Below, one piece after another: positions 1 through 64,000 of a stretch of DNA of 64,000 nucleotides. The translations under genes were made by a program, and so were the position numbers. This stretch comes from Haloplanus rubicundus. Lineage in GTDB: Archaea > Halobacteriota > Halobacteria > Halobacteriales > Haloferacaceae. The DNA is taken from positions 3,162,001 through 3,226,000 of the forward strand of contig NZ_CP031148.1 of assembly GCF_003342675.1 (NCBI RefSeq). The letters are read 5' to 3'. Positions within the stretch are counted from its first letter, which is position 1; each line of letters opens with the position of its first letter. The notes below the pieces were generated by a model. It had not been told where the DNA came from. It made no database searches and was given only the letters and a program-made list of their open reading frames with translations.

Positions 1-593
1 ACGGACGAGAGGGCGGCACGGGAGCCGCGACGACCGGTGAGGGTCACGTCGACGCCGTGATCGGCGTACGCACCGGCGAAGAGTGGCGCGTGGAGACCGT
101 TTGGCTCCCAGTTCAGGCCGACCGCGACGTGGCCGGCGTCGCGGTCGGCAGGAGGCGGGGCCGTCGTATCGCCTGTGGGTCGGGGCCGGGCCGACGACTC
201 GAAGTCGTCGTCGAGCGTCGAGGCGACCGTGGCCGCCTGATCGAGCAACGCATCGGCGTGGAGGGTTCGAACGCGGGCGAGGGTCCGGTCGTGACCGGCG
301 TCGGCCCGCCAGCCCTTCGGCGGCCGACCGGGAGCCTCGCTGTCGACGGTGGTCTCGACGACGAGACCGAGGTCCGTGAGCGTTCCCAGTACGTCGGAGA
401 CGCGGCCACGTCCCAGATCGACGCCGACGCGGACGGCGAGACGCGACGCCGCCTCGCCGGAGAAGCGGTCGGACTCCTCGCGGCCGACGAGATAGGCGAG
501 GACCCGCGCCGCCTCGCGGTCGAGACCCGTGGCGAACGCCTCGACCGTCTGCGCGTCCTCGTCGCCGAGGATGGGAAACTCTCGAACTCGCAC
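1..593 (-). CDS. HTH regulator fused to an NMT1/THI5-type substrate-binding domain (3' part outside window)
   Basis: The gene reads leftwards off the window edge, so only the first 197 residues are seen. Residues about 20-100 look like a winged-helix regulator of the kind common in haloarchaea, ending in a GRPPKGWR wing-like segment. After a short Pro/Thr/Asp linker, residue 157 onward begins a ligand-binding domain with the motif LNWEPNG. The same motif opens the SBP-like protein at 8734-9714. I infer a one-component sensor that binds a similar ligand. The start is GTG at 593, about 25 nt below a TATA box, which suggests a leaderless message. The ligand and target genes are unknown. Confidence 0.7.
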   Translation of the reverse strand, partial: MRVREFPILGDEDAQTVEAFATGLDREAARVLAYLVGREESDRFSGEAASRLAVRVGVDLGRGRVSDVLGTLTDLGLVVETTVDSEAPGRPPKGWRADAGHDRTLARVRTLHADALLDQAATVASTLDDDFESSARPRPTGDTTAPPPADRDAGHVAVGLNWEPNGLHAPLFAGAYADHGVDVTLTGRRGSRAALSS

Positions 594-615
594 GTTTCCC
601 CCTTGGCACCGCACG

Positions 616-624
616 ATATATAAA
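616..624 (-). promoter_or_regulatory. TATA box of the HTH-SBP regulator
   Basis: TTTATATAT on the minus strand lies about 25 nt upstream of the GTG start at 593, the usual archaeal TATA-to-start distance. This supports the GTG as start and a leaderless transcript. Confidence 0.5.
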
Positions 625-737
625 CTGCGGGCGGAGCGGGACGATGAAGTTGAATATCGGACATGTGTGGGCGTATGCGTGGGAGTCCCTGACGCAAATT
701 CACCAGCTTTAAGAGATCAAAACCAAAGTTCGTGGCG

Positions 738-1280
738 ATGGTCTCAAAGCAGCCGAAGGAGTTCCTGTCGCGCCGGAAGTTCGCAGCCACGTTCAGCGGC
801 GTCGCCCTCGCCGGACTCGCGGGATGTTCCGGGGGGAACGGTGGCGGGGACGGCGACGATGGCGGTAGTGAACCGACGGCAACGGAGACGGCCACGGCGA
901 CCGACACGCCCGAACCGACGTCGACGCCGACGTCGACGCCGACGGAGGAAGCGGACGCCACGATTGCAGTGGGGCCGGGCGGCAGCCTCCAGTTCGAACC
1001 GGCGAATACGGCGATTTCGCAGGGCGATACGGTCGAGTTCGTCTTCGAGTCCGGCGGCCACAACGTGTCGGGGCATCCGGACGCACACTCGGACGTGTCG
1101 CTCCCCGAGGGCGCCGAACCGTTCGCGAGCTACGACATCTCCGGCGACGACATCAACCACCTCTCGCTCAACGAGGCCGGCACCACCTACCGACACACTT
1201 TCGAGACGACCGGTCAGTACACCTACGTCTGTGTCCCCCACGCCGCGTCAGGTATGATCGGTCAGCTGACTGTCCGATAA
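738..1280 (+). CDS. Halocyanin-like blue copper lipoprotein
   Basis: The protein has 180 residues. It begins with a Tat signal (SRRKFAATF) and a lipobox ending at Cys30, so it should be exported folded and lipid-anchored. A Gly/Thr/Pro/Glu-rich linker follows, then a plastocyanin-type cupredoxin domain. The copper ligands are visible: His in ESGGHN and the C-terminal Cys165, His168 and Met173 (CVPHAASGM). It would carry electrons on the outer face of the membrane. It sits just upstream of the PQQ dehydrogenase module and is a plausible electron acceptor for it. I chose ATG 738 over an in-frame GTG at 732, because 738 gives a normal n-region. Confidence 0.9.
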   Translation: MVSKQPKEFLSRRKFAATFSGVALAGLAGCSGGNGGGDGDDGGSEPTATETATATDTPEPTSTPTSTPTEEADATIAVGPGGSLQFEPANTAISQGDTVEFVFESGGHNVSGHPDAHSDVSLPEGAEPFASYDISGDDINHLSLNEAGTTYRHTFETTGQYTYVCVPHAASGMIGQLTVR

Positions 1281-1381
1281 CCCGAACAAATTCGACAACG
1301 GCGGTTAGACGCCCCCATCCTCGCGCCTACGGCGGTCTTCTGATAAATCCTTATATAATCTTCTTTAATTTACCCCTTCAA

Positions 1382-1399
1382 TTGTGAAATATATCACAA
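1382..1399. promoter_or_regulatory. Perfect inverted repeat TTGTGA-N6-TCACAA upstream of the PQQ module
   Basis: The two 6-bp arms are exact and the spacer is 6 bp (AATATA). It lies in an AT-rich promoter region, just upstream of a TATA-like TTAAATATA at about 1402-1410 and about 45 bp before the start at 1445. The layout suggests an operator for the dehydrogenase operon. It resembles the bacterial CRP/FNR half-site arrangement, but the regulator here is unknown. Confidence 0.5.
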
Positions 1400-1444
1400 A
1401 GTTAAATATAGACAATTCCTACGCTATTGTTGGAGTGGTATGGC

Positions 1445-2365
1445 ATGTCGCAATATGTAAACGACGGAATGCCCGAGATCGGCCAAGAGGATCGTCGACA
1501 GTTCCTCAAGGTCGTCGGGCTCACCGGCGCAGTGGCAGCAGGCAGCGAGTTCACCCTGAGCGATCTCAGGGGCGAAGTAGAAGGGGAGACGGCGGGGGAA
1601 CTCGCCGCGATGGGCGAATCGATCCGCTCGGACCTCGTCGGCACGCTCGACGCGGGTCTGCTCGGTAGCGAGCTCGCCTCCCTCGAAGGCCAGATCGAAC
1701 GCCTCCCCGAACTGCGGGCGATGGGCGTTCCGGCCGAGAACAGCACGGAGTATCAGGCGCTCGCCGAACCCGGCTGGGCGATCCACGAGCATCTCGTCGA
1801 AGTCGGCTTCTTCGAGAGCGTCGAGGAACACCTGCCGGAGTTCACGCCCGAGCATATCGGGGCGACGGCACGCGAGTTCATCAACACGGCGGCGCTCGCG
1901 TCCGCGCTCGCCGAACTCGGGTACAGCGAGGAAGAGCTGACGTCGACGGTCGTCAACGTCGTCAACAACAAGGAACGCCTGGCCATGTGGGTGCCGACGA
2001 AGAACATCCCGGCCGGCGTCGAAGGGTTCGATCCCGCAAACATCGCCCCGCTCCACCAGCGAGCGTCGGCCGGTGTGCTGCTGTGGACGGACTACCTCGA
2101 CACGTACCTCTGGCAGAACGAGGTACTCCTCACGGACACCATCCTCGACAACAACTACGGCGACCTCAAGCAGATGTACGCCGGCCTGCACCTGCTCGCG
2201 AACGCGGCCGAAGACCTCGCGGGTTCGCAGGAACTCAGCGACGCGCAGCTCACGGCTGCGCTGTCCGCCGGCGCGGCGATGATGATCGTCGGACAGGAAG
2301 ACCTGACGAACGACGTGATGCGCATCACGGACGAAATGCGCGCCCCACGCACGGGAGGTGCGTAA
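1445..2365 (+). CDS. Unknown Tat-signal-bearing partner of the PQQ dehydrogenase
   Basis: I do not recognise the family. The 306-residue protein starts with a hydrophilic stretch, then DRRQFLK and a short hydrophobic run at about residues 17-35, which fits a Tat signal that may stay uncleaved. The rest is predicted mostly helical, with no Cys motif or cofactor site visible. It ends 3 bp before the PQQ dehydrogenase start, so the two are surely co-transcribed. The dehydrogenase has no signal of its own, so I infer that this protein acts as its export carrier and small subunit. The start at ATG 1445 was chosen over an upstream in-frame TTG because it lies at a normal distance below the TATA-like box. 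Confidence 0.75.
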   Translation: MSQYVNDGMPEIGQEDRRQFLKVVGLTGAVAAGSEFTLSDLRGEVEGETAGELAAMGESIRSDLVGTLDAGLLGSELASLEGQIERLPELRAMGVPAENSTEYQALAEPGWAIHEHLVEVGFFESVEEHLPEFTPEHIGATAREFINTAALASALAELGYSEEELTSTVVNVVNNKERLAMWVPTKNIPAGVEGFDPANIAPLHQRASAGVLLWTDYLDTYLWQNEVLLTDTILDNNYGDLKQMYAGLHLLANAAEDLAGSQELSDAQLTAALSAGAAMMIVGQEDLTNDVMRITDEMRAPRTGGA

Positions 2366-2368
2366 CGC

Positions 2369-4093
2369 ATGGCTAGCATTCACCAACACGACGCGGCGGT
2401 AGAGGCGGCACAGAAGATCGAGATGGTGGAGGTCGAGGACGGCTATACGCTGACCAACCTCCCCGACGAATCGGTCACTCAGCAGTTCGACATCGACCAG
2501 ATTCCGGAGATGGACGTCACCCAGGAGATGCGGGAGGCCTCCGCGAAGGAGGACCCGACCTCTTGGCTGATGTACGGTGGCGGCTATCAGCAGCAGCGGC
2601 ACACCTCCGCCGACGTCATCACGAAGGACAACGTCGAGGACCTCGAACTCGAGTATCTGGTGCAGAGCGGCGTCGCCTCCAGCATGGAAGGCGTCCCGAT
2701 CGTCGTGCCCGGCGACCCGCCGGTCATGTACCAGACGAACGGGCCGAACCACGCGAAGGCGATCAACGCCCGCACCGGTGAGACCCTCTGGAGCTACACG
2801 TACGCGAACCCGCAGGGACTGCTTCTCTGCTGTGACGCGAACAACCGTGGCTTCGCCGTTCACGGCGACAAGGTCTACATGACCACGCTCGACTCTGGTG
2901 TCGTGGCGCTCAACCGCTACACCGGCGAAGAGGAGTGGTACACCTCGACCGGCGACCACGAGATCGGTTACTCCGCGACGTGGGCGCCCATCGTCCACGA
3001 GGGCAAGGTCATCACCGGCTCCGCCGGTGGCGAGTACGGCGTCAGCGGCTTCGTCGCCGCCCTCAACCCCGAGGACGGCTCCGAGATCTGGCGCACGAAC
3101 ACCACGCCCGCCGAGGAGTGGGCAGGAGACTCCCACGAACACGGTGCCGGTACCGTGTGGATGACGCCGACGCTCGACCCCGAGAGCGGCATGATCCACG
3201 CCCCGGTCGGCAACCCCGGTCCGGACTTCGACGGTACGGTCCGTCCGGGTCCGAACCGCTACACCATCGGGACGCTGACTCTCAGCGCCGACGACGGCTC
3301 CATCCAGTGGCACTACGGCGAGTCGCCCCACGACGTCTGGGACTACGACTCCTCCGCGACCAAGATCCGTGTCAACGACATGGACATGGGCGACGAGACG
3401 CGGGACGTCGTGATCAGCCCCGGCAAGACCGCCTGGGCGTACACGATGGACGCCAACAACGGCCGTCTGCTCGAGCGCTCCCAAGAGACGACCCAGCACA
3501 TCAACATGTGGAAGATGGTCCCGCACGTCGACGAGGACCGTCGGGTCGCCTTCGTCCCCGGTGCGCACGGTGGCAACGACTGGCAGCCCCCGTCCTACAA
3601 CCCCGAGACGGGCCTGGTCTACTTCAACCAGAACAACTCGCCGCACGAGATCTTCTGGGAAGAAGCGACCTACGAGGCCGGCCAGACCTACTGGGGCGGC
3701 GGCCTGAACGACTGGCCGGACGTCACCGAGCCGCAGGGCTGGAACGGCAACCTCAGCGCCATCGTCGCCGTCGATCCGGTCTCCGGTGAGCGCGTCTGGC
3801 GTGACTGGATCTCCTCGGACACCACCAGCGACTACCTCTGGGGCGGTTCGATCACGACCGCGAGCGGGATCACCTTCACCGGCCTCCAGACCGGCAACAT
3901 CGTCGCCTACGACGGCGAGACCGGTGACCGGCTCTGGCAGTTCCAGCTCGGTGCACCGATCTGCTCGTCGCTCTCCAGCTGGTACGACCCCGGCGAGGGC
4001 AAGCAGTACGTCGCGGTCCAGGTCGGCGGCTCCGGCTGGCTCCACGGCGGTCGCCGTGGCTCCACCGTCGCCGTCTTCGGCCTGAGCGAGTAA
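2369..4093 (+). CDS. PQQ-dependent alcohol dehydrogenase with lanthanide-type active site (XoxF/PedH-like)
   Basis: The 574-residue protein is a type I quinoprotein: an eight-bladed propeller with repeated W-docking motifs and no cytochrome c domain. The vicinal disulfide Cys154-Cys155 (LLCCDANNRG) stacks on PQQ in this family. Expected metal ligands are Glu222 (GGEYGVSG), Asn282 (VGNPGP) and catalytic Asp325 (HDVWDYD). Asp327, two residues after the catalytic Asp, is the extra ligand of lanthanide-dependent enzymes; calcium enzymes usually have Ala, Ser or Thr there. It would oxidise a primary alcohol and pass electrons to a cupredoxin. It has no signal peptide. The substrate is not predictable; methanol is only one option. 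Confidence 0.88.
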   Translation: MASIHQHDAAVEAAQKIEMVEVEDGYTLTNLPDESVTQQFDIDQIPEMDVTQEMREASAKEDPTSWLMYGGGYQQQRHTSADVITKDNVEDLELEYLVQSGVASSMEGVPIVVPGDPPVMYQTNGPNHAKAINARTGETLWSYTYANPQGLLLCCDANNRGFAVHGDKVYMTTLDSGVVALNRYTGEEEWYTSTGDHEIGYSATWAPIVHEGKVITGSAGGEYGVSGFVAALNPEDGSEIWRTNTTPAEEWAGDSHEHGAGTVWMTPTLDPESGMIHAPVGNPGPDFDGTVRPGPNRYTIGTLTLSADDGSIQWHYGESPHDVWDYDSSATKIRVNDMDMGDETRDVVISPGKTAWAYTMDANNGRLLERSQETTQHINMWKMVPHVDEDRRVAFVPGAHGGNDWQPPSYNPETGLVYFNQNNSPHEIFWEEATYEAGQTYWGGGLNDWPDVTEPQGWNGNLSAIVAVDPVSGERVWRDWISSDTTSDYLWGGSITTASGITFTGLQTGNIVAYDGETGDRLWQFQLGAPICSSLSSWYDPGEGKQYVAVQVGGSGWLHGGRRGSTVAVFGLSE

Positions 4094-4187
4094 TCGCACC
4101 GCGTCCAACCGACTTCTTCATTTTTCGCGACCCGATAGCGACGCGTTGGCTATTGTGAGTGTCGTTCTCAGTCGTGGTATCCCCTAA

Positions 4188-4197
4188 TTTTATTTAA
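4188..4197 (+). promoter_or_regulatory. TATA box of the PGF-CTERM cupredoxin gene
   Basis: TTTTATTTAA lies about 25 nt before the ATG at 4219. The 125-bp gap after the dehydrogenase gene thus has its own promoter, probably giving a leaderless message. Confidence 0.5.
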
Positions 4198-4218
4198 TGC
4201 GGGATACAGGGAACGGAT

Positions 4219-4881
<663 letters not shown>

Positions 4882-4930
4882 CGCCCCCGGCTCACAGCTT
4901 TTTTCGAGATGTACTCCCAACGGAGTAGCG

Positions 4931-5698
4931 ATGCGTAACGCACTCACCGCCGTCGGAGACCGACTCCGGCGTCCGGAGTATACGGGCGAGAACCGCTGTC
5001 TCCCGTGTACCGTCGTGAACGTCTGTCTCACGCTCGTGCTCGCCGCCGTCGCCACCGTCGCGCTCACGCCGCTGGGCGGCGTGGTCGTCCTCGTCGGTGG
5101 TCTGGGCGCCGTCTACTTCCGTGGCTATCTCGTGCCCGGCACGCCGACGCTCACGGTACGCTACTTTCCGCCGTGGCTGCTCGAACTGTTCGGGAAGGAC
5201 GTCGAACTCCGCGAGACACTCCAGCCGATCGAGGGAGTCGCCGTCCGGGCGACCCCCGAGGGGGGCCGCCTCGTCGACTCCTTCGCGGCGGCGTGGGACG
5301 ACCGGATCGAATCGATGCGGGCCACGGGCGCGAGCGAGGCGGACGTGGCGACGCTGCTCGGCGTCGACGAGGTATCGAACGTCGGCGAAGCGGCCTACGT
5401 CGTCGACAGCGGCCTCAGGCAGTGGCTCTCGCCGTCGGCGCTCCTAGCGGACGCCGCGGCGGCCGCGGTGCTTGCGGACCGGGGCGACGACGCGTGGACG
5501 TCGCTCGACCCGGACGAACGGGTCGCGACGCTGCGTGACCTACGGAAACACCTCGACTACTGTCCGCTCTGTGGCGGGGCACTCGACGCCGAAGAGACGG
5601 AAACCGTCGAGACCTGTTGTACCGAATCCGAGCGGGTGTTGATGGCGACGTGTCTCGATTGTGACGTTCGCCTGATCGAGGACCTGAACGACCGGTAA
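4931..5698 (+). CDS. Conserved haloarchaeal membrane protein with C-terminal zinc-ribbon-like domain
   Basis: The function is unknown. The 255-residue protein has two adjacent hydrophobic segments at about residues 28-70, separated by a short polar turn, so it should sit in the membrane with most of the chain in the cytoplasm. The C-terminal 55 residues contain CPLC, a Cys-Cys pair and CLDC, which looks like a zinc-binding ribbon. ATG 4931 was chosen because it follows a normal intergenic gap; the open frame extends further up through the previous gene. The gene ends 15 bp before dyad repeat A. Confidence 0.7.
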   Translation: MRNALTAVGDRLRRPEYTGENRCLPCTVVNVCLTLVLAAVATVALTPLGGVVVLVGGLGAVYFRGYLVPGTPTLTVRYFPPWLLELFGKDVELRETLQPIEGVAVRATPEGGRLVDSFAAAWDDRIESMRATGASEADVATLLGVDEVSNVGEAAYVVDSGLRQWLSPSALLADAAAAAVLADRGDDAWTSLDPDERVATLRDLRKHLDYCPLCGGALDAEETETVETCCTESERVLMATCLDCDVRLIEDLNDR

Positions 5699-5713
5699 CG
5701 CCCGCCGTCGTCA

Positions 5714-5792
5714 TACGGTTTAGTGTAAGTCATTACCAGTGTTCGCCGGGACGGTCCGGCGAACCACCGGTAACCAGTTACACTAATCCGTA
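5714..5792. repeat. Dyad repeat, copy A
   Basis: Outer arms TACGGTTTAGTGTAA and TTACACTAATCCGTA enclose inner arms around TTCGCCGG and CCGGCGAA. It lies between convergent genes. The right edge CCGTATCA supplies the TGA stop codon of the minus-strand formate dehydrogenase gene. Confidence 0.9.
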
Positions 5793-7925
5793 TCAGTCGT
5801 CGGCGGGGGCGTCCGCGTCGCCTGCGTCCGCCTCGACCGAGACCTCGATTTCGGCGGCAGCGGCCTTGTACTCCGGAATCTTCGCGCGTTCGTCGAGTAC
5901 GTCGTTGGTGAGACGGTTGCCCGCGGACTCGGCGAAGTGCGGCGTCGTCCACACCGTCCCCTCTTTGATATCGTCGGTGACGCGCGCCTCGACCTCGATT
6001 TCGCCACGGCGGGATTTGAGCGTCACGTAATCGCCGTCCTCGATGCCGTACGCCTCGGCGTCGTTCGGGTGGACGTCGACGAAGTTCTCCGGTTCGACGC
6101 GGGTGAGCGTCGCGGACCGGCGGCTCATCGTCCCCGTGTTGTAGTGTTCGATGATCCGACCCGTCGTGAGGATGAGCGGGTACTCCTCGTCGGGTGTCTC
6201 CTTGGGCGGCTGGTGGCGGACGCCTTCGATCTGTCCGCGCCCGCTCTCGGTGGTGAAGCCGTCCTCGTAGAGGAAGGGGTCACCCTCGTCGCCGGGTTCG
6301 TAGCAGGGCCAGTGGACGCCCTCCTCGCCGAGGACGTCGTAGGTCATGCCGTGGAAGATGGGCGCGACCTGTCGGAGTTCCTCGAACACTTCCTCGGGAC
6401 CCTCGAAGTCGAAGGAGCCGTCACCGAACAGGCGGTTGCCCACGTCACAGAGGATTTCGAGGTCGTCTTTCGTGTTCGGGTGGACCTTGTCGACGCCGCG
6501 CATCCGCTGGGTGCGGCGGTCGGTGTTGACGACGGTACCGTCGCGTTCCGCCCACGAGGTGGCGGGGAGGATCACGTCGGCGTACTCCGCCGTCTCGGTC
6601 TGGTAGATGTCCTGCACCACCATGAAGTCGAGTTCCTCGAGTCGCTTCTCGACCTGATTGGTGTCGGGTTCGCTCATCACGGGGTTCTCGCCCATGATGT
6701 AGAGACCGTGGATCGTCTCGCCGATTTCGTGGGACATCTCGACGTTCGTCAGGCCGGGTTCGGACGGAATCTCGAAGTCCCAGACCTCCTCGACGTCCGC
6801 GCGGACTTCGGGGTCGGAGACGTCGCGGTAGCCGGGGAGGACGTTCGGCATCGCGCCCACGTCGGAGGCGCCCTGTACGTTGTTCTGGCCGCGAAGCGGG
6901 TTGACGCCCGTGCCGGGGCGGCCGAGGTTGCCCGTGATCAGCGCGAGGTTGATCTCGTTTTGGACGTTGTCCACGCCGCAGGTGTGCTGGGACATCCCCA
7001 TGCCGGTGAAGATGGCGGCGTTGTTCGCCTTGGCGTACTTCTCGGCGGCGAGTTCGATGTCCTCGAGCGGGACGCCGGCCTCCTCGGCGGCGGCTTCCTT
7101 GTCGAAGTCCTCGAGGGTCTCCTCGAGGTGGTCGAATCCTTCGGTGCGCTCCGCGACGAACTCCTCGTCGACCCAGTCGTTCTCCAGCACCGTCTTGATC
7201 ACGACGTTCAGGAGTGGGATGTCGGTCCCCGGCTCCAGCTGGAGATGCATGTGGCGGTCGGTCTCGGTGATTTCGAACGACTGCGTCGTCTTGTTGGCGT
7301 GGGGATCGACCTGGATGACGGTCGCTCCCTCCAAGACGGCCTGGCGGAAGTACTGGCTGTTGGCGATGGGGTGCTGTTCCCCGGGGTTGGCGCCCTGAAT
7401 CCAGAAGACGTCGGCCGCCTCCTCCAGGTCCTCCATGCTGTTGGTCATCGCACCCTCGCCGAGGCTGTTTTTGAGCGCGTACACCGTCGAGGAGTGACAC
7501 ATCCGCGTGCAGGTGTCGACGCTGTTGGTGCCGTAGCGTCGCGCGAGCTTCTGGATGAGGTAGTTCTCCTCGTTCATGGCCTTCGAACAGCCGTAAAAGC
7601 CCATGCCCTGGGCACTGTGCTCTTCACGGATGCGCTCCATGTTCTCGACGATCAGGTCGTACGCCTCGTCCCACGACGCCTCACGGAGTTCGCCGTCGTC
7701 GTCGCGGATCAGCGGGTCGGTCAACCGGTCCTCGTGGTTGACCGACTGCGTGGCCGCGCCACCCTTGATGCAGATGCTCCCCTCGTTGACCGGCGCGTCG
7801 CCCCACGGACGAAAGTTGACTTCCCCGTCGTCGTCCTGCGTGATCTGGATGCCGCACCCGACCCCGCAGTACGGACAGATCGTTTTCGTCGGCCCGTCAG
7901 ATTCACCGCTGGATTCGGATGACAT
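5793..7925 (-). CDS. fdhA: Formate dehydrogenase catalytic subunit, Mo/W-bis-MGD, Cys type
   Basis: The protein has 710 residues, the size of the single-subunit FdhF family. The N-terminal 4Fe-4S ligands are Cys17, Cys20, Cys24 and Cys52, followed by Lys54, which relays electrons. Cys143-His144 (TRMCHSS) matches the Sec140-His141 metal-ligand pair of E. coli FdhH, with Cys in place of Sec. MGD-binding segments follow (GANPGEQHP, LRGQNNVQGASD, TTGRIIEHYNTGT). There is no Tat signal, so the enzyme is cytoplasmic. No FdhB, FdhD or membrane subunit lies next to it, so the electron partner is unknown. A close relative such as an assimilatory nitrate reductase is less likely given Cys-His. Confidence 0.88.
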   Translation of the reverse strand: MSSESSGESDGPTKTICPYCGVGCGIQITQDDDGEVNFRPWGDAPVNEGSICIKGGAATQSVNHEDRLTDPLIRDDDGELREASWDEAYDLIVENMERIREEHSAQGMGFYGCSKAMNEENYLIQKLARRYGTNSVDTCTRMCHSSTVYALKNSLGEGAMTNSMEDLEEAADVFWIQGANPGEQHPIANSQYFRQAVLEGATVIQVDPHANKTTQSFEITETDRHMHLQLEPGTDIPLLNVVIKTVLENDWVDEEFVAERTEGFDHLEETLEDFDKEAAAEEAGVPLEDIELAAEKYAKANNAAIFTGMGMSQHTCGVDNVQNEINLALITGNLGRPGTGVNPLRGQNNVQGASDVGAMPNVLPGYRDVSDPEVRADVEEVWDFEIPSEPGLTNVEMSHEIGETIHGLYIMGENPVMSEPDTNQVEKRLEELDFMVVQDIYQTETAEYADVILPATSWAERDGTVVNTDRRTQRMRGVDKVHPNTKDDLEILCDVGNRLFGDGSFDFEGPEEVFEELRQVAPIFHGMTYDVLGEEGVHWPCYEPGDEGDPFLYEDGFTTESGRGQIEGVRHQPPKETPDEEYPLILTTGRIIEHYNTGTMSRRSATLTRVEPENFVDVHPNDAEAYGIEDGDYVTLKSRRGEIEVEARVTDDIKEGTVWTTPHFAESAGNRLTNDVLDERAKIPEYKAAAAEIEVSVEADAGDADAPADD

Positions 7926-8067
7926 TATATGTAAAAATCAGGACGGTGAACCATCAATGTTGTCATCCGGTAGCGTGCGAAACACCGGCATCCGGGCCTT
8001 AAAGTGCCGATTGGGGCAAATACGGCGCCGGGGAAACGTTCACAGTTCGGCGGGCGAATGGGTTGCT

Positions 8068-8679
8068 ATGACCGGTTACAGCGGGCGGCCTGACGGCGGA
8101 AACGAAACCACAATCGACCTCACCCGCGACCGGATCGACGAACTCGCGGCCGAGTACGAGGCGCGCGAACCCTTCGACCTGGTCGAGCGCGAACACGTCG
8201 AGACGGTGCCGGGCGCGTTCGCCTCGGGCGAGTTCGGACGCCGCGACGCCGAGTGGCCGGTCCAGTGGTACTACCGCCGCCGGTCCCTCCCCGACGCCAA
8301 CCGGCGCGCGGCCGAGGAGCGCTTCCTCGACAACGACTACGAGGCGATGGTCGACGCCATCCAGGGCGCCGCGGCCGCCGACTCGCTCGACGAGAAACTC
8401 GACTCGCTGACCGCGTTGGTCGGCGTCGACGTCCCCGTCGCCTCGGCGATACTGACGTTTACCCACCCGGACGCGTACGTCGCAATCGGGGAGCGCGAGT
8501 GGGACGCCCTGCGGGCGGCGGGCGAACTGGACGGTGCGTACCCCGACGCACTCGCCCCCGACGACTACGGGCGATATCTCGACGCGGTGCGACGGGTCGC
8601 CGACCGCACCGACCACGACGTCTGGACCGTCTACCGGGCGCTGTGGCGGCTGGACGCCGACGACTATAGTAGCGATTGA
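8068..8679 (+). CDS. Uncharacterised protein with helix-hairpin-helix glycosylase-like segment
   Basis: The 203-residue protein is not firmly recognised. Residues about 115-150 (LVGVDVPVASAILTF, then PDAYVAIGEREW) resemble the HhH region of DNA-glycosylase-like families, where a Gly-Val-Gly hairpin precedes a helix. No catalytic Lys/Asp pair can be assigned with confidence. The start ATG 8068 lies in the divergent gap with fdhA; an upstream extension of the frame is antisense to fdhA and not real. The last codons, encoding Y-S-S-D and the stop, lie inside dyad repeat G. Confidence 0.65.
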   Translation: MTGYSGRPDGGNETTIDLTRDRIDELAAEYEAREPFDLVEREHVETVPGAFASGEFGRRDAEWPVQWYYRRRSLPDANRRAAEERFLDNDYEAMVDAIQGAAAADSLDEKLDSLTALVGVDVPVASAILTFTHPDAYVAIGEREWDALRAAGELDGAYPDALAPDDYGRYLDAVRRVADRTDHDVWTVYRALWRLDADDYSSD

Positions 8680-8749
8680 AACTGTTTGCACGGCCGGTCG
8701 GACGCCGAACTGCGATCGGCCGTGCACTGACTTTCAATCGCTACTATAG
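8664..8749. repeat. Dyad repeat, copy G (18-bp perfect outer arms)
   Basis: The outer arm CTATAGTAGCGATTGAAA at 8664-8681 is matched exactly by its reverse complement at 8732-8749. Inner arms GCACGGCCG and CGGCCGTGC enclose a loop of about 20 nt. Both convergent genes end inside it, and each uses its arm to encode the same Tyr-Ser-Ser-Asp tail. Confidence 0.92.
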
Positions 8750-9714
8750 CGCCCGATCCGCTCGGCGTAGTTCGCGATGGTCGGATCGCTGTCGTCGACG
8801 TACTCGTTCGTCCACGCCTCGGCGGGGTCGACCGGGGATTCGAGGAGGTCCGTCTCGGCGAGCATCTCGCCCAAGTTCTCCCAGCGCCGTTCGTCGAAGT
8901 GCCCCCATCCCGCCTCGCGGACGAACTCCGTGAACTGGAGGTCCTCCGCTGAGGCGAGGAACTTCATGTGTTCGACCTCGCGGTTGTGTTCGAGCTGGGC
9001 GTTGCGGGCGATGAGCGCGTCGACGGCGCGGTCCGGGTCGTTCGTCGCCAGCTCCCAGCCGCGAGCCGTCGCCCGCAGGAACGAGCGGACCGTCTCGGGG
9101 TTCTCGGCGGCGAACTCGGGGTTGGTGACGACCGTCATCCCGTAGACGTCCAGATAGTTGCCGATCAGGAGTTCGTCGGCGACGCGGTCGTACTCGCGTT
9201 CGAGCTCCTTTCCGTTCGTGACGACGCCGACCGCGGCGTCGATGTCGCCGTCGAGCAACTGGTGTTCGACGCGATGGTGGGTGTGTTTCTGCACGTCGTC
9301 GACCTCGACGTCGTCACGGATGCCGCGGTCCTCCAGGAGCTGCAGGGTGAGGATGCGGGTCTTGGTCGCCGAGGGGCCGACCCGCCGGCCGCGAAGCTGT
9401 TCGGGCTCGGTGAACGGTTCGCCGAAGGTGTCCCGGAGCGTGTAGATGGTCGCCGGTGTCTTCTGACTGACCGCGGCGACGGCGAGGGGTTCGAGCCCCT
9501 GACTCCGGACCGAGAGCACCGCGCTCCCGCCCGAGAGGCCGAGGTCGCTCCGCCCCTTGGCGGTCTGTTCGGCGGCGAAGGGGGAGCCGTGGCCCTCGAC
9601 GAACTCCACGTCGAGGCCCTCGTCGGCGTAGAATCCCTCTTCGCGCGCGAGGAAGTACGGCGCCTGGAAGCCGTTCGGTTCCCAGTTCAACTGGAAGGTG
9701 ACGGTTTCGGTCAT
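8734..9714 (-). CDS. NMT1/THI5-family substrate-binding-like protein without signal peptide
   Basis: The 326-residue protein has the periplasmic-binding fold of the nitrate/sulfonate/THI5 group: LNWEPNGFQAPYF at residues 8-20, FYADEGLDVEFV, the GRRVGPSATKTR hinge region and GDIDAAVGVVTNG. It begins directly with the mature-type sequence, with no Tat, Sec or lipobox segment, so it should be cytoplasmic. No permease or ATPase gene is near. Its start overlaps the stop of the next upstream gene by 4 bp. It may be an enzyme on this fold (compare THI5 and MqnA/MqnD) or a ligand-binding accessory protein. The motif is shared with the regulator at the window start. Confidence 0.8.
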   Translation of the reverse strand: MTETVTFQLNWEPNGFQAPYFLAREEGFYADEGLDVEFVEGHGSPFAAEQTAKGRSDLGLSGGSAVLSVRSQGLEPLAVAAVSQKTPATIYTLRDTFGEPFTEPEQLRGRRVGPSATKTRILTLQLLEDRGIRDDVEVDDVQKHTHHRVEHQLLDGDIDAAVGVVTNGKELEREYDRVADELLIGNYLDVYGMTVVTNPEFAAENPETVRSFLRATARGWELATNDPDRAVDALIARNAQLEHNREVEHMKFLASAEDLQFTEFVREAGWGHFDERRWENLGEMLAETDLLESPVDPAEAWTNEYVDDSDPTIANYAERIGRYSSD

Positions 9715-10703
9715 GGGTCTACCTCGAAGGTGCCGTCGGGTATCTCCTCGACGCCGAGGGCCTCGGCGCCGGCCACGGACTTCAGGTGATCGAACAGCCG
9801 GTACATGCCGTCGACCTGCTCGTCGTCCCAGTCGCGGACGACCATCTCCCGCCAGCCGTCACGGACCGCGCGCATCACGTCCGGATCGTCGTAGCTCATG
9901 AGTTTCTCGCTGATCTCCTCCCAGATCTCGTCGTCCTCGACGAGTTTGTCCACCGCGTCGCGGTAGGCGTCGGCGAACGCCCGCACCGTCTCGCGTTGCT
10001 CGTCGAGATACTCCCCGCTCGTGAGGAACGCGGCGAGGGGGAGTTTGTCGTCCGTCTCGGAGAGCCGCTGGACCAACTCCGAGACGGGCATGACGTTCTC
10101 GAACGGCCCCGTCTCCGTGATCTCGGGGATGATCTGCCAGAACTGGAAGCCGGCGTCGACCTCCCCCTCCTCGATCATGCGGGTGAGTTCGACCTTCGAG
10201 CCGGCCTCGACGGGCGTCGCCGTCTCGTCGGGGTCGAAGTCGTGGAACTCACGGCAGGCCGCCCGCGTCAGAATCCAGTTCTTGTCGAGGCGGCGGACGA
10301 CCCCGATGCGCTTGCCCGAGAGGTCCTCCAACCCCTCGATGTCGGAGTCCTCGGGGGCGACGAGGCCGCCGACGGTCCGCCCGTACGGGTGGAAGGCGAC
10401 GATGTCGGCCCCCTCGGCACGTTCGCGGGCGATGGAGATGTAGTCGATGTCGATGAGGTCGGCGTGACCCTCCTGCAGCTGAGCCTCCACCGTCTCGATA
10501 CCGTCTTCGAGGGCGTCGGAGACGAGCTGGACGTCGAGGTGGAAGCCGTGGTCGTGGTCGAAGCCGAAGCGCTTGATCGTGTAGAGCAGGTAGCGCGGAC
10601 TCCCGTTGTGCTCGAAGCGGGCGCGCATGGTCGGCAGGTCGCCCGGGTCGTCGTGGTACTCGTCGAGGGCCGCCTGCTGGGCGTCGACGTGGTCCCGACT
10701 CAT
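9711..10703 (-). CDS. SBP-fold protein, paralogue 2 of the 330-residue pair, no signal peptide
   Basis: The 330-residue protein is clearly related along its whole length to the product of 10853-11845 and needs no gaps to align. Shared blocks include RDHVDAQQAA, MRARFEHNGSPRYLLY, PYGRTVGGLVAP and RRLDKNWILTRAACRE. GEVDAGFQFWQI is typical of SBP-like folds. It lacks any export signal. It follows a short remnant ORF (10700-10795) and a copy of the 12.7-kb promoter, so it appears to be the surviving half of a duplicated two-gene unit. The stop overlaps the ATG of 8734-9714. No function is known; enzymes such as 4,5-dihydroxyphthalate decarboxylase share this fold. Confidence 0.75.
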   Translation of the reverse strand: MSRDHVDAQQAALDEYHDDPGDLPTMRARFEHNGSPRYLLYTIKRFGFDHDHGFHLDVQLVSDALEDGIETVEAQLQEGHADLIDIDYISIARERAEGADIVAFHPYGRTVGGLVAPEDSDIEGLEDLSGKRIGVVRRLDKNWILTRAACREFHDFDPDETATPVEAGSKVELTRMIEEGEVDAGFQFWQIIPEITETGPFENVMPVSELVQRLSETDDKLPLAAFLTSGEYLDEQRETVRAFADAYRDAVDKLVEDDEIWEEISEKLMSYDDPDVMRAVRDGWREMVVRDWDDEQVDGMYRLFDHLKSVAGAEALGVEEIPDGTFEVDP

Positions 10704-10795
10704 CGGTCCCCGCGGGCGGGTGTGGTCGTCCGTCTGGTCGACTCGGTGGCGCCGCGAGCGGTGGCAGGCGCCGCGATACTCTCGTCGGTCGGCAT
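10700..10795 (-). pseudogene. 31-codon remnant of a duplicated SBP-like gene
   Basis: The reading frame starts MPTDESI, which lines up with MSATETI at the start of the 11846-12742 gene. The ATG sits 26 nt below the same ATAAAA-type TATA box and the same GGGTACGACT segment in both places. After seven codons the similarity stops and the frame runs into the next ATG by an ATGA overlap. I read it as the front of a deleted gene copy. It may still be translated from a leaderless message and couple to the gene below. Confidence 0.55.
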
Positions 10796-10826
10796 ACCCG
10801 CAGGGTACGACTGGACCGTGATAAAA

Positions 10827-10838
10827 TTTCCTTGGAAA
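10827..10838. promoter_or_regulatory. Operator-like palindrome TTTCC-TT-GGAAA beside TATA box
   Basis: The palindrome directly abuts the ATAAAA TATA box (10821-10826, read on the minus strand as TTTTAT). The same arrangement is found at 12774-12786, and both are followed downstream by GGGTACGACT. This suggests one regulator acting on both units. Confidence 0.55.
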
Positions 10839-10852
10839 CGTTCAATAGCGAA

Positions 10853-11845
10853 TCACGGATTCGGCTGGAGGGTGCCCTCGGGAATCCCGTCGACGCCGAG
10901 CGCGTCCGCGCCGGCGACGGATTTCAGGTGGTCGAACAGCCGGTACATCCCGTCTACGCTCCCCGCGTCCCAATCGCGGACGACCATGTCGCGCCAGCCG
11001 TCCCGGATCGAACGCGTCACGTCCGGGTCGTCGGTTCGCATCAGGCGGTCGCCGACCTCGATCCAGAGGTCGTCGTCCGCGAGGAGACGGTCGACGCCGT
11101 CCCGGGCGGCCGCGGCGAAGCCCCGAACCGCCTCGGGGTGGTCGTCGAGATACGACTCCCCGGTGAGAAAGACCGCGATGGGGAGCTTGCGGTCGGTTCC
11201 GGCGAGTCGCTGGACCAGATCGGCGACCGGGAACACTTCGACATAGGGGCCGGTGCGCGTGAGTTCGGGCACGAGCGGCCAGAACTGGAAGCCGGCGTCG
11301 ACCTCGCCGTCACGGATCAGCCGCGTGAGGTCGTCCCGGGAGTCGGCCTCGACGAGCGTCACCGTCTCCGCGGGGTCGAAGTCGTGGTACTCGCGGCAGG
11401 CCGCCCGCGTCAGGATCCAGTTCTTGTCCAGCCGCCGGGTCACCCCGATCCGGTGACCCGACAGGTCGGCGAGCCCCCCGATGTCGGTATCGTCCGGTGC
11501 GACGAGGCCGCCCACGGTCCGCCCGTACGGGTGGACCGCGACGACGTTCGCGCCCGCAGCGCGCTCCCGGGCGACGGAGAGGTAGTCGGTGTCGACGAGG
11601 TCGGTGTCGCCCGCGTCCAGCCGGTGGCGGATGGTCTCCATGCCGCTCTCCAGTTCGTCGGTGACGAGATCGACGTCGAGGTGGAAGCCGTGATGGTGGT
11701 CGAAGCCGAACCGCTTGATCGCGTAGAGAAGATACCGGGGGCTGCCGTTGTGTTCGAACCGCGCGCGCATCACCGGTCGGTCGCCGGGGTCACCGCGGTG
11801 CGCGTTGAACGCCGCTTGCTGGGCGTCGACGTGATCCCGATTCAT
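10853..11845 (-). CDS. SBP-fold protein, paralogue 1 of the 330-residue pair, no signal peptide
   Basis: The 330-residue protein is the close paralogue of 9711-10703. Features seen include a His-rich segment FGFDHHHGFHLD near residue 50, GRTVGGLVAP, RLDKNWILTRAACRE and GEVDAGFQFW. There is no signal peptide or membrane segment. Its ATG directly abuts the stop codon of the 11846-12742 gene, so the two are translated from one message. Whether it binds, carries or converts a small molecule is not known. The two paralogues differ most in the last third, which may reflect different partners or ligands. Confidence 0.75.
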   Translation of the reverse strand: MNRDHVDAQQAAFNAHRGDPGDRPVMRARFEHNGSPRYLLYAIKRFGFDHHHGFHLDVDLVTDELESGMETIRHRLDAGDTDLVDTDYLSVARERAAGANVVAVHPYGRTVGGLVAPDDTDIGGLADLSGHRIGVTRRLDKNWILTRAACREYHDFDPAETVTLVEADSRDDLTRLIRDGEVDAGFQFWPLVPELTRTGPYVEVFPVADLVQRLAGTDRKLPIAVFLTGESYLDDHPEAVRGFAAAARDGVDRLLADDDLWIEVGDRLMRTDDPDVTRSIRDGWRDMVVRDWDAGSVDGMYRLFDHLKSVAGADALGVDGIPEGTLQPNP

Positions 11846-12742
11846 TCACCGCAGCGGCGAGACGATGGCGTCGATATCGGCGTCGTCGTCGATCAACTGC
11901 CGCCGTTTCATCCAGTCGAGGTGGTAGTCGAGGTCCTCGCGGTCCGCGAGCTCGGGCACCTCGTACTCGGGCACCTTGATGGCCTCGCGGACGGCGTCGA
12001 CGTCGACCGACTCGAAGAGGTCCGGCGCGACTTCCTCGTCCTTCCAGAGCATATCGAGGTACTGGTCACGATAGGCGTTGGGGTCGGCGTTGATTTCTTC
12101 GACCGCGCGGCGGTACGCGCGCATGAACGCGTCGAGCGTCTCGCCCTCCAGCGCTTCGGCGCCGACGACGCCCATGTGGTTCTCGAACTCCAGCACCTTC
12201 TCGAAGCCGAGGTGTTCGGCGAGGGTGATGTGCGGGTCCAGAAGCGTGACGGCCTCGACCTCGCCGTCGCGGAGCGCGCGCAGGCGGTCGGTCGGCATCC
12301 CGTGCCCCTCGATGACGACCTCGTCCTCATTCATGTGCTCTTCGAGCGCCCGAATGGCCGTGTACTCCTGTCCCGTGCGTCGGTTGACGCCGACGGGAAC
12401 GTTCGCCAGATCGGAGGGCTCCTCGATCCCCGAATCGGGGCGGACGAACACCGCGTACGGCTGGTCCGCGAAGGTCCCCTTGGCGACGATGCGTCCGTCG
12501 TCGAACTCCCACGTCCGCTTCAGGCTCTCCCACTTGCAGATGGGGTAGAGGTCGACGTCGTTGTCGCCGGTCAGCGTCTCCTCGGCCGGGATGTACTTGT
12601 TCGTCACGCAGGTGCGGTCCCGCTCGATCAAGTCGACGTCCAACCCCTCGTCGGCGAAGTAGCCACGCTCCGCGGCGACGCGCTGGGGGAGCATGAACGA
12701 GAACGGCAGGTGGAACACTCTGATCGTCTCGGTTGCTGACAT
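11846..12742 (-). CDS. SBP-fold protein (PhtD/THI5-like), first gene of the operon, no signal peptide
   Basis: The 298-residue protein opens with IRVFHLPFSFMLPQRVAAERGYFADEG, a typical first strand and helix of the SBP fold, starting at residue 7. It continues with RPDSGIEEPSDLANVPVGVN and RDGEVEAVTLLDPH. It lacks the Tat or Sec export signal seen in true haloarchaeal transport SBPs. It heads a minus-strand operon under a promoter with a TATA box at 12768-12773 and an operator-like palindrome at 12774-12786. The ATG is 26 nt below the TATA box, so the message is probably leaderless. The distant likeness to 4,5-dihydroxyphthalate decarboxylase-type enzymes is suggestive only. Confidence 0.75.
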   Translation of the reverse strand: MSATETIRVFHLPFSFMLPQRVAAERGYFADEGLDVDLIERDRTCVTNKYIPAEETLTGDNDVDLYPICKWESLKRTWEFDDGRIVAKGTFADQPYAVFVRPDSGIEEPSDLANVPVGVNRRTGQEYTAIRALEEHMNEDEVVIEGHGMPTDRLRALRDGEVEAVTLLDPHITLAEHLGFEKVLEFENHMGVVGAEALEGETLDAFMRAYRRAVEEINADPNAYRDQYLDMLWKDEEVAPDLFESVDVDAVREAIKVPEYEVPELADREDLDYHLDWMKRRQLIDDDADIDAIVSPLR

Positions 12743-12773
12743 ACGAACTGGGTACGACTATATACACATAAAA

Positions 12774-12786
12774 GTTCCTTAGGAAC
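12774..12786. promoter_or_regulatory. Operator-like palindrome GTTCC-TTA-GGAAC between divergent promoters
   Basis: The palindrome lies next to the TATA box of the SBP-like operon (minus strand) and just before a TATA-like TTTATTACTAA for the cupin gene (plus strand). A near copy is at 10827-10838. It is well placed to control both directions. Confidence 0.6.
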
Positions 12787-12830
12787 CTTTATTACTAACA
12801 CGCAGTATCGGAGACGTGGGGACAGATCGA

Positions 12831-13172
12831 ATGAGGCGGATCAACGACGAGCGAGCGGACGACGTGGAGGTCGCAGACGGCGTCTATCTCGCCGACCTCA
12901 CGGCCGGCGAGCGGGCGTCGATGAAACACTGGCGGGTCGAACCGGGAGCCACGCTCCCCGTCCACCGGCACGACAACGAGCAGATCGGTTACATGATTCG
13001 GGGGACTCTCACGGCGATCACCGAAGACGAGGAGGTCACGCTCCGTCCGGGCGACTCGTACGTGTTCGCGTCCGGCGAACTCCACGGTGCCGAAAATCGC
13101 GGAGACGAACCCGCGGTCGGCATCGGCGTCCTCTCGCCGCCACGTTCCGATCCGGACTGGAAGCAGTCGTAG
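12831..13172 (+). CDS. Small single-domain cupin
   Basis: The 113-residue protein is one cupin barrel. The two metal-binding motifs are clear: PVHRHDNEQIGYMIRG (His, His, Glu) and, 35 residues later, a final His in SGELHGAEN. It could bind a metal and a small acid, or act as a simple isomerase or decarboxylase. It is divergent from the SBP-like operon and shares its control region, so it probably belongs to the same pathway. ATG 12831 was chosen over GTG 12816; both are in frame. Confidence 0.8.
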   Translation: MRRINDERADDVEVADGVYLADLTAGERASMKHWRVEPGATLPVHRHDNEQIGYMIRGTLTAITEDEEVTLRPGDSYVFASGELHGAENRGDEPAVGIGVLSPPRSDPDWKQS

Positions 13173-13207
13173 CCGTCGAGCCCGCACCACCGTGCCGAAT
13201 CGGCCCG

Positions 13208-13405
13208 TTACCCGCGACCGACGAGCCGGGCGCACCGCGCGGCCGGCACCGTTCCGTCACCGTTCCATCCTCGGTACTCGTAGTAGGCGTCGAGCGCCGC
13301 TTCGAGCCCGTCGAGCGCGTACGGGAGGGCGTCGTCGTCGCGCTCGATCCGCCACGCACGCTCGTCGAGGTCGATCGAGAGCAGGGGTCCGTGAACGCGT
13401 CGCAT
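13208..13405 (-). pseudogene. Remnant of aldehyde ferredoxin oxidoreductase: N- and C-terminal ends joined
   Basis: The 65-residue frame begins RRVHGPLLSIDL, like the N-terminus of haloarchaeal tungsten aldehyde ferredoxin oxidoreductases. It ends with LDAYYEYRGWNGDGTVP, the conserved C-terminal helix and turn of the same family. The roughly 500 middle residues with the cofactor and cluster sites are missing. The simplest reading is an in-frame internal deletion. A TATA-like element lies upstream on the minus strand, so it might still be expressed as a small protein. Confidence 0.55.
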
Positions 13406-13493
13406 CGTCCGACGAAGCGGGACGGATGCATATAGCTCCGGGGGTCGGTGAACGGTACGCACATACGTTCGGGGGAGGTAGTCGTGGAAGCCC

Positions 13494-14696
13494 ATGGACG
13501 CGAACGACCGCGGCGTGGTGAAGTTCACGGCGCTTGCGCACGCGCTCTTTCACACCTACGAGCTGTCCATACCCCTCCTCATCGGGGTCTGGATGGCCGA
13601 ATTCGACGCGTCGGCGGCGCTCGTCGGAACGGTCGTCGGCGCGGGCTACGCACTCGTCGGACTCGGCGCCCCCGTCAGCGGCGTCCTCTCGGATCGACTC
13701 GGCTCCCGACAACTCATCTCCCTGTCCATGGTCGGGATGGGGTCCGGGTTCGCGCTCGTGAGCCTCGCCGACGGCGTCGTCGTCCTCGGCGCCGCGATGC
13801 TGGTGTGGGGGGCGTTCGCCAGCCTCTATCACCCCGCGGGCCTCTCGCTGATCAGTCGCTCGGCCGAGGAGCGAGGCACCGTCTTCGCGTACCACGGCGC
13901 CGGCGGCAACGTCGGCACCGCGGCCGGGCCGCTCGTGACTGCGCTCCTCCTGCTGTCGGTCGACTGGCAAGTCGCGGTCGGACTGCTCGCCGTCCCCGCG
14001 TTCGTCGCGGCGCTCCTCGGCTCGCGCGTCGAGTTCGACGCCGTCGGCGGCGACGGGGCGTCGGCGTCGACATCGCTCGGCGCGGAGCTACGGCAAACGG
14101 CCGCCGAGTCGCGGGCGCTGTTCGGCGCCGCTTTCACCGTCGCGTTCGTCGCCGTCCTCCTGTACGGCACGTACTACCGGGGCTTGCTCACCTTCCTCCC
14201 CGACGTGTTGGCCGAGTCGCCGTCGCTCGTCCCCGTCGACCTGTTCGGCCGCGAAATCGACCCCGCACAGTACGTCTACACCGGACTGTTGACCGTCGGC
14301 ATCGGCGGCCAGTACGCCGGCGGACGGCTCACCGACCGCGTCCCGAGTACGACCGCGTTCGTCGCCGCCTTCGCGACGCTGGCCGTCCTCGCGGTGGCGT
14401 TCCCGGTGGCACGAACCGTGGGCGTCGTCCCGCTGGTCGCCGTCTGTCTCGCGCTCGGGGTCGTCGTCTACGGCACCGCACCGATCTATCAGGTGGTCAT
14501 CGCGGAACACGCCGCGGCCGACGCCCACGGCCGTTCGTACGGCTTCACCTACCTCGCGATGTTCGGCGTCGGGGCGGCCGGCGCGTCCGTCGCCGGGGTC
14601 GTGCTCACACACGCCACCAGCGGCGTCCTGTTCGGGGTGCTCGGCGCCGTCGCCACCGTCGGCTGTGGCTTCGTGCTCTGGCTCCGACGGCTGTAG
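13494..14696 (+). CDS. MFS transporter
   Basis: The 400-residue protein has about 12 hydrophobic segments in two halves, with a long cytoplasmic loop near residues 180-205. The loop after helix 2 carries GVLSDRLGSRQ, the MFS signature motif A (G-x3-D-R-x-G-x-R). It is probably a proton- or sodium-driven exporter or importer; the substrate cannot be predicted. It is divergent from the AOR remnant and followed 40 bp later by a VOC gene. Confidence 0.88.
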   Translation: MDANDRGVVKFTALAHALFHTYELSIPLLIGVWMAEFDASAALVGTVVGAGYALVGLGAPVSGVLSDRLGSRQLISLSMVGMGSGFALVSLADGVVVLGAAMLVWGAFASLYHPAGLSLISRSAEERGTVFAYHGAGGNVGTAAGPLVTALLLLSVDWQVAVGLLAVPAFVAALLGSRVEFDAVGGDGASASTSLGAELRQTAAESRALFGAAFTVAFVAVLLYGTYYRGLLTFLPDVLAESPSLVPVDLFGREIDPAQYVYTGLLTVGIGGQYAGGRLTDRVPSTTAFVAAFATLAVLAVAFPVARTVGVVPLVAVCLALGVVVYGTAPIYQVVIAEHAAADAHGRSYGFTYLAMFGVGAAGASVAGVVLTHATSGVLFGVLGAVATVGCGFVLWLRRL

Positions 14697-14736
14697 CCGG
14701 GGAAACCTATATCGGGCGCCACTCGCCAGTAGCCCC

Positions 14737-15171
14737 ATGGACGCCGTCGATCACATCAACGTCGACGTGGACGACCTCGACGCCGCGTACGAGTTCTACC
14801 GGGACGTACTCGACCTCGACCTGTTGCGACCGCCGGAGGACTTCCAGGGCGCCCACGTCATGTTCGAGACGGGTGCTGGAACCGTCGTCACGCTCATGGA
14901 GACGGGGCGGGCCGAGAAGTGGGACCAGAAGGGGCTGGCCCACCCGCTCGATAAGGCTCACGTCGCGTTCGAAACTGACCGCGACACCTACGAGTCGCTG
15001 ATGGACCGCCTCGACGGCCAGTTCCCGAAACAGGGACCCTACGACTGGGGCGAGTTCGAGGGATTCTACTTCCTCGACCCTTCGGGAAATCTCCTCGAGA
15101 TCATCACCTACGACCCCGCGCCCGCGGACCGGGAGCGGCGGCTGCTGGACCACGACGACGTGGAAGAATAG
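14737..15171 (+). CDS. VOC/glyoxalase-family protein
   Basis: The 144-residue protein has two beta-alpha-beta-beta-beta units. The first starts DHINVDVDDLDAAYEFYRDVL with a His and the second ends GFYFLDPSGNLLEIIT with a Glu, the usual metal ligands of this superfamily. It may be a ring-cleaving dioxygenase, a glyoxalase or a binding protein; the sequence alone does not decide. ATG 14737 was chosen because earlier starts overlap the transporter gene. A CTATAT TATA-like box lies about 30 bp upstream. Confidence 0.82.
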   Translation: MDAVDHINVDVDDLDAAYEFYRDVLDLDLLRPPEDFQGAHVMFETGAGTVVTLMETGRAEKWDQKGLAHPLDKAHVAFETDRDTYESLMDRLDGQFPKQGPYDWGEFEGFYFLDPSGNLLEIITYDPAPADRERRLLDHDDVEE

Positions 15172-15187
15172 AGTCGCGACGACGAGT

Positions 15188-16090
15188 TCAGTCGTCCTCG
15201 ACCCGCGCTTCGACACCCGCCATGTCCTCGATGACCTGCATCACGCCGGAGTTGTCGTCCTTGCCCCGCCCCGTCGCGACCATCGACTTGTACATCTCGT
15301 GGACGAGTTCGGTCTGAGGCATCGGCGCCTCGTACGCCTCGCCGGCGTCGGTGGCGATGCGCAGGTCCTTGTACTGGTAGTCGGCGAAGAAGCCGGGGTC
15401 GAAGTCGCCCTGGATCATGCTGGGCGCGCGGTTGTCGAGCGTCCAACAGCCGGCGGCACCGCCGCTGATGGCGTCGACGACCGCCTCCAGATCGGCGTCG
15501 GCCTTGTAGGCGAAGACGAGCGCCTCGCTGACGGCCTCCATCGTCCCCGCGACGACGATCTGGTTACAGGCCTTGGTGACCTGCCCCGCGCCGTTGTCGC
15601 CACAGTGGGTGATGGTCTCGCCCATCGCGTCGAGGATGGGACGACACTCCGCCAGTACGTCCTCGTCGCCGCCGACCATGATCGAGAGCGTGGCCTCGAT
15701 GGCCCCTTCCTCGCCGCCGCTGATCGGGGCGTCGAGCATGTGCGCGCCGCGCTCGCGGACCTCCTCGGCGAGTTCCTCGGTGACGATGGGGGAGATGGTC
15801 GAGTTGTCGATGACTACGTCGCCCTCGCTCAGCCCGGCGAGGACGCCGTCCTCCTTGCGCATCACTTCCGCGACCACGTCGTGGTCCGGCAGACACATGA
15901 TCGTCACGTCGGCGCGTTCGGCCGCCTCCTTCGGCGTCTCGGCCGCCTCGCCGCCCGCGGCGACGTGTTCGTCGACCGGTTCCTGCGAGCGGTTGTGGCC
16001 GATCACGGTGTAGCCCGCGTCGAGCAGGTTCTTCGCCATCGGTCCACCCATGATCCCGAGTCCGACGAATGCGATCGTCTTCTCTGCCAT
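15188..16090 (-). CDS. Beta-hydroxyacid dehydrogenase (2-hydroxy-3-oxopropionate reductase / 3-hydroxyisobutyrate dehydrogenase family)
   Basis: The 300-residue protein has the NAD(P)-binding motif GLGIMGGPMAKNL at residues 9-21. The substrate-binding segment DAPISGGEEGA and the catalytic Lys in GAGQVTKACNQ are both typical of the family. The C-terminal all-helical domain is complete. It would reduce or oxidise a short beta-hydroxyacid such as tartronate semialdehyde or 3-hydroxyisobutyrate. ATG 16090 is supported by the N-terminal strand starting directly after it. The gene converges on the VOC gene with a 16-bp gap. Confidence 0.88.
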   Translation of the reverse strand: MAEKTIAFVGLGIMGGPMAKNLLDAGYTVIGHNRSQEPVDEHVAAGGEAAETPKEAAERADVTIMCLPDHDVVAEVMRKEDGVLAGLSEGDVVIDNSTISPIVTEELAEEVRERGAHMLDAPISGGEEGAIEATLSIMVGGDEDVLAECRPILDAMGETITHCGDNGAGQVTKACNQIVVAGTMEAVSEALVFAYKADADLEAVVDAISGGAAGCWTLDNRAPSMIQGDFDPGFFADYQYKDLRIATDAGEAYEAPMPQTELVHEMYKSMVATGRGKDDNSGVMQVIEDMAGVEARVEDD

Positions 16091-16191
16091 ATCCAGTTCA
16101 CACCGCTCGCCCGACATAAAGGGGCCGGAACCGGGAATCCGCGTCGACTGCGGGGTGCCGTTTGATGGGCGTGGCCGTCGAATGAGTACCC

Positions 16192-16719
16192 ATGTCCGAC
16201 ACCCACGCCGATCCATCCGCCCCGACCGACGACGCCGTCGAACGCCGCCTCGGTCGTCGCCTTCGTGACCGCGGCGAAACCCTCGCCGTCGCCGAGTCGC
16301 TTACCGGCGGCCTCGTCGGGTCGCTCCTGACCGACGTCCCCGGTTCCAGCGGCTACGTCGACCGGAGCGTCGTCGCCTACTCGAACGACGCCAAACTCGA
16401 CGCGCTCGGCGTCACCCGGGAGTCGCTCGACGCTCACGGCGCCGTCTCCGCCCCCGTCGCCCGCGAGATGGCACGGAGCGTCCGCGACGACGCGGGAACG
16501 ACGTGGGGCGTCTCCACCACCGGCATCGCCGGACCGGCCGGCGGCACCGAGGAGAAACCCGTCGGCCTCGTCTTCGTCGGCGTCGCCTACGCCGCGCCGT
16601 GGGGCACCGGCGACTCCTTCGCCCGCGCCGAGCGTCGCGTCCTCGACGGCGACCGCTGGACGGTCAAAGCCGAAAGCGCGCGCTGGGCGCTCCGGGCCGT
16701 CGAGGACGCCCTCGATTAG
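16192..16719 (+). CDS. pncC: CinA C-terminal-domain nicotinamide-nucleotide amidohydrolase
   Basis: The 175-residue protein is the CinA C-terminal (PncC) domain alone. Conserved motifs are AESLTGGLVGSLLTDVPGSS, VVAYSNDAK and STTGIAGPAGGTEEKPVG. It hydrolyses NMN to nicotinate mononucleotide and ammonia, a step in pyridine nucleotide recycling. A short acidic N-terminal tail precedes the domain. The stop codon overlaps that of the convergent GTPase gene by 4 bp. Confidence 0.88.
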   Translation: MSDTHADPSAPTDDAVERRLGRRLRDRGETLAVAESLTGGLVGSLLTDVPGSSGYVDRSVVAYSNDAKLDALGVTRESLDAHGAVSAPVAREMARSVRDDAGTTWGVSTTGIAGPAGGTEEKPVGLVFVGVAYAAPWGTGDSFARAERRVLDGDRWTVKAESARWALRAVEDALD

Positions 16720-17906
16720 GTCGTCGTCACGAGTTCGATCACGTCGCGGTCGTCGAGGACGTGGCCCCCGCCGATCTGGCGCGAGGACCGGCAGTCGATG
16801 CCGTGGAGTAGCCCGTCGCCCAGGTCGGTGTGGATGTGGTTCGCGAAGTCCGCCGCCGTCGACCCCTCGGGCAGGAGAAAGCAGTCGCGGAACGACCCCT
16901 TCTCGCTCGTCGATCCGTCGTCGCTCCCCGGGAACACCGCGATGAGGTCAAGCGCGTCGAACAGCGCCGCCTCCAGCGACGACTGCACGCCCGTCCCGCC
17001 GTGGTCGTCGAGGAGCGACCGGATCTGCTCCAGCCCCGCTTCCTGCTCCTCGCTCACGTCGCCGACGAGTTCGAAGTCGTCGTCGCCGGGCGTGTAGTCG
17101 ACCCGATCCGCCTCGTCGGCGGCTTTCAGTGCCTTCTCCGCGTGCGCGCTCGTCGGGACCATGGGCAGGTGGTCGTAGGTGGGGTCGGCGGCGATGTCCG
17201 CGAAGTTCTCCGCGGCCGCCGGGTCGTCGATCTTGTTCGCCGCGATCACCATCGGCTTCGTGCGCTTGCGGATCTCTCGAGCCAGCGACTCCCGGTCCGC
17301 CTCGTCCCACGTCGACGGGTCGAGGTCCAGCCCCTCCGCGAGGATGATCTGCTTGATCTCGTCCTCGTTCGTCCGGAACGCGCTCATCTGCTCGGCGAGG
17401 TCCGCCTCGATGCTCGCGTCCGCGCCGTGGTACTTCGACTCGAAGCGCTCGATCCCCTTCTCCAGAATCCCCAGATACCACATGTCGAGTTCGTCCTCGA
17501 GGAAGTCGATGTCGTCGCGGGGGTCGTGGCCCTCCGTCGGCTCCCCCTCGCTGTCCGTCTTGCCCGAGAAGTCGACGACGTGGACCAGCACGTCCGCCTC
17601 GTTCAGGTCGCTCAGGAACTGATTGCCGAGGCCGTTCCCCTCGTGGGCGCCGGGGATCAGCCCGGCCACGTCGACGAGCTGGACGGGGACGAACCGCGTC
17701 CCGTCGTCACAGTAGCCCACGCTCGGGGTACACGTCTCGTCGAACTCCGGGGCCGCGCACGCGACGCGGACGTACGCCTCCCCGACGCTCGGGTCGATGG
17801 TGGTGAACGGGTAAGCGCCCTCCGGGACGTCGTTCATCGTCGCGGCGTTGAAAAACGTCGACTTGCCCACCGAGGGCTTGCCGACGAGTCCGATGGCGTA
17901 GCTCAT
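16716..17906 (-). CDS. OBG/YchF-family GTPase, archaeal type
   Basis: The 396-residue protein starts MSYAIGLVGKPSVGKSTFF, with the P-loop at residues 9-16. A G3-like DVAGLIPGAHEGNGLGN segment follows, and a G4-type motif NKID lies in the middle. A C-terminal TGS-like domain ends the chain. These ATP/GTP-binding proteins associate with ribosomes and are universal in archaea. The start was set at ATG 17906 because the P-loop strand follows at once. Confidence 0.9.
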   Translation of the reverse strand: MSYAIGLVGKPSVGKSTFFNAATMNDVPEGAYPFTTIDPSVGEAYVRVACAAPEFDETCTPSVGYCDDGTRFVPVQLVDVAGLIPGAHEGNGLGNQFLSDLNEADVLVHVVDFSGKTDSEGEPTEGHDPRDDIDFLEDELDMWYLGILEKGIERFESKYHGADASIEADLAEQMSAFRTNEDEIKQIILAEGLDLDPSTWDEADRESLAREIRKRTKPMVIAANKIDDPAAAENFADIAADPTYDHLPMVPTSAHAEKALKAADEADRVDYTPGDDDFELVGDVSEEQEAGLEQIRSLLDDHGGTGVQSSLEAALFDALDLIAVFPGSDDGSTSEKGSFRDCFLLPEGSTAADFANHIHTDLGDGLLHGIDCRSSRQIGGGHVLDDRDVIELVTTT

Positions 17907-18014
17907 ACGCTCCATCCGCCGCCGGCGGTCAAAAACGCCGCCATCGCGTCGCCGTCCGGCAGTCACTCACACCCACACCGACCGGCTTATGCCGCCGGCG
18001 GACCGATCGATCCC

Positions 18015-18314
18015 ATGGCCGACGCCACCGACGACGCGCCGCCCGCCGACACCTTCGGCGTGAGCATCGGCGTCGACGAGGGCGCCTTTCGCTTTCTGGT
18101 CCACGTCCCCTCGCACCTCGACGCCGCGTGGGACGACCGCGACGCCTTCCAGCGACTGGCCGAAGAGGCCGTCTGGACACACCTCGACCGCGACGAGACG
18201 CTCCGGGCCGTCGATCGCGTGGCCGACACCGGCGAACGCGTCGAACTCGGGACCGTGACGCTCCGCCCCGACGGCACCGTCGTCGAACACACCCTCTCCC
18301 GACCGACCGCGTGA
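18015..18314 (+). CDS. Conserved haloarchaeal hypothetical protein
   Basis: The 99-residue protein is not recognised. It has an acidic N-terminus, then alternating beta and alpha segments (FGVSIGVDEGAFRFLV; DAFQRLAEEAVW), and no Cys or metal motif. It is soluble. The stop codon overlaps the ATG of the next gene by one base, so the two form a translationally coupled pair. Confidence 0.65.
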   Translation: MADATDDAPPADTFGVSIGVDEGAFRFLVHVPSHLDAAWDDRDAFQRLAEEAVWTHLDRDETLRAVDRVADTGERVELGTVTLRPDGTVVEHTLSRPTA

Positions 18315-18697
18315 TGCTCGACGACGTTCGCGAGGCCGCCATCGACCGCGCACTCGTCGGTGACGACCCAGAGCCAGCGCTGGCGCTCGCGGGCGTCGTC
18401 GACGGGGCGATTCGGAACCCCGGGGACGACCGACCGCCGGCCGATCCGCCCGACGATCCACACGCCGCCGTCGCCGTCGCGATGCTCACCGTCGCCGCAG
18501 CGGACCGTCGGTCACTCGACGACCGAGCGTGGCGTCCCGGAGCCGACCCCGATCCGCGCGTCGTCGCGGGAGCGGCCGTCGCCGTCCGGATGCGAAACCT
18601 CGCCGTCGACCGGGCGGCCGCCCTGGCGGACTGCACGCCGGCGACGCTCGAAGCCGTCGTCGACCGACAGCGCCGACGCGAAAAGGAGTGCCGGTAA
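18314..18697 (+). CDS. Conserved haloarchaeal hypothetical protein, coupled to the preceding gene
   Basis: The 127-residue protein is predicted to be all helical and rich in Ala, Asp and Arg. No motif was recognised. It starts inside the stop codon of the 18015-18314 gene and ends just before dyad repeat H. The two proteins probably act together, in a role that cannot be read from sequence. Confidence 0.65.
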   Translation: MLDDVREAAIDRALVGDDPEPALALAGVVDGAIRNPGDDRPPADPPDDPHAAVAVAMLTVAAADRRSLDDRAWRPGADPDPRVVAGAAVAVRMRNLAVDRAAALADCTPATLEAVVDRQRRREKECR

Positions 18698-18700
18698 CAG

Positions 18701-18767
18701 GGGGTATCGTAACCGTCCAGAGATTCTCGCCGGACCGTCCCAGCGAGGATCTCCGATGATCCCTATC
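18701..18767. repeat. Dyad repeat, copy H (second subfamily)
   Basis: It lies between convergent genes, 3 bp after the TAA at 18695-18697 and 2 bp before the minus-strand stop at 18770. Inner arms GAGATTCTCGCCGG and CCAGCGAGGATCTC type pair around a short loop. Its edges, TATCGTAAC and TCCGATGATCCCTATC, are shared with copy I. Confidence 0.8.
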
Positions 18768-18769
18768 AG

Positions 18770-20344
18770 TTATCGGCCGTTGCCGCCAGCGTTTCCGTTG
18801 CCGCCGCCGTTACCGGCGTTTCCGTTGCCGCCAGCATTTCCGTTGCCGCCAGCGTTTCCGTTGCCGCCGGCATCGGAGTCATCTTCGTCTTCCTCGTCGC
18901 TCTCGTCTTCCTCGTCGCTCTCGTCTTCCTCGTCGCTCTCGTCTTCCTCGTCGCTCTCGTCTTCCTCGTCGCTCTCGTCTTCCTCGTCGCTCTCCTCTTC
19001 TTCGTCACTCTCGTCTTCCTCGTCGCTCTCGTCTTCCTCGTCGCTCTCGTCTTCCTCGTCACCGTCGTCGGACTGCCCCGGCGCTGATCCCGAGTTACCC
19101 GGAGCGTCGTCTTCCTCGTCATCGTCGCCGGACTGCCCCGGCGCCGATCCCGAGTTGCCCGGGGCGTCCTCGCCGTCACCGTCGTCGGACTGGCCCGGCG
19201 CCGATCCCGAGTTACCGGGGTCCTCGGTGGGCGGGCCGGCCGGAACGATGCGCGAGTCGTTGCCTTCCTGTTGGCCCGGCGGAGTGACCTGTTCGTCGTT
19301 GCCCGCGGCGGGCGGCGTCACCGGTCGATCGTTACCCGCGGCGGGCGGGGAGACGTCCTCCGAGTTGCCCGCGCTCGACGGGTTGTTGCTCGTCACGAAG
19401 TCGGACACCTGCGAGCCGATGCCCGTGAATCCGGCACCCTTCAGTGCGTCCACGAACGCCGAGACGACCTGTCCGAACGGCCCGACCGGCTCGGGCGGTT
19501 CGAGTTCGGCCGTCGTCGTCGCCGTGTCGTTCTCGTCCGTCGCGGTCACGGCTACCGTGACCTCCTCCGACGGCGCCGGGAGCACGACCGTTCCGGTCTC
19601 GTCCGTCTCGTACTCACCAGCACCCGCGTACGTGTCGTTTCCGTCGGCCTCCACGTCCACCGTCGCGTTCGCGACCGGTTCGCCGAGTCGACCGACCGAG
19701 ACGGTCACCGTCCCGTCGTCGGCCTGTTCGACGCCCACGGCGAGCGTCTGAACCGGTTCGACGATCACCGTCGTCGACGCCGTGTCGTTCCCGTCCGTCG
19801 CCGTGATGGTCAGTTCGACCGTCTCCTCGGGGTTCCCGAGCGTGACCGTCCCGTTCGCGTCCGTCTCGAACTCACCCGTGTCGGCGTACGTCGTGTTCGC
19901 CGTCACGTTCACCGTCGCGTTCTCGACGGTGTCGTTCCCGCGCGTGACCGTCACCACGACCGAGCCGTCGTCCGCACCCGAGATGTCGACGCCGAGTGCG
20001 GGGTCGAGGTCGACCGTCTCCGAGACGGTCGTGTTGTCGTAACTCGCCTCGACCGTCACCGTCGTCGGCTCGACGGGGGCCGAAAGCGACACCGTGCCGT
20101 TGGCGTCGGTGTCGTACTCGCCCGCGTCGGCGTACGTGTCGTTCGCCGCTGCGGTCACGTTCACCGTCGCGTTCTCGACGGCCGTACCGTTGTCCGTCAC
20201 GGTGATCGCCACGGCACCCGTTTCGTCCTGTGTCACGTCCACCGACAGCGACTCGTCCGTCTGCGCCGTCACCGCCGCCGGCGCCACCGTCGACACCAGC
20301 AACAGCGCGGCCATCAGTATCGCACCAGTTCGTTTCGTGTTCAT
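18770..20344 (-). CDS. Secreted multi-domain surface protein with acidic Asp-Glu-Ser repeat tail
   Basis: The 524-residue protein has a Sec signal (hydrophobic residues about 9-22, cut near VTAQ). Three Ig-like units of about 85 residues follow, each with ENATVNV and NDTYADAGEYDTDANGTV-type blocks and many N-glycosylation sequons. A Pro/Asn-rich linker contains three copies of PGNSGSAPGQS. Next come about ten DEEDES hexapeptides and a GGNGNA-rich end. It has no membrane anchor or PGF motif, so it may be cell-wall bound or released. The role is unknown; adhesion or cation binding are guesses. The stop lies beside repeat H. Confidence 0.85.
   Translation of the reverse strand: MNTKRTGAILMAALLLVSTVAPAAVTAQTDESLSVDVTQDETGAVAITVTDNGTAVENATVNVTAAANDTYADAGEYDTDANGTVSLSAPVEPTTVTVEASYDNTTVSETVDLDPALGVDISGADDGSVVVTVTRGNDTVENATVNVTANTTYADTGEFETDANGTVTLGNPEETVELTITATDGNDTASTTVIVEPVQTLAVGVEQADDGTVTVSVGRLGEPVANATVDVEADGNDTYAGAGEYETDETGTVVLPAPSEEVTVAVTATDENDTATTTAELEPPEPVGPFGQVVSAFVDALKGAGFTGIGSQVSDFVTSNNPSSAGNSEDVSPPAAGNDRPVTPPAAGNDEQVTPPGQQEGNDSRIVPAGPPTEDPGNSGSAPGQSDDGDGEDAPGNSGSAPGQSGDDDEEDDAPGNSGSAPGQSDDGDEEDESDEEDESDEEDESDEEEESDEEDESDEEDESDEEDESDEEDESDEEDESDEEDEDDSDAGGNGNAGGNGNAGGNGNAGNGGGNGNAGGNGR
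18884..19063. repeat. 18-bp in-frame tandem repeat (about 10 units)
   Basis: Units of CTCTCGTCTTCCTCGTCG, read on the minus strand as codons for Asp-Glu-Glu-Asp-Glu-Ser, run almost without change inside the secreted repeat protein gene. One unit has Glu in place of Asp. Such near-identical units can change number by slippage. Confidence 0.85.
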
Positions 20345-20502
20345 GCCGGTCGAGGCCACGGGCTACACCCCGTTAAATCGGGAATGCGCTGAAGCCGGAT
20401 TCGGAGGGTTTCAGCCCGATTAAACTCGGTTTAATTCGGATTGCCGTGCAATATCGTTCGTGAAATAGCGGTAGGATCGGCGAGACCCGTTACTCACACG
20501 AG

Positions 20503-20524
20503 ATAAAATCCCGACAAGCGGGGA
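20503..20524 (-). terminator. Possible terminator of the rRNA operon
   Basis: Downstream of 5S on the minus strand, a short hairpin (CCCG...CGGG) is followed by ATTTTAT. The stem is short, so this is tentative. The rest of the 215-bp gap to 20344 holds TTTAA-rich promoter-like sequence for the secreted protein gene, and no tRNA-Cys. Confidence 0.35.
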
Positions 20525-20560
20525 TGGCCGTCGCTCGCGGGTGTGAATGAAGTATGAATG

Positions 20561-20682
20561 GTGAGGCGGCGAATCGGGTCTCCCAGAGGCTCGCGCACTC
20601 CAGTACTGGCCGATACGCAGGCGGGCTTAACGTCCGTGTTCGGGATGGGTACGGGTGTGTCCCCGCCGCTCTGGCCGCCTTC
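20561..20682 (-). rRNA. 5S ribosomal RNA
   Basis: The sequence matches the haloarchaeal 5S pattern. The 5' AAGGCGGCC pairs with the 3' region near GCCGCCT. The conserved CCCGAACACGG, AAGCCCGCC and CCAGTACTGGAGTG segments are in order. It is about 122 nt long and the last rRNA of the operon. Ends are estimated to within a few bases. Confidence 0.9.
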
Positions 20683-20734
20683 ATGCCGACCGATGGAATC
20701 GAACCATCGTAACGCCAGCGTCGGTGGGTCGATA

Positions 20735-20755
20735 CCGTATGTACGTGCGATCCAG
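20735..20755 (-). other. 23S rRNA processing stem, 3' arm
   Basis: These 21 bases are exactly complementary in the transcript to the segment at 23762-23782, on the other side of the 23S gene. Further pairing continues inward with interruptions, as in archaeal bulge-helix-bulge sites cut by the splicing endonuclease. Confidence 0.85.
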
Positions 20756-20802
20756 TTTGCGCCTGGACCCGACAGTCGATCGGGTCACAGTGCGAATCAA
20801 TG

Positions 20803-23711
<2,909 letters not shown>

Positions 23712-23761
23712 TGATGGATGTCACACTAGTGACCCGGATAACTGTCGGGTCCAGTGGACGC

Positions 23762-23782
23762 CTGGATCGCACGTACATACGG
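23762..23782 (-). other. 23S rRNA processing stem, 5' arm
   Basis: This is the exact complement in the transcript of 20735-20755. Together they form the long helix that brings the 23S ends together for excision. Confidence 0.85.
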
Positions 23783-23921
23783 TGTCATTACGCTCTCGTG
23801 GATGCGACAGCGTTCGACCCTTCCCATCCGCGCTTACGCGGGATGGTGCATCGGTCTTGCGTAACCCAACCGAGCGCCGTCTTGCACTTAAGGCGTGCGG
23901 TTCGGCGTCGGTGGGCTGGCA

Positions 23922-23993
23922 TGGACCCGCTGGGATTCGAACCCAGGGCATCCTCCTTGCAAAGGAGGTGCTCTACCGCTGAGCTACGGGCCC
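23922..23993 (-). tRNA. tRNA-Ala (anticodon TGC)
   Basis: The cloverleaf is complete. The acceptor GGGCCCG pairs with CGGGTCC, the discriminator is A, and the anticodon arm CTCCTTTGCAAGGAG gives TGC. The T-arm contains GGTTCGAATCC. It lies in the 16S-23S spacer, as usual in Euryarchaeota. Confidence 0.96.
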
Positions 23994-24082
23994 GGTCCCC
24001 TGGTGGGACGTGGGGCGAGTGTGTGTGAGTGTGAGCCTCGGTGGGTCGTAGGTGCCCGGTCGCGCGGGCGGTCGAACCGATA

Positions 24083-24098
24083 CCTTGGAGTCGTGGTC
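24083..24098 (-). other. 16S rRNA processing stem, 3' arm
   Basis: In the transcript this reads GACCACGACTCCAAGG. It pairs with the leader segment at 25667-25684, leaving small bulges in the middle as in a bulge-helix-bulge motif. Confidence 0.65.
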
Positions 24099-24138
24099 GC
24101 TACGTGGTGGGCCTCCCGTGTGGGAGGTCCCGGTCAGT

Positions 24139-25608
<1,470 letters not shown>

Positions 25609-26103
25609 GGGCTCACTCCATGTGGAGTGAGGGGTGGCGGGAAACGTAATGTTTCCGCGTCGTAAAGACCACTGAGGTCCAAGGTGGTGGTTCGGGCCGC
25701 CCGATCGACCGGGTGTCACCGAACCACCGAGGCTCACATCAGATCCCGTCTTACGGCGGACCGCAGGGGTGGAATCCTCATCTCTCGTCCGGACCTGAAC
25801 CGACGCGGGCGACCCATATAAGCCCGTTGATCGGGCGTGGGTCGCACCGGGTCGGCGTTCCAGTCCGGGGGTCGAGGGCATCGTCGCCCTCGCCGCCTTC
25901 GCATTCCATTCGAATGGAGGTGAATACTTAACCCCGTTGGTTTCCGCCGAAATCGGCAGACGGGTTGATATTTGCGTGGTGATCCCTGTCGTGGGTCGCG
26001 GCCTCACGACGGACGATCCGACCGGTCGAACGGCGTCGTGGATCGAAACTCGACTATCTCCGGGGTGGTTTATAAGGATGGGGCGTGCATTTGGGCGCAT
26101 ACG
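25609..26103 (-). promoter_or_regulatory. rRNA operon leader and promoter region, shared gap with divergent tbp
   Basis: This 495-bp gap holds no gene. On the minus strand it has TATA-like CTTATATGG at 25814-25822 and GGTTAAGTATTCA at 25921-25933, which look like tandem rRNA promoters. The 5' arm of the 16S processing stem is at 25667-25684. Closest to 16S is a hairpin around CACTCCATGTGGAGTG. The tbp promoter occupies the far end. Confidence 0.6.
26069..26076 (+). promoter_or_regulatory. TATA box of tbp
   Basis: TTTATAAG lies about 30 nt before the ATG at 26104, an almost ideal archaeal TATA box and spacing. Confidence 0.6.
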
Positions 26104-26664
26104 ATGAGTGACCCGGCAGACTCGATAGAGATTCAGAACGTGGTGGCGTCGACCGGCATCGGACAGGAACTCGACCTCGAAGCGCTGGCGGAGGACCTCC
26201 CGGGAGCGGACTTCAACCCCGACAACTTCCCGGGGCTGGTCTACCGGACGCAGGAACCGAAAGCGGCCGCCCTCATCTTCCGCTCGGGCAAGATCGTTTG
26301 CACGGGCGCGAAGAGCATCGACGACGTGCACGAGGCGCTCGGCATCATCTTCCAGAAACTCCGGGACCTCCAGATACCCGTCGAGGAGGACCCGGAGATC
26401 ACGGTCCAGAACATCGTCTCCAGCGCGGACCTGGGACACACCCTCAACCTGAACGCCCTCGCCATCGGCCTCGGATTGGAGGACGTGGAGTACGAGCCCG
26501 AGCAGTTCCCGGGCCTCGTCTACCGGATGGACGATCCGGACGTGGTGATCCTCCTCTTCGGGAGCGGGAAGATCGTCATCACGGGTGGGAAGCGGACCGC
26601 CGACGCGGCCGAGGCGGTCGAAGTTATCGTCGACCGCATCGACGACCTCGGACTGCTGGGGTAA
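26104..26664 (+). CDS. tbp: TATA-box-binding protein
   Basis: The 186-residue protein is the archaeal TBP saddle. It has two direct repeats of about 90 residues, each with the pattern IQNVVAS or VQNIVSS, then FPGLVYR, then the GKIVCTGAKS or GKIVITGGKR strand. An acidic C-terminal end is usual. TBP recruits TFB and RNA polymerase to promoters. Haloarchaea carry several TBPs; this copy is divergent from the rRNA operon and likely the main one. The ATG follows a clear TATA box. Confidence 0.95.
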   Translation: MSDPADSIEIQNVVASTGIGQELDLEALAEDLPGADFNPDNFPGLVYRTQEPKAAALIFRSGKIVCTGAKSIDDVHEALGIIFQKLRDLQIPVEEDPEITVQNIVSSADLGHTLNLNALAIGLGLEDVEYEPEQFPGLVYRMDDPDVVILLFGSGKIVITGGKRTADAAEAVEVIVDRIDDLGLLG

Positions 26665-26706
26665 CGGGTCACAACTCGTTTCTCCGTCCGAGTCGTACCG
26701 CGACCG

Positions 26707-28533
26707 ATGACCGACGAGTCTGCCGACGGAGACGGCGGCGACCCAGCCGTTACCGTGGAATCGTTCCACGACGCGCTACAGGAGGAGGGACGTCCCGTCG
26801 CCACCGCCCAACGGATCGCCCGTCGTCTCGGCTGTTCACAGTCGGCCGCCAGCGAGGCCCTCGACCGACTGGTCGCCGAGGGCGACGTGCAACGACTCGA
26901 CGTCGAGGCCGATCCAGTCGTCTGGTACCCGACCGAGTGGGGTCGTCTCGCCGAGCGCGAGCGCGTCGTTCTCTTTCCCGAGCGCCGCGAACTCGTCGTC
27001 GACCAACCGAGCCAGTACACGCGCGCGCAACTCTCGCGGGTCGCCCACCTCGTCGACACCTCCGGAACCAAGGGCTATCTCTATCGCATCCGACGGGAGG
27101 ACGTGTGGGCCGCCCCGTTCGAGGACTGCGACGCCTTCCTGCGGACGCTCCGCTCCGTACTCCCCCGTCGATCACCCCACTTGGAGGAGTGGATCGAACG
27201 CCAGTGGACCCGCGCCCGCCAGTTCACGCTCACGACGCACGAGGACGGCTACACCGTGTTGGAGGCGGCGAGCGAGAGTCTGATGGGCAACGTCGCCCGG
27301 CAGAAACTCGACGAGGAACACCTCCACGCCCCGATTTCGGACACCGAGAGCTGGGTCGTCGAGGGGAGCGAGGCGTCGATCAAGCGGATCCTCTACGAGG
27401 CGGGCTACCCCGTGGTCGACGACCGGAGTCTGGAGACCGGCGATCCGCTGGACGTCGAGTTGACCACCTCGCTCCGGGACTACCAGCGCGACTGGGTGGA
27501 TCGCTTCCTCGACCAGCGAGCCGGCGTGTTCGTCGGCCCCTCGGGGAGCGGGAAGACCGTCGCCGCCATCGGCGCCCTCGCGGCCGTCGGCGGCGAGACG
27601 CTGATCCTCGTCCCCAGCCGCGAACTCGCCGGCCAGTGGCGGGCGGAACTCCTCGAACACACCACGCTCGGGGAGGCGGACATCGGCGAGTATCACGGCG
27701 GCGAGAAGGAGATTCGGCCCGTCACGGTCGCGACGTATCAGGTCGCGGGCATGGACCGCCACCGCGCGCTCTTCGACCGCCGCGAGTGGGGCCTCATCGT
27801 CTACGACGAGGTGCATCACATCCCCAGCAACGTGTATCGCCGGAGCGCGGACCTCCAGAGCAAACACCGCCTCGGCCTCTCCGCGACGCCGGTCCGGGAG
27901 GACGACCGAGAGACGGACATCTACACGCTCGTCGGGCCGCCCATCGGCACCGACTGGGACGCCCTCTTCGACGCCGGCTACGTGCAGGAGCCGGAAGTCG
28001 AAATTCGCTACCTCCCCTGGGCGAACGACGAGGAACGGAACGCGTACGCGAGCGCGGAGCCGCGGGCGAAACACCGCATCGCCGGCGAGAACCCCGCGAA
28101 GGTCGACGAGGTGCGCCACCTCCTCGCCGAACACCCGACTGCGAAGGCACTCGTGTTCGTCGAGTGGCTGGATCACGGCCGGGCAATCGCCGACGCCCTC
28201 GACGCCCCCTTCGTCAGCGGCGAGACGCCCCACTACGAACGCGACCGACTGTTCGAGGAGTTCCGATCCGGCGAGCGCCGGACGCTCGTCGTCTCCCGCG
28301 TCGGCGACGAGGGGATCGACCTGCCGAACGCCGAACTCGCCGTCGTCGCCTCGGGGCTCGGCGGGTCACGCCGGCAGGGCGCCCAGCGGGCCGGCCGGAC
28401 GATGCGTCCCGCCGGGAGCGCAACGGTGTACGTCCTCGCGACTCGGGGAACGAGCGAGGAGGACTTCGCCCAGCGACAGATGCGCCACCTCGCGGAGAAA
28501 GGAATCAGGGTGACCGAACAGGGGATCGACTAG
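26707..28533 (+). CDS. XPB/Rad25-type DEAD-like helicase
   Basis: The 608-residue protein starts with a winged-helix-like domain at about 15-80 (TAQRIARRLGCSQSAASEALDRL). Helicase motifs follow: GPSGSGKT near 278 (I), DEVHH near 367 (II), LSATP (III), VSRVGDEGIDLP (V) and QRAGRTMRP near 559 (VI). The DEVHH box and the arrangement match archaeal XPB, which acts in DNA unwinding in repair. It follows tbp by 42 bp in the same direction. No Bax1-type nuclease gene lies next to it. Confidence 0.88.
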   Translation: MTDESADGDGGDPAVTVESFHDALQEEGRPVATAQRIARRLGCSQSAASEALDRLVAEGDVQRLDVEADPVVWYPTEWGRLAERERVVLFPERRELVVDQPSQYTRAQLSRVAHLVDTSGTKGYLYRIRREDVWAAPFEDCDAFLRTLRSVLPRRSPHLEEWIERQWTRARQFTLTTHEDGYTVLEAASESLMGNVARQKLDEEHLHAPISDTESWVVEGSEASIKRILYEAGYPVVDDRSLETGDPLDVELTTSLRDYQRDWVDRFLDQRAGVFVGPSGSGKTVAAIGALAAVGGETLILVPSRELAGQWRAELLEHTTLGEADIGEYHGGEKEIRPVTVATYQVAGMDRHRALFDRREWGLIVYDEVHHIPSNVYRRSADLQSKHRLGLSATPVREDDRETDIYTLVGPPIGTDWDALFDAGYVQEPEVEIRYLPWANDEERNAYASAEPRAKHRIAGENPAKVDEVRHLLAEHPTAKALVFVEWLDHGRAIADALDAPFVSGETPHYERDRLFEEFRSGERRTLVVSRVGDEGIDLPNAELAVVASGLGGSRRQGAQRAGRTMRPAGSATVYVLATRGTSEEDFAQRQMRHLAEKGIRVTEQGID

Positions 28534-29576
28534 CGTTCCGCGGCGAGGGCGTCCATCGCCCGCTCCACCCGGTCGGGGTCGGCGTTGTACCCCATGTGCC
28601 CCACCCGGAGCACGTCGTCCGCGAGGTCACCGAACCCCGTCGCGAGCGTCACGTCGTGGGCCTCCCGGAGCCGTTCCTGCAACGCGGTCGCCCGTCCCGG
28701 CACGGAGAAGGCAGTGACGGTCGGCGAACTCCGTTCGGGGTCGGGATAGGGGTCGAGCCCCATCTCGGCACCACGCTCCCGGCAGTACGCGGCCACCTCG
28801 CGGTGGCGGTCGTGGACGGCGTCCAGCCCCTCGTCTAGGAGCAAGTCGAGCGCCTCGTCGAGCGCGACGACGAGCGTCGTCAGGTGGGTGTAGGGGTAGG
28901 GCTGTTCGGCCTCGTGCCACGGGAGCAGGTTGGTGTAAAGCGACGCGGGGTCGCGGGCCTCGATCCGATCCCACGCCACGTCGCTCACCGACGCGATGGC
29001 GAGGCCCGGCGGCGCGCTGAAGCACTTCTGTGACGCGCCGAGACAGATGTCGATGCGGTCGGTCGGGACGGGCGCCCCGCCGAGGGAGGAGACGGCGTCG
29101 ACGATGGTCAGGACGCCGTGCTCGTCGAGCAGATCGAGCGCGGGCGAGAGGTCGTTGAGCGTCCCCGTCGGCGTCTCGCAGTGGACCATCGTCGCCACGT
29201 CGTACTCGCCCGCCGCGAGCGTTCGCTCCAGTTCGACCACAGGGAGCGAGTCGTCGTAGTCGGCGTCGACGAGCGTCGACTCGGCGCCGTAACTCTCCAC
29301 GAAATCCGTGAAGCCGTCGCCGTACGGCCCGTTCGAGAGACACAGAACCCGGTCGCCGGGTTCGACGGTCGAGGCGATGGCCGCCTCCAGACCGAGGATG
29401 CCCTCGCCGCCCATGACGACCACCTCGTCGTCGGTGCCAAAGACGGTCCCGAGTTTGTCGAGCAGAGCATCGTAACGGTCGGCGAAGGCCGGGTCGACGT
29501 CGGGGTTGATCAGTTCCTCGCTCATCACGTCGCGGACGGACGGCGGCAGCGCCGTCGGGCCGGGTGTCAGGAGCAT
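28530..29576 (-). CDS. Class V PLP aminotransferase (alanine-glyoxylate / serine-pyruvate type)
   Basis: The 348-residue protein starts LLTPGPTALPPSV, the family opening. The PLP lysine is in GASQKCFSAPPG, and the PLP-phosphate and ring contacts lie around MGGEGILGLEAA and VDAVSSLGG. It would move an amino group from Ala or Ser to glyoxylate or pyruvate. Its stop codon overlaps that of the helicase gene by 4 bp, tail to tail. Confidence 0.88.
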   Translation of the reverse strand: MLLTPGPTALPPSVRDVMSEELINPDVDPAFADRYDALLDKLGTVFGTDDEVVVMGGEGILGLEAAIASTVEPGDRVLCLSNGPYGDGFTDFVESYGAESTLVDADYDDSLPVVELERTLAAGEYDVATMVHCETPTGTLNDLSPALDLLDEHGVLTIVDAVSSLGGAPVPTDRIDICLGASQKCFSAPPGLAIASVSDVAWDRIEARDPASLYTNLLPWHEAEQPYPYTHLTTLVVALDEALDLLLDEGLDAVHDRHREVAAYCRERGAEMGLDPYPDPERSSPTVTAFSVPGRATALQERLREAHDVTLATGFGDLADDVLRVGHMGYNADPDRVERAMDALAAER

Positions 29577-29656
29577 ACGTCGCCTACCGCCCCCGACGGC
29601 TTGTAGGTGCGGTTCGGACGGGAAGGCACATCAACGGGGCGGGCGTAGCGCCGCGC

Positions 29657-30619
29657 ATGACCGGGAAGCTGGATCGGGCGACGCTCGCCGACCTCGTCCT
29701 GTCGCGGACGGGCGCGGCGAACCCGGACCTGCTCGTCGGGGCCGCGTTCGGCGAGGACGCCGCGGCGATTCGGGTGGGCGGGGAGACGCTGGTCGTCAGC
29801 ACGGACCCCATCTCGCTCGCGGCCGAGCGCATCGGCCAACTGGCCGTCGCCGTCGCCTCGAACGACGTGGCGGCTTGTGGCGGCCGCCCGGAGTTTCTCC
29901 TCTGTACGGTGCTGCTTCCGAGCGCCGAGGCGGACCTGCTGGATACGATCACCGGCCAACTCGACGCCGAATCGAATCGACTGGGGCTGGCCATCGCCGG
30001 CGGGCATACCGAAGTCGTCGCCGGCCTCGACCGGCCGCTCTGCTCGCTCACCTGCCTCGGGGTCGCCGACCGCTACGTCCCGACGGGCGGAGCGACACCC
30101 GGCGACCGGATTCTGCTCACGAAGGGCGCAGGCATCGAGGCGACGGGCGTCGTCGCCACCGACTTCCGCGACCGACTGGACCTCCCGGCGTCGACGCTCG
30201 ACCGCGCGACGGCCGCGTTCGACGACCTCAGCGTCATGCCGGAGGCGGCCGTCCTCGCGCCCGTCGCGACGGCGATGCACGATCCGACGGAAGGCGGCGT
30301 CCTCGAGGGCCTGATCGAGGTGGCGCTGACCGCGGAGGCGACCCTCGAAATCGACCGCGGGGCCGTCCACGTCCGCGACGAGACGCGCGCCGTCTGCGAC
30401 GCCGTCGGCGTCGACCCGCTCCGCGTCCTCGGCTCCGGCGCGTTGCTCGCCGCCGTCGACGAGGACGACGTGGAAGCGGCGCTGGGAGCGCTGGCCGACG
30501 AGGGAATCGACGCGGTCGAGGTCGGCCGCGTCGAAGCCGGCGAGGCGGGCGTCGAACTCGACGGCGAGCGGTACACGGAGCCGATCCGCGACGATATGTA
30601 CGCGCTGTGGGACGAGTGA
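29657..30619 (+). CDS. AIR-synthase-related ATP-binding protein (HypE/SelD/ThiL superfamily)
   Basis: The 320-residue protein has the PurM-like two-domain layout: FGEDAAAIRVGG and VVSTDPIS near the N-terminus, VASNDVAACGGRPE, AGGHTEVV, then ILLTKGAGIEATG and MHDPTEGG in the second half. The MHDPTEGG motif is typical of HypE-like archaeal members. No hydrogenase genes are present, so it probably serves another ATP-dependent maturation or dehydration. The product is unknown. Confidence 0.8.
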   Translation: MTGKLDRATLADLVLSRTGAANPDLLVGAAFGEDAAAIRVGGETLVVSTDPISLAAERIGQLAVAVASNDVAACGGRPEFLLCTVLLPSAEADLLDTITGQLDAESNRLGLAIAGGHTEVVAGLDRPLCSLTCLGVADRYVPTGGATPGDRILLTKGAGIEATGVVATDFRDRLDLPASTLDRATAAFDDLSVMPEAAVLAPVATAMHDPTEGGVLEGLIEVALTAEATLEIDRGAVHVRDETRAVCDAVGVDPLRVLGSGALLAAVDEDDVEAALGALADEGIDAVEVGRVEAGEAGVELDGERYTEPIRDDMYALWDE

Positions 30620-30630
30620 GTCGGCCCAGA

Positions 30631-30709
30631 GGGGTTATCGTAACTGTCCAGAGGTTCTCGCCGGGACGATCCGACGAGAATCGCTGACGACTTCCGATGC
30701 TCCCTATCG
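30631..30709. repeat. Dyad repeat, copy I (second subfamily)
   Basis: It shares TATCGTAACTGTCCAGAG, TTCTCGCCGG and TTCCGATGCTCCCTATC-type segments with copy H. It lies between convergent genes, and the TAG stop of the minus-strand gene at 30704 is inside its right edge. Confidence 0.8.
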
Positions 30710-31477
30710 GTCGCCGTCGAAATCGGGTTCCGTCCACGGGTCGTCGGCGTCGACCGCCGAGAGCGCGTGTTCGACCTCCTCGGCCGTGTAGTCGTACTCG
30801 TCGAGCGCCAGATACAGTCGCTTCCACCGCGCGCTCGACTCCGTCTCGCCCTCGGGACCGACGCGCGCGCCGTGGACCCGGAAGAACGGCGAACTGCGGT
30901 TCAGCCGCTTTCCTTCACCCGTGTGGCCGTCGAGTGCCACGTCGAACCGGCCACCAGCCGAGAGGTCGTCGGCCGTGACGGGGAAGGAGTGCGTCGGCTC
31001 CTCGCCCCGTTCGTGGGCTGCGGCCCGCCGCTTCGCGATGGCGTGGAAGGCGTTGACCGCGTTCGCGCCCTCGCGTGCGCCGCGAGCGCGGGCGACGACT
31101 AGCGCCGCCTGCACCGCCGCCATCTGCCCGCGCCGGGAGTCCATGTCCCAGTCCGTCGCGAGGTCTTCGTACCGGCCGACGATGAGGGCCGCTCGGGCGT
31201 CGGCCTGCAGGTCCTCGACGACGAAGGTGTTCAGGCGGTCCCAGAGGTTCCACCCGAAGCCGGAGCGGGCGAGTTCCCAGGCACACCACGCCGACACCTC
31301 CTCGTCGCCGCGGCGGATGGCCTTCTGGAGGAGGCTGACCACCGCGTAGCGGTTGAACCCGCCGTCCGTCTCGTCGGCGCCCGTCTCCTCGCCGAAGTCG
31401 TTGGTGCCCGTCGCCTCCGGCGCCTCCGTCTCCAACTCGCCGTCCGGCCCGAAGGTGGCCTGTCGCTCCTCGTCCAT
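30704..31477 (-). CDS. Uncharacterised protein resembling the helical C-terminal domain of RarA/MgsA-type ATPases
   Basis: The 257-residue protein has an acidic, disordered N-terminus. A helical region then runs from RYAVVSLLQKAIRRGDEEVSAWCAWELARSG onwards, which resembles the helical tail of clamp-loader-like RarA/MgsA ATPases. No P-loop is present, so it cannot be an ATPase itself. It may be a stand-alone DNA-replication accessory or simply a lineage-specific protein. The stop codon lies in repeat I. Confidence 0.6.
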   Translation of the reverse strand: MDEERQATFGPDGELETEAPEATGTNDFGEETGADETDGGFNRYAVVSLLQKAIRRGDEEVSAWCAWELARSGFGWNLWDRLNTFVVEDLQADARAALIVGRYEDLATDWDMDSRRGQMAAVQAALVVARARGAREGANAVNAFHAIAKRRAAAHERGEEPTHSFPVTADDLSAGGRFDVALDGHTGEGKRLNRSSPFFRVHGARVGPEGETESSARWKRLYLALDEYDYTAEEVEHALSAVDADDPWTEPDFDGDR

Positions 31478-31537
31478 GCGGCGTCGATGGCGGCCGGCCG
31501 GGGAAAGGGTTCGGGTCCGCCCGGACGAATGGGAATC

Positions 31538-31543
31538 CTTAAG
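31538..31543 (+). promoter_or_regulatory. TATA-like box of tRNA-Tyr
   Basis: CTTAAG lies about 30 nt before the tRNA start, the expected distance. Confidence 0.4.
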
Positions 31544-31570
31544 TCCAGTCTGGCGATTACGTGTAGGTGC

Positions 31571-31644
31571 CCGCCCTTAGCTCAGACTGGTAGAGCAGCC
31601 GACTGTAGATCGGCTTGCCCCCCGTTCAAATCGGGGAGGGCGGA
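31571..31644 (+). tRNA. tRNA-Tyr (anticodon GTA)
   Basis: The acceptor CCGCCCT pairs with AGGGCGG, with discriminator A. The anticodon arm CCGACTGTAGATCGG gives GTA, and the T-loop contains GTTCAAATC. No intron is seen. Confidence 0.96.
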
Positions 31645-31801
31645 TACCTTCTCTCTCCGAATTACGACAGAGTAGAGACTTCTGTTTTCTGGCGATTCAA
31701 TACATCTTTGCGGCCGATTTCGGTCAGGGTCGCCGATTTCTGGAGTGCAACTGGCATCAAGACGCATCCCTTCGCTGTCGGTCGGTTCTTACAGTTGAAC
31801 G

Positions 31802-32191
31802 GTGGTGGTCGTGGTGACGCGCGGTCCCTACTTCGTCCGCGCGAGCGAGCTGTACGATCCGGCGACGAGAACCAAAGTGGGCCACCCAGCCACCGGCCCC
31901 ACCGACTCGAACGGGTCGGTGTCTGTCGCGGTGCCGAACTCTGAGCATGTCGAACACTGCTGTAACGATTGCTCGGTACGAATCGTCGAGCGTGATCCGT
32001 CGAGGACTGATCTCTGTCCAGTCTGTCGGACTGGTAGTGATCCCTCGAACTATCCGCCGATCTCGGAGGTTCGAGGTGATTTGACGGGTAGGGGAGGGAG
32101 AACGGCGGGAACGGACGAACGATGTGTATTTGTCAGAGGCACCCACGTTCACCCTCGTACGAGAATCGTCCGCCAACCATTAATAATCTAA
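31802..32191 (+). CDS. Doubtful ORF with zinc-ribbon-like Cys motif
   Basis: The 620 bp between tRNA-Tyr and the reductase gene has lower GC than its surroundings. The only frame I can half-support is this one, up to 129 residues. It contains HCCNDC and, 14 residues on, CPVC, like small haloarchaeal zinc-finger proteins. The parts before and after the Cys motif look like non-coding translation, so the true gene may be only the middle, about 31930-32090. A competing minus-strand frame over the same stretch has no recognisable feature. Confidence 0.3.
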   Translation: MVVVVTRGPYFVRASELYDPATRTKVGHPATGPTDSNGSVSVAVPNSEHVEHCCNDCSVRIVERDPSRTDLCPVCRTGSDPSNYPPISEVRGDLTGRGGRTAGTDERCVFVRGTHVHPRTRIVRQPLII

Positions 32192-32268
32192 CATTATTTC
32201 GGAGAATCACAGCCCGAGACTCGCGTGGAGTCCCAAGCGCCTTTGCCGTCGTCGGTCGTACGCCGACC

Positions 32269-33186
32269 ATGAAGTTCGCCGTCTTCGGTGCCGGTGGCGT
32301 CGGTGGGTATCTCGGCGCTCGACTCGCGGACGCCGGCCACGAGGTGCATCTGATCGCTCGCGGCGACCACTTGGCGGCGCTCCAGTCGTCGGGCTTGCGG
32401 GTCGAGAGCATCGCCGGCGATACGGCGGTCGATCCGCCGGCGACGGACGACCCGGCCGCGGTCGGCCCCTGTGACTGCGTGCTGTTCTGCGTGAAGTCGT
32501 ACGACACGCGCGAGGCGGCCTCGGCCCTCGGGCCGTTGCTGGACGACGACACGGCCGTCGTCTCCCTCCAAAACGGCGTCGACAACGAGGCGTGGATCGC
32601 CGAGGAAGTCGGTGCCGATCACGTGGTCGGCGGCGTGGCGTACATCTTCTCGACCATCGCCGAACCGGGCGTCGTCGAGCATACGGGCGGTCCCGCGCGG
32701 TTCGTCTACGGCGAACTCGACGGCGAGCGAACGCCCCGAATCGAGGCGCTCGACGACGCACTCTCGTCGTGTACGGGCGTCGAGGCGGTGCTGGCCGACG
32801 ACGTGCGGGTCGAACTCTGGCGGAAGTTCTGTCTCATCTGCGCGCAGGCGGGGATGACGGCGACGACGCGGCTGCCGCTGGGGGAGATTCGGGAGTCGGA
32901 GGCGTCGTGGACGATGTACCGGCGGCTCATGGAGGAAGTGAGTGCCGTCGCGCGGGCGGAAGGGGTCGACCTGCCGGAGGCGGTGGTCGACGAGTGGTGC
33001 GAGTTCGTCCGGGATCTGGACCCGGAGATGTACTCCTCGCTGCACTACGATCTGACCCACGGGAAGCGGTTGGAACTCGACGCCCTCCACGGGTCGGTCG
33101 TGCGCCACGCCGAGCGCGTGGGCGTCGCGGCGCCCATGAACGAGGCGGTGCACGCGATACTGCGGCCGTGGGCCGAGCGCACCTAG
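32269..33186 (+). CDS. panE: 2-dehydropantoate 2-reductase family (ketopantoate reductase)
   Basis: The 305-residue protein begins MKFAVFGAGGVGGYLGARLA, the NADPH-binding motif at residues 7-13. FCVKSYDT and SLQNGVDN carry family residues, and a catalytic Lys sits in ELWRKFCLICAQ. The C-terminal domain includes SSLHYDLTHGKRLELDALHG, matching the PanE substrate region. It would make pantoate for CoA, although paralogues act on other 2-oxoacids. ATG 32269 starts exactly at the first strand. Confidence 0.85.
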   Translation: MKFAVFGAGGVGGYLGARLADAGHEVHLIARGDHLAALQSSGLRVESIAGDTAVDPPATDDPAAVGPCDCVLFCVKSYDTREAASALGPLLDDDTAVVSLQNGVDNEAWIAEEVGADHVVGGVAYIFSTIAEPGVVEHTGGPARFVYGELDGERTPRIEALDDALSSCTGVEAVLADDVRVELWRKFCLICAQAGMTATTRLPLGEIRESEASWTMYRRLMEEVSAVARAEGVDLPEAVVDEWCEFVRDLDPEMYSSLHYDLTHGKRLELDALHGSVVRHAERVGVAAPMNEAVHAILRPWAERT

Positions 33187-33407
33187 TCCATGTACTGCAG
33201 TTCGAGTTCGGGGTTGGTGGGCATCCCGGTCAGGATCTCCTCGATTTCCTCCTCGTCGAGGTCGATCTCGTCGAGGCCGCCGTCGCTCTGATTGAGCGAG
33301 TAGACGAAGTTGATCATCGTCGCCTGGAAGTGCGGGCTCTCCTGTTCGTTGTTCCGGATGTTTCGGATGATCTTCGCCGCCGTCTCGTCGTCGAGAATGT
33401 CGCTCAT
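33183..33407 (-). CDS. Small acidic conserved protein
   Basis: The 74-residue protein is very acidic (EIDLDEEEIEEIL) and helical, with no known domain. A longer upstream frame is only the antisense of the transporter region. Its stop overlaps that of panE by 4 bp. It is co-directional with the symporter gene 45 bp upstream. Confidence 0.6.
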   Translation of the reverse strand: MSDILDDETAAKIIRNIRNNEQESPHFQATMINFVYSLNQSDGGLDEIDLDEEEIEEILTGMPTNPELELQYMD

Positions 33408-33451
33408 AGGGGGATGGTAGCGTGGGGGACAGGTAGACCTTCCGAAGGCGG

Positions 33452-34948
33452 CTAGTCGCCGCCGACGGCGAAGCGCTCGGCGTCCTCGCCGAACGAGGGC
33501 GACGAGACGGCGGAGACGCCGACGGTGAGGACGGCGCCCAGAAGCATGAACGCGAGCGCCACGTCCCACCCGCCGTAGGCCCGGGCGAGAAGTTCGACGC
33601 TCGTGCCGGCGATCCGAACCGTCGTCGCGGGGACGAGGACGTGGAGGAGGTAGAGCACCTGTGGGACGGCGACGCCGACGAGCATCCCGTCGCGGGTGGT
33701 CGCCTCCCGGTAGAGCGCGATCATGACCGGAGGCGCGAGGAGCGCGAACCCGGAGAAGGCGGTGTCGCCGACTTCGATGAGCGTCCCGGGGCGGGTGAGG
33801 CTGGCGACGAACGCGAGGGTGGCGAAGGCGGCGACGCCGATCCGGGCGATCCACGCCTCGCGGCGGTCGCTCGCGTCCGGCCGCACGAGCGGCCGGTAGA
33901 GGTCACGGGTGAAATAGGACGACCCCGAGAGAAGCATCGAGTCCGAGGAGGACATCATCGCGGCCATCGCGCCGGCGACGACGAGTGCCGCGAACCACGT
34001 CGGCGTGTACTCGGCCAGCAGGACCGAGAGGACGTTCGCCCCCTCGGGCACCTCGATGGGGAGGCCGGCGGCCCACGCCCCGAGCATGAACGCGGGGACG
34101 AACAGGAGGAGGACGAGCACCGGCCAGAGGGCGAAGGAGCGCTTCAGCACCGTCGCCGACTTCGCGACGAAGAAGCGCTGGTTGATCTGCGGGAACATGG
34201 TGACGCCGAAGGCGATGGTGACCGCCGAGGAGACGATGAACTGCGGCGAGTAGAGGCCGCCGCCGAGACCGGCGAAGTCGGGGTTGGCCGCGATCATCCC
34301 CTCGGTGGCTGCGTCGACGCCGCCGACGGCGCCGACGATCCAGACGACGGCGACCCAGAGCACCGAGAGCATAAAGAGCCCCTGCAGGGTGTCGGTCCAC
34401 GCGACGCCACGCAGGCCGGCGAGCATCACGTAGACGATCATGAAGACGGTGATGAGTGCGGCGCCGCCCCAGTAGGGAACGGCGCCGGCGGTCAGCCCCC
34501 GGAGCGCCTCGCCGGCGCCCATCTGCTGGAGCATGACGTACGGGAAGAGCCAGAGGAGGCTGACGCCGGCGACAAGCGCCCGCAACAGGGGGGAGCCGAA
34601 CCGGTCCCCGAGCATCTCGCCGAGGGTGACGTACTCGCGGGCGCGGCCGATGAGCCACTGTCGGTAGCCGATGACGTACCAGAGGACGGCAAAGAGGATG
34701 CCGTCCATCAGCCCCATCACCAGAATCCACTCCGGACCGGCCGCGTACGCGAGGTTCGGCCCGCCGAAGAAGGTAAACGCTGAGAGCAGGGTCGCGAAGG
34801 TGGTAAAGAGGAGAACGAGAGTCCCGAGCGTCCGGCTGGCGAGATAGAAGTCCTCGGCGTCCGACCCGCCGACGCGGTAGGCGAGGAAGCCGACGCCGAG
34901 CGCCAACAGGAGGTAGGCGACGACGATACCGAGCGGTTGGAGCGTCAC
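33452..34948 (-). CDS. Sodium:solute symporter (SSS family)
   Basis: The 498-residue protein has about 13 hydrophobic segments. Family landmarks include FYLASRTLGTLVLLFTTFATLLSAFTFFGGP near residues 34-65 and MAAMMSSSDSMLLSGSSYFTRDLY in the middle, where Ser residues bind Na+. It would import an organic acid or similar solute with sodium. The upstream 80-residue membrane protein overlaps its start by 4 bp and is the usual small partner. The substrate is unknown. Confidence 0.9.
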   Translation of the reverse strand: MTLQPLGIVVAYLLLALGVGFLAYRVGGSDAEDFYLASRTLGTLVLLFTTFATLLSAFTFFGGPNLAYAAGPEWILVMGLMDGILFAVLWYVIGYRQWLIGRAREYVTLGEMLGDRFGSPLLRALVAGVSLLWLFPYVMLQQMGAGEALRGLTAGAVPYWGGAALITVFMIVYVMLAGLRGVAWTDTLQGLFMLSVLWVAVVWIVGAVGGVDAATEGMIAANPDFAGLGGGLYSPQFIVSSAVTIAFGVTMFPQINQRFFVAKSATVLKRSFALWPVLVLLLFVPAFMLGAWAAGLPIEVPEGANVLSVLLAEYTPTWFAALVVAGAMAAMMSSSDSMLLSGSSYFTRDLYRPLVRPDASDRREAWIARIGVAAFATLAFVASLTRPGTLIEVGDTAFSGFALLAPPVMIALYREATTRDGMLVGVAVPQVLYLLHVLVPATTVRIAGTSVELLARAYGGWDVALAFMLLGAVLTVGVSAVSSPSFGEDAERFAVGGD

Positions 34949-35187
34949 GGGTCACCTCCGGCCGCGAAGCCGGCGTCCGTGTCGACGCCCATCAGCCGAT
35001 CCCACCCGCTCCGGGCGAAGAGGGCGAAGACGATAGACGCCACGCCCATCCAGCCAACGTGCCACCACAGCCACACCGGCAGGCCGGCGACGACGGTCGA
35101 CGACCCCCAGAGGAACCAGGGAACCGAGAACGTGATGAGCACCGCAAAGGTCAGTACCCATAGCCAATCGCGTATCGAACGCGTCAT
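34945..35187 (-). CDS. Small two-helix membrane partner of the symporter (DUF3311-like)
   Basis: The 80-residue protein has two hydrophobic segments (about residues 9-27 and 38-60) and a short charged end. Small proteins of this form regularly precede SSS transporters. It ends by an ATGA overlap with the symporter gene, so the two are made together. ATG 35187 leaves out an unconvincing upstream extension. Confidence 0.75.
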   Translation of the reverse strand: MTRSIRDWLWVLTFAVLITFSVPWFLWGSSTVVAGLPVWLWWHVGWMGVASIVFALFARSGWDRLMGVDTDAGFAAGGDP

Positions 35188-35249
35188 CGGAGTGTACTTG
35201 TATCTCCAACTACGTAAATGATGCCAAATAATTCTTTCAACCACTTTTT

Positions 35250-35263
35250 GAAGAAATTTCTTC
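35250..35263. promoter_or_regulatory. 14-bp perfect palindrome in the divergent gap
   Basis: GAAGAAATTTCTTC sits in an AT-rich stretch between the divergent symporter and DMT transporter genes, about 40 bp before the GTG at 35303. It is a possible operator. Confidence 0.4.
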
Positions 35264-35302
35264 TTCGATAAACCGAACTGGCGGACCGACGGCGTTCGAC
35301 CC

Positions 35303-36250
35303 GTGGTCGACATCGGTAAACCGCCGCCCGACGACCGATGGCGTGTGGCCGCGTCCGACGACCCCGCCGTCCCGCCGCTACTCGCCCTCGGCGTCGCGGT
35401 GCTCGCGATCAGTACGAGCGCCATCCTCGTGCGCTGGAGCGACGCGCCGAACGTCGTCAAGGCGCTGTACCGGGTGTCGTTCACCGTGGGCGCGCTCGGA
35501 CCGCTGGCGTTCCGACGGCGTCACCGAGAGCGCTCCTCGATCGGCCGTCGTGACGGCGTCGTCGCCGTCACCGCGGGCGTCCTCCTCGCCGTCCACTTCG
35601 TCGCGTGGTTCGAGAGCCTCGATCACACCTCCGTCGCCGCGAGCGTCACGCTCGTGCAGGCGCAACCGGTGTTCGTCGTCGCCGGGGCGTGGCTCCTCCT
35701 CGGGGAGCGCGTGACTCGACGGAGCCTCGTCGGCATCGGCGTCGCCCTCGTCGGGATGGCCTGGCTCTCCGTCGGCCCGGCACTCGCGGGGTCGATGGCA
35801 CTCGCGGGGACCACCTACGGCAACGCCCTCGCGCTCCTCGGTGCCATCGCGGCCGCGGGCTACGTCCTCGCCGGGCGGTCGCTCCGGCGACGGCTAGCCG
35901 TCCTCCCGTACGTGACCGTGGTCTACACCGCCTGTGCGGCCGTCCTCCTCGTCGTCGCGCTCCGACGGGGGACGGCGCTGCTCGCCTACCCGCCCCACGA
36001 GTGGGTGCTGTTCGTCGCGATGGCGATCGGGCCGGGCGTCCTCGGCCACACCGTCGTCAACTGGGCGCTCGGTCACGTCGAGTCCCACGTCGTCAGCGTC
36101 TCCTTGCTCGGTGAACCCGTGGGGAGTACGCTCCTCGCCGCCCTGCTCCTGTCGGAGGTGCCGACGGCGGGGACGCTCGGCGGCGGCGCCGTCGTCCTCG
36201 CCGGCATCTACGTCACCGCGTCGGCGCGCCGGCGCGTGGCCGGCGATTAG
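35303..36250 (+). CDS. EamA-type DMT permease
   Basis: The 315-residue protein has ten hydrophobic segments in two EamA repeats. The repeats end around VTLVQAQPVFVVAGAWLLLGERV and VVSVSLLGEPVGSTLLAALLLSEVP, the typical E-rich motif of the family. It probably exports a metabolite. GTG 35303 is the first start after the gap; its stop overlaps the next gene tail to tail by 4 bp. Confidence 0.85.
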   Translation: MVDIGKPPPDDRWRVAASDDPAVPPLLALGVAVLAISTSAILVRWSDAPNVVKALYRVSFTVGALGPLAFRRRHRERSSIGRRDGVVAVTAGVLLAVHFVAWFESLDHTSVAASVTLVQAQPVFVVAGAWLLLGERVTRRSLVGIGVALVGMAWLSVGPALAGSMALAGTTYGNALALLGAIAAAGYVLAGRSLRRRLAVLPYVTVVYTACAAVLLVVALRRGTALLAYPPHEWVLFVAMAIGPGVLGHTVVNWALGHVESHVVSVSLLGEPVGSTLLAALLLSEVPTAGTLGGGAVVLAGIYVTASARRRVAGD

Positions 36251-36651
36251 TGTAATTTGAGTTCGACGCGCCGCCCGTCCGGGTCGCGCACGTACGCGGC
36301 CCAGTCGCGCCCGTACGCACCGTAGCGCTCGTGAGGTTCGCCGGCCTCCACCTCGACGCTGGCGTCCCTGAGTTCGTCGAGGAGGGCGTCGAGTTCCGCA
36401 CGGGTTCCCGTGCCGTCGGAGCGGAGGAGGAGACAGACGTGGTCTCCGCCCACGTCGATGTCGTCGTCACTCGGGACCAGATGGAGGTGGCGGCCGCCGG
36501 CGACGACGGCGACGTACGGCACCTCGCCGGCCTCGAACCGGTCGCGGTCACGAATCTCCATCCCGAGCAAGTCGTGGTAGAATTCGAGCGCGCGGTCGAT
36601 GTCGCTCACGCGGAGCGCGACGTGATCCATGTCGACGACGTCCACGTCCAT
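36247..36651 (-). CDS. VOC/glyoxalase-family protein
   Basis: The 134-residue protein has two VOC units: MDHVALRVSDIDRALEFYHDLL first, and WAAYVRDPDGRRVELKL last. A His and Glu pair are possible metal ligands (DHVAL; RVELKL), and a second pair is around GGRHLHLV. The upstream in-frame ATG at 36678 lies in repeat F, so I prefer ATG 36651. Confidence 0.8.
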   Translation of the reverse strand: MDVDVVDMDHVALRVSDIDRALEFYHDLLGMEIRDRDRFEAGEVPYVAVVAGGRHLHLVPSDDDIDVGGDHVCLLLRSDGTGTRAELDALLDELRDASVEVEAGEPHERYGAYGRDWAAYVRDPDGRRVELKLH

Positions 36652-36676
36652 GGGCAGCGGTTGGAGCGCCGCCCTC

Positions 36677-36758
36677 ATAGTGATTATTGGAAGTCATTGC
36701 CGGCGTGTTGCCGAACACGGGCGGCAACACGCCGGTACACAGTTGCAATAACCACTAT
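36677..36758. repeat. Dyad repeat, copy F
   Basis: Outer arms ATAGTGATTATTG and CAATAACCACTAT enclose inner arms GCCGGCGTGTTGCCG and CGGCAACACGCCGG. It lies between two co-directional minus-strand genes, 8 bp from the stop codon at 36766. Arm sequences differ from copies A-C on both sides together. Confidence 0.88.
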
Positions 36759-36765
36759 CGAACGC

Positions 36766-37245
36766 TCACTCCAGCAACGCGCGGGTCCGCCGGTGTCGGT
36801 AGCGGAACATCGGTTCGAAGCCGATTCGGGCGAGTCGGCTCACTGCCTCGCCGACCGCCCCGAACGGCAGGGCGTAGACCACGCGGTCGTCGACGACCGT
36901 CTCCGTGCCGTCGGCGAAAAATCGGTGCGTGTGCTCCCAGTGACGGAACGGGCCGCCCTCCATCTCGTCGCGAAAGTACGCGGACCCGTCCTCGCGTTCG
37001 CGCGCGGTGATGACCGAAGTCCACCGTTGGCGCGGGCCGACGCCGAACGGCCGCATCGACGCGTCGATACGCGATCCGGTCTCCAGAATCCCGGGGTCTG
37101 GGTCGCCGTCCGGGCCGATGACGGACTCGACGCGGAGGTTCATCCACCCGGGGGTCAACGCCTCCAGCCCACTCACGCGCGAGTGAAACTCCCACACCTC
37201 GGAAAGCGGCGCGGCGACCCGCGTCCGCCGTTGGTAGACAGCCAT
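36766..37245 (-). CDS. SRPBCC-family protein
   Basis: The 159-residue protein matches the START-like ligand-binding fold: an N-terminal strand RRTRVAAPLSEVWEFHS, a middle region with RPFGVGPRQRWTSVIT, and a long C-terminal helix. Haloarchaea carry many such polyketide-cyclase-like proteins of unknown ligand. It ends 8 bp from repeat F. Confidence 0.8.
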   Translation of the reverse strand: MAVYQRRTRVAAPLSEVWEFHSRVSGLEALTPGWMNLRVESVIGPDGDPDPGILETGSRIDASMRPFGVGPRQRWTSVITAREREDGSAYFRDEMEGGPFRHWEHTHRFFADGTETVVDDRVVYALPFGAVGEAVSRLARIGFEPMFRYRHRRTRALLE

Positions 37246-37333
37246 ACCGTCACCGTACGGACGAGCGGCGGATAAACGCGGGGGACGTGGGCGCCGTCGG
37301 GGAGATATCTTAGCTATTTAATCAAACTAAATG

Positions 37334-37340
37334 TTTATAC
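37334..37340 (+). promoter_or_regulatory. TATA-like box of the carbohydrate ABC operon
   Basis: TTTATAC lies about 38 nt before the ATG at 37376, within a long AT-rich stretch. Other TATA-like candidates are near 37316-37325. Confidence 0.4.
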
Positions 37341-37375
37341 GTTAGGTAATAACATGATGGGTGTGGTGTAATGCC

Positions 37376-38791
37376 ATGGATGAAAGTAGACGGCGGTTCC
37401 TCAGACGAGCGGGGGTAGCGGCAGCGGCAACGACCACCCTGGCAGGCTGTTCGGGTGGCGGCGGCGGTGGCGGTGGCGGCGGCGGCGGTGGCGGCGGAAC
37501 GCCCGCCGGCGAACAGCGAACGATTTCGGGCGACAAGGGCGAAGTCCACTTCCTCTCGGCGGAGAACAGTTCCGCGTTCAAGCAGTACTACCAGAAGTGG
37601 GCGGAGCGGTTCAGTGAGGAGACGGGCTACGGCGTCCGACTGGAGTTCGTCGGCGTCGGGTCGAGCCAGTCGGCCCGCATTTCGCGGCTGTTGCAGGCCG
37701 GTGACCCGCCGGAACTCACGACGACGGCGCCGGAGAAAGGTGGCGGGCTGGCGCTGCAGGGCGTGCTCGCGGACCTGAGCGACCAAGCGAGCTGGATGGA
37801 AGAGCTGTACGGCTACGACTTCAACGAAGACTTCCTCTTCTCGTTGCAGGGCAGCCAGTACGTCGTCCCCATCTGGGTCAACATGACGATGGACTGGTAC
37901 CGCGTGAGCACGTGGCAGGAGGAAGCGGGCATGGCGCCCCGCGAACCCACGTGGGACGAGTTCTTGGAGGGCGTCCAGGCGACCGACGGGGTCGGCGAAC
38001 GCCGCGGGACCTGCGTCCCGGCCGGACAGACCCTGATGGCCACCGAGTACTACATCGACCACATGTTCCAGAACGGTGGTCAGATCTTCGAGCGCAACGG
38101 CGACACCGTCGAAGTCGTGATGGACCAGGGCGAGAATCGCGAACTCACCAAGGAAGTCCTGGAGTACATCAGCCAGCTCAACGAAGTCTCGGTCGACGGG
38201 TCGGGCTACGGCTACGGCCCACAGATCGAGTCCTACTGGTCCGAACAGGTGAACGAAGTGAAGTACTTCGGGGCGCGACCGCTCCAGCAGGCGGTGGCGA
38301 ACAACGAGGCCGTCGCCGAGGACACCGGTCTCATGCATCCGCCGTCGAACGCGGAGCAGACCCACCAGGCCTTCTCGGAGGGATGGGTCATGTTCGACGC
38401 CGCGGACAACAAGGAGGGCGCCCGGGAGTTCGTGCAGTTCATGTCCCGGCCCGAGCCGCTGTACGAACTGCTGCACATCGCGCCGCTGCACAACCTGCCG
38501 CCGTTCCCGGCGGCCGTCGACGACGAGGAGTTCCTCGACAACGAGTTCATCGACACGTGGGTTCGGCCGAACGACCACATCCTCATCGAGGACGTGGTGA
38601 AGATGGTCGAAACCGCGAAGACGCTCGTGGGCGAAACCGATCCCAACAACGCGCTGGCCTCGCCGGTGTTCTCCGAGTCGACGTTCGGCAACATGCTGTT
38701 CAACTACCTGCACGGCGACATGAGCATCGACGAAGCCATCGATCAGGCCGGGGACCGCTCCCGGGAGGTCATGGCGAACTTCGAACAGTGA
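37376..38791 (+). CDS. Carbohydrate-type ABC transporter substrate-binding lipoprotein
   Basis: The 471-residue protein starts with a Tat signal (SRRRFLRRAG) and a lipobox ending in Cys (LAGC). A run of 15 Gly residues forms a tether. The mature domain is a family 1 SBP (EVHFLSAENSSAFKQYYQKWAERFSEETGY; GDPPELTTT). It heads an operon with two permeases and an ATPase, a complete importer. The sugar is not predictable. The following gene starts 32 bp later. Confidence 0.9.
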   Translation: MDESRRRFLRRAGVAAAATTTLAGCSGGGGGGGGGGGGGGGTPAGEQRTISGDKGEVHFLSAENSSAFKQYYQKWAERFSEETGYGVRLEFVGVGSSQSARISRLLQAGDPPELTTTAPEKGGGLALQGVLADLSDQASWMEELYGYDFNEDFLFSLQGSQYVVPIWVNMTMDWYRVSTWQEEAGMAPREPTWDEFLEGVQATDGVGERRGTCVPAGQTLMATEYYIDHMFQNGGQIFERNGDTVEVVMDQGENRELTKEVLEYISQLNEVSVDGSGYGYGPQIESYWSEQVNEVKYFGARPLQQAVANNEAVAEDTGLMHPPSNAEQTHQAFSEGWVMFDAADNKEGAREFVQFMSRPEPLYELLHIAPLHNLPPFPAAVDDEEFLDNEFIDTWVRPNDHILIEDVVKMVETAKTLVGETDPNNALASPVFSESTFGNMLFNYLHGDMSIDEAIDQAGDRSREVMANFEQ

Positions 38792-38823
38792 TGTCCCGAA
38801 CGGGTCGACGGAGGTGGACGTAG

Positions 38824-39786
38824 ATGGGCGAGGCGACGCCGACGAGCAGCGTCGAGACTCCCGGCGAGGAGTCGACGCTGCGTGATCGGTTCGGCGAGCT
38901 ACTGGAAAACGAGACGTTCCTCGGCTACGGGAGCCTCTCGCCGGTCATGCTCCTGTTCCTGTTCATCGCCGTCTTCCCCATCGTGTGGGCGCTGGCGGGG
39001 AGTTTCTTCTCCATCAACGCGTTCAACCCGGTGTGGGAGTGGACGGGGCTGGGGAACTACGAGCACATCTTCCTCGAGGACGGCTTCTACTGGGCTGCAG
39101 TGACCAAGTCCGTCATCTTCGGCTTCGGCTCCGTGGCGGTCCAGGTGATCCTCGGGATCATCTTCGCGCTCATCCTCCAGCGGTCGTTCCGGGGGAACGC
39201 CTTCGCGCGAGCGGTCGTGTTGCTCCCCTATCTCATTCCGGTCATCGTCGTCGGCCTCGTCTTCCAGTGGATGATGAACCCGAACTACGGCGTCATCAAC
39301 CTGCTGGCGATGCGCTTCGGGCTCATCAACGAGGCGATCAACTTCCTCGGCAACACCGACATGGCGATGTACGCGCTCATCACCGCGGCGAGCTGGAAGT
39401 GGTCCATCTTCGTCGTGATGATGTCGCTCGCTCGGCTGGAGGCCATCCCGTCGGGCTACTACGACGCCGCACGAGTCAACGGCGCCAACGCCTGGCAGCG
39501 CTTCCGTGACATCACGCTCCCGAACCTGAAGGGCATGATCATCCTCGTGGTGTTGCTCCGCGGCATCTGGATGTTCAACAAGTTCGACATCATCTGGATC
39601 ATGACGCGGGGCGGCCCCAGTCAATCGACGACGACGCTCCCGGTGTACGCGTACCGCGTGGCGTTCAACCAGTGGCAGCTCGGGGAGTCGCTGGCCATCG
39701 CGTCGACGCTGTTCCTGACGCTCGTCGTCGGGGCCGTCATCTACTTCGGTAAGTTCAACCCCGAACAGGAGGTCCGTGTCGAATGA
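38824..39786 (+). CDS. ABC transporter permease, MalF/UgpA type
   Basis: The 320-residue protein has six transmembrane segments and a long cytoplasmic N-terminus of about 35 residues. The EAA loop EAIPSGYYDAARVNGANAW contacts the ATPase. It overlaps the next permease gene by 4 bp (ATGA). Confidence 0.92.
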   Translation: MGEATPTSSVETPGEESTLRDRFGELLENETFLGYGSLSPVMLLFLFIAVFPIVWALAGSFFSINAFNPVWEWTGLGNYEHIFLEDGFYWAAVTKSVIFGFGSVAVQVILGIIFALILQRSFRGNAFARAVVLLPYLIPVIVVGLVFQWMMNPNYGVINLLAMRFGLINEAINFLGNTDMAMYALITAASWKWSIFVVMMSLARLEAIPSGYYDAARVNGANAWQRFRDITLPNLKGMIILVVLLRGIWMFNKFDIIWIMTRGGPSQSTTTLPVYAYRVAFNQWQLGESLAIASTLFLTLVVGAVIYFGKFNPEQEVRVE

Positions 39787-40679
39787 GCTACAACACGTCC
39801 AAATCGCCGATCGAGCGCATCATCGACTACTACGTTCGCAACGTCCCCCACGCCACGCAACGGCGCCTGAGCACGTGGCTGTTCAGATTTCTCGTGGGCG
39901 CGACGGTGATCGTCGTCGGATTCCCGACCTACGTCATGCTGAAGGCGTCGATCCAGCCCGAACTGGAGCTGTTCTCGAACACGTTCCTGTTCGTGCCGCA
40001 GAACCCGACGCTCGAGAACTTCGCGGGGCTGTTCACCGAAACCTCGTTCGCGCGGTTCTACCTGAACAGCATCGTCGCCGCGCTCGGGACGATGGTTATC
40101 AGCGTCGTCTCGGCGACGCTCGCGGGCTACTCGCTGACCCGGTTCAGCTTCCCGGGGAAGAAGCGGCTCGCGCAGTCGGTGTTGTTCTCCTACATGTTCC
40201 CGCCGCTCCTGCTCGCGCTGCCGATGTTCATGATCTGGCGAGACCTGCAGCTACTGAACAGCTACCCGGGGATCATCCTCGCACACAGCGCCCACGCGCT
40301 CCCCTTCGACATCTGGCTGATGTGGAAGTTCTTCCAGACGGTGCCGATAAGCTACGAGGAGAGCGCCTGGATCTACGGCGCGAGTCGCCTCCGGGCGATG
40401 CGCGACGTGGCCATCCCGATGGCGCTGCCGGGGATCATCGCCGTCTCCATCTTCTCGTTTGCCATCTCGTGGAGCGACTTCACGTTCGCGAACCTCCTGC
40501 TCACCCAGGAGTCGATGAAGACACTGCCCATCGGGATGCTCGGGTTCATCGAACAGCAGGCCGTCAACTGGGGGCTCATCATGAGCGCCTCGGTGATGAT
40601 GGCGCTGCCCGCGTTCCTGCTCGTCTACTTCCTGCAGAGCTACCTGCTTCGCGGCTTCAGCGTGGGTGGTCTCGGATGA
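39783..40679 (+). CDS. ABC transporter permease, MalG/UgpE type
   Basis: The 298-residue protein has six transmembrane segments. Its EAA loop reads EESAWIYGASRLRAMRDV, followed by IPMALPG. It completes the heterodimeric channel with the preceding product. A 48-bp gap separates it from the ATPase gene. Confidence 0.92.
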   Translation: MSYNTSKSPIERIIDYYVRNVPHATQRRLSTWLFRFLVGATVIVVGFPTYVMLKASIQPELELFSNTFLFVPQNPTLENFAGLFTETSFARFYLNSIVAALGTMVISVVSATLAGYSLTRFSFPGKKRLAQSVLFSYMFPPLLLALPMFMIWRDLQLLNSYPGIILAHSAHALPFDIWLMWKFFQTVPISYEESAWIYGASRLRAMRDVAIPMALPGIIAVSIFSFAISWSDFTFANLLLTQESMKTLPIGMLGFIEQQAVNWGLIMSASVMMALPAFLLVYFLQSYLLRGFSVGGLG

Positions 40680-40727
40680 TCGGGGCCCCCCGCCGTATCG
40701 TCGGCCGACTACACGAGGTGAGCGATC

Positions 40728-41905
<1,178 letters not shown>

Positions 41906-41906
<1 letters not shown>

Positions 41907-41987
41907 TAATGACTATTGTAGCTGTTCACCGCTGGTTCGCCACCCCGTTCCGGCGAATCAGCGGGACTGACCTACAATAGACATTAT
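41906..41987. repeat. Dyad repeat, copy E
   Basis: Outer arms ATAATGACTATTGTA and TACAATAGACATTAT differ by one base. Inner arms CCGCTGGTTCGCC and GGCGAATCAGCGG pair with one mismatch. It lies directly after the ATPase stop codon and 39 bp before the cupin gene. Confidence 0.9.
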
Positions 41988-42026
41988 AAGTTCTCCCGAG
42001 TCGTCGGGGGAGACGCCCCGATTCAC

Positions 42027-42473
42027 ATGACAGGCTACCACCACGGCACGTTAGACGACTTCGAGACGAACCCCGAGAAGCCCGGGCGCCGCTGGGAGCT
42101 CTCGCCGGCGCTCGGCATCGACGAGTACAACTTCAACGTCGCCGTCCTCGACCCCGGAGATCCGCTGTCACAGAACGGCTATCACTACCACGAATCGCAG
42201 GCGGAGCTGTTCTACGTGATCGACGGGCGGTGCCGGGTCGAAGTCGAGGACGGCGGCTTCACGCTGGACACCGACGACGTGATCAACTTCGACGCGGGGG
42301 TCACGCACCTGCTCCACAACCCCTTCGGCGAGCCGTGTAAGCTCGTCGCCATCGGGAGCCCGCCCGAGGGTCGGTATCCGGTACACCAGGTGACGCCCGC
42401 GGCGGAACTGCTCGCTCGGCGCTACGGCAACGCGTCGCCGGACGCGGAGCGAATCGACGACGACACCCGATAA
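42027..42473 (+). CDS. Cupin-domain protein
   Basis: The 148-residue protein is a single cupin. The motif GYHYHESQAELFYVIDG supplies two His and one Glu, and TVTHLLHN-like GVTHLLHN gives the last His. It may be a sugar isomerase or a metal-dependent binding protein. Its last base is shared with the ATG of the next gene (TAATG). Confidence 0.82.
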   Translation: MTGYHHGTLDDFETNPEKPGRRWELSPALGIDEYNFNVAVLDPGDPLSQNGYHYHESQAELFYVIDGRCRVEVEDGGFTLDTDDVINFDAGVTHLLHNPFGEPCKLVAIGSPPEGRYPVHQVTPAAELLARRYGNASPDAERIDDDTR

Positions 42474-43444
42474 TGAAAGCGATCAGATATCACGACCACG
42501 GAGACGCAGACGTACTGACGGTAGACGACGTGCCGACGCCGGAGCCGGGAGCGGACGAAGTGCTCGTCCGAATCCACGCCGCGAGCGTCAACCCAATCGA
42601 CACCTACGTCCGCGACGGCGGCGTCGAACCCGCGGGCGGCCTGCCACACGTCGGCGGCGCGGACATGGCCGGCGTCGTCGAGGCGGTCGGCAGCGGCGTC
42701 GAGGGGTTCGCGGTCGGTGATCGGGTGTTCGCCACGGGGCTGGGACTGTTCGAGGCCGGGACGTACGCCGAGTACGTCGCCGCGCCGGCCGAGTCGCTCG
42801 CGACCCTCCCCGACGAGGTATCCTTCGCCGAGGGGGCCGCCGCCGCGATGGCCTTCGCCACGGCGTGGCGCGGGCTAATCGACCGGGGCGAACTCGACAT
42901 CGGCGACGCCTGCGTGGTTCAGGGCGGGACGGGCGGCGTCGGTCACGCGGCCGTCCAGATCGCCGCCCAAGCGGGCGCCACCGTCGTCGCGACGGCGAGC
43001 GGCGACGAGGCGTTCGTCCGTGACCTCGGCGCCGCCGACGTCGTCGACTACGGCGCCGACGACGTCGTCGACCGCATCCGCGAGGCCGCCGGCGGCGACG
43101 TCGACGTGGTGCTCGAAACCCACGCGGCGGCCAACGTCGCGACCGACCTCGACGTCCTCACCCGCGGCGGTCGGATCGTGGTTCTCGGCGAGGAGGCGCC
43201 GATCCGGATCGATCCCGGGGCGTCGATGACCGGCAAGATCACCGACGCCGACCTGCGCTTCATGTCGATCATGGCCTCGCGCGACGATCAGGTACCGATC
43301 CTCGAACGGGTCGGCCCGCGCCTGGCCGACGGACGGTTCGAGGTCGAAATCGAGGCGACGTACCCCCTCGAAGAGGCGGCCGAGGCACAGCGACACGTCA
43401 TGTCGAGCGGGTCGCGCGGGAAAGTCGTCCTCGAGGTGGCGTGA
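42473..43444 (+). CDS. MDR-family NADPH:quinone oxidoreductase-like enzyme
   Basis: The 323-residue protein begins MKAIRYHDHGDADVL and has the nucleotide-binding motif VQGGTGGVGHAAVQIAAQAG. The structural and catalytic zinc ligands of alcohol dehydrogenases are absent, so it belongs to the zinc-free quinone-reductase branch. It would reduce a quinone or enone with NADPH. The TGA stop lies at the edge of repeat B. Confidence 0.86.
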   Translation: MKAIRYHDHGDADVLTVDDVPTPEPGADEVLVRIHAASVNPIDTYVRDGGVEPAGGLPHVGGADMAGVVEAVGSGVEGFAVGDRVFATGLGLFEAGTYAEYVAAPAESLATLPDEVSFAEGAAAAMAFATAWRGLIDRGELDIGDACVVQGGTGGVGHAAVQIAAQAGATVVATASGDEAFVRDLGAADVVDYGADDVVDRIREAAGGDVDVVLETHAAANVATDLDVLTRGGRIVVLGEEAPIRIDPGASMTGKITDADLRFMSIMASRDDQVPILERVGPRLADGRFEVEIEATYPLEEAAEAQRHVMSSGSRGKVVLEVA

Positions 43445-43525
43445 TACGGATTAGTGTAAGTCATTACCGGTGGTTCGCCGAGGTGGTCCGGCGAACCACC
43501 GGCCCACAGTTACACTAATCCGTAT
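43444..43525. repeat. Dyad repeat, copy B (most regular copy)
   Basis: Outer arms ATACGGATTAGTGTAA and TTACACTAATCCGTAT match exactly. Inner arms ACCGGTGGTTCGCCG and CGGCGAACCACCGG also match. The TGA stop of the preceding gene (43442-43444) is part of TGATACGG. Confidence 0.93.
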
Positions 43526-43570
43526 GAGAAAAGCGAGGGCTTAATTCGGCTCACCGGCGTCCGCGTACGC

Positions 43571-44611
43571 ATGGTCTCACTCGATCCGGACGACTCGGTG
43601 GTCGTCCTCGCCCACGAACAGTTCCCCGACCGGGCGAAGACGGCCGTCGGCGTCCTCCGATACGCCGACTACGACGTGACGGCGGTGCTCGACCGGGCGC
43701 GCGCCGGCGAACGCGTCGCCGACCACGTCCCCGACGTGGCCGACGCCCCCATCGTCGAGCGCATGGCCGACGCCCTGGAGTTCGACCCCGATGTCCTTCT
43801 GATCGGCATCGCCCCCATCGGCGGTGGTTTCGACGAGTCCTGGCGCCCCGACGTGCGCGCCGCCATCGAGGCCGGCTGTGACGTGGTTGCCGGTCTCCAC
43901 TACTTCCTCGAAGACGACGAGGAGTTCGCCGCCCTCGCCGCCGACCACGGCGTCGACCTGATCGACGTGCGCCGCCCACCGGACGATCTGACGGTGAGCG
44001 GGGGGCGCGCCCGCGACGCCGACGCCGACGTGATCCTGACCGTCGGCACCGACTGCTCGACGGGGAAGATGACGACGACGCTCGAACTCGTCGCCGCGGC
44101 GCAGGAGAGAGGAATCGACGCCGGCTTCGTCCCCACCGGTCAGACCGGGATCATGATCGCCGGGTGGGGGGTGCCGGTCGACCGGGTCATCGCCGACTTC
44201 GCCGCCGGCGCCGTCGAGCGCATGATCCTCGACGCCGCCGAAGAACACGACGTGCTCTTCGTCGAGGGACAGGGCACCATCGTCCACCCCGCCTACTCCG
44301 GTGTCACCTGTAGCCTGCTCCACGGCGCGATGCCCGGCGCCCTCGTGATGACCCACAGCGCCGGCCGCGAGGCCATCCACGGCTACGAGGACTTCGCCAT
44401 CCCGCCCGTCGAGGAGTACGTCGACCTCTACGAGTCGCTCGCGGCCCCCGTCGCGCCCACCGAGGTTGCCGCGGGCGCGCTCGACACGCGGGCGTTCGAC
44501 GACGACGAGGCGGCCCGCGCGGCCGTCGAGGAGTACGCCGCGACCCTCGACGCGCCGGCGACCGATCCGGTCCGCTTCGACGCGGACGAGATTCTGGACG
44601 CCCTCCTATGA
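43571..44611 (+). CDS. dgcN: DUF1611/DgcN-family protein (N-acyltransferase or related, D-glutamate pathway)
   Basis: The 346-residue protein has a P-loop-like TVGTDCSTGKMTTTLEL at about residues 157-173, PTGQTGIMIAGWG and FVEGQGTIVHPAYSGV, all family marks. In marine bacteria DgcN works with the racemase DgcA to convert D-glutamate through an N-acetyl intermediate. Here it overlaps the epimerase gene by 4 bp, the same pairing. The assignment to D-glutamate in this archaeon is by analogy. Confidence 0.78.
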   Translation: MVSLDPDDSVVVLAHEQFPDRAKTAVGVLRYADYDVTAVLDRARAGERVADHVPDVADAPIVERMADALEFDPDVLLIGIAPIGGGFDESWRPDVRAAIEAGCDVVAGLHYFLEDDEEFAALAADHGVDLIDVRRPPDDLTVSGGRARDADADVILTVGTDCSTGKMTTTLELVAAAQERGIDAGFVPTGQTGIMIAGWGVPVDRVIADFAAGAVERMILDAAEEHDVLFVEGQGTIVHPAYSGVTCSLLHGAMPGALVMTHSAGREAIHGYEDFAIPPVEEYVDLYESLAAPVAPTEVAAGALDTRAFDDDEAARAAVEEYAATLDAPATDPVRFDADEILDALL

Positions 44612-45645
44612 ACACCGACTTCGAGCGCCTGACCCTGCCCATCGACGGCGACTTCACCATCTCCCGCGGGTCGAAGTCGACGGTGGAGACGGTCGTCGTC
44701 CGGGTGGGCGACGAGGCCGGACAGACGGGCGTCGGCGCGGCCGCACCCGATCCCCACTACGGCGAGACGGCCGACACGGTGTGTGCGGTGCTGCCGGACC
44801 TCCTCGACGCCGTCGAGGCGGTCGACGACCCCCTCTCGCTCGACGCCATCGAACGGCGCCTCCGGGGCGTCGTCCGCGACAACCCCGCCGCCCGCGCCGC
44901 GGTGAGCATCGCGGTCCACGACCTAGCGACCCGCCGCCTCGGCGTCCCCCTGTATCGCTACTTCGGCCTCGACGCCGACCGAGCGCCGGCCACCTCCTAT
45001 ACGGTGGCCATCGACGACCCCGAGGCGATGGCGGCGAAAGCGGCCGACGCCGTCGCCGAGGGCTACTCGATCCTGAAGGTGAAACTCGGCACCGACCGCG
45101 ACCGGGAGCGGATGGAGGCGGTGCGCGGGGCCGCCCCCGACGCGACGGTTCGCGTCGACGCCAACGAGGCGTGGACGCCGGGCGAGGCGATAGCGAAGAG
45201 CGAGTGGCTGGCCGACCTCGGCGTCGAGTTCGTCGAGCAACCCGTCCCCGCCGAGAACCCCGCGGGGCTGAAACGGGTTCACGAACGGGGTGCCCTCCCC
45301 GTCGCCGCCGACGAGTCCTGTGTCACCCTCCCCGACGTGCCCGCGGTGGCCGACAGCGCCGAGATCGTGAACCTGAAACTCATGAAGTGTGGGGGCGTCC
45401 GCGAGGCGACCCGGATGGTCCACGCCGCCCGCGCACACGGGCTGGAGGTGATGCTCGGCTGCATGGTCGAGTCGACCGCCTCCATCGCCGCCGCCTGCCA
45501 TCTCGCTCCCCTCGTCGACTACGTGGACCTCGACGGCGCGCTCCTGCTGGCCGAGGACGCGTACGAGGGACCGACGTACGCGGGCGGGACGCTCACGGTC
45601 CCGGATCGACCGGGAACGGGCGTGCGGCCCGTGGAATCCGACTAA
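44608..45645 (+). CDS. dgcA: Enolase-superfamily dipeptide epimerase / N-acyl-amino-acid racemase (DgcA-like)
   Basis: The 345-residue protein has the enolase-superfamily capping domain and barrel. Catalytic Lys is in ILKVKLGTD (K-x-K). Metal ligands are Asp in VDANEAW, Glu in VEQPVP and Asp in AADESC, with a second Lys in NLKLMKCGG. This K-x-K and K set marks the dipeptide epimerase/racemase group. It is coupled to the DUF1611 gene. Its stop overlaps the next gene tail to tail by 4 bp. Confidence 0.87.
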   Translation: MNTDFERLTLPIDGDFTISRGSKSTVETVVVRVGDEAGQTGVGAAAPDPHYGETADTVCAVLPDLLDAVEAVDDPLSLDAIERRLRGVVRDNPAARAAVSIAVHDLATRRLGVPLYRYFGLDADRAPATSYTVAIDDPEAMAAKAADAVAEGYSILKVKLGTDRDRERMEAVRGAAPDATVRVDANEAWTPGEAIAKSEWLADLGVEFVEQPVPAENPAGLKRVHERGALPVAADESCVTLPDVPAVADSAEIVNLKLMKCGGVREATRMVHAARAHGLEVMLGCMVESTASIAAACHLAPLVDYVDLDGALLLAEDAYEGPTYAGGTLTVPDRPGTGVRPVESD

Positions 45646-46853
45646 GCGAGCGCGTACAGCTCCGATCCGGCCGTCACGACCGCCCGATTCTCGACGAGCG
45701 CCACGCCGGCCGGCGGGGTGTCGAACGCGTGCGTCCACAGCACGTCGCCCGAGACGGTGTCGTAGGCGCGGACGACACCGCCGGCCCGCTCCCCGTTCTC
45801 CCGCCGCTCGCCCGCGACGACGAGCGTCTCGCCCCCGACGACCGGCGTCGAGGCGCGCCAGTCAACGTCGTCGCGCCACGCCGTCTCGCCGGTCGAGAGG
45901 TCGACGGCCGCGACGAACCCGGTCGCGTCGCCGCCGACGGCCACGTATCCCCGGTCGCCGACGACGGCGGGAGTCGACACGTCCCGCCCGAGCCGTCGGG
46001 GGTCCCAAAGTCGCTCGCCGGAGTCGGCGTCGACGGCCGCGAGGACGCCGCCCCCTTCGGCGTGGGTGCCGAGGACGACCCGCCCGTTCGCGACGGCGGG
46101 GTGGTCCGGAAAGCCGTCGGTCGGGCCGGCGCTCCAGACGCGGTCCGGGCCGACCGTCAGGCGTCGGTCGAGTCCCGTCCGCTCCGCGTAGGCGACGGTG
46201 CCGTCCAGCGGGGCGTCCGCGGCGTACAGTCGACCGTCGGCGAGCGCCGGCGTGGCGCCGTCGACGCGCCAGCGACGCCCGCTGTCGGGGTCGATGGCCC
46301 GCAGGGTTCCGTCCTGCCCGCCGACGTACGTCTCGCGTGCGCCGACGAGCAGGCCCTGCGGGTGGTCGGCGTCGAGGCCGAACCGGGTCGTCTCGCGCAG
46401 GTCGGCGGCGCCGTAGCCGACGAGGGCGGCGGGTGCGTCGGCGTCGTCGCGCACGACGGCGTGGAGCCGGCCGTCCGGCCCGAAGCCGGCGAGCGGCGTC
46501 GGCGCGTCGCGTTCGCGGACCGCGTCGCTGCCGCCGCGCGGGAACGCGGCGAACCCCGACCCGTAGACGACGAGGTGGTCAGCGCCGACGAGCGGGGAGA
46601 GTCGTGGCCGTCGGGCAGTCGTCGCGGCCGACGCGACGCGGCGGGCCGTCGGCGCCTCGCGGGGTGGGCTGGCGTTCGGGTTGTGCGCGGTGTTCGCGGG
46701 GTCGTACCGGCGGAGCGGCCACGTTCCGGGGGCGGGGGTCCACGGGTCGAACGTCGCGTCCGTCACGCCGCGATACAGGCGGGAGGCGCCGTAGATGCCG
46801 GCAGCGCCGACGAGGCCGGCGCCGACGAACTCGCGGCGAGTGATGGAGGGCAT
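45642..46853 (-). CDS. Tat-exported PQQ-like beta-propeller repeat protein
   Basis: The 403-residue protein starts with a Tat signal (ITRREFVGAG) and no lipobox. At least six PQQ-like blades follow, with repeats such as GTLRAIDPDSGRRW, GVLAAVDADSGERLW and GFVAAVDLSTGETAW. It lacks the paired Cys, metal ligands and catalytic Asp of quinoprotein dehydrogenases, so it is probably a scaffold or binding protein. It is downstream of the ApbE gene, separated by repeat C. Confidence 0.82.
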   Translation of the reverse strand: MPSITRREFVGAGLVGAAGIYGASRLYRGVTDATFDPWTPAPGTWPLRRYDPANTAHNPNASPPREAPTARRVASAATTARRPRLSPLVGADHLVVYGSGFAAFPRGGSDAVRERDAPTPLAGFGPDGRLHAVVRDDADAPAALVGYGAADLRETTRFGLDADHPQGLLVGARETYVGGQDGTLRAIDPDSGRRWRVDGATPALADGRLYAADAPLDGTVAYAERTGLDRRLTVGPDRVWSAGPTDGFPDHPAVANGRVVLGTHAEGGGVLAAVDADSGERLWDPRRLGRDVSTPAVVGDRGYVAVGGDATGFVAAVDLSTGETAWRDDVDWRASTPVVGGETLVVAGERRENGERAGGVVRAYDTVSGDVLWTHAFDTPPAGVALVENRAVVTAGSELYALA

Positions 46854-46905
46854 CGACCGATAGTTGGGTTGCTCCCGTGAAAAACCGTCGTGTTCGGGAC
46901 CGTCG

Positions 46906-46982
46906 TACGGATTAGTGTAATTTACCGGTGGTTCGCCGACCCATCCTGGCGAACCACCGGTAATGACTTACACTAAACCGTA
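46906..46982. repeat. Dyad repeat, copy C
   Basis: Outer arms TACGGATTAGTGTAA and TTACACTAAACCGTA differ by one base. Inner arms ACCGGTGGTTCGCC and GGCGAACCACCGGT match exactly. Its right edge supplies the TGA stop codon of the apbE gene (46983-46985). Confidence 0.92.
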
Positions 46983-47957
46983 TCAGTCGTCGAGAAGGGC
47001 GTCCCAGTCGCCGGCCGTGCGTCGGCCGCCGTCGCGGGTCAGAAACAGCGCCGAGAGGTCGTCGCGGGCGTCAACGAACGACGACGCCCGGTCGTCCGCC
47101 ATCACGAACGCGGCGGTGGAGTGGGCGTCGGCCGTCTCGGCGTCGGGCGCCACGGCGGTGACGCTGGTGTCTTCCGTGGGCGAGCGTCCGGTGCCGGGCG
47201 TGACGATGTGGTGTTCGGTACGGTCCTCGTCGTAGTAGACCCGGTAGTCGCCGGAGGTGGCGACGCCGCCGCTGTCGAGACGGAGCGTCGCCGCGAGGCC
47301 GTCACCGCGGGGGTCCTCGACGCCGACGCGCCAGCGGTCGTCGGAGCCGTCGAAGGCCCGCACGTCGCCCCCGGCCTCCACGAGGCCGGCGTCGACCCAG
47401 TCCCGGAGGGTGGCGACGCCGGCGTCGACCACCGCCCCCTTCGCGACGCCGTCGAGGGTGATCGGCGTGGGCGTTCGAAGCTCCGAGTCGGAGACCGTCA
47501 CCGCGTCGAACGTCGCCTCGGCGGCGCGTTGCCGGGCGTCGAGCGGCCGATCCTGTCCCGACTCGTACGCCGTCAGTACCGGGAGGACCGTCGGATCGAA
47601 GGCGCCGTCGGTGCGCTCGTAGACCGTCCGGCACCGCCGCAGGAGCGCGACCAGTTCGGGTGCGGGGTCCGCGAGGACGCCCGCCTCGTTCAGCCGCGCC
47701 ACCCCGCCCGAGGGATCGTGGCGCGTGAACACCGACTCCAGGCGCGACATCTCCGCGAACGCGCGCTCGACGCCGAGTTCGGCCCGGTCCGGATTGCGGG
47801 TGACTGCCGTGACGGTGACGAGCGTCCCCATCATGAGCCGGGTGCTCCGAACCTCGGTGACCTCGCCGTCGACGAGGAGCGTCTGCCCGAGGAGACCGGC
47901 GCCGGCGGCGCCGCCGACGGCCGCCGTCAGGAACGACCGCCGGTCGAGTTCACGCAT
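46983..47957 (-). CDS. apbE: FAD:protein FMN transferase (ApbE), Tat-exported
   Basis: The 324-residue protein starts with a Tat signal (LDRRSFLTAA). ApbE features follow: LMMGTLVTVT, a glycine-rich TLDGVAKGAVVD, EAGGDVRAFG-like EAGGDVRAF and HHIVTPGTG. ApbE attaches FMN through phosphodiester bonds to Thr of exported proteins. The gene overlaps that of the NosR-like protein by 8 bp, and that protein has an FMN-binding domain, so it is the likely target. The stop codon is formed by repeat C. Confidence 0.9.
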   Translation of the reverse strand: MRELDRRSFLTAAVGGAAGAGLLGQTLLVDGEVTEVRSTRLMMGTLVTVTAVTRNPDRAELGVERAFAEMSRLESVFTRHDPSGGVARLNEAGVLADPAPELVALLRRCRTVYERTDGAFDPTVLPVLTAYESGQDRPLDARQRAAEATFDAVTVSDSELRTPTPITLDGVAKGAVVDAGVATLRDWVDAGLVEAGGDVRAFDGSDDRWRVGVEDPRGDGLAATLRLDSGGVATSGDYRVYYDEDRTEHHIVTPGTGRSPTEDTSVTAVAPDAETADAHSTAAFVMADDRASSFVDARDDLSALFLTRDGGRRTAGDWDALLDD

Positions 47958-50277
47958 CGGCGCCCCCCTCGTCATCCCAGTCGGCGGATGGGGTGGCCGA
48001 CCCCGAACACGAACAGGCGTCGGCCGGGTCGGAACACGAACAGGCGTCGGCCGACCCCGAACACGAACAGGCGTCGGCCGACCCCGAACACGAACACGAA
48101 CCGCCGTGTTCGTCGTCGTCGGTCCCCGTCGACCGGCGCACCATGTCGACGATGGTCCCCTTCGGGACGAGGTCGTCGCTCCCCGCGAAGAGTTCCGTCT
48201 CGCCACCGTCGGTGACGGCGCGGTCGGCGAGGATGCGCTGTTGCTCGGTCGTCCGGTCCTCCGGACGGATGCGCTCGATGAGATGCGGATCCCGCCACGC
48301 GTCCACGGTAAAGCCGTGTTCGTTGTCGTACTGGAGGACGACCGGACAGCCGCCGGGGTCGTAGTAGTTGTCGACACAGACCGAACACTGGAAACACTGG
48401 AAGCGGTCGATGGAGCCGTCGTCCTCGATGGCCTGGAACTCACAGTCGGTCTGACACTTCACGCAGTCGCCACAGAGGTCGTAGCGCTGGATCGGCTCCC
48501 GCTGGAGGACGTTGCCGAGCGCCAGCCCGGCACCGAGAGGACAGATGTAGCGGCAGTACGGTCGGAACATGAACGCTCCCGAGACGATGAGCACGGCCGA
48601 CCAGGCGATGTAGACCGGGTCGGACACCAACGAACTGTAGAAGGCTGCCTTGAACGGCTCGACCTTCGCCAGCGTCGCCCCGAAGTCCGTCGAGATGACG
48701 AACCCGATCACGATGGCGACGAAGAGCGGATAGCGCAGCTTCTCGAGTTTGACGTGGTACTCGCGGGGGAGTTCGTACGCCCACGGCGTCACCTTGTACA
48801 GCAGTTCCGAGAGCGCGCCGAACGGACAGATCCACCCGCAGAAGACGCCACGACCCCACTTCGGGAGGACGAGCGCGATGCAGATGAAGGTGAGCGCGAC
48901 GAGGGGGGCGGAGAAAAACAGCGCCCACCGGAACCCGCCGACGGTCGCCCACGAGATGACCTCGCGGACGAGGATGGCTATCTGCTGGGTAGTCGGCTGA
49001 GTCGGGTGGTACCAGCCGAGGAAGACGAGCGTCACCCCCAGCGTGCCGATCCGGAGGCGGTTGACCGTCACCCCCGCACGCCGGCAGAGGCGCGACCGGA
49101 AGGTGAAGACGGCGAGGATGGCGCCGAGGAAGACGACGAGCGCCACGACCGAGCCCCAGAGATCCTCCCACGCCGACTCGACGGTGCCGACCCACGCCGG
49201 CAACGTCCGGGCGGCGGCGGCGTCGACCGGATCACGAACCGCCAGCCCGTCGGCGTACGTTCGACTGATCCGCTCGCCGCCGACGATCAGGTCGAGGACG
49301 AACGGACGGGTCGTGTCGAGGCCCGGGACGACCAGCGCGGCGCTCCAGTCGACGCCGTCGACTCGCGTCTCCTGAACCGACGGCGTGGTCGACTCGGTCC
49401 ACTGGTGGAGGCGGAGTCGATCCGGACGCCCCGGCGATCCGGGGCCGTCGAGACCGACCCAGAGCACCGTCGCGTTGGCGTCCGGGACGCTGGCGTTACC
49501 CCCGGCGAACATGCTCTGCCTGACGGGGGCGGACTCGATGGGCGCCGCGTAGAGGTCGAGGGTGGCGTTAGCGCCCGCCGCCGCGCCGGGTGGCGCGGCG
49601 GTCCAGTGAGCGAGTGCCGTCCCCCGGCCGAGGTCGGCGAGGGTCATGCGCCGGCGCTCCGACGACTCGTTCGTCGCCGACTCGTTGGTGGCCGGCGACG
49701 CCGACTCCGAGACGATCCCTTTCTCCCGAGCGACGATGCGCGCCGACTGCGTCACCGTCTCGATGGACGCCCGCGTGGTCACGGAGGCGCCGGTGAGCGC
49801 GTCGACGTGGTATTCACCGGCTTCGGCCTCGCGGAGCGTGACCTCCTCGGTGACGGACATTCCCACCATCTGATACCCGAACTGGCGCAGCCGCTGGATG
49901 GCGGAGATGCGGTCGAAGAAGGGTTCGTGCTGTTCGACGAGTTCGACCCCGCGGATGGTGCCGTTGGTGTCGAGACCCACGAGGTACTCGATGGGCTCCT
50001 TGCCGTAGCCCTCCACGTCGACGACGTTGCTCGTGAGGTAGACGTAGCCGACGAGTTCGCGCCCGTCGTCCGTCTCCGCGTACGCCTCGACGATTTGGTA
50101 CTCGCCGGTGGGTTCGGAGAAGGAGTCGGCGCCGGGGAAGGTGTTCGAGAGCGCGCGCTCCGAGAACGGCTCGTCGATGGTCGTCCGGTCGACGGCGGCG
50201 GCCGGGGCCGGCAGTGAGAGAACGAGCAAGAGCGCGAACACGACGGCGACGCGTCGACGGCTCACGGTTGGGAACAC
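47950..50277 (-). CDS. NosR/NapH-like membrane flavo-iron-sulfur protein with Cys-rich tail
   Basis: The 775-residue protein begins at GTG with a signal-like helix. An FMN-binding domain at about residues 60-190 ends in DALTGASVTTRAS, the covalent FMN site. A long beta-rich extracellular region and five or six membrane helices follow. Two loop motifs CGWICPFG and CRYICPLG and ferredoxin ligands CGDCVKCQTDC and CFQCSVC mark the NosR family. The end has four CSCS units. It should carry electrons across the membrane. No nosZ gene is in view, so a role in N2O reduction is not shown. Confidence 0.85.
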   Translation of the reverse strand: MFPTVSRRRVAVVFALLLVLSLPAPAAAVDRTTIDEPFSERALSNTFPGADSFSEPTGEYQIVEAYAETDDGRELVGYVYLTSNVVDVEGYGKEPIEYLVGLDTNGTIRGVELVEQHEPFFDRISAIQRLRQFGYQMVGMSVTEEVTLREAEAGEYHVDALTGASVTTRASIETVTQSARIVAREKGIVSESASPATNESATNESSERRRMTLADLGRGTALAHWTAAPPGAAAGANATLDLYAAPIESAPVRQSMFAGGNASVPDANATVLWVGLDGPGSPGRPDRLRLHQWTESTTPSVQETRVDGVDWSAALVVPGLDTTRPFVLDLIVGGERISRTYADGLAVRDPVDAAAARTLPAWVGTVESAWEDLWGSVVALVVFLGAILAVFTFRSRLCRRAGVTVNRLRIGTLGVTLVFLGWYHPTQPTTQQIAILVREVISWATVGGFRWALFFSAPLVALTFICIALVLPKWGRGVFCGWICPFGALSELLYKVTPWAYELPREYHVKLEKLRYPLFVAIVIGFVISTDFGATLAKVEPFKAAFYSSLVSDPVYIAWSAVLIVSGAFMFRPYCRYICPLGAGLALGNVLQREPIQRYDLCGDCVKCQTDCEFQAIEDDGSIDRFQCFQCSVCVDNYYDPGGCPVVLQYDNEHGFTVDAWRDPHLIERIRPEDRTTEQQRILADRAVTDGGETELFAGSDDLVPKGTIVDMVRRSTGTDDDEHGGSCSCSGSADACSCSGSADACSCSDPADACSCSGSATPSADWDDEGGADA
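48000..48105. repeat. 27-bp in-frame tandem repeat coding for a Cys-Ser tail
   Basis: About four units encode C-S-C-S-G-S-A-D-A with small changes at the C-terminus of the NosR-like protein. Each unit gives two Cys, eight in the array plus one CSC at its front. Confidence 0.85.
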
Positions 50278-50507
50278 GACTCCGGATCTGGGTTGGGATC
50301 AGTCGGTAGTTGGGGAGCGGCGGCAGGGAACATCGCGGATGGTGGCCGTCGGTATTGGAGGTGTTTAATTATGTGGGTCGAGCGTCCTCACCAGTGGGAA
50401 AGACCGTCTCCCCGCCCGCACGGTCGAAGTACTCGCGTCGTCCGTGCCCGACGGCCTCACCGACGAGTGTGGGCGGGTGACTGAGGACTTCGCGCACATC
50501 GCCGCGA

Positions 50508-51077
50508 TCAGTCGAAAATCCGGTGTGACGCGCCGGGATTACTCCCCGCGGCACCCACCACGTCGACGAGACGGGAGCCGAGCAGGGTCGCCGCGACGAC
50601 GACCACGGCGCCGCCGACCGCGGCGGCGATCCACGGAAGACTCGTTTCCGACGCGACGGCGGCGGGAACGTCGAGCAACGACACGAGGACACCCATCGCG
50701 CCGAACGTGACGATCACACCGACGAGGAGAGCGGGTCCCCACGCCATCACCGTCGTGACGACGAGGACCAGGCGTGTCGCCCCAGTCTGCCGACCGAGGG
50801 CGACGCCCGAACCGATCAGGGGGAGGAGACCGAGCAACAGGAACAGACCGGCAGCCGTCGGCGTCTCGTCGAACAGGGCGAGGACGCCGACGGCGGGGAC
50901 GACGACGGCCGCGGCGCCGAGCAGTACGAACAGGTAGCGAAGCCACGATGGAAGGCGACCGGCCTGTCGGTACCACGCGACGGACGCGACCGTCGCCAGC
51001 GCGGAGAACAGTGCCAGTCCGACGAGGAGAACGAGCAGGGTGAGTGCACCGAATCCGGTACCGAGTCCGTTCGACAT
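50508..51077 (-). CDS. Uncharacterised polytopic membrane protein
   Basis: The 189-residue protein has about five hydrophobic segments and short loops. No family is recognised. ATG 51077 follows a GTG in frame at 51080. It is upstream of the NosR-like gene in the same direction with a 230-bp gap that contains AT-rich promoter-like sequence (AATTAAAC near 50366-50374). Confidence 0.6.
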   Translation of the reverse strand: MSNGLGTGFGALTLLVLLVGLALFSALATVASVAWYRQAGRLPSWLRYLFVLLGAAAVVVPAVGVLALFDETPTAAGLFLLLGLLPLIGSGVALGRQTGATRLVLVVTTVMAWGPALLVGVIVTFGAMGVLVSLLDVPAAVASETSLPWIAAAVGGAVVVVAATLLGSRLVDVVGAAGSNPGASHRIFD

Positions 51078-51120
51078 CACCCATCCCTTCGACGGGGCGT
51101 CGGATAACTGACGGGGACAA

Positions 51121-52656
51121 CTACCAGTCGGCGAAGACCGTCTCGCCGCCCGCCCGCGCGATGTAGTCCCGCTGCATCGCCTCGATGGCCTCGGGGAGGG
51201 TGGCGCCGTCGTCGACGGCCTCGCGGACGCGGGCTTTCTTCCACGCGCTCGGCGCCGCCGGCGTGCCCTCGCCGCGCCGGCGTTCGACCGGATCGAGATA
51301 GCCGTCGATGACCTCGGCGTCGAGGCCGGCGTCGCGGAGGCCGCGCCGGGCGAACGCGAACACCTCGTCGTAGACGGTGTCGGGATCGGCCGTCCGGTCG
51401 CCGTTCGCGGTCACCCACGCGAGGTCCGCGTCCGGCCCCCGGTCCACCGCGTCGTAGAAGCAGTCGCGAGCGGCCGTCCACGGCAGGTCGGTGAGCGGGT
51501 GGTCGGCGGCGACGAGACCGCGGAGGAGACCGACGACGAGGACCTGCAGCGAGACGGTGTCGCGGACGGTCGGCTGGGTCGGCAGGGGGCGGTACTCGAT
51601 GCGGAGCGACGCGCCGTCGGCCTCGGTGCCGACGGGTTGGCCGCCGATCACGCCCCGAACCCACCGCCAGTGGACGCCCCGCTTGTGATCGTACTCCGGC
51701 AGCGTTGCGCGGTAGGGGCTGGCGTCGTCGTCCGCGTCGTCGACGAGTACCGGCGCGTACGTCTCGTCGGCGACGACGCGGTCCACCACGTCCGTCGCGG
51801 CCTCCAGATCGGACGGAAATCGGACCTTGCCCTCGTCGCGTGACGCGCCCGCGTTGATGCTCTTCTCGAAGACGTGAATCCGGAGTTCGTGCGGCGTCGC
51901 CGAAATCACGTCGGGATCGTCGTCGTAGCAGTCCGCGGGCAGGAAGGGGGAGTTGCTCGACAGCGCGAGGATGGGTCCCGTCGTCCGCAGGGCGGCGTTG
52001 AAGTAGTCGGGGAAGCGCTCGGCGGACGGTATCTGGAGGTGTGGCTGGATCGACGTAGCCAGCGACTCGGCGAGGATGGTCGGGTAGGCGAGGTGGGCGC
52101 CGGGAACGTCGAGCGTGATCTCCCCGCCGCTTCGCTCCAGAATCTCGTTGTCGAGGGCGACGTACCGCGGGTGGTGGCGCATGTTCGCCGCGACGGTCAC
52201 GCCGTCCCGCTCCTCGACCGCCCCGAGGTAGGCGTCGGTCCCTTCCGCGGGCGGGACGGTCCACATCGCGTCGAGGACCGGCGAGAGGGCCTCGTCACCG
52301 AGGGCGTCGGCCGCGGCGTCGACGCTCGCGCCGATACGATCGGCCTGTTCGGCCACGCCGGCGGCGTCGAACACCGTCGCCGCCGAGTTGACCTCCAAGT
52401 TGTGGACGCCCAGCTCCTTCGCACACCCGCCGCGCTCGAAGACACGTTCGGGGATCGGTGCGAGGCGGTCCGCGGCGTCGACGGCGTACGCCTCCAGTTC
52501 CATCCCGACCGCGAACTCGTCGGTGTCGAGCCGGCCGGATCGGATATCGTCACGGATTCGCTGCGCTTGCTCGCGGACGCGGCGGTCGAACTCCGCACGG
52601 ACGTCGGGGTCGTTCGACCGCTCGACGGCGGCGACGAGGTCCGGCGTCTCGCCCAT
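51121..52656 (-). CDS. GCS2-family glutamate-cysteine ligase-like enzyme
   Basis: The 511-residue protein has the glutamine-synthetase-like ligase fold. The motif AVGMELEAYAVD gives metal-binding Glu residues, HNLEVNSA is the second, and SLRIEYRPLPTQPTVRD is the family region. Haloarchaea make gamma-glutamylcysteine, so this may supply it; several paralogues exist and this one may act on another amine. Its start overlaps the stop of pspA by one base. Confidence 0.8.
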   Translation of the reverse strand: MGETPDLVAAVERSNDPDVRAEFDRRVREQAQRIRDDIRSGRLDTDEFAVGMELEAYAVDAADRLAPIPERVFERGGCAKELGVHNLEVNSAATVFDAAGVAEQADRIGASVDAAADALGDEALSPVLDAMWTVPPAEGTDAYLGAVEERDGVTVAANMRHHPRYVALDNEILERSGGEITLDVPGAHLAYPTILAESLATSIQPHLQIPSAERFPDYFNAALRTTGPILALSSNSPFLPADCYDDDPDVISATPHELRIHVFEKSINAGASRDEGKVRFPSDLEAATDVVDRVVADETYAPVLVDDADDDASPYRATLPEYDHKRGVHWRWVRGVIGGQPVGTEADGASLRIEYRPLPTQPTVRDTVSLQVLVVGLLRGLVAADHPLTDLPWTAARDCFYDAVDRGPDADLAWVTANGDRTADPDTVYDEVFAFARRGLRDAGLDAEVIDGYLDPVERRRGEGTPAAPSAWKKARVREAVDDGATLPEAIEAMQRDYIARAGGETVFADW

Positions 52657-53447
52657 CAGGCTGACTCCTCGTCGTCTTCCTCGGCCCGCAACTCGTCGAG
52701 TTCGGCCTCGACGTCTTCGTCAGCGCTCGCGTCGGCCGGCTCGCTGCCGCCCGCCCCCATCTCCGATTTCAGCGTCTCCAGTTCCGCGTCCACCTCGCTT
52801 TCCGTCCGACCGGCTTCGAGCTGGCGGTCGATTTCGTCCTCGTCGGAGAGGGCGTCCTCGAAGGCGCCCGACTCCTGCAGTTCGTCCATCGCGGCTGCGC
52901 GGGCCTCCATCTCGTCCGTCCGTTCCTCCGCCCGTTCGAGCGCCTGACTCACGTCGCTCATCTCGTCGCCGACGCCGCTCATCGCCTCCGAGACGCGGGT
53001 CGACGCCTCCGCCGCCTCGTACCGGGCCTTCATCGTCTCCTTTTTCGTCCGGAACTCCTCGATCCGGCGCTGGAGCTCGTTTTTCTTCTCCACCAGATCG
53101 TCCTGCGTGGACTGGAGGTCGGCGATCTGTCCCTCGATGTCCTCGATCTGACTCATCTTCTCTTTCTTTTTCTCCAGCGCCCGCCGCGCCAGGTCGTCGC
53201 GGTCCTGCCGCACCGCCTCCCGGGCCTGTTCGTTGTGCTTGTCGACGTTCTCCTCCAGCCGACGCTTCTGGATCTCCAGCCGTTTCTTCTGGGTCGTCAG
53301 ATCGGCGATGCCCTGTTTGACCTCCTGTAACTCGTCTCGCATCCGCTCGTAGGAGTAATCGAGCGTCTCCGTCGGGTCCTCGGCCCGATTCAGGAGGGCG
53401 TTGACCTTCGACCGGACGACGTAGGAGGCCCGCGAGAGTATTCCCAT
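52656..53447 (-). CDS. pspA: PspA/IM30-family membrane-stress protein
   Basis: The 263-residue protein begins MGILSRASYVVRSKVNALLNRAEDP, the amphipathic opening of the family. A long coiled coil follows at about 30-190, then an acidic tail of Glu, Asp and Ala. PspA coats and repairs the inner membrane under stress. It is transcribed with the GCS2-like gene. Confidence 0.9.
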   Translation of the reverse strand: MGILSRASYVVRSKVNALLNRAEDPTETLDYSYERMRDELQEVKQGIADLTTQKKRLEIQKRRLEENVDKHNEQAREAVRQDRDDLARRALEKKKEKMSQIEDIEGQIADLQSTQDDLVEKKNELQRRIEEFRTKKETMKARYEAAEASTRVSEAMSGVGDEMSDVSQALERAEERTDEMEARAAAMDELQESGAFEDALSDEDEIDRQLEAGRTESEVDAELETLKSEMGAGGSEPADASADEDVEAELDELRAEEDDEESA

Positions 53448-53536
53448 ATCCCTCCGTTTGGGACGCGAGCCTTAAAATCTCACCCGCGGAACCGCCGAAC
53501 GATAGGATTGAGACCCCGCGCCGCGTACCCGCGAGC

Positions 53537-54127
53537 GTGCCGACCGAACGCCTGGCGCTCCCCGGCGGCCGCGACGTGCGGGCGAGTCTCGACTCCGACG
53601 GCCCGGCCGACGCCGCCGTCGTCGCCTGCCCGCCACACCCCCAGCACGGCGGGACGCGTCACGACGGCCGACTGACCGCCGTGAGCGACGCGTTCCCCGC
53701 ACACGTCGACTGTCTGCGATTCGACTACGGCCCGTGGGACGAGGGTCGGGGCGAGCGAACCGACGCCGAGAACGCCTGCGCGTGGGTCACGGAGCGATAC
53801 GACCGCGTGGCCTGCTTCGGCTACAGTTTCGGCGGCGGCGTCGCCCTCCTGACCGCCGTCGAGACGGCCGTCGACGCCGTCGCCGCCCTCTCGCCCGTCG
53901 CCCACCTCGACGACGGGAGCGACGTGGCGGCCGCCGTCGGCAGCATCGACGCGCCGCTGTGGGTCGGCTACGGGACGCGGGATACGACCGTCGACGCCGA
54001 ACGCGTGGCCGCGGCGGCGCGCGACCACGGCGCCACCGTCGAGACGTTCGCCGCCGATCACTTCTTCGTCGGGCAGGAGGCGACGGTGGCCGAACGGGTG
54101 GCCGCGTTCGTCGAGGGCGTGCTGTGA
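53537..54127 (+). CDS. Small alpha/beta hydrolase
   Basis: The 196-residue protein has an early strand AVVACPPHPQHGGT, a nucleophile elbow GYSFGGG with Ser, a later Asp in GTRDTTVD and a His in AADHFFVG. The triad is therefore complete. This short form resembles esterase-like hydrolases with CPPHPQ motifs. The substrate is unknown. The start is GTG 53537. Confidence 0.82.
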   Translation: MPTERLALPGGRDVRASLDSDGPADAAVVACPPHPQHGGTRHDGRLTAVSDAFPAHVDCLRFDYGPWDEGRGERTDAENACAWVTERYDRVACFGYSFGGGVALLTAVETAVDAVAALSPVAHLDDGSDVAAAVGSIDAPLWVGYGTRDTTVDAERVAAAARDHGATVETFAADHFFVGQEATVAERVAAFVEGVL

Positions 54128-54175
54128 GCCGGTCGAACGCGACGGTTTTTGTCGGCCGAGAGCGTACGCGGACGC

Positions 54176-54700
54176 GTGCCGTCACGCTATACGCGCCGGC
54201 AGTTGGTGGTCCTCGCGGCGGCTGTCGGAGCCGGTCTCGCGGGCTGTACGAGTCCGGCCGAGCCGTCGTCCGATGACGCCGACGGCGACGCGACGGGGAC
54301 GGAGACGACCGGCGAAACCGCCGCCGACGAACTGGACCTCCGCGAGGCGAACGTCGTCGCCGTCGAATTCGAGCGACGGTCGGACGGCTACCGCTTCGAC
54401 GTGACGCTCATCCACGACGACGACGGCGAAGACGGGTACGCGAACTGGTGGCAGGTCGAGACGCTCGACGGCGAGCGACTGGGCCGGCGCGAACTCGCCC
54501 ACCCCCACGGCACTCGGGAGTTCACGCGCTCGGCGACGGTGTCGGTGCCCGAGGACACGACCTGCGTCGTCGTCCGCGGCCACGACGAGACGCACGGCTA
54601 CGGCGGGCAGGCGACCCTCGTGAACGTCGAGTCGGGGGCGACGTCGGTCGTTCGGCAGGGGAGTGAGCGGGACGCGATGGACGGACGCGCCTGTCCGTGA
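54176..54700 (+). CDS. Tat lipoprotein of unknown function
   Basis: The 174-residue protein has a Tat signal (YTRRQLVVLA) and a lipobox at LAGC. An acidic spacer and a beta-sandwich-like domain follow (VVAVEFERRSDGYRFDVTLIHDD). No Cys or metal site is seen in the mature part. GTG 54176 was chosen over TTG 54149 because it gives a standard Tat n-region. Confidence 0.72.
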   Translation: MPSRYTRRQLVVLAAAVGAGLAGCTSPAEPSSDDADGDATGTETTGETAADELDLREANVVAVEFERRSDGYRFDVTLIHDDDGEDGYANWWQVETLDGERLGRRELAHPHGTREFTRSATVSVPEDTTCVVVRGHDETHGYGGQATLVNVESGATSVVRQGSERDAMDGRACP

Positions 54701-54706
54701 ACGGCG

Positions 54707-54976
54707 TTACTCCTCGTCGGCGTGCGCCTGCTCCCGTTCCATCCGCGAAATTTTGAGGTACGAGGCCATCGCCAGGATGGTCGCCGGCCACAGGCCGACG
54801 AACTGGCCCCGCTGTTCGTCGCCCCTGACGTAGTAGTAGTAGAGCGCGAGCGCAACGGAGCCGATGGAGGCGAGCGCCGCAGGTCCGAGGCCGCTCGATT
54901 CGAGTTCGTCAGCCAGTGCGTTCGTCTCGGGGGTATCTGGAGTAGAGCTCACTCCTACTAGTTGGACTGTAGACAT
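54707..54976 (-). CDS. Small membrane protein, haloarchaeal conserved
   Basis: The 89-residue protein has two hydrophobic stretches (about residues 32-48 with YYYY, and 58-72) and a basic then acidic end. No family is recognised. The start at ATG 54976 follows TATATAT sequence. An alternative ATG is at 54985. Confidence 0.62.
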   Translation of the reverse strand: MSTVQLVGVSSTPDTPETNALADELESSGLGPAALASIGSVALALYYYYVRGDEQRGQFVGLWPATILAMASYLKISRMEREQAHADEE

Positions 54977-55008
54977 ATATATCATCGGTCGCCCGCGGCG
55001 GGCGCCGC

Positions 55009-55482
55009 TCAGCGTTCCTCCGACTCGTGCTCCTCCATCGATTCCCAGAGCACACACCAATCCGCCGGGTCGACGTACCCCTCGACCTTCGCACAGGCGC
55101 CGAACCCGTCGCCGTTCCTGTCGGGGATGTACTCCGCACAGTTGCCACAGTCCTGCCCCGGTTCGGCGGCTCCGGACTCGACGGCTGCCTCGGCCTCCTG
55201 AAACGCCACGTCCTCCTTTCGCGCCAACCGGTCGAGCTCCCGCCGCTCCCCCGCCTGCGAGGGCGCCGTGCGGTACGGCTCCGGCACCGGTCCGTGCTCG
55301 AACTCCTCCGCCGAGACGCCCTCGGGGAGTTCCTCCTCGTGATCCTCCTCTTCCTCTTCCGCCATCTCCGTTGGCGTCACCTCTCCCCCACCGCCACCGC
55401 CGACACAGCCCGCGAGACTGCCGAATCCGACCGCACCCGCCAGCCGAAGGAACCGCCGCCGCGTGTTGGCTATTAGTTCCAT
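55009..55482 (-). CDS. High-potential iron-sulfur protein (HiPIP), Tat lipoprotein
   Basis: The 157-residue protein has a Tat signal (TRRRFLRLAG), a lipobox Cys (LAGC) and a Gly-rich tether. A long acidic helix region follows. The C-terminal 40 residues hold CGNC, then GACAKVEGYV and ADWCVLW, which is the HiPIP cluster pattern. It would carry single electrons outside the membrane. The cluster is assigned from motif only. Confidence 0.82.
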   Translation of the reverse strand: MELIANTRRRFLRLAGAVGFGSLAGCVGGGGGGEVTPTEMAEEEEEDHEEELPEGVSAEEFEHGPVPEPYRTAPSQAGERRELDRLARKEDVAFQEAEAAVESGAAEPGQDCGNCAEYIPDRNGDGFGACAKVEGYVDPADWCVLWESMEEHESEER

Positions 55483-55608
55483 ACACACAAATAAAACGTT
55501 GAATGGTGTTAACACACCTATATTTCTCACACGACGAGAATCCTGTGCCGGTGGCCGGGCACCACCGTCGGCGCAACACCAATCAGCCTCGACACGGTAC
55601 ACGTTACC

Positions 55609-55785
55609 ATGCCAATCCACCGGGGCTACGAGCGGCATCAAGGGGAGCGCATGGGGTACTACCAGTGGGGCGACTCCGGGAAAAAGTACTACTACACGCC
55701 GGGCAACGGGAGGGCGCGAGAGCGGGCGAAGGCGAAAGCGGAGAAACAGCGGGACGCGGCCCACGCGAGCGGCTACGACGAGTGA
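55609..55785 (+). CDS. Small conserved basic protein
   Basis: The 58-residue protein reads MPIHRGYERHQGERMGYYQ, then WGDSGKKYYYTPGNGR and a helical Lys/Ala/Glu end. It is divergent from the HiPIP gene and in a clean frame with haloarchaeal codon use, so it looks real although short. The function is unknown. Tyr and Gly residues and the charged tail suggest nucleic-acid or surface contact, but that is a guess. Confidence 0.6.
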   Translation: MPIHRGYERHQGERMGYYQWGDSGKKYYYTPGNGRARERAKAKAEKQRDAAHASGYDE

Positions 55786-55800
55786 GCGACCGGCCGTCGC

Positions 55801-56124
55801 TCAGTTGTACTCCCGCCACCGATAGCCACACTCCTTGCATTTGAAAAATCGCGTCGGCGGTTCGTCGGCCGCGCCGGTCTGTTTGATCGTGTACCACGCC
55901 TCGCCGTGCCCACACTGCTCGCAGGTCACGTCGGTCGCCGTGGGTTTCCCCTCGAAGTTCGCGCCCTCCTCCGTCTCGATGACGTCGTCGTCGCTCTGGG
56001 CCTCGGTGGAGACGAACTCCGCGGCGCGTTCCTCGTCGCGGTCGGCGGTCGCCCCGCAGGACGTACAGACCATCTCGCCGTCGCGGGTGTGCATCATCGA
56101 CCCGCAGTCGTCGCAGAACTGCAT
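55801..56124 (-). CDS. tfs: Transcription factor S (TFIIS-like)
   Basis: The 107-residue protein has two zinc ribbons. The first has CDDC and CTSC near the N-terminus, as in RPB9. The second has CEQCGHGEAWY and FFKCKECGYRW, as in TFIIS. Archaeal TFS stimulates RNA cleavage by stalled RNA polymerase. The catalytic pair of acidic residues common in TFIIS loops sits near QTGAADEPPT. Confidence 0.93.
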   Translation of the reverse strand: MQFCDDCGSMMHTRDGEMVCTSCGATADRDEERAAEFVSTEAQSDDDVIETEEGANFEGKPTATDVTCEQCGHGEAWYTIKQTGAADEPPTRFFKCKECGYRWREYN

Positions 56125-56176
56125 ACCGACGAGATAGCGGGTCGACTCCTAAAGGTGGCTCGGGTGGCGACGGTGG

Positions 56177-56659
56177 TCAACCGTACCGGGACGCGTCGTC
56201 CTCGTCCTCGACGACGGGGCAGTTCCGGACGCGAAAGCTGTCGGCGTCGACCACCTCGACGATGGTCGTTCCCTCGTGGGAACAGGTCGCCTCCGGAGGA
56301 TCGGAGAAATGCGGGCACCGCTGGCAGAAGTCGCGTTTCGGGACGACGTGTTCGTCAGACTCGGGGGCCGCTTCGGCCCGGGAACCGAGGCCGACCCCCT
56401 CCTCCGGCCCCGTCTCTCCCTCCGCGAACGACTCCCAGACGGCCTCGTCGTCCACGTGGTCGACCTCGACTGGCTCGAAGAGGTCGTCGTCCGGCAGGTC
56501 GGCCCCATCGTCCGACTCGCGGGCCTCCCGGCGGGCGCGCACCTCGCGCGCGAGTTCGCCGAGGGGGGCGTCGTCGGAGGCCGCCTCGTCGTCGGCCGTC
56601 GCCTCGGACGCGTCCGACTCGAACGGGGCGGTCGGCTCGTCCGCCGACTCGTCAGTCAT
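56177..56659 (-). CDS. Acidic protein with C-terminal Cys4 motif
   Basis: The 160-residue protein has an acidic N-terminal half and a compact end with FCQRCPHF, ATCSHEGT and RNCPV, a possible zinc site. It overlaps the stop of the next upstream gene by 8 bp. No function is recognised. Confidence 0.65.
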   Translation of the reverse strand: MTDESADEPTAPFESDASEATADDEAASDDAPLGELAREVRARREARESDDGADLPDDDLFEPVEVDHVDDEAVWESFAEGETGPEEGVGLGSRAEAAPESDEHVVPKRDFCQRCPHFSDPPEATCSHEGTTIVEVVDADSFRVRNCPVVEDEDDASRYG

Positions 56660-57446
56660 CCGACCCTCCCCCGGCGCCGAACGCGTCGGCCAAGTCGTCG
56701 AGCGCGTCGTCCCGGCCGTCGGTCAGCGCCGGCCGGTCGCCGGTGCGGAGCGTCGCGCTCCCGAAAAAGCCCGTCGCGGATTCGAACTCGACGAACGTCG
56801 CCTCGCAGTGGGGGCAGTTGGGGCGGGCGAGAAGCCCCAGATCGACCGTCGCCGAACAGTCGGCACAGGCCGCCGTGCGCTCGCCGTGACGGTTCGCCGC
56901 CGTCCGGAGGTCGTCGACGGCCCGTCGGTCGTGTTCGGCGGCGGTGACGCGCCGAACCTCGGCGCGGAGGTCGACCACCGCCCCGGTCAGGGTCTCGACG
57001 GAGTCGTCCAGGTCGTCGGTCACGTCGGTGAGATACTCGAGGATCTCCTCGTAGTTCTCGAACCCGCGGTCGAGGCGGTCGTCGAGGGCGTCGACGCGCG
57101 ATTTGGCGTCCGCAGCGGCGCGGACGGCCTCGTCGACGCGGTCTTCGAGGTCCGGGTGTCCGTGATCACGGGGCGCCTTGGCGTCGGTCTCGCGTTTGAT
57201 CTGGACGACGCGGTCGCGCACGTCGTCGATCTTGTGATCGAGGTCGTCCTCGACCGCGGCGACGCGGTCGGCCAGCGCCTCGAACTCGTCGAGGGCGTCC
57301 GGATCGTCGGCGTCGGCGTCGAGCAGTCGATAGAGCGCCGCGGCGCGCGCGAGGATGGCCTCTGGCTCGGCGTCCCGTTCGGCCGCCTTCCGCTCGACCC
57401 AGTCCCGCAACTCGGTCGGGAAGGCCTCTGACTGCTCGCCTGCCAT
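56652..57446 (-). CDS. Coiled-coil protein with zinc ribbon
   Basis: The 264-residue protein has a long heptad-rich coiled coil at about residues 45-175 and a zinc ribbon (ACADC and NCPHC) near 193-215. It is transcribed with the Cys4 protein, with which it overlaps. It is known only as a haloarchaeal conserved protein. Confidence 0.7.
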   Translation of the reverse strand: MAGEQSEAFPTELRDWVERKAAERDAEPEAILARAAALYRLLDADADDPDALDEFEALADRVAAVEDDLDHKIDDVRDRVVQIKRETDAKAPRDHGHPDLEDRVDEAVRAAADAKSRVDALDDRLDRGFENYEEILEYLTDVTDDLDDSVETLTGAVVDLRAEVRRVTAAEHDRRAVDDLRTAANRHGERTAACADCSATVDLGLLARPNCPHCEATFVEFESATGFFGSATLRTGDRPALTDGRDDALDDLADAFGAGGGSDD

Positions 57447-57496
57447 GCTGTAGGCGCCTTACCGCCGACGGCATAAGTATTGGTCGACCGATTATC

Positions 57497-58333
57497 TTAT
57501 CTGATCTTGCGGACGCCGCTCACGTCGAAGCCCCCCTCGTGGACCTCCGTCTCGAAGCGGATGATGTTCTCCGCCTCGATTCTGGAGAGGACGCCCCGGA
57601 ACTCCTTGACGAACATCGTCCGGGCGCGTTTCGAGCCGCCGCTCTCCCACTCGAACTGGAGAGTCCCCGAGGCGGCGTCCATCAGGTGGCCGAGCTCCGT
57701 CGGCCCCAGCGTCTCGTCCTGCACCAACAGGAGGATCAGCCCGCCCCAGTCGTACGCCGCCTTCTGAATCCCCTTCATCAGGAGCGCGATGTCGCTCCAG
57801 TTCATGTCGTCGCTGACGGCGGCGACGAGGTCGGTGATGGAGTCGACGACGACGAGGTTGCCCGCGGCGTGCGCGCCGAGGTAGTCCGCGAGCGCCCCGA
57901 GCGCGCTCTCCCGGCGCTCCTCGGCCGCCAGGTCGCTCACCGTCCGCGTCTCGCCGGCGTACCACTCGCGGGGAATCGGGCTCAGCTGGAAGTATTCGGG
58001 TGAGAGGTCCCGGAACTGAACGTGGTCGACGGCCGTCCGAACGAGGTCCGTCTCCATGGTGTAGGCCATCTCGCGTTCGAGTTGGTCGCGACCGGCGGTG
58101 AAGGAGACGTAGTGCACTTCAGCCGGCGGCTCGGACGCCGCAGCAAGGTCGCCGTAGTGGAGGTCGAAGGCCTCGCTGTCGCCGTAGTAGAGCCCGTTCA
58201 TCGCGGCACTCGTGTGGACGAACTCGCGAGCGCCCGCCCCGGCTTCGCCGCTCAGGAGGACGACGCTTCCCGGTGGTGCGCCGCCGCCGACGATGGAGTC
58301 GAGGCGGGCGATACCGAAGGGAATCCGGGCCAT
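57497..58333 (-). CDS. KaiC/RecA-superfamily protein with degenerate Walker A
   Basis: The 278-residue protein has the KaiC-like opening GIARLDSIVGGGAPPGSVVLLSG. Where a P-loop GKT should follow it has GEAGAGAREF, so the Lys and Thr are lost. A Walker B-like strand NLVVVDSITDLV is kept, and the C-terminal sheet is normal. It is probably a regulator or scaffold rather than an active ATPase. Similar proteins occur in haloarchaeal signalling and gas-vesicle systems. Confidence 0.75.
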   Translation of the reverse strand: MARIPFGIARLDSIVGGGAPPGSVVLLSGEAGAGAREFVHTSAAMNGLYYGDSEAFDLHYGDLAAASEPPAEVHYVSFTAGRDQLEREMAYTMETDLVRTAVDHVQFRDLSPEYFQLSPIPREWYAGETRTVSDLAAEERRESALGALADYLGAHAAGNLVVVDSITDLVAAVSDDMNWSDIALLMKGIQKAAYDWGGLILLLVQDETLGPTELGHLMDAASGTLQFEWESGGSKRARTMFVKEFRGVLSRIEAENIIRFETEVHEGGFDVSGVRKIR

Positions 58334-58357
58334 GGGCGCTCTACGGTCGACCGTGGG

Positions 58358-59344
58358 TTAGTCGTTGCGGCGCTCGGCGTCGACGAGCGCACCACGGTTG
58401 CGCCCCTCGGCGACGAGCACCCGCCCGTCGACGCCGGCCGCGTCGAGGGCCGCCCGGCCTGCCTCCCGCGCCGCCCCCGACCGCTCGGCGTCGGTCACGC
58501 CGTACGCCGCCGGCCCCCACGACGACTGCCCGGCCCCGTAGACGGCTGGCGAGTCGTCGAGCGCCGCGACGAGTTCGCCCGCCGGCGGCCGGTAGACGCC
58601 GCCCTGTTCGTCGGCGTACCACGTCCCGTTGAGCCGGCCGACTTCGGCGACGGCGGCGCCGAAGCGCTCGGCCGAGCCCTCCGTGATCGCCGGCAGAACC
58701 CGGCGGGCGATCACCCCAGCCAGCCGGTCGCTCGGCGTCGGCGGTGCCGACTCCACCACGGAGCGCATGCTCCGATCCTCGTCGTCGCCGCTCGGCCCCG
58801 CGGGGGCGTCGGGGACGACGACGAGGAACCGCCAGTCGTCGGGGATCGGATGGCGGGCCGCCACCGGCGGCACCGACCACTCGCCGACCGCGGGGCGGGA
58901 CGTGGTGAACCGCGCCGTCGGGTGGCCGGCGTCGAGGACGAACCCGCCGTTCCCGAAGGTGGCGACGCCGACGCCCGAGCGCCCGCCCCGCCCCAACTCC
59001 GGCGCCAACGCGCGGGTGTCGACCGATTCGTCGTGTGCCCGCGCGACGGCGACGAGCGTCGCGAGCGCGAACTGCGTCCCGCTCCCGAGACCGACGTGTC
59101 TGGGAAACTCGCCCTCGACGGCCAGGTCGGCGCCGGCGACGTCGAGCAGGTCGACGGATCGAACCGCGTACTCGCGGACCGTCGGGTGCGCACAAGACAC
59201 CGCGTCGGCCGGCGTCGCCGTGACGCGGATCGACGGGCGGTCGAGGCCGACGCCCAGGCTCCCGTAGAGTCGTTCGCGCGCGAGGCTCAGGTTGCAGAAG
59301 CCGAAGTGGAGCCGCGCGTACGCCGTGACGCTGGCGCGAGTCAT
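58358..59344 (-). CDS. Beta-ribofuranosylaminobenzene 5'-phosphate synthase (GHMP family)
   Basis: The 328-residue protein starts ASVTAYARLHFGFCNL and has the GHMP motif HVGLGSGTQFALA. Later come GRSGVGVATFGNGGFVLDAG and QSSWGPAAYG. The family joins PRPP and p-aminobenzoate in the first step of methanopterin synthesis. It ends 24 bp before the KaiC-like gene and starts 8 bp after the cupin gene. Haloarchaea are not known for methanopterin, so the product may be a folate-like C1 carrier. Confidence 0.82.
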   Translation of the reverse strand: MTRASVTAYARLHFGFCNLSLARERLYGSLGVGLDRPSIRVTATPADAVSCAHPTVREYAVRSVDLLDVAGADLAVEGEFPRHVGLGSGTQFALATLVAVARAHDESVDTRALAPELGRGGRSGVGVATFGNGGFVLDAGHPTARFTTSRPAVGEWSVPPVAARHPIPDDWRFLVVVPDAPAGPSGDDEDRSMRSVVESAPPTPSDRLAGVIARRVLPAITEGSAERFGAAVAEVGRLNGTWYADEQGGVYRPPAGELVAALDDSPAVYGAGQSSWGPAAYGVTDAERSGAAREAGRAALDAAGVDGRVLVAEGRNRGALVDAERRND

Positions 59345-59351
59345 GCCTCAG

Positions 59352-59675
59352 TCAGCCCGAACCCGGCATCGGACAGAGGCTCGCGGTGAAGACGGCCACC
59401 GCGTCGGTGTCGTTGCGGGCGCCGTGGACGACGCCGCGGTCGTGGGGGACGACGCCGGGCGCCGCGATGGCTTCCTCCTCGTCTCCCTGAATCACCGTCA
59501 CCGTTCCCTGCAGGACGTGAAAGACGTTCGTGCTGTCGCCGTGTTCGTGCGGGCTCAGTTCGGCGCCGGGACCCAGCGCGAACGCCTTCACCAGTACGTC
59601 GTCGCTGACGACCAACTCGGCCGTCAGCACCTCCTCGTCGTCCGGATCGAGCGTCTCCAGTACGTCGAGTGCCAT
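59352..59675 (-). CDS. Small cupin
   Basis: The 107-residue protein has cupin motif 1 (SPHEHGDSTNVFHVLQG) and motif 2 with His in DRGVVHGARN. It is co-transcribed with the beta-RFAP synthase gene, so it may act in the same pathway or be a bystander. Confidence 0.78.
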   Translation of the reverse strand: MALDVLETLDPDDEEVLTAELVVSDDVLVKAFALGPGAELSPHEHGDSTNVFHVLQGTVTVIQGDEEEAIAAPGVVPHDRGVVHGARNDTDAVAVFTASLCPMPGSG

Positions 59676-59757
59676 ACCCGAGAGTTGGCCGGCGGCGCCT
59701 TAACGGTGCGGCTTCGGGAGCGGTCGGCCCCACGGCGGCGCCGGCGGCCGTGACTCG

Positions 59758-59837
59758 TACGGATTATTGTAACTGTGTCCCGGTGAATCGCCGAGACAGT
59801 CCGGTGATCCACCGGTACTGACGTACAATAAAGCGTA
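59758..59837. repeat. Dyad repeat, copy D
   Basis: Outer arms TACGGATTATTGTA and TACAATAAAGCGTA carry three differences. Inner arms CCGGTGAATCGCCG and CCGGTGATCCACCGG type pair imperfectly. Its right edge forms the TGA stop codon at 59838-59840. Confidence 0.85.
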
Positions 59838-60158
59838 TCAGGCCAACTCCTCGGCCACCATGTCGACCCCGAACAGGTCGGGGTCCATCGCGAGGTCGGT
59901 CTGTCCGCGAGCGAAGTTCGGGAGCGAGTCGTGGCTGTAGACGACGACGCGAACGTCGGGGTTGCGGTCCTTGACGACCGAGATTGCCGTCGCCTCGTCG
60001 AGGTCCGTGAGCACGAACAGGTCGGCGTCGTCGATGCCGGCGTCGTCGAGGACCGGTGCGGTGAGGACGCCCTCGACGCGGGTCACGTCGATGCCCTGCA
60101 CTTCGAGGGCGGTGCCGAGGCCGTCCCGGTCCGGGCCGGCGAGGATGGCTCGGGTCAC
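59838..60158 (-). CDS. Small Rossmann-like protein after guaA
   Basis: The 106-residue protein starts at GTG, whose G is shared with the guaA stop (TAGTG). It has alternating strands and helices: RAILAGPDRDGLGTALEVQG, ADLFVLTDLDEATAIS, VRVVVYSHD. No catalytic residue is clear. It is the last gene of the pyrG-guaA operon and may regulate or channel GMP/CTP production. The stop codon comes from repeat D. Confidence 0.75.
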   Translation of the reverse strand: MTRAILAGPDRDGLGTALEVQGIDVTRVEGVLTAPVLDDAGIDDADLFVLTDLDEATAISVVKDRNPDVRVVVYSHDSLPNFARGQTDLAMDPDLFGVDMVAEELA

Positions 60159-61075
60159 TACTCGTACTCGATGGTTGCGGGTGGTTTGTGCGTCACGTCG
60201 TAGACGACCCGCGCGACGTCGTCGTTCTCGCCCGTGATCCGGCTCTGGATGCGCTGGAGCGTCTCCCACGGGAGGTCCTGAGCGCGGGCGGTCATGCCGT
60301 CGCGGCTCTCGACGGAGCGCACGGAGACGACCCAGCCGTGCACCCGGTTGTCGCCTTTCACGCCCGTCGCCTTGCCGATGACGGCCGCGAACGCCTGCCA
60401 CGGGTCGTGTTCTTCGACCTCCTCCTCGACGACGTGACACGCCTCGCGTGCCACGTCCAGCTTCTCCTCGGTCACCTCGCCGATGATGCGGACGGCGAGA
60501 CCGGGACCGGGGAAGGGCATCCGCTCGGACACCACCTCCTCCAGATCCAGCGCCCGCGCCACCTCGCGCACCTCGTCCTTGTAGAGGTCGCGGACGGGTT
60601 CGACGATACCCTCGAAGTCGATCACCTCGGGGAGCCCGCCGACGTTGTGGTGGGATTTGATGTTCCCCTCGCTCTCGATGCGGTCGGGGTAGATGGTTCC
60701 CTGTACGAGGTAGTCGGCGTCGGCCTCCTTCGCTTCGCGTTCGAACTCGCGGATGAACCCCTCGCCGATGACGTGGCGTTTCTCCTCGGGGTCGGTGACG
60801 CCGGAGAGGGCGTCGAGGAAGCGGTCCTTGGCGTCGACGATCCGGAGGCTGTCCATGAACGCGAACGTCTCCCGGATTCCTTCGGTCTCACCTTTGCGCA
60901 TCAGCCCGGTGTCGACGTAGACGGGGGTGAGCTGGTCGCCGATGGCGCGGTAGGCAAGCGCGGCCGCGACCGAGGAGTCGACGCCCCCGGAGAGCGCGAT
61001 GATGGCGTTTTTGTCGCCGATCTCGTCGGCGATCTCGGCCGTCGCCTCGTCGATGAACGCGTCGGTGTCGACCAT
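60158..61075 (-). CDS. guaA: GMP synthase ATP-pyrophosphatase subunit
   Basis: The 305-residue protein is the synthetase half only, as usual in archaea. Motif [12 protein letters not shown] near 27-38 binds pyrophosphate. [20 protein letters not shown] and [16 protein letters not shown] are conserved, and the C-terminal dimerisation part ends KPPATIEYE. It needs a separate glutaminase subunit, not in this window. Its ATG overlaps the pyrG stop by one base. Confidence 0.93.
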
Positions 61076-62721
61076 CAGATCTCCACCTCCCGCCCTTCGT
61101 CGACCCGTTCGAGCGTCGCTTCGACGAAGCCGACGAACGGTGGGCTCGCGCGGTCGGGACGGGACCGGAACTCGGGGTGGAACTGCGTCCCGAGGAAGTA
61201 CGGGTGGTCGTCGAGTTCGACGATTTCCATGCGGTTACCCGCGCGCCCGGAGAACGTGAGGCTACCGGCTTCGAGATCGTCGATGTACTCGGGGTTGACC
61301 TCGTAGCGGTGGCGGTGGCGTTCGGTACACGAGTCGGCGCCGTACACCTCGTGAGCGAGCGTGTCCGGCCGGATCTCGGTGTCGTGGGCGCCGAGTCGCA
61401 TCGTCCCACCGAGATCCTCCAGGTCGTACTGCTCGGGCAGGAGGTCGATCACGGGATACGGCGTCTCCTCGTCGATTTCGGCGGAGTGGGCGCCCTCCAG
61501 CCCGAGGACGTTCCGCGCGTACTCGACGACGGCCATCTGGAAGCCGAGACAGAGACCGAGGAAGGGCACGTCGTTCTCGCGGGCGTAGCGGATCGCCTCG
61601 ATCTTTCCTTCGGCGCCGCGGGAGCCGAAGCCGCCGGGGACGACCACCGCGTCCGCCTCGCGGAGGCGTTCGGTGTGGTGGTCGCGCATCTCGTCGGCGT
61701 CGACCCAGAGGACGTTCACCTCGACTTCCGTGTGGATGCCCGCGTGTTTCAGCGCCTCGTGGATCGACATGTACGCGTCCTCGAGGGCGTACTTGCCGAC
61801 CAGCGCCACGTCGATTTCGCCCGTCCGCTCCCGGGTGACGAGTTCGCGCCACTGGCTGTCCCGCTCCGCCTTCGGGAGCGCCTCCCCCGCGATGTTCAAC
61901 TGTTCCATCACGTACTCGTCTAGCCCCTCCTCCTCGACCATCAGGGGGACGTGGTAGATGTCCTCGACGTCGGGGTTGGAGAAGACGGCGTCGGTGGGCA
62001 CGTCACAGAACAGCGCGATCTTTTCTTTGGTGTCGGGGTCGAGGCGGTCCTCACAGCGGCCGACCAGTACGTCGGGCTGGAGGCCGATGGAACGCAGTTC
62101 CTTCACGCTGTGCTGGGTCGGTTTGGTCTTCTGTTCGCCGTTTTTCGAGTAGGGAACGAGCGTCACGTGCGCGAAGAGCACGTCCTCGTCGTCCTCCTCG
62201 TGGGAGAACTGCCGGAGCGCTTCGAGGTAGGGCATCCCCTCGATGTCGCCGACGGTGCCGCCGACTTCGATGAGACACACGTCGGTCCCCTCGGCCGCCT
62301 CGCGGATGCGACGCTTGATGTCGTCGGTGATGTGGGGGATGATCTGGACCGTGTTGCCCAGGTAGTCGCCCGCCCGCTCCTTCTCGATGACGTGTTTGTA
62401 CGTCTTCCCCGTCGTGACGTTGTGGTCGAACGTCATGTCCGTCCCGAGGAAGCGCTCGTAGTTGCCGAGGTCGAGGTCGACCTCGCCCCCGTCTTTCAGC
62501 ACGTACACCTCCCCGTGCTGGTAGGGGTTCATCGTCCCCGCGTCAACGTTGAGGTAGGGGTCGATCTTTACGGCGGTCACGTCGAAGCCCGCGTTCGACA
62601 GGAGGCGGCCGGTGCTCGCGGCCGTGATCCCCTTGCCGAGCCCGGACATGACACCTCCCGTTACGAAAACGAACTTCCGACCCAGCTCCGGGTCGTACCC
62701 TGTCTCGGGTTCCGTCGGCAT
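61075..62721 (-). CDS. pyrG: CTP synthase
   Basis: The 548-residue protein has the synthetase domain first ([45 protein letters not shown]) and then a class I glutaminase domain ([21 protein letters not shown] with catalytic Cys, and a C-terminal HPEF His-Glu pair). It converts UTP to CTP using glutamine. It leads the operon with guaA. Confidence 0.96.
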
Positions 62722-62838
62722 AACGACCCTGCGCGAGCGCGCATGAAAATCGTTTCGCCTGGGCGGTCGGCGTGCGCCCGGGTTGCACGCGACGAGCCGA
62801 ACCGCAGGCTTCGAGTCCGCGGCCCCCGTCGAGGCGGT

Positions 62839-63630
62839 ATGGACGTTCCACGACTCGGCTTCGGTACGTACCGACTGACCGACCCGGAGGAGTGTGCAAG
62901 CGCCGTCCGAACCGCGCTGGAGACGGGCTACCGGCACGTCGACACCGCCGAATACTACGAGAACGAGGCCGCCGTCGGCGAGGGTATCGCCGCGAGCGAC
63001 GTGGACCGCGCGGACGTGTTCCTCGCGTCGAAGGTGTGGCGCGACCGCCTCGCACGCGACGACTTCCTCGAGAGCGCGCGCGAACGGGTCGACCTGCTCG
63101 GCGTCGATACCCTCGACCTGCTCTACGTTCACTGGCCGATGGACACGTACGACCCGGAGGAGACGCTCGCGGCGCTCGTCGAAGCCCGCGAGACGGGGTT
63201 GACCAGCGGGATTGGCCTCAGCAACTTCACGCCCACACAGCTGGACGAGGCCATCGACCACCTCGGCGAACCGCCGCTGGCCCACCAAGTCGAACTTCAT
63301 CCCCTGCTCCAGCAGGACGAACTCCGCGACCACGCCGACTGCCACGGCTATCAGCTGGTGGCGTACGCGCCCATCGCGCGCAACGCCGTCGCGGACGTGC
63401 CCGAGATTCGCGACGTGGCGGCGAAACACGACGCGACGCCCGCACAGGTGTCGCTCGCGTGGGTGCTCGCGAAGGGCGTCGTCCCCATCCCGAAGGCGGG
63501 GACGCCGGCACACGTCCGCGAGAACTACGGCGCGCTCGACCTGACGCTGGACGACGAGGACGTGGCCCGCATCGACGGCATCGAGCGGGAGGAGCGGATC
63601 GTCGACTTCCCGAACGCCCCCTGGAAGTGA
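62839..63630 (+). CDS. Aldo/keto reductase
   Basis: The 263-residue protein has the catalytic tetrad: Asp in HVDTAEYY, Tyr in the same segment, Lys in LASKVW and His in YVHWPM. The cofactor region includes GLSNFT and IPKAGT. It would reduce an aldehyde or ketone with NADPH. ATG 62839 starts at the first strand. Confidence 0.9.
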
Positions 63631-63763
63631 GCGGGTCCCGCCGGGCCGGTTCGGCGGGAATCGACGACGACTGCCGAGACGCCCGACGAGCGCGTGGGAC
63701 GGCGACGACGGCCGTCGTCCGGCACTTCGTCATGCTTTTCACTACCCACACCAAGGTTCGAGC

Positions 63764-64000
63764 ATGAGCGCGGACGACAAATATCCCGAAGAGAGCGGCC
63801 GGCGGCGGTTCGTGAAAGGCGTCGTCGGTGGCTCGGCGCTCGCCGGCGTGGGCGCCCTCGGGACGGTCACCGTCAACAGCGCGACCGCCTCACCCGGTGC
63901 CGGTGGCGGGAGCACCCAGGCGTGGGCAATCGAGAACACCGGCGGGCCGGCGCCCCGCGGGATGCCCCAGATCCCCATCGAAATCGACTCGGAGGGGTAC
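63764..64000 (+). CDS. Tat protein, probably Rieske iron-sulfur subunit (3' part outside window)
   Basis: Only the first 79 residues are seen. They have a Tat signal (SGRRRFVKGVVGG) and a mature start AWAIENTGGPAPRGMPQIP. That pattern resembles haloarchaeal Rieske subunits of the halocyanin:quinone complex, but the cluster ligands lie outside the window, so this is a guess from the N-terminus. Confidence 0.5.
   Translation, partial: MSADDKYPEESGRRRFVKGVVGGSALAGVGALGTVTVNSATASPGAGGGSTQAWAIENTGGPAPRGMPQIPIEIDSEGY

Follow-up and report, generated by a model that had tools for sequence, protein, structure and literature searches.

PedH/ExaF of Pseudomonas putida (6zcv) is a lanthanide enzyme with a Glu, an Asn and two Asp residues as metal ligands, a pair of adjacent Cys residues and a stacking Trp, and it works with the cytochrome c PedF. 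XoxF (6dam, 4mae), also a lanthanide enzyme, has the motif WDYD together with the metal ligands and the Cys pair. In the calcium methanol dehydrogenase MxaFI (1lrw), the PQQ propeller is accompanied by a second subunit, the small peptide MxaI. Archaeal PQQ dehydrogenases with the DYD motif are already known, from marine heterotrophic Thaumarchaeota: four carry DYD, all lack the Cys pair, most have signal peptides, the genomes encode a PQQ synthase, and blue copper was proposed by the authors as a possible acceptor (PMC7300363). For export, Burkholderia cepacia offers a precedent: the signal-less catalytic subunit of its FAD glucose dehydrogenase leaves the cell with a hitchhiker subunit (PMC6719666).

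The window analysed here (the whole stretch of 64,000 nt) comes from the 3.77-Mb genome of Haloplanus rubicundus. It contains the following pair of genes:

1445 to 2365, plus strand: partner subunit, 306 aa, all-helical, with a twin-arginine-like N-terminus DRRQFLKVVGLTGAVAAG; proposed Tat escort
2369 to 4093, plus strand: PQQ-type alcohol dehydrogenase (ADH), the catalytic subunit; 574 aa, eight-bladed propeller, no signal peptide

This ADH shares the four ligands, the Cys pair and the stacking Trp with PedH/ExaF, but it belongs to a separate clade, has Lys353 in place of Arg, lacks a signal peptide and has a helical partner; moreover, its system has putative blue-copper acceptors in place of PedF and no pqq genes. 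It resembles XoxF in WDYD, the metal ligands and the Cys pair, but falls outside the XoxF clade, and no XoxG/XoxJ-type neighbours were seen. A second subunit is a feature in common with MxaFI, which differs in having Ala for Asp327 and in that MxaI is small and unrelated. The Thaumarchaeota DYD enzymes are likewise archaeal PQQ dehydrogenases for which a blue-copper acceptor is proposed, but the haloarchaeal ADH differs from them in its Cys pair (present in clades A–D, defined below) and in having neither a signal peptide nor pqq genes. The B. cepacia enzyme, with its signal-less catalytic subunit and small Tat-signal escort, serves as an analogy only: it is of the FAD/GMC type with an Fe-S cluster, and its escort has no detectable homology to the partner. 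A search of the open-access literature turned up no haloarchaeal alcohol dehydrogenase of the lanthanide type, and neither the partner nor rare-earth use in haloarchaea appears to have been described before. The preliminary description of this DNA did not mention the partner gene, the absence of a signal peptide from the ADH, the blue-copper neighbours or Lys353.

The catalytic subunit and its active site

A PQQ alcohol dehydrogenase had been proposed for positions 2369–4093, and the ORF, the Pfam match and the fold agree in supporting this assignment. The ORF is intact, with an ATG at 2369, a stop codon ending at 4093 and no internal stop. The protein matches PF01011 with E = 1.2e-49 and 170 bits (cut-off 26.7); against TIGR03075 (methanol/ethanol PQQ dehydrogenase), it scores 378 bits, under the cut-off of 480, in a match spanning nearly the full length, and against TIGR04528 (acido-empty-quinoprotein group A) it scores 278 bits, under the cut-off of 650. 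Among proteins of solved structure, the closest in sequence is PedH 6zcv (3.5e-76), followed by XoxF 6dam (7e-66). PedH 6zcv is also the best fold match in the PDB for the joint model of the partner and the ADH (Foldseek E = 4.4e-41), followed by XoxF 4mae/6dam and MDH, and by this comparison the ADH is an eight-bladed propeller of the MDH type. The residues of interest are as follows:

2828 to 2833, plus strand: vicinal Cys154-Cys155, in register with the CC of MDH/PedH; present in 58 of 58 sequences of clades A–D, lost in E and F
3032 to 3034, plus strand: metal ligand Glu222, aligned with the Glu of XoxF, PedH and MxaF
3212 to 3214, plus strand: metal ligand Asn282, aligned with the Asn of XoxF, PedH and MxaF; the same in all 77 haloarchaeal homologues
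3338 to 3349, plus strand: WDYD, residues 324–327, with the catalytic Asp325 and the lanthanide-type Asp327; matches XoxF/PedH in the alignment; unchanged in all 77 haloarchaeal homologues

The preliminary description had read these residues as the site of a lanthanide enzyme, with Ala, Ser or Thr expected at the position of Asp327 in calcium enzymes, and the alignment bears this out in part. WDYD lies over WDFD of PedH (6zcv) and WDYD of XoxF (6dam), so that Asp327 falls at the metal, at the position of their extra ligand. The same column holds Ala in MxaF (1lrw, WDYA) and Thr in the quinohaem ADH (1yiq, WDYT), and PedE, a calcium enzyme, has Ser where PedH has Asp (PMC5487730). Glu222, Asn282, Asp325, Cys154, Cys155, Arg160 and Trp264 are all in register with the characterised enzymes, and the PQQ pocket is complete: Cys154-Cys155, Arg160 (the Arg109 position), the stacking Trp264 and the catalytic Asp325. 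One residue of the PQQ site counts against a PQQ enzyme of the lanthanide type. Residue 353, at the position of MDH Arg331, is Lys in all 77 homologues, while it is Arg in XoxF and PedH; in the alignment, this Lys is common to the quinohaem ADHs, which lack the extra Asp.

Homologues of the ADH were found at E ≤ 1e-30 in 69 of 391 haloarchaeal genomes. Their clades carry letters of our own and are given here with the identity to the window ADH: A (Haloplanus, with relatives at 88–93%), B (Natrialbaceae, about 61–64%), C (about 55–61%), D (about 46–52%), E (about 38–44%) and F (about 34–38%). Asp327 is one of 40 positions that are invariant across the 77 distinct homologues, which range from 34 to 100% identity. 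Of 12 active-site positions chosen beforehand, 10 do not vary within clades A–D (58 sequences), as compared with 104 of 574 positions overall (hypergeometric P = 1.3e-6); judged from the aligned sequences, the conservation of the active site in these clades is beyond chance. Clades E and F keep Asp327 but have lost the Cys pair and further residues of the pocket; in clade F, Asp or Tyr mostly takes the place of the metal ligand Glu222. Asp327 alone is thus not diagnostic of lanthanide binding. With Asp327 in place, a rare-earth ion is the likely metal at the site formed by Glu222, Asn282, Asp325 and Asp327, and lanthanide dependence of the ADH is plausible.

A maximum-likelihood tree that also included bacterial XoxF, PedH-like, MxaF and quinohaem sequences places the haloarchaeal ADHs (46 rows) in one group with support of 100/99 that stands apart from all of them, inside neither the XoxF nor the ExaF/PedH clade. 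Since the tree has a midpoint root, few bacterial sequences and some long branches, only the separateness of the group is taken from it. Two clade E ADHs (L067, L092) carry a very acidic low-complexity insert of about 80–150 residues, rich in E, D, G and T, between the last propeller blades.

The partner subunit and the proposed route of export

In every locus examined, the ADH gene is directly preceded by a partner gene for about 305 aa, which runs in the same direction and is separated from it by −4 to +79 nt. The partner profile (52 members) matches 70 of the 391 haloarchaeal genomes, namely, all 69 that have the ADH and one more; the single match among the 322 ADH-less genomes is a fragment of 56 residues, a remnant. 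A sample of 295 genomes from the phylum gave five partner matches, every one of them in the window's own order. Our main result, as read from these occurrences, is a two-subunit PQQ dehydrogenase that is specific to haloarchaea and has an obligate partner to which no role had been assigned before.

Little is revealed by comparison of the partner with known proteins. Profile comparison yielded no Pfam family, and no relative was found by sequence in the PDB. The AF2 model is all-helical (pLDDT 90.9, pTM 0.90) and has no clear PDB fold, the best Z of 5.9 being within the noise for helical proteins. A match to PF12318 (FAD-SLDH) in 1 of the 52 members, with E = 0.08, was treated as chance. The plasmid copies of the partner are annotated as hypothetical. 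As for the gene start, the TTG at 1427 (giving 312 aa) was dropped in favour of the ATG at 1445, which is the start of most Haloplanus homologues. Two partner matches (G191:C1:1155575-1156486 and G274:C1:2219834-2220748) contain one in-frame stop each, TGA and TAA, respectively; these may be decaying copies, sequencing errors or the result of reading past the gene end.

The partner and ADH genes of the window are in one frame and 3 nt apart, so that they can be read as one chain with the stop as Gly. This read-through chain was folded with an alignment that contained 41 more read-through rows as well as 34 rows of single proteins. Its pTM of 0.82, an indirect measure of packing in a tethered chain, exceeds the value of about 0.6 expected without packing, a figure that is our own estimate; on this estimate, the model supports a physical association of the partner and the ADH.

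No ADH homologue has a hydrophobic N-terminus or a signal, and the partners of Haloplanus, of locus L011, of clade D, of most of clade E and of clade F carry RRxFLK followed by a hydrophobic stretch. The Tat profile PF10518 is matched by 19 of the 52 partners at E ≤ 1. The window partner scores 14.5 bits against it (cut-off 22.7), and its Tat-like N-terminal segment is predicted as a folded helix (block means of 78–89 pLDDT), so its twin-arginine start is to be taken as suggestive only. A Tat signal common to all partners had been considered; in the survey, almost no partner from clades B and C, to which the Natrialbaceae belong among others, had one, although the ADHs there keep the full active site, and the claim was narrowed.

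Export is best supported by clade F. Three of its ADHs (L074, L079, L090), which have no N-terminal signal, end in a Thr-rich stretch, a PGF motif, a hydrophobic segment and a basic tail; the PGF-CTERM anchor is over the Pfam cut-off in L074, whereas in L079 and L090 it either scores under the curated HMM cut-offs or was recognised by eye. Their partners start with RREFLK or RRTFLK. PGF-CTERM anchors are processed outside the membrane, and a PGF-CTERM-like anchor on a signal-less ADH thus means that the protein must cross the membrane. Taken together, the sequences suggest that the partner probably carries the ADH out of the cell. Where the partner has lost the Tat-like signal, as in clades B and C, a cytoplasmic enzyme is possible.

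Proposed electron acceptor, PQQ supply and competing explanations

Two genes for blue-copper-type proteins flank the pair in the window:

732 to 1280, plus strand: halocyanin with the type-1 copper motif CVPHAASGM; PF00127 E = 1.6e-16, twin-arginine-like SRRKF, lipobox-like LAGC; proposed electron acceptor
4219 to 4881, plus strand: divergent cupredoxin with a PGF-CTERM anchor; TIGR04126 31.8 bits (cut-off 24.5), twin-arginine-like TRRKFL

All the wider Haloplanus loci have the halocyanin gene upstream of the pair, and a type-1 copper gene adjoins the pair in clades A and B, in most of E and in some members of D; a scan for the copper-ligand motif found none beside the clade C pairs. The cupredoxin of the window has no canonical axial Met and, by alignment, is homologous to a domain that is fused to the N-terminus of the ADH in L075 and L091. 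In these two loci, the domain is just under the Pfam cut-off, and the ligands His, Cys, His and Met are present. The extension begins 2 nt after the partner and has a cupredoxin domain, and the fusions are therefore considered real. Long ORFs joining the ADH to upstream sequence in five other loci (L010, L011, L057, L060, L076) were rejected as fusions, being over-extended open frames in GC-rich DNA. The fused homologues, like the anchored ones, belong to clade F, which lacks the Cys pair and mostly lacks Glu222. Fusion and adjacency point to blue copper as the putative acceptor.

A look for pqq genes, which the preliminary description had proposed, had a negative outcome: neither pqqC, pqqB nor pqqE was found over the cut-off in the window's own and related genomes. 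PqqC was searched for in 40 genomes, the window's own among them, and none gave a match, while the positive control (an Azospirillum plasmid) scored 359.6 bits. PqqB was not found over the cut-off in 12 haloarchaea (control, 406.7 bits). The matches to the PqqE profile, none of them over the cut-off, occurred also in E. coli and all controls and are of the general radical-SAM kind. With no known pqq synthesis genes, PQQ, if used, would be scavenged from outside. Just upstream of the window, and upstream of the halocyanin gene, there is an SsuABC/TauC-like ABC transporter with a Tat-lipobox binding protein (L133:5692-8436; G000:C2:3157692-3160436). A similar SsuABC-like transporter recurs in many ADH loci, and it could import PQQ or the substrate.

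From the residues, the pairing, the missing signal, the anchors and the fusion, all of which are read directly from the genes, we infer the metal, the cofactor, the export route and the acceptor as follows. Asp325 would be the catalytic base, and Glu222, Asn282, Asp325 and Asp327 would hold a metal that polarises PQQ; given Asp327, this metal would be a trivalent rare-earth ion. The ADH would fold in the cytoplasm together with the helical partner, whose twin-arginine N-terminus would take the folded complex through Tat in the manner of hitchhiker export. Outside, with PQQ taken up from there, electrons would pass from PQQH2 to the neighbouring halocyanin or cupredoxin and not to a cytochrome c. 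An exported two-subunit PQQ alcohol (or aldehyde) dehydrogenase of this kind, with a lanthanide-type site, carried by its partner and feeding blue copper, is the explanation that we consider, on balance, probable.

The metal and the cofactor might nevertheless be otherwise. Calcium, which is abundant in brine, could occupy the site of the same two-subunit PQQ enzyme, the extra Asp being inherited without dictating rare-earth use. This would be in line with the persistence of Asp327 in clades E and F despite the loss of the Cys pair and, in F, mostly of Glu222, and with Lys353, common to quinohaem ADHs that lack the extra Asp; in an unsystematic look, no known lanthanide-uptake gene was seen beside the locus. 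To our knowledge, every characterised Asp-bearing PQQ enzyme prefers lanthanides. With PedH, the closest solved relative, bearing Asp where the calcium enzyme PedE bears Ser (PMC5487730), we regard calcium as an unlikely occupant. A more radical possibility is an empty quinoprotein, i.e. a propeller that has given up PQQ binding for a different function and in which the partner plays a structural part. The lack of pqqC, pqqB and pqqE over the cut-off in the own and related genomes, the TIGR03075 score under the cut-off and the lost Cys pair and other pocket residues of clades E and F would all suit it. It seems quite improbable to us in view of the 10 of 12 PQQ-pocket and metal positions that are invariant in clades A–D and of the still lower score against TIGR04528 (278 bits vs. 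650). Moreover, exogenous PQQ is used by many bacteria.

The place of action and the role of the partner were weighed in the same way. If the partner's N-terminus were a structural helix and not a Tat signal, the dehydrogenase would be cytoplasmic, as might be thought from clades B and C, where neither subunit has a signal, from the folded prediction for the N-terminal segment and from the sub-cut-off Tat score of the window partner. PGF-CTERM-like anchors on signal-less ADHs, exported cupredoxins that adjoin or are fused to the ADH, a vicinal disulphide that is expected to form outside and the Tat matches of 19 partners speak against this, and we assign it a low probability. The partner might instead be a maturation factor, a PQQ- or metal-loading factor or a regulatory subunit: its perfect pairing with the ADH does not reveal a role, and its fold has no clear match. 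Because a Tat-like N-terminus is present on the partner in several branches and a signal is never found on the ADH, such a non-escort role is also thought unlikely.

The exported lanthanide-type dehydrogenase can be extended to a wider picture of rare-earth alcohol oxidation in Halobacteria by a system that differs in its build from all those described, comprising an ADH of its own clade, Tat export in the folded state on a haloarchaea-only helical subunit, scavenged PQQ and blue copper (sometimes fused), with loss of the signal in Natrialbaceae giving a cytoplasmic PQQ enzyme; as a whole, this picture is tentative and somewhat doubtful. If it is true, rare-earth metabolism reaches haloarchaea, and a family annotated as hypothetical gains a job, that of an obligate partner to a PQQ dehydrogenase. 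Three matters also become testable with this system: the export of a PQQ enzyme without its own signal, the use of PQQ by archaea without pqq genes, and the coupling of PQQ oxidation to blue copper instead of cytochrome c.

Other genes around the pair

Downstream of the cupredoxin, two further genes of recurrent occurrence are found:

4880 to 5698, plus strand: recurrent neighbour with NRCLPCT and a C-terminal Cys cluster; near the pair in several genera, no confident family
5793 to 7925, minus strand: formate dehydrogenase alpha subunit; TIGR01591 752 bits (cut-off 666); near the pair in Haloplanus, Natrinema and others

In several genera, the surroundings of the pair include, in varying order, the formate dehydrogenase alpha subunit, the NRCLPCT protein, a cupin and NMT1-like proteins, three or four in number, that lack signal peptides; a Halomarina plasmid is among these cases. 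This recurrence hints at a shared pathway, and the adjoining formate dehydrogenase hints weakly at C1 or short-chain alcohols as substrates. In Natrinema zhouii, a glutathione-independent formaldehyde-dehydrogenase-like gene (TIGR02819, 347 bits, under the cut-off) and a gene for a CobW-type metallochaperone GTPase lie downstream of the pair; these two genes are L049:10062-11225 and L049:11776-12888. A methanol-specific role was considered on account of the formate dehydrogenase and this formaldehyde-dehydrogenase-like gene, which give a hint only.

In the window, four tandem NMT1/SsuA-like proteins without signal peptides are encoded at 8734–12742 (minus strand), adjoined by the cupin at 12816–13172 (plus strand); a version with three NMT1-like genes is located near the ADH in Natrialba, Halostagnicola, Halomarina and others. 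By comparison with the PDB, one of the NMT1-like proteins resembles THI5 (HMP synthase) and another resembles 9b1u/9ooz, and they may be enzymes and not transport proteins. Farther along the window, there is a second PQQ-repeat propeller (PF13360; 45642–46853, minus strand), which, unlike the ADH, has its own twin-arginine-like signal (ITRREFVGAG). Finally, a beta-RFAP synthase family protein is encoded at 58358–59344 (minus strand): with 158 bits against TIGR00144 (cut-off 113.5), it is of the methanopterin-synthesis type, here in a haloarchaeon.

Follow-up and report, generated by a model that had tools for sequence, protein, structure and literature searches.

Short open reading frames (ORFs) that hand ribosomes to the next gene are best described in mycobacteria, where leaderless coupled small ORFs of fewer than 50 codons share an RTGA overlap with the main gene and keep their architecture but not their peptide (PMC4633059). 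A short ORF can also be gained at a gene start through insertion of the mycobacterial mobile repeat MIRU, coupled at -4 nt, and a review covering these elements proposes that short ORFs deliver ribosomes, citing inserted repeats that do so (PMC12548453). In the haloarchaeon Haloferax volcanii, 72% of protein-coding transcripts are leaderless, GUG starts included, and small ORFs of 15 to 31 amino acids (aa) lie in long 5' untranslated regions (5'-UTRs) (PMC4983044). Shine-Dalgarno motifs do not initiate translation in leaders of this species (PMC3986360), and strict termination-reinitiation coupling was reported for 9/9 of its gene pairs (PMC6728339). The distances involved are short: a gap of about 20 nt nearly abolishes coupling, and in Escherichia coli the last 15 nt of the upstream gene are enough for it (PMC10666635).

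Here, we describe a short ORF ahead of gene B2 in Haloplanus, found in a 64-kb stretch of genomic DNA that was analyzed as a whole (the window), which resembles each of these cases in part (Table 1). It would fall in the class of leaderless coupled ORFs known from mycobacteria, having a leaderless-type start, fewer than 50 codons, an RTGA overlap with the main gene, and a conserved architecture with an unconserved peptide, but it differs from them in its archaeal TATA/BRE promoter and in being traced to the start of a duplicated gene, and its leaderless start is predicted from spacing (PMC4633059). The 4-nt ATGA overlap, the short distance requirement, and the haloarchaeal setting are shared with the overlapping pairs of H. 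volcanii, whose upstream partner is a full gene rather than a stub of 30 to 39 codons without a conserved product (PMC6728339, PMC10666635). Like the 5'-UTR ORFs of H. volcanii, it stands ahead of ordinary genes; those peptides, however, are acidic and the part of that report considered here describes no overlap coupling, whereas the isoelectric points (pI) of the Haloplanus peptides range from 5.0 to 12.0 (PMC4983044). The gain of a short ORF at a gene start, coupled at -4 nt, recalls MIRU, except that MIRU is a mobile repeat insertion and the Haloplanus stub appears to be the decay of a duplicated gene (PMC12548453). Leaderless coupled ORFs are therefore known from mycobacteria, and what appears new is the occurrence in an archaeal genus, across which the arrangement is conserved, together with an origin by decay of a duplicate; no publication on this locus was found in the open-licence literature. 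We put the probability at about 70% that a duplication was followed by decay of the second copy of gene A (A'), with the short ORF serving as a leaderless ribosome entry that replaces the ancestral termination-reinitiation coupling of A to B.

TABLE 1 Features of the gene cluster, with positions counted from the first base of the window
Feature	Position	Strand	Description
Gene C	8734..9714	-	326 aa, NMT1/THI5-like; 4-nt overlap with B2 (ATGA)
Gene B2	9711..10703	-	330 aa, NMT1/THI5-like, predicted PqqT-like fold
Short ORF	10700..10795	-	31 codons, of which the first ~7 trace to gene A; 4 nt shared between its stop and the B2 start (ATGA, 10700-10703)
P' spacer, TATA box to ATG	10796..10820	-	Unusually conserved; GGTAC-N4-GTACC-like (imperfect in this genome) and TACCC-TGC-GGGTA inverted repeats; candidate operator
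P' core promoter	10821..10838	-	BRE-like GGAA, TATA box (TTTTAT on minus strand), and residual TTCC arm
Gene B1	10853..11845	-	330 aa, NMT1/THI5-like paralogue of B2
Gene A	11846..12742	-	298 aa, NMT1/THI5-like
P, divergent promoter of A (minus) and cupin gene (plus)	12743..12815		ATAAAA 12768-12773 (TATA box of A, reversed) and TTTATT 12788-12793 (TATA box of cupin gene) flank GTTCCTTAGGAACC
Cupin gene	12816..13172	+	118 aa, divergent neighbor of A, kept in relatives; start codon uncertain
GGGTACGACT (plus-strand letters)	10803-10812 and 12750-12759		
ATAAAA TATA box	10821-10826 and 12768-12773		
TTCC/GGAA inverted repeat	10827-10838 and 12774-12786		Arms 2 nt apart in the first, 3 nt in the second
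ATG, first base	10795 and 12742		26 positions from TATA box in both

The history of the cluster is clearest from its layout in relatives. Among named genomes, 33 loci were found by scanning, two of them from Haloplanus, and a scan of 170 genomes of the family found B in 15, namely, 10 Haloplanus genomes with two copies and five others with one. Outside Haloplanus, the order is cupin<-P->A-B-C, with a single B directly after A, in 31/31 loci. Within the genus, all 10 loci read A-B1-[P' + short ORF]-B2-C; they represent 10 of the 12 Haloplanus genomes in the set, B being absent from the other two (G072 and G076). In the B tree, B1 forms one clade, B2 forms another, and the two are sisters in a joint clade, each with support of 100/99, and B1 has evolved faster than B2 (tip branches of 0.065 to 0.27 versus 0.017 to 0.094). 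As judged from these two fully supported sister clades, there is one duplication of B, which predates the radiation of the sampled Haloplanus species and lies at the base of the genus; horizontal import of B1 is ruled out, since B1 and B2 are sisters. The original prediction, made from the window alone, had proposed a duplicated promoter-operon unit whose second gene survives as a paralogue, and both the contrast between single-copy outgroup loci and the Haloplanus layout and the sister clades bear it out. B1 and B2 are 69% identical over 330 aa.

The promoter part of this unit recurs on the minus strand, which is the sense strand of motifs and genes alike. The two motif sets (10803-10838 and 12750-12786) have equal spacing, both from GGGTACGACT to the TATA box and from the TATA box to the ATG. 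Both sets of ordered motifs that had been predicted are present, the first beginning at 10803 instead of 10801, and the 26-nt step between TATA box and ATG, as well as the first codons (MPTDESI against MSATETI), read as claimed. With two mismatches allowed, the window holds exactly two copies of the composite GGGTACGACT-N8-ATAAAA, and 100 shuffles gave none. Extended through the ATG, the copy-1 motif is unique in the 3.77-Mb genome at zero mismatches, and at up to three mismatches its only other matches in the genome are two, each with three mismatches. A regulon using the spacer motif was sought in two genome scans and rejected, as these led essentially to this place alone.

At P, back-to-back TATA boxes face apart with BRE-like elements between them in 10/10 Haloplanus genomes and 30/31 outgroups, and a search of the window matched the motif at P on both strands. 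The simplest reading is that the TTCC/GGAA palindrome is mostly the two BREs of back-to-back core promoters, that is, of a divergent promoter; the palindrome that had been predicted is present at both sites, but as a feature of its own it is largely explained by this arrangement. P' has no divergent gene; all 10 Haloplanus genomes retain its sense BRE and TATA box, and the antisense TATA box is found in 4/10, with at least three changes on the genus tree. The TTCC arm nevertheless stays in 9/10 P' copies, which the simple back-to-back reading leaves unexplained. The spacer of P' is also more conserved than that of P within Haloplanus (loci L061 to L069); positions -22 to -1 of archaeal promoters are usually free. 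These two observations favor operators, with TTCC/GGAA and/or GGTAC-N4-GTACC binding a regulator that would control P and P' together, an arrangement compatible with coupling through the short ORF. However, the outgroups as a rule have outward-facing TATA-like boxes at this place, and in many of them TTC..GAA stands between the boxes. None of the 31 outgroups has GTACC/GGTAC in the 30 nt that precede A, and nothing resembling a regulon was found for the composite in the genome, so that we regard joint control by such a regulator as a tentative idea and a rather doubtful one. No second copy of the P' spacer element was found elsewhere in the genome.

In the 10 Haloplanus genomes, the short ORF has 38, 38, 36, 39, 30, 39, 37, 31, 35, and 31 codons and starts 24 to 25 nt after the TATA box, with ATG in nine and GTG in one. 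In every one it is open, in frame, and joined to B2 by the ATGA overlap, and this distance of -4 nt is that of a coupled pair (10/10). The full independent gene in relatives that the original prediction had envisaged as its own counter-case was looked for and not seen, the ORF holding at 30 to 39 codons in all 10. Over codons 2 to 7, the consensus of the short ORF matches A at 13/18 nt, compared to a best of 10/18 among 122 ORF starts in the window; it is the consensus that carries the case for an origin from A, because the window's own short ORF/A pair scores only 10/18 over these codons. The body of the ORF was also considered as residual A and rejected, since nucleotide and protein profiles gave nothing above the inclusion threshold past codon 7. 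With homology to A limited to codons 1 to 7 instead of running along its length, the short ORF is not classed as a pseudogene of A. The first gene of the second copy is thus otherwise gone, as had been claimed, the match to A covering about seven codons with no homology beyond. The accompanying term, leftover gene start, is right about derivation from the start of A and undersells the stub, because a frame-conserved ORF overlaps the B2 start in 10/10 genomes.

What has been conserved in this ORF? By comparison of the Haloplanus sequences, its frame is kept and its peptide is not. Its length has changed at least seven times on the genus tree, always by a multiple of 3, and frame-blind indels would give seven in-frame changes with a probability of about 3^-7, a figure of our own arithmetic that assumes independent, frame-blind indels and uses a tree that is partly weak. 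The spacer from the B1 stop to the TATA box is free in length modulo 3, and all three residues occur in Haloplanus. Across the 10 genomes, stops number none in frame 1, three in frame 2, and seven in frame 3, and in the window genome the other two forward frames of the region are likewise open. A mononucleotide shuffle, which ignores relatedness, gave 0.007 for 10 open frames, and a neutral simulation on the tree at matched divergence left all 10 open with a probability of 0.16. Openness alone as proof of selection is rejected by this simulation, which leaves frame, start, and overlap to carry the case; the ATGA stop itself is automatic once the frame fits and the second codon of B2 begins with A.

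The same probability of 0.16 would suit an inert relic, in which P' is used, B2 is translated de novo, either behind a leader of about 90 nt or on the long transcript made from P, and the ORF stays open by chance in DNA whose GC content of 63 to 77% makes stops rare. Such a relic would also show no selection on its peptide, as is the case here, but we consider it unlikely, given that the frame has survived those length changes while the nearby spacer drifted freely in length and that the start codon and the ATGA overlap are each retained in 10/10 genomes. As for the peptide, differences at codon positions 1/2/3 number 5/6/4 (G068/G071), 8/10/8 (G074/G077), and 6/6/8 (G075/G073) in three close pairs, among 33 pairs compared in all, that align wholly in frame; substitutions are even across codon positions, and the peptide is therefore not conserved. 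Although the ORF is kept in 10 species, most of which share a Glu-Ser-Pro/Thr-Arg-like stretch, this evenness, the variation in length and pI, and the lack of a consistent residue bias by eye make a working small protein or attenuating leader peptide highly improbable.

Coupling through the short ORF, the reading that we prefer, starts from the ancestral arrangement. The A-B junction lies between -8 and +7 nt in 27/31 outgroups, suggesting that A-B coupling is ancestral and that B relied on A for its ribosomes. In Haloplanus, the summed distances from the B1 stop to the short-ORF ATG are 46 to 157 nt, too far for coupling by the ~20-nt rule, and P' with its stub would therefore give B2-C an entry independent of A-B1. 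The first events are visible by comparison: a tandem duplication of [P-A-B] within the ancestral A-B-C gave P-A-B1-P'-A'-B2-C, and A' then shrank to the start codon plus some six more codons, which together with unrelated sequence make up the present ORF. The steps that we propose from there concern expression. P' would drive a second, leaderless transcript whose first base is the short-ORF ATG or lies about a nucleotide away, and the spacing agrees with such a start at 10795. Ribosomes would load on this 5' ATG, read through the short ORF as far as the ATGA overlap, and reinitiate at B2 and then, where B2 and C overlap in another ATGA, at C. The stub would be kept because a 5'-terminal start codon is a good loading site for haloarchaeal ribosomes, which can reinitiate only very close by; its peptide would be immaterial, and P' would separate expression of B2-C from that of A-B1. 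Alternatively, translation of B2 might begin de novo behind a leader of ~90 nt. In one sister pair of loci (L064 and L066, from G074 and G077), the A-B1 distance has grown to 58 to 61 nt, which would break A-B1 coupling.

Gene B has a periplasmic-binding-protein fold, that of the solute-binding proteins of ABC transporters, according to its predicted structure (pLDDT 87.7) and family match. Its closest fold is that of the PQQ-binding protein PqqT (PDB 9b1u and 9ooz; Z 36.8, 1.8 Å over 295 residues, 28% identity), from which B differs in beginning with ~22 extra residues and no evident signal peptide. The fold predicted for B2 thus resembles that of PqqT, and because neither B1 nor B2 has an evident signal peptide, both may bind a cofactor in the cytoplasm. 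No hydrophobic N terminus was seen by eye on gene B, and no cognate permease or ATPase was recognized by eye in rough ORF lists of six outgroup loci, with nine neighboring ORFs scanned against Pfam. Gene C matches THI5 and related binding proteins. In several relatives, the cupin gene adjoins a gene for an aldehyde ferredoxin oxidoreductase of the tungsten type, tungsten being the metal used by this family. The window has an MFS transporter gene (13494-14696) beside the cupin gene, and the closest aldehyde ferredoxin oxidoreductase copies lie elsewhere in the genome; the places concerned in this comparison are L010, L014, L016, and G078:C2:6153-7817. For the PDB code of the structural match of B, the publications listed by a literature search were all unrelated, and no open-licence publication was found that links THI5 and a solute-binding protein with aldehyde ferredoxin oxidoreductase in haloarchaea. 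An imperfect palindromic repeat (8664-8749) with 37-nt arms that are 86% complementary separates gene C from its convergent neighbor; it has about 10 dispersed matches in the genome and is therefore probably a small mobile or REP-like element.

Comparable coupled stubs are scarce by our count, with one among the 53 called genes of the window, the short ORF of B2 itself, and one among the 363 genes called in 389 kb from the 31 outgroups, and these counts are lower bounds from a crude caller that recovers 5/10 of the known Haloplanus cases. The outgroup case, at 10720-10784 on the minus strand of locus L034 of Natrinema ejinorense, is a leaderless-looking short ORF of 22 codons with a 4-nt overlap with the next gene and is possibly an independent one.

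We hold it to be somewhat more probable than an even chance that a decaying gene duplicate has here become a coupler of translation that does not depend on its peptide: where transcripts are leaderless and Shine-Dalgarno starts do not work in leaders, loss of a promoter-proximal gene would leave its start codon selected as a ribosome entry. About 10 species and their single-copy outgroups would then show a route to a short upstream ORF, that of a duplicated gene eroded to its leaderless start. If this is true, other short coupled ORFs of haloarchaea may likewise be what remains of first genes that were lost. The Haloplanus locus lends itself to testing sharply whether start codons are retained in haloarchaea solely to load ribosomes. 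It also carries a warning for annotation, as a short ORF that precedes an operon may have a function even if its peptide has none.
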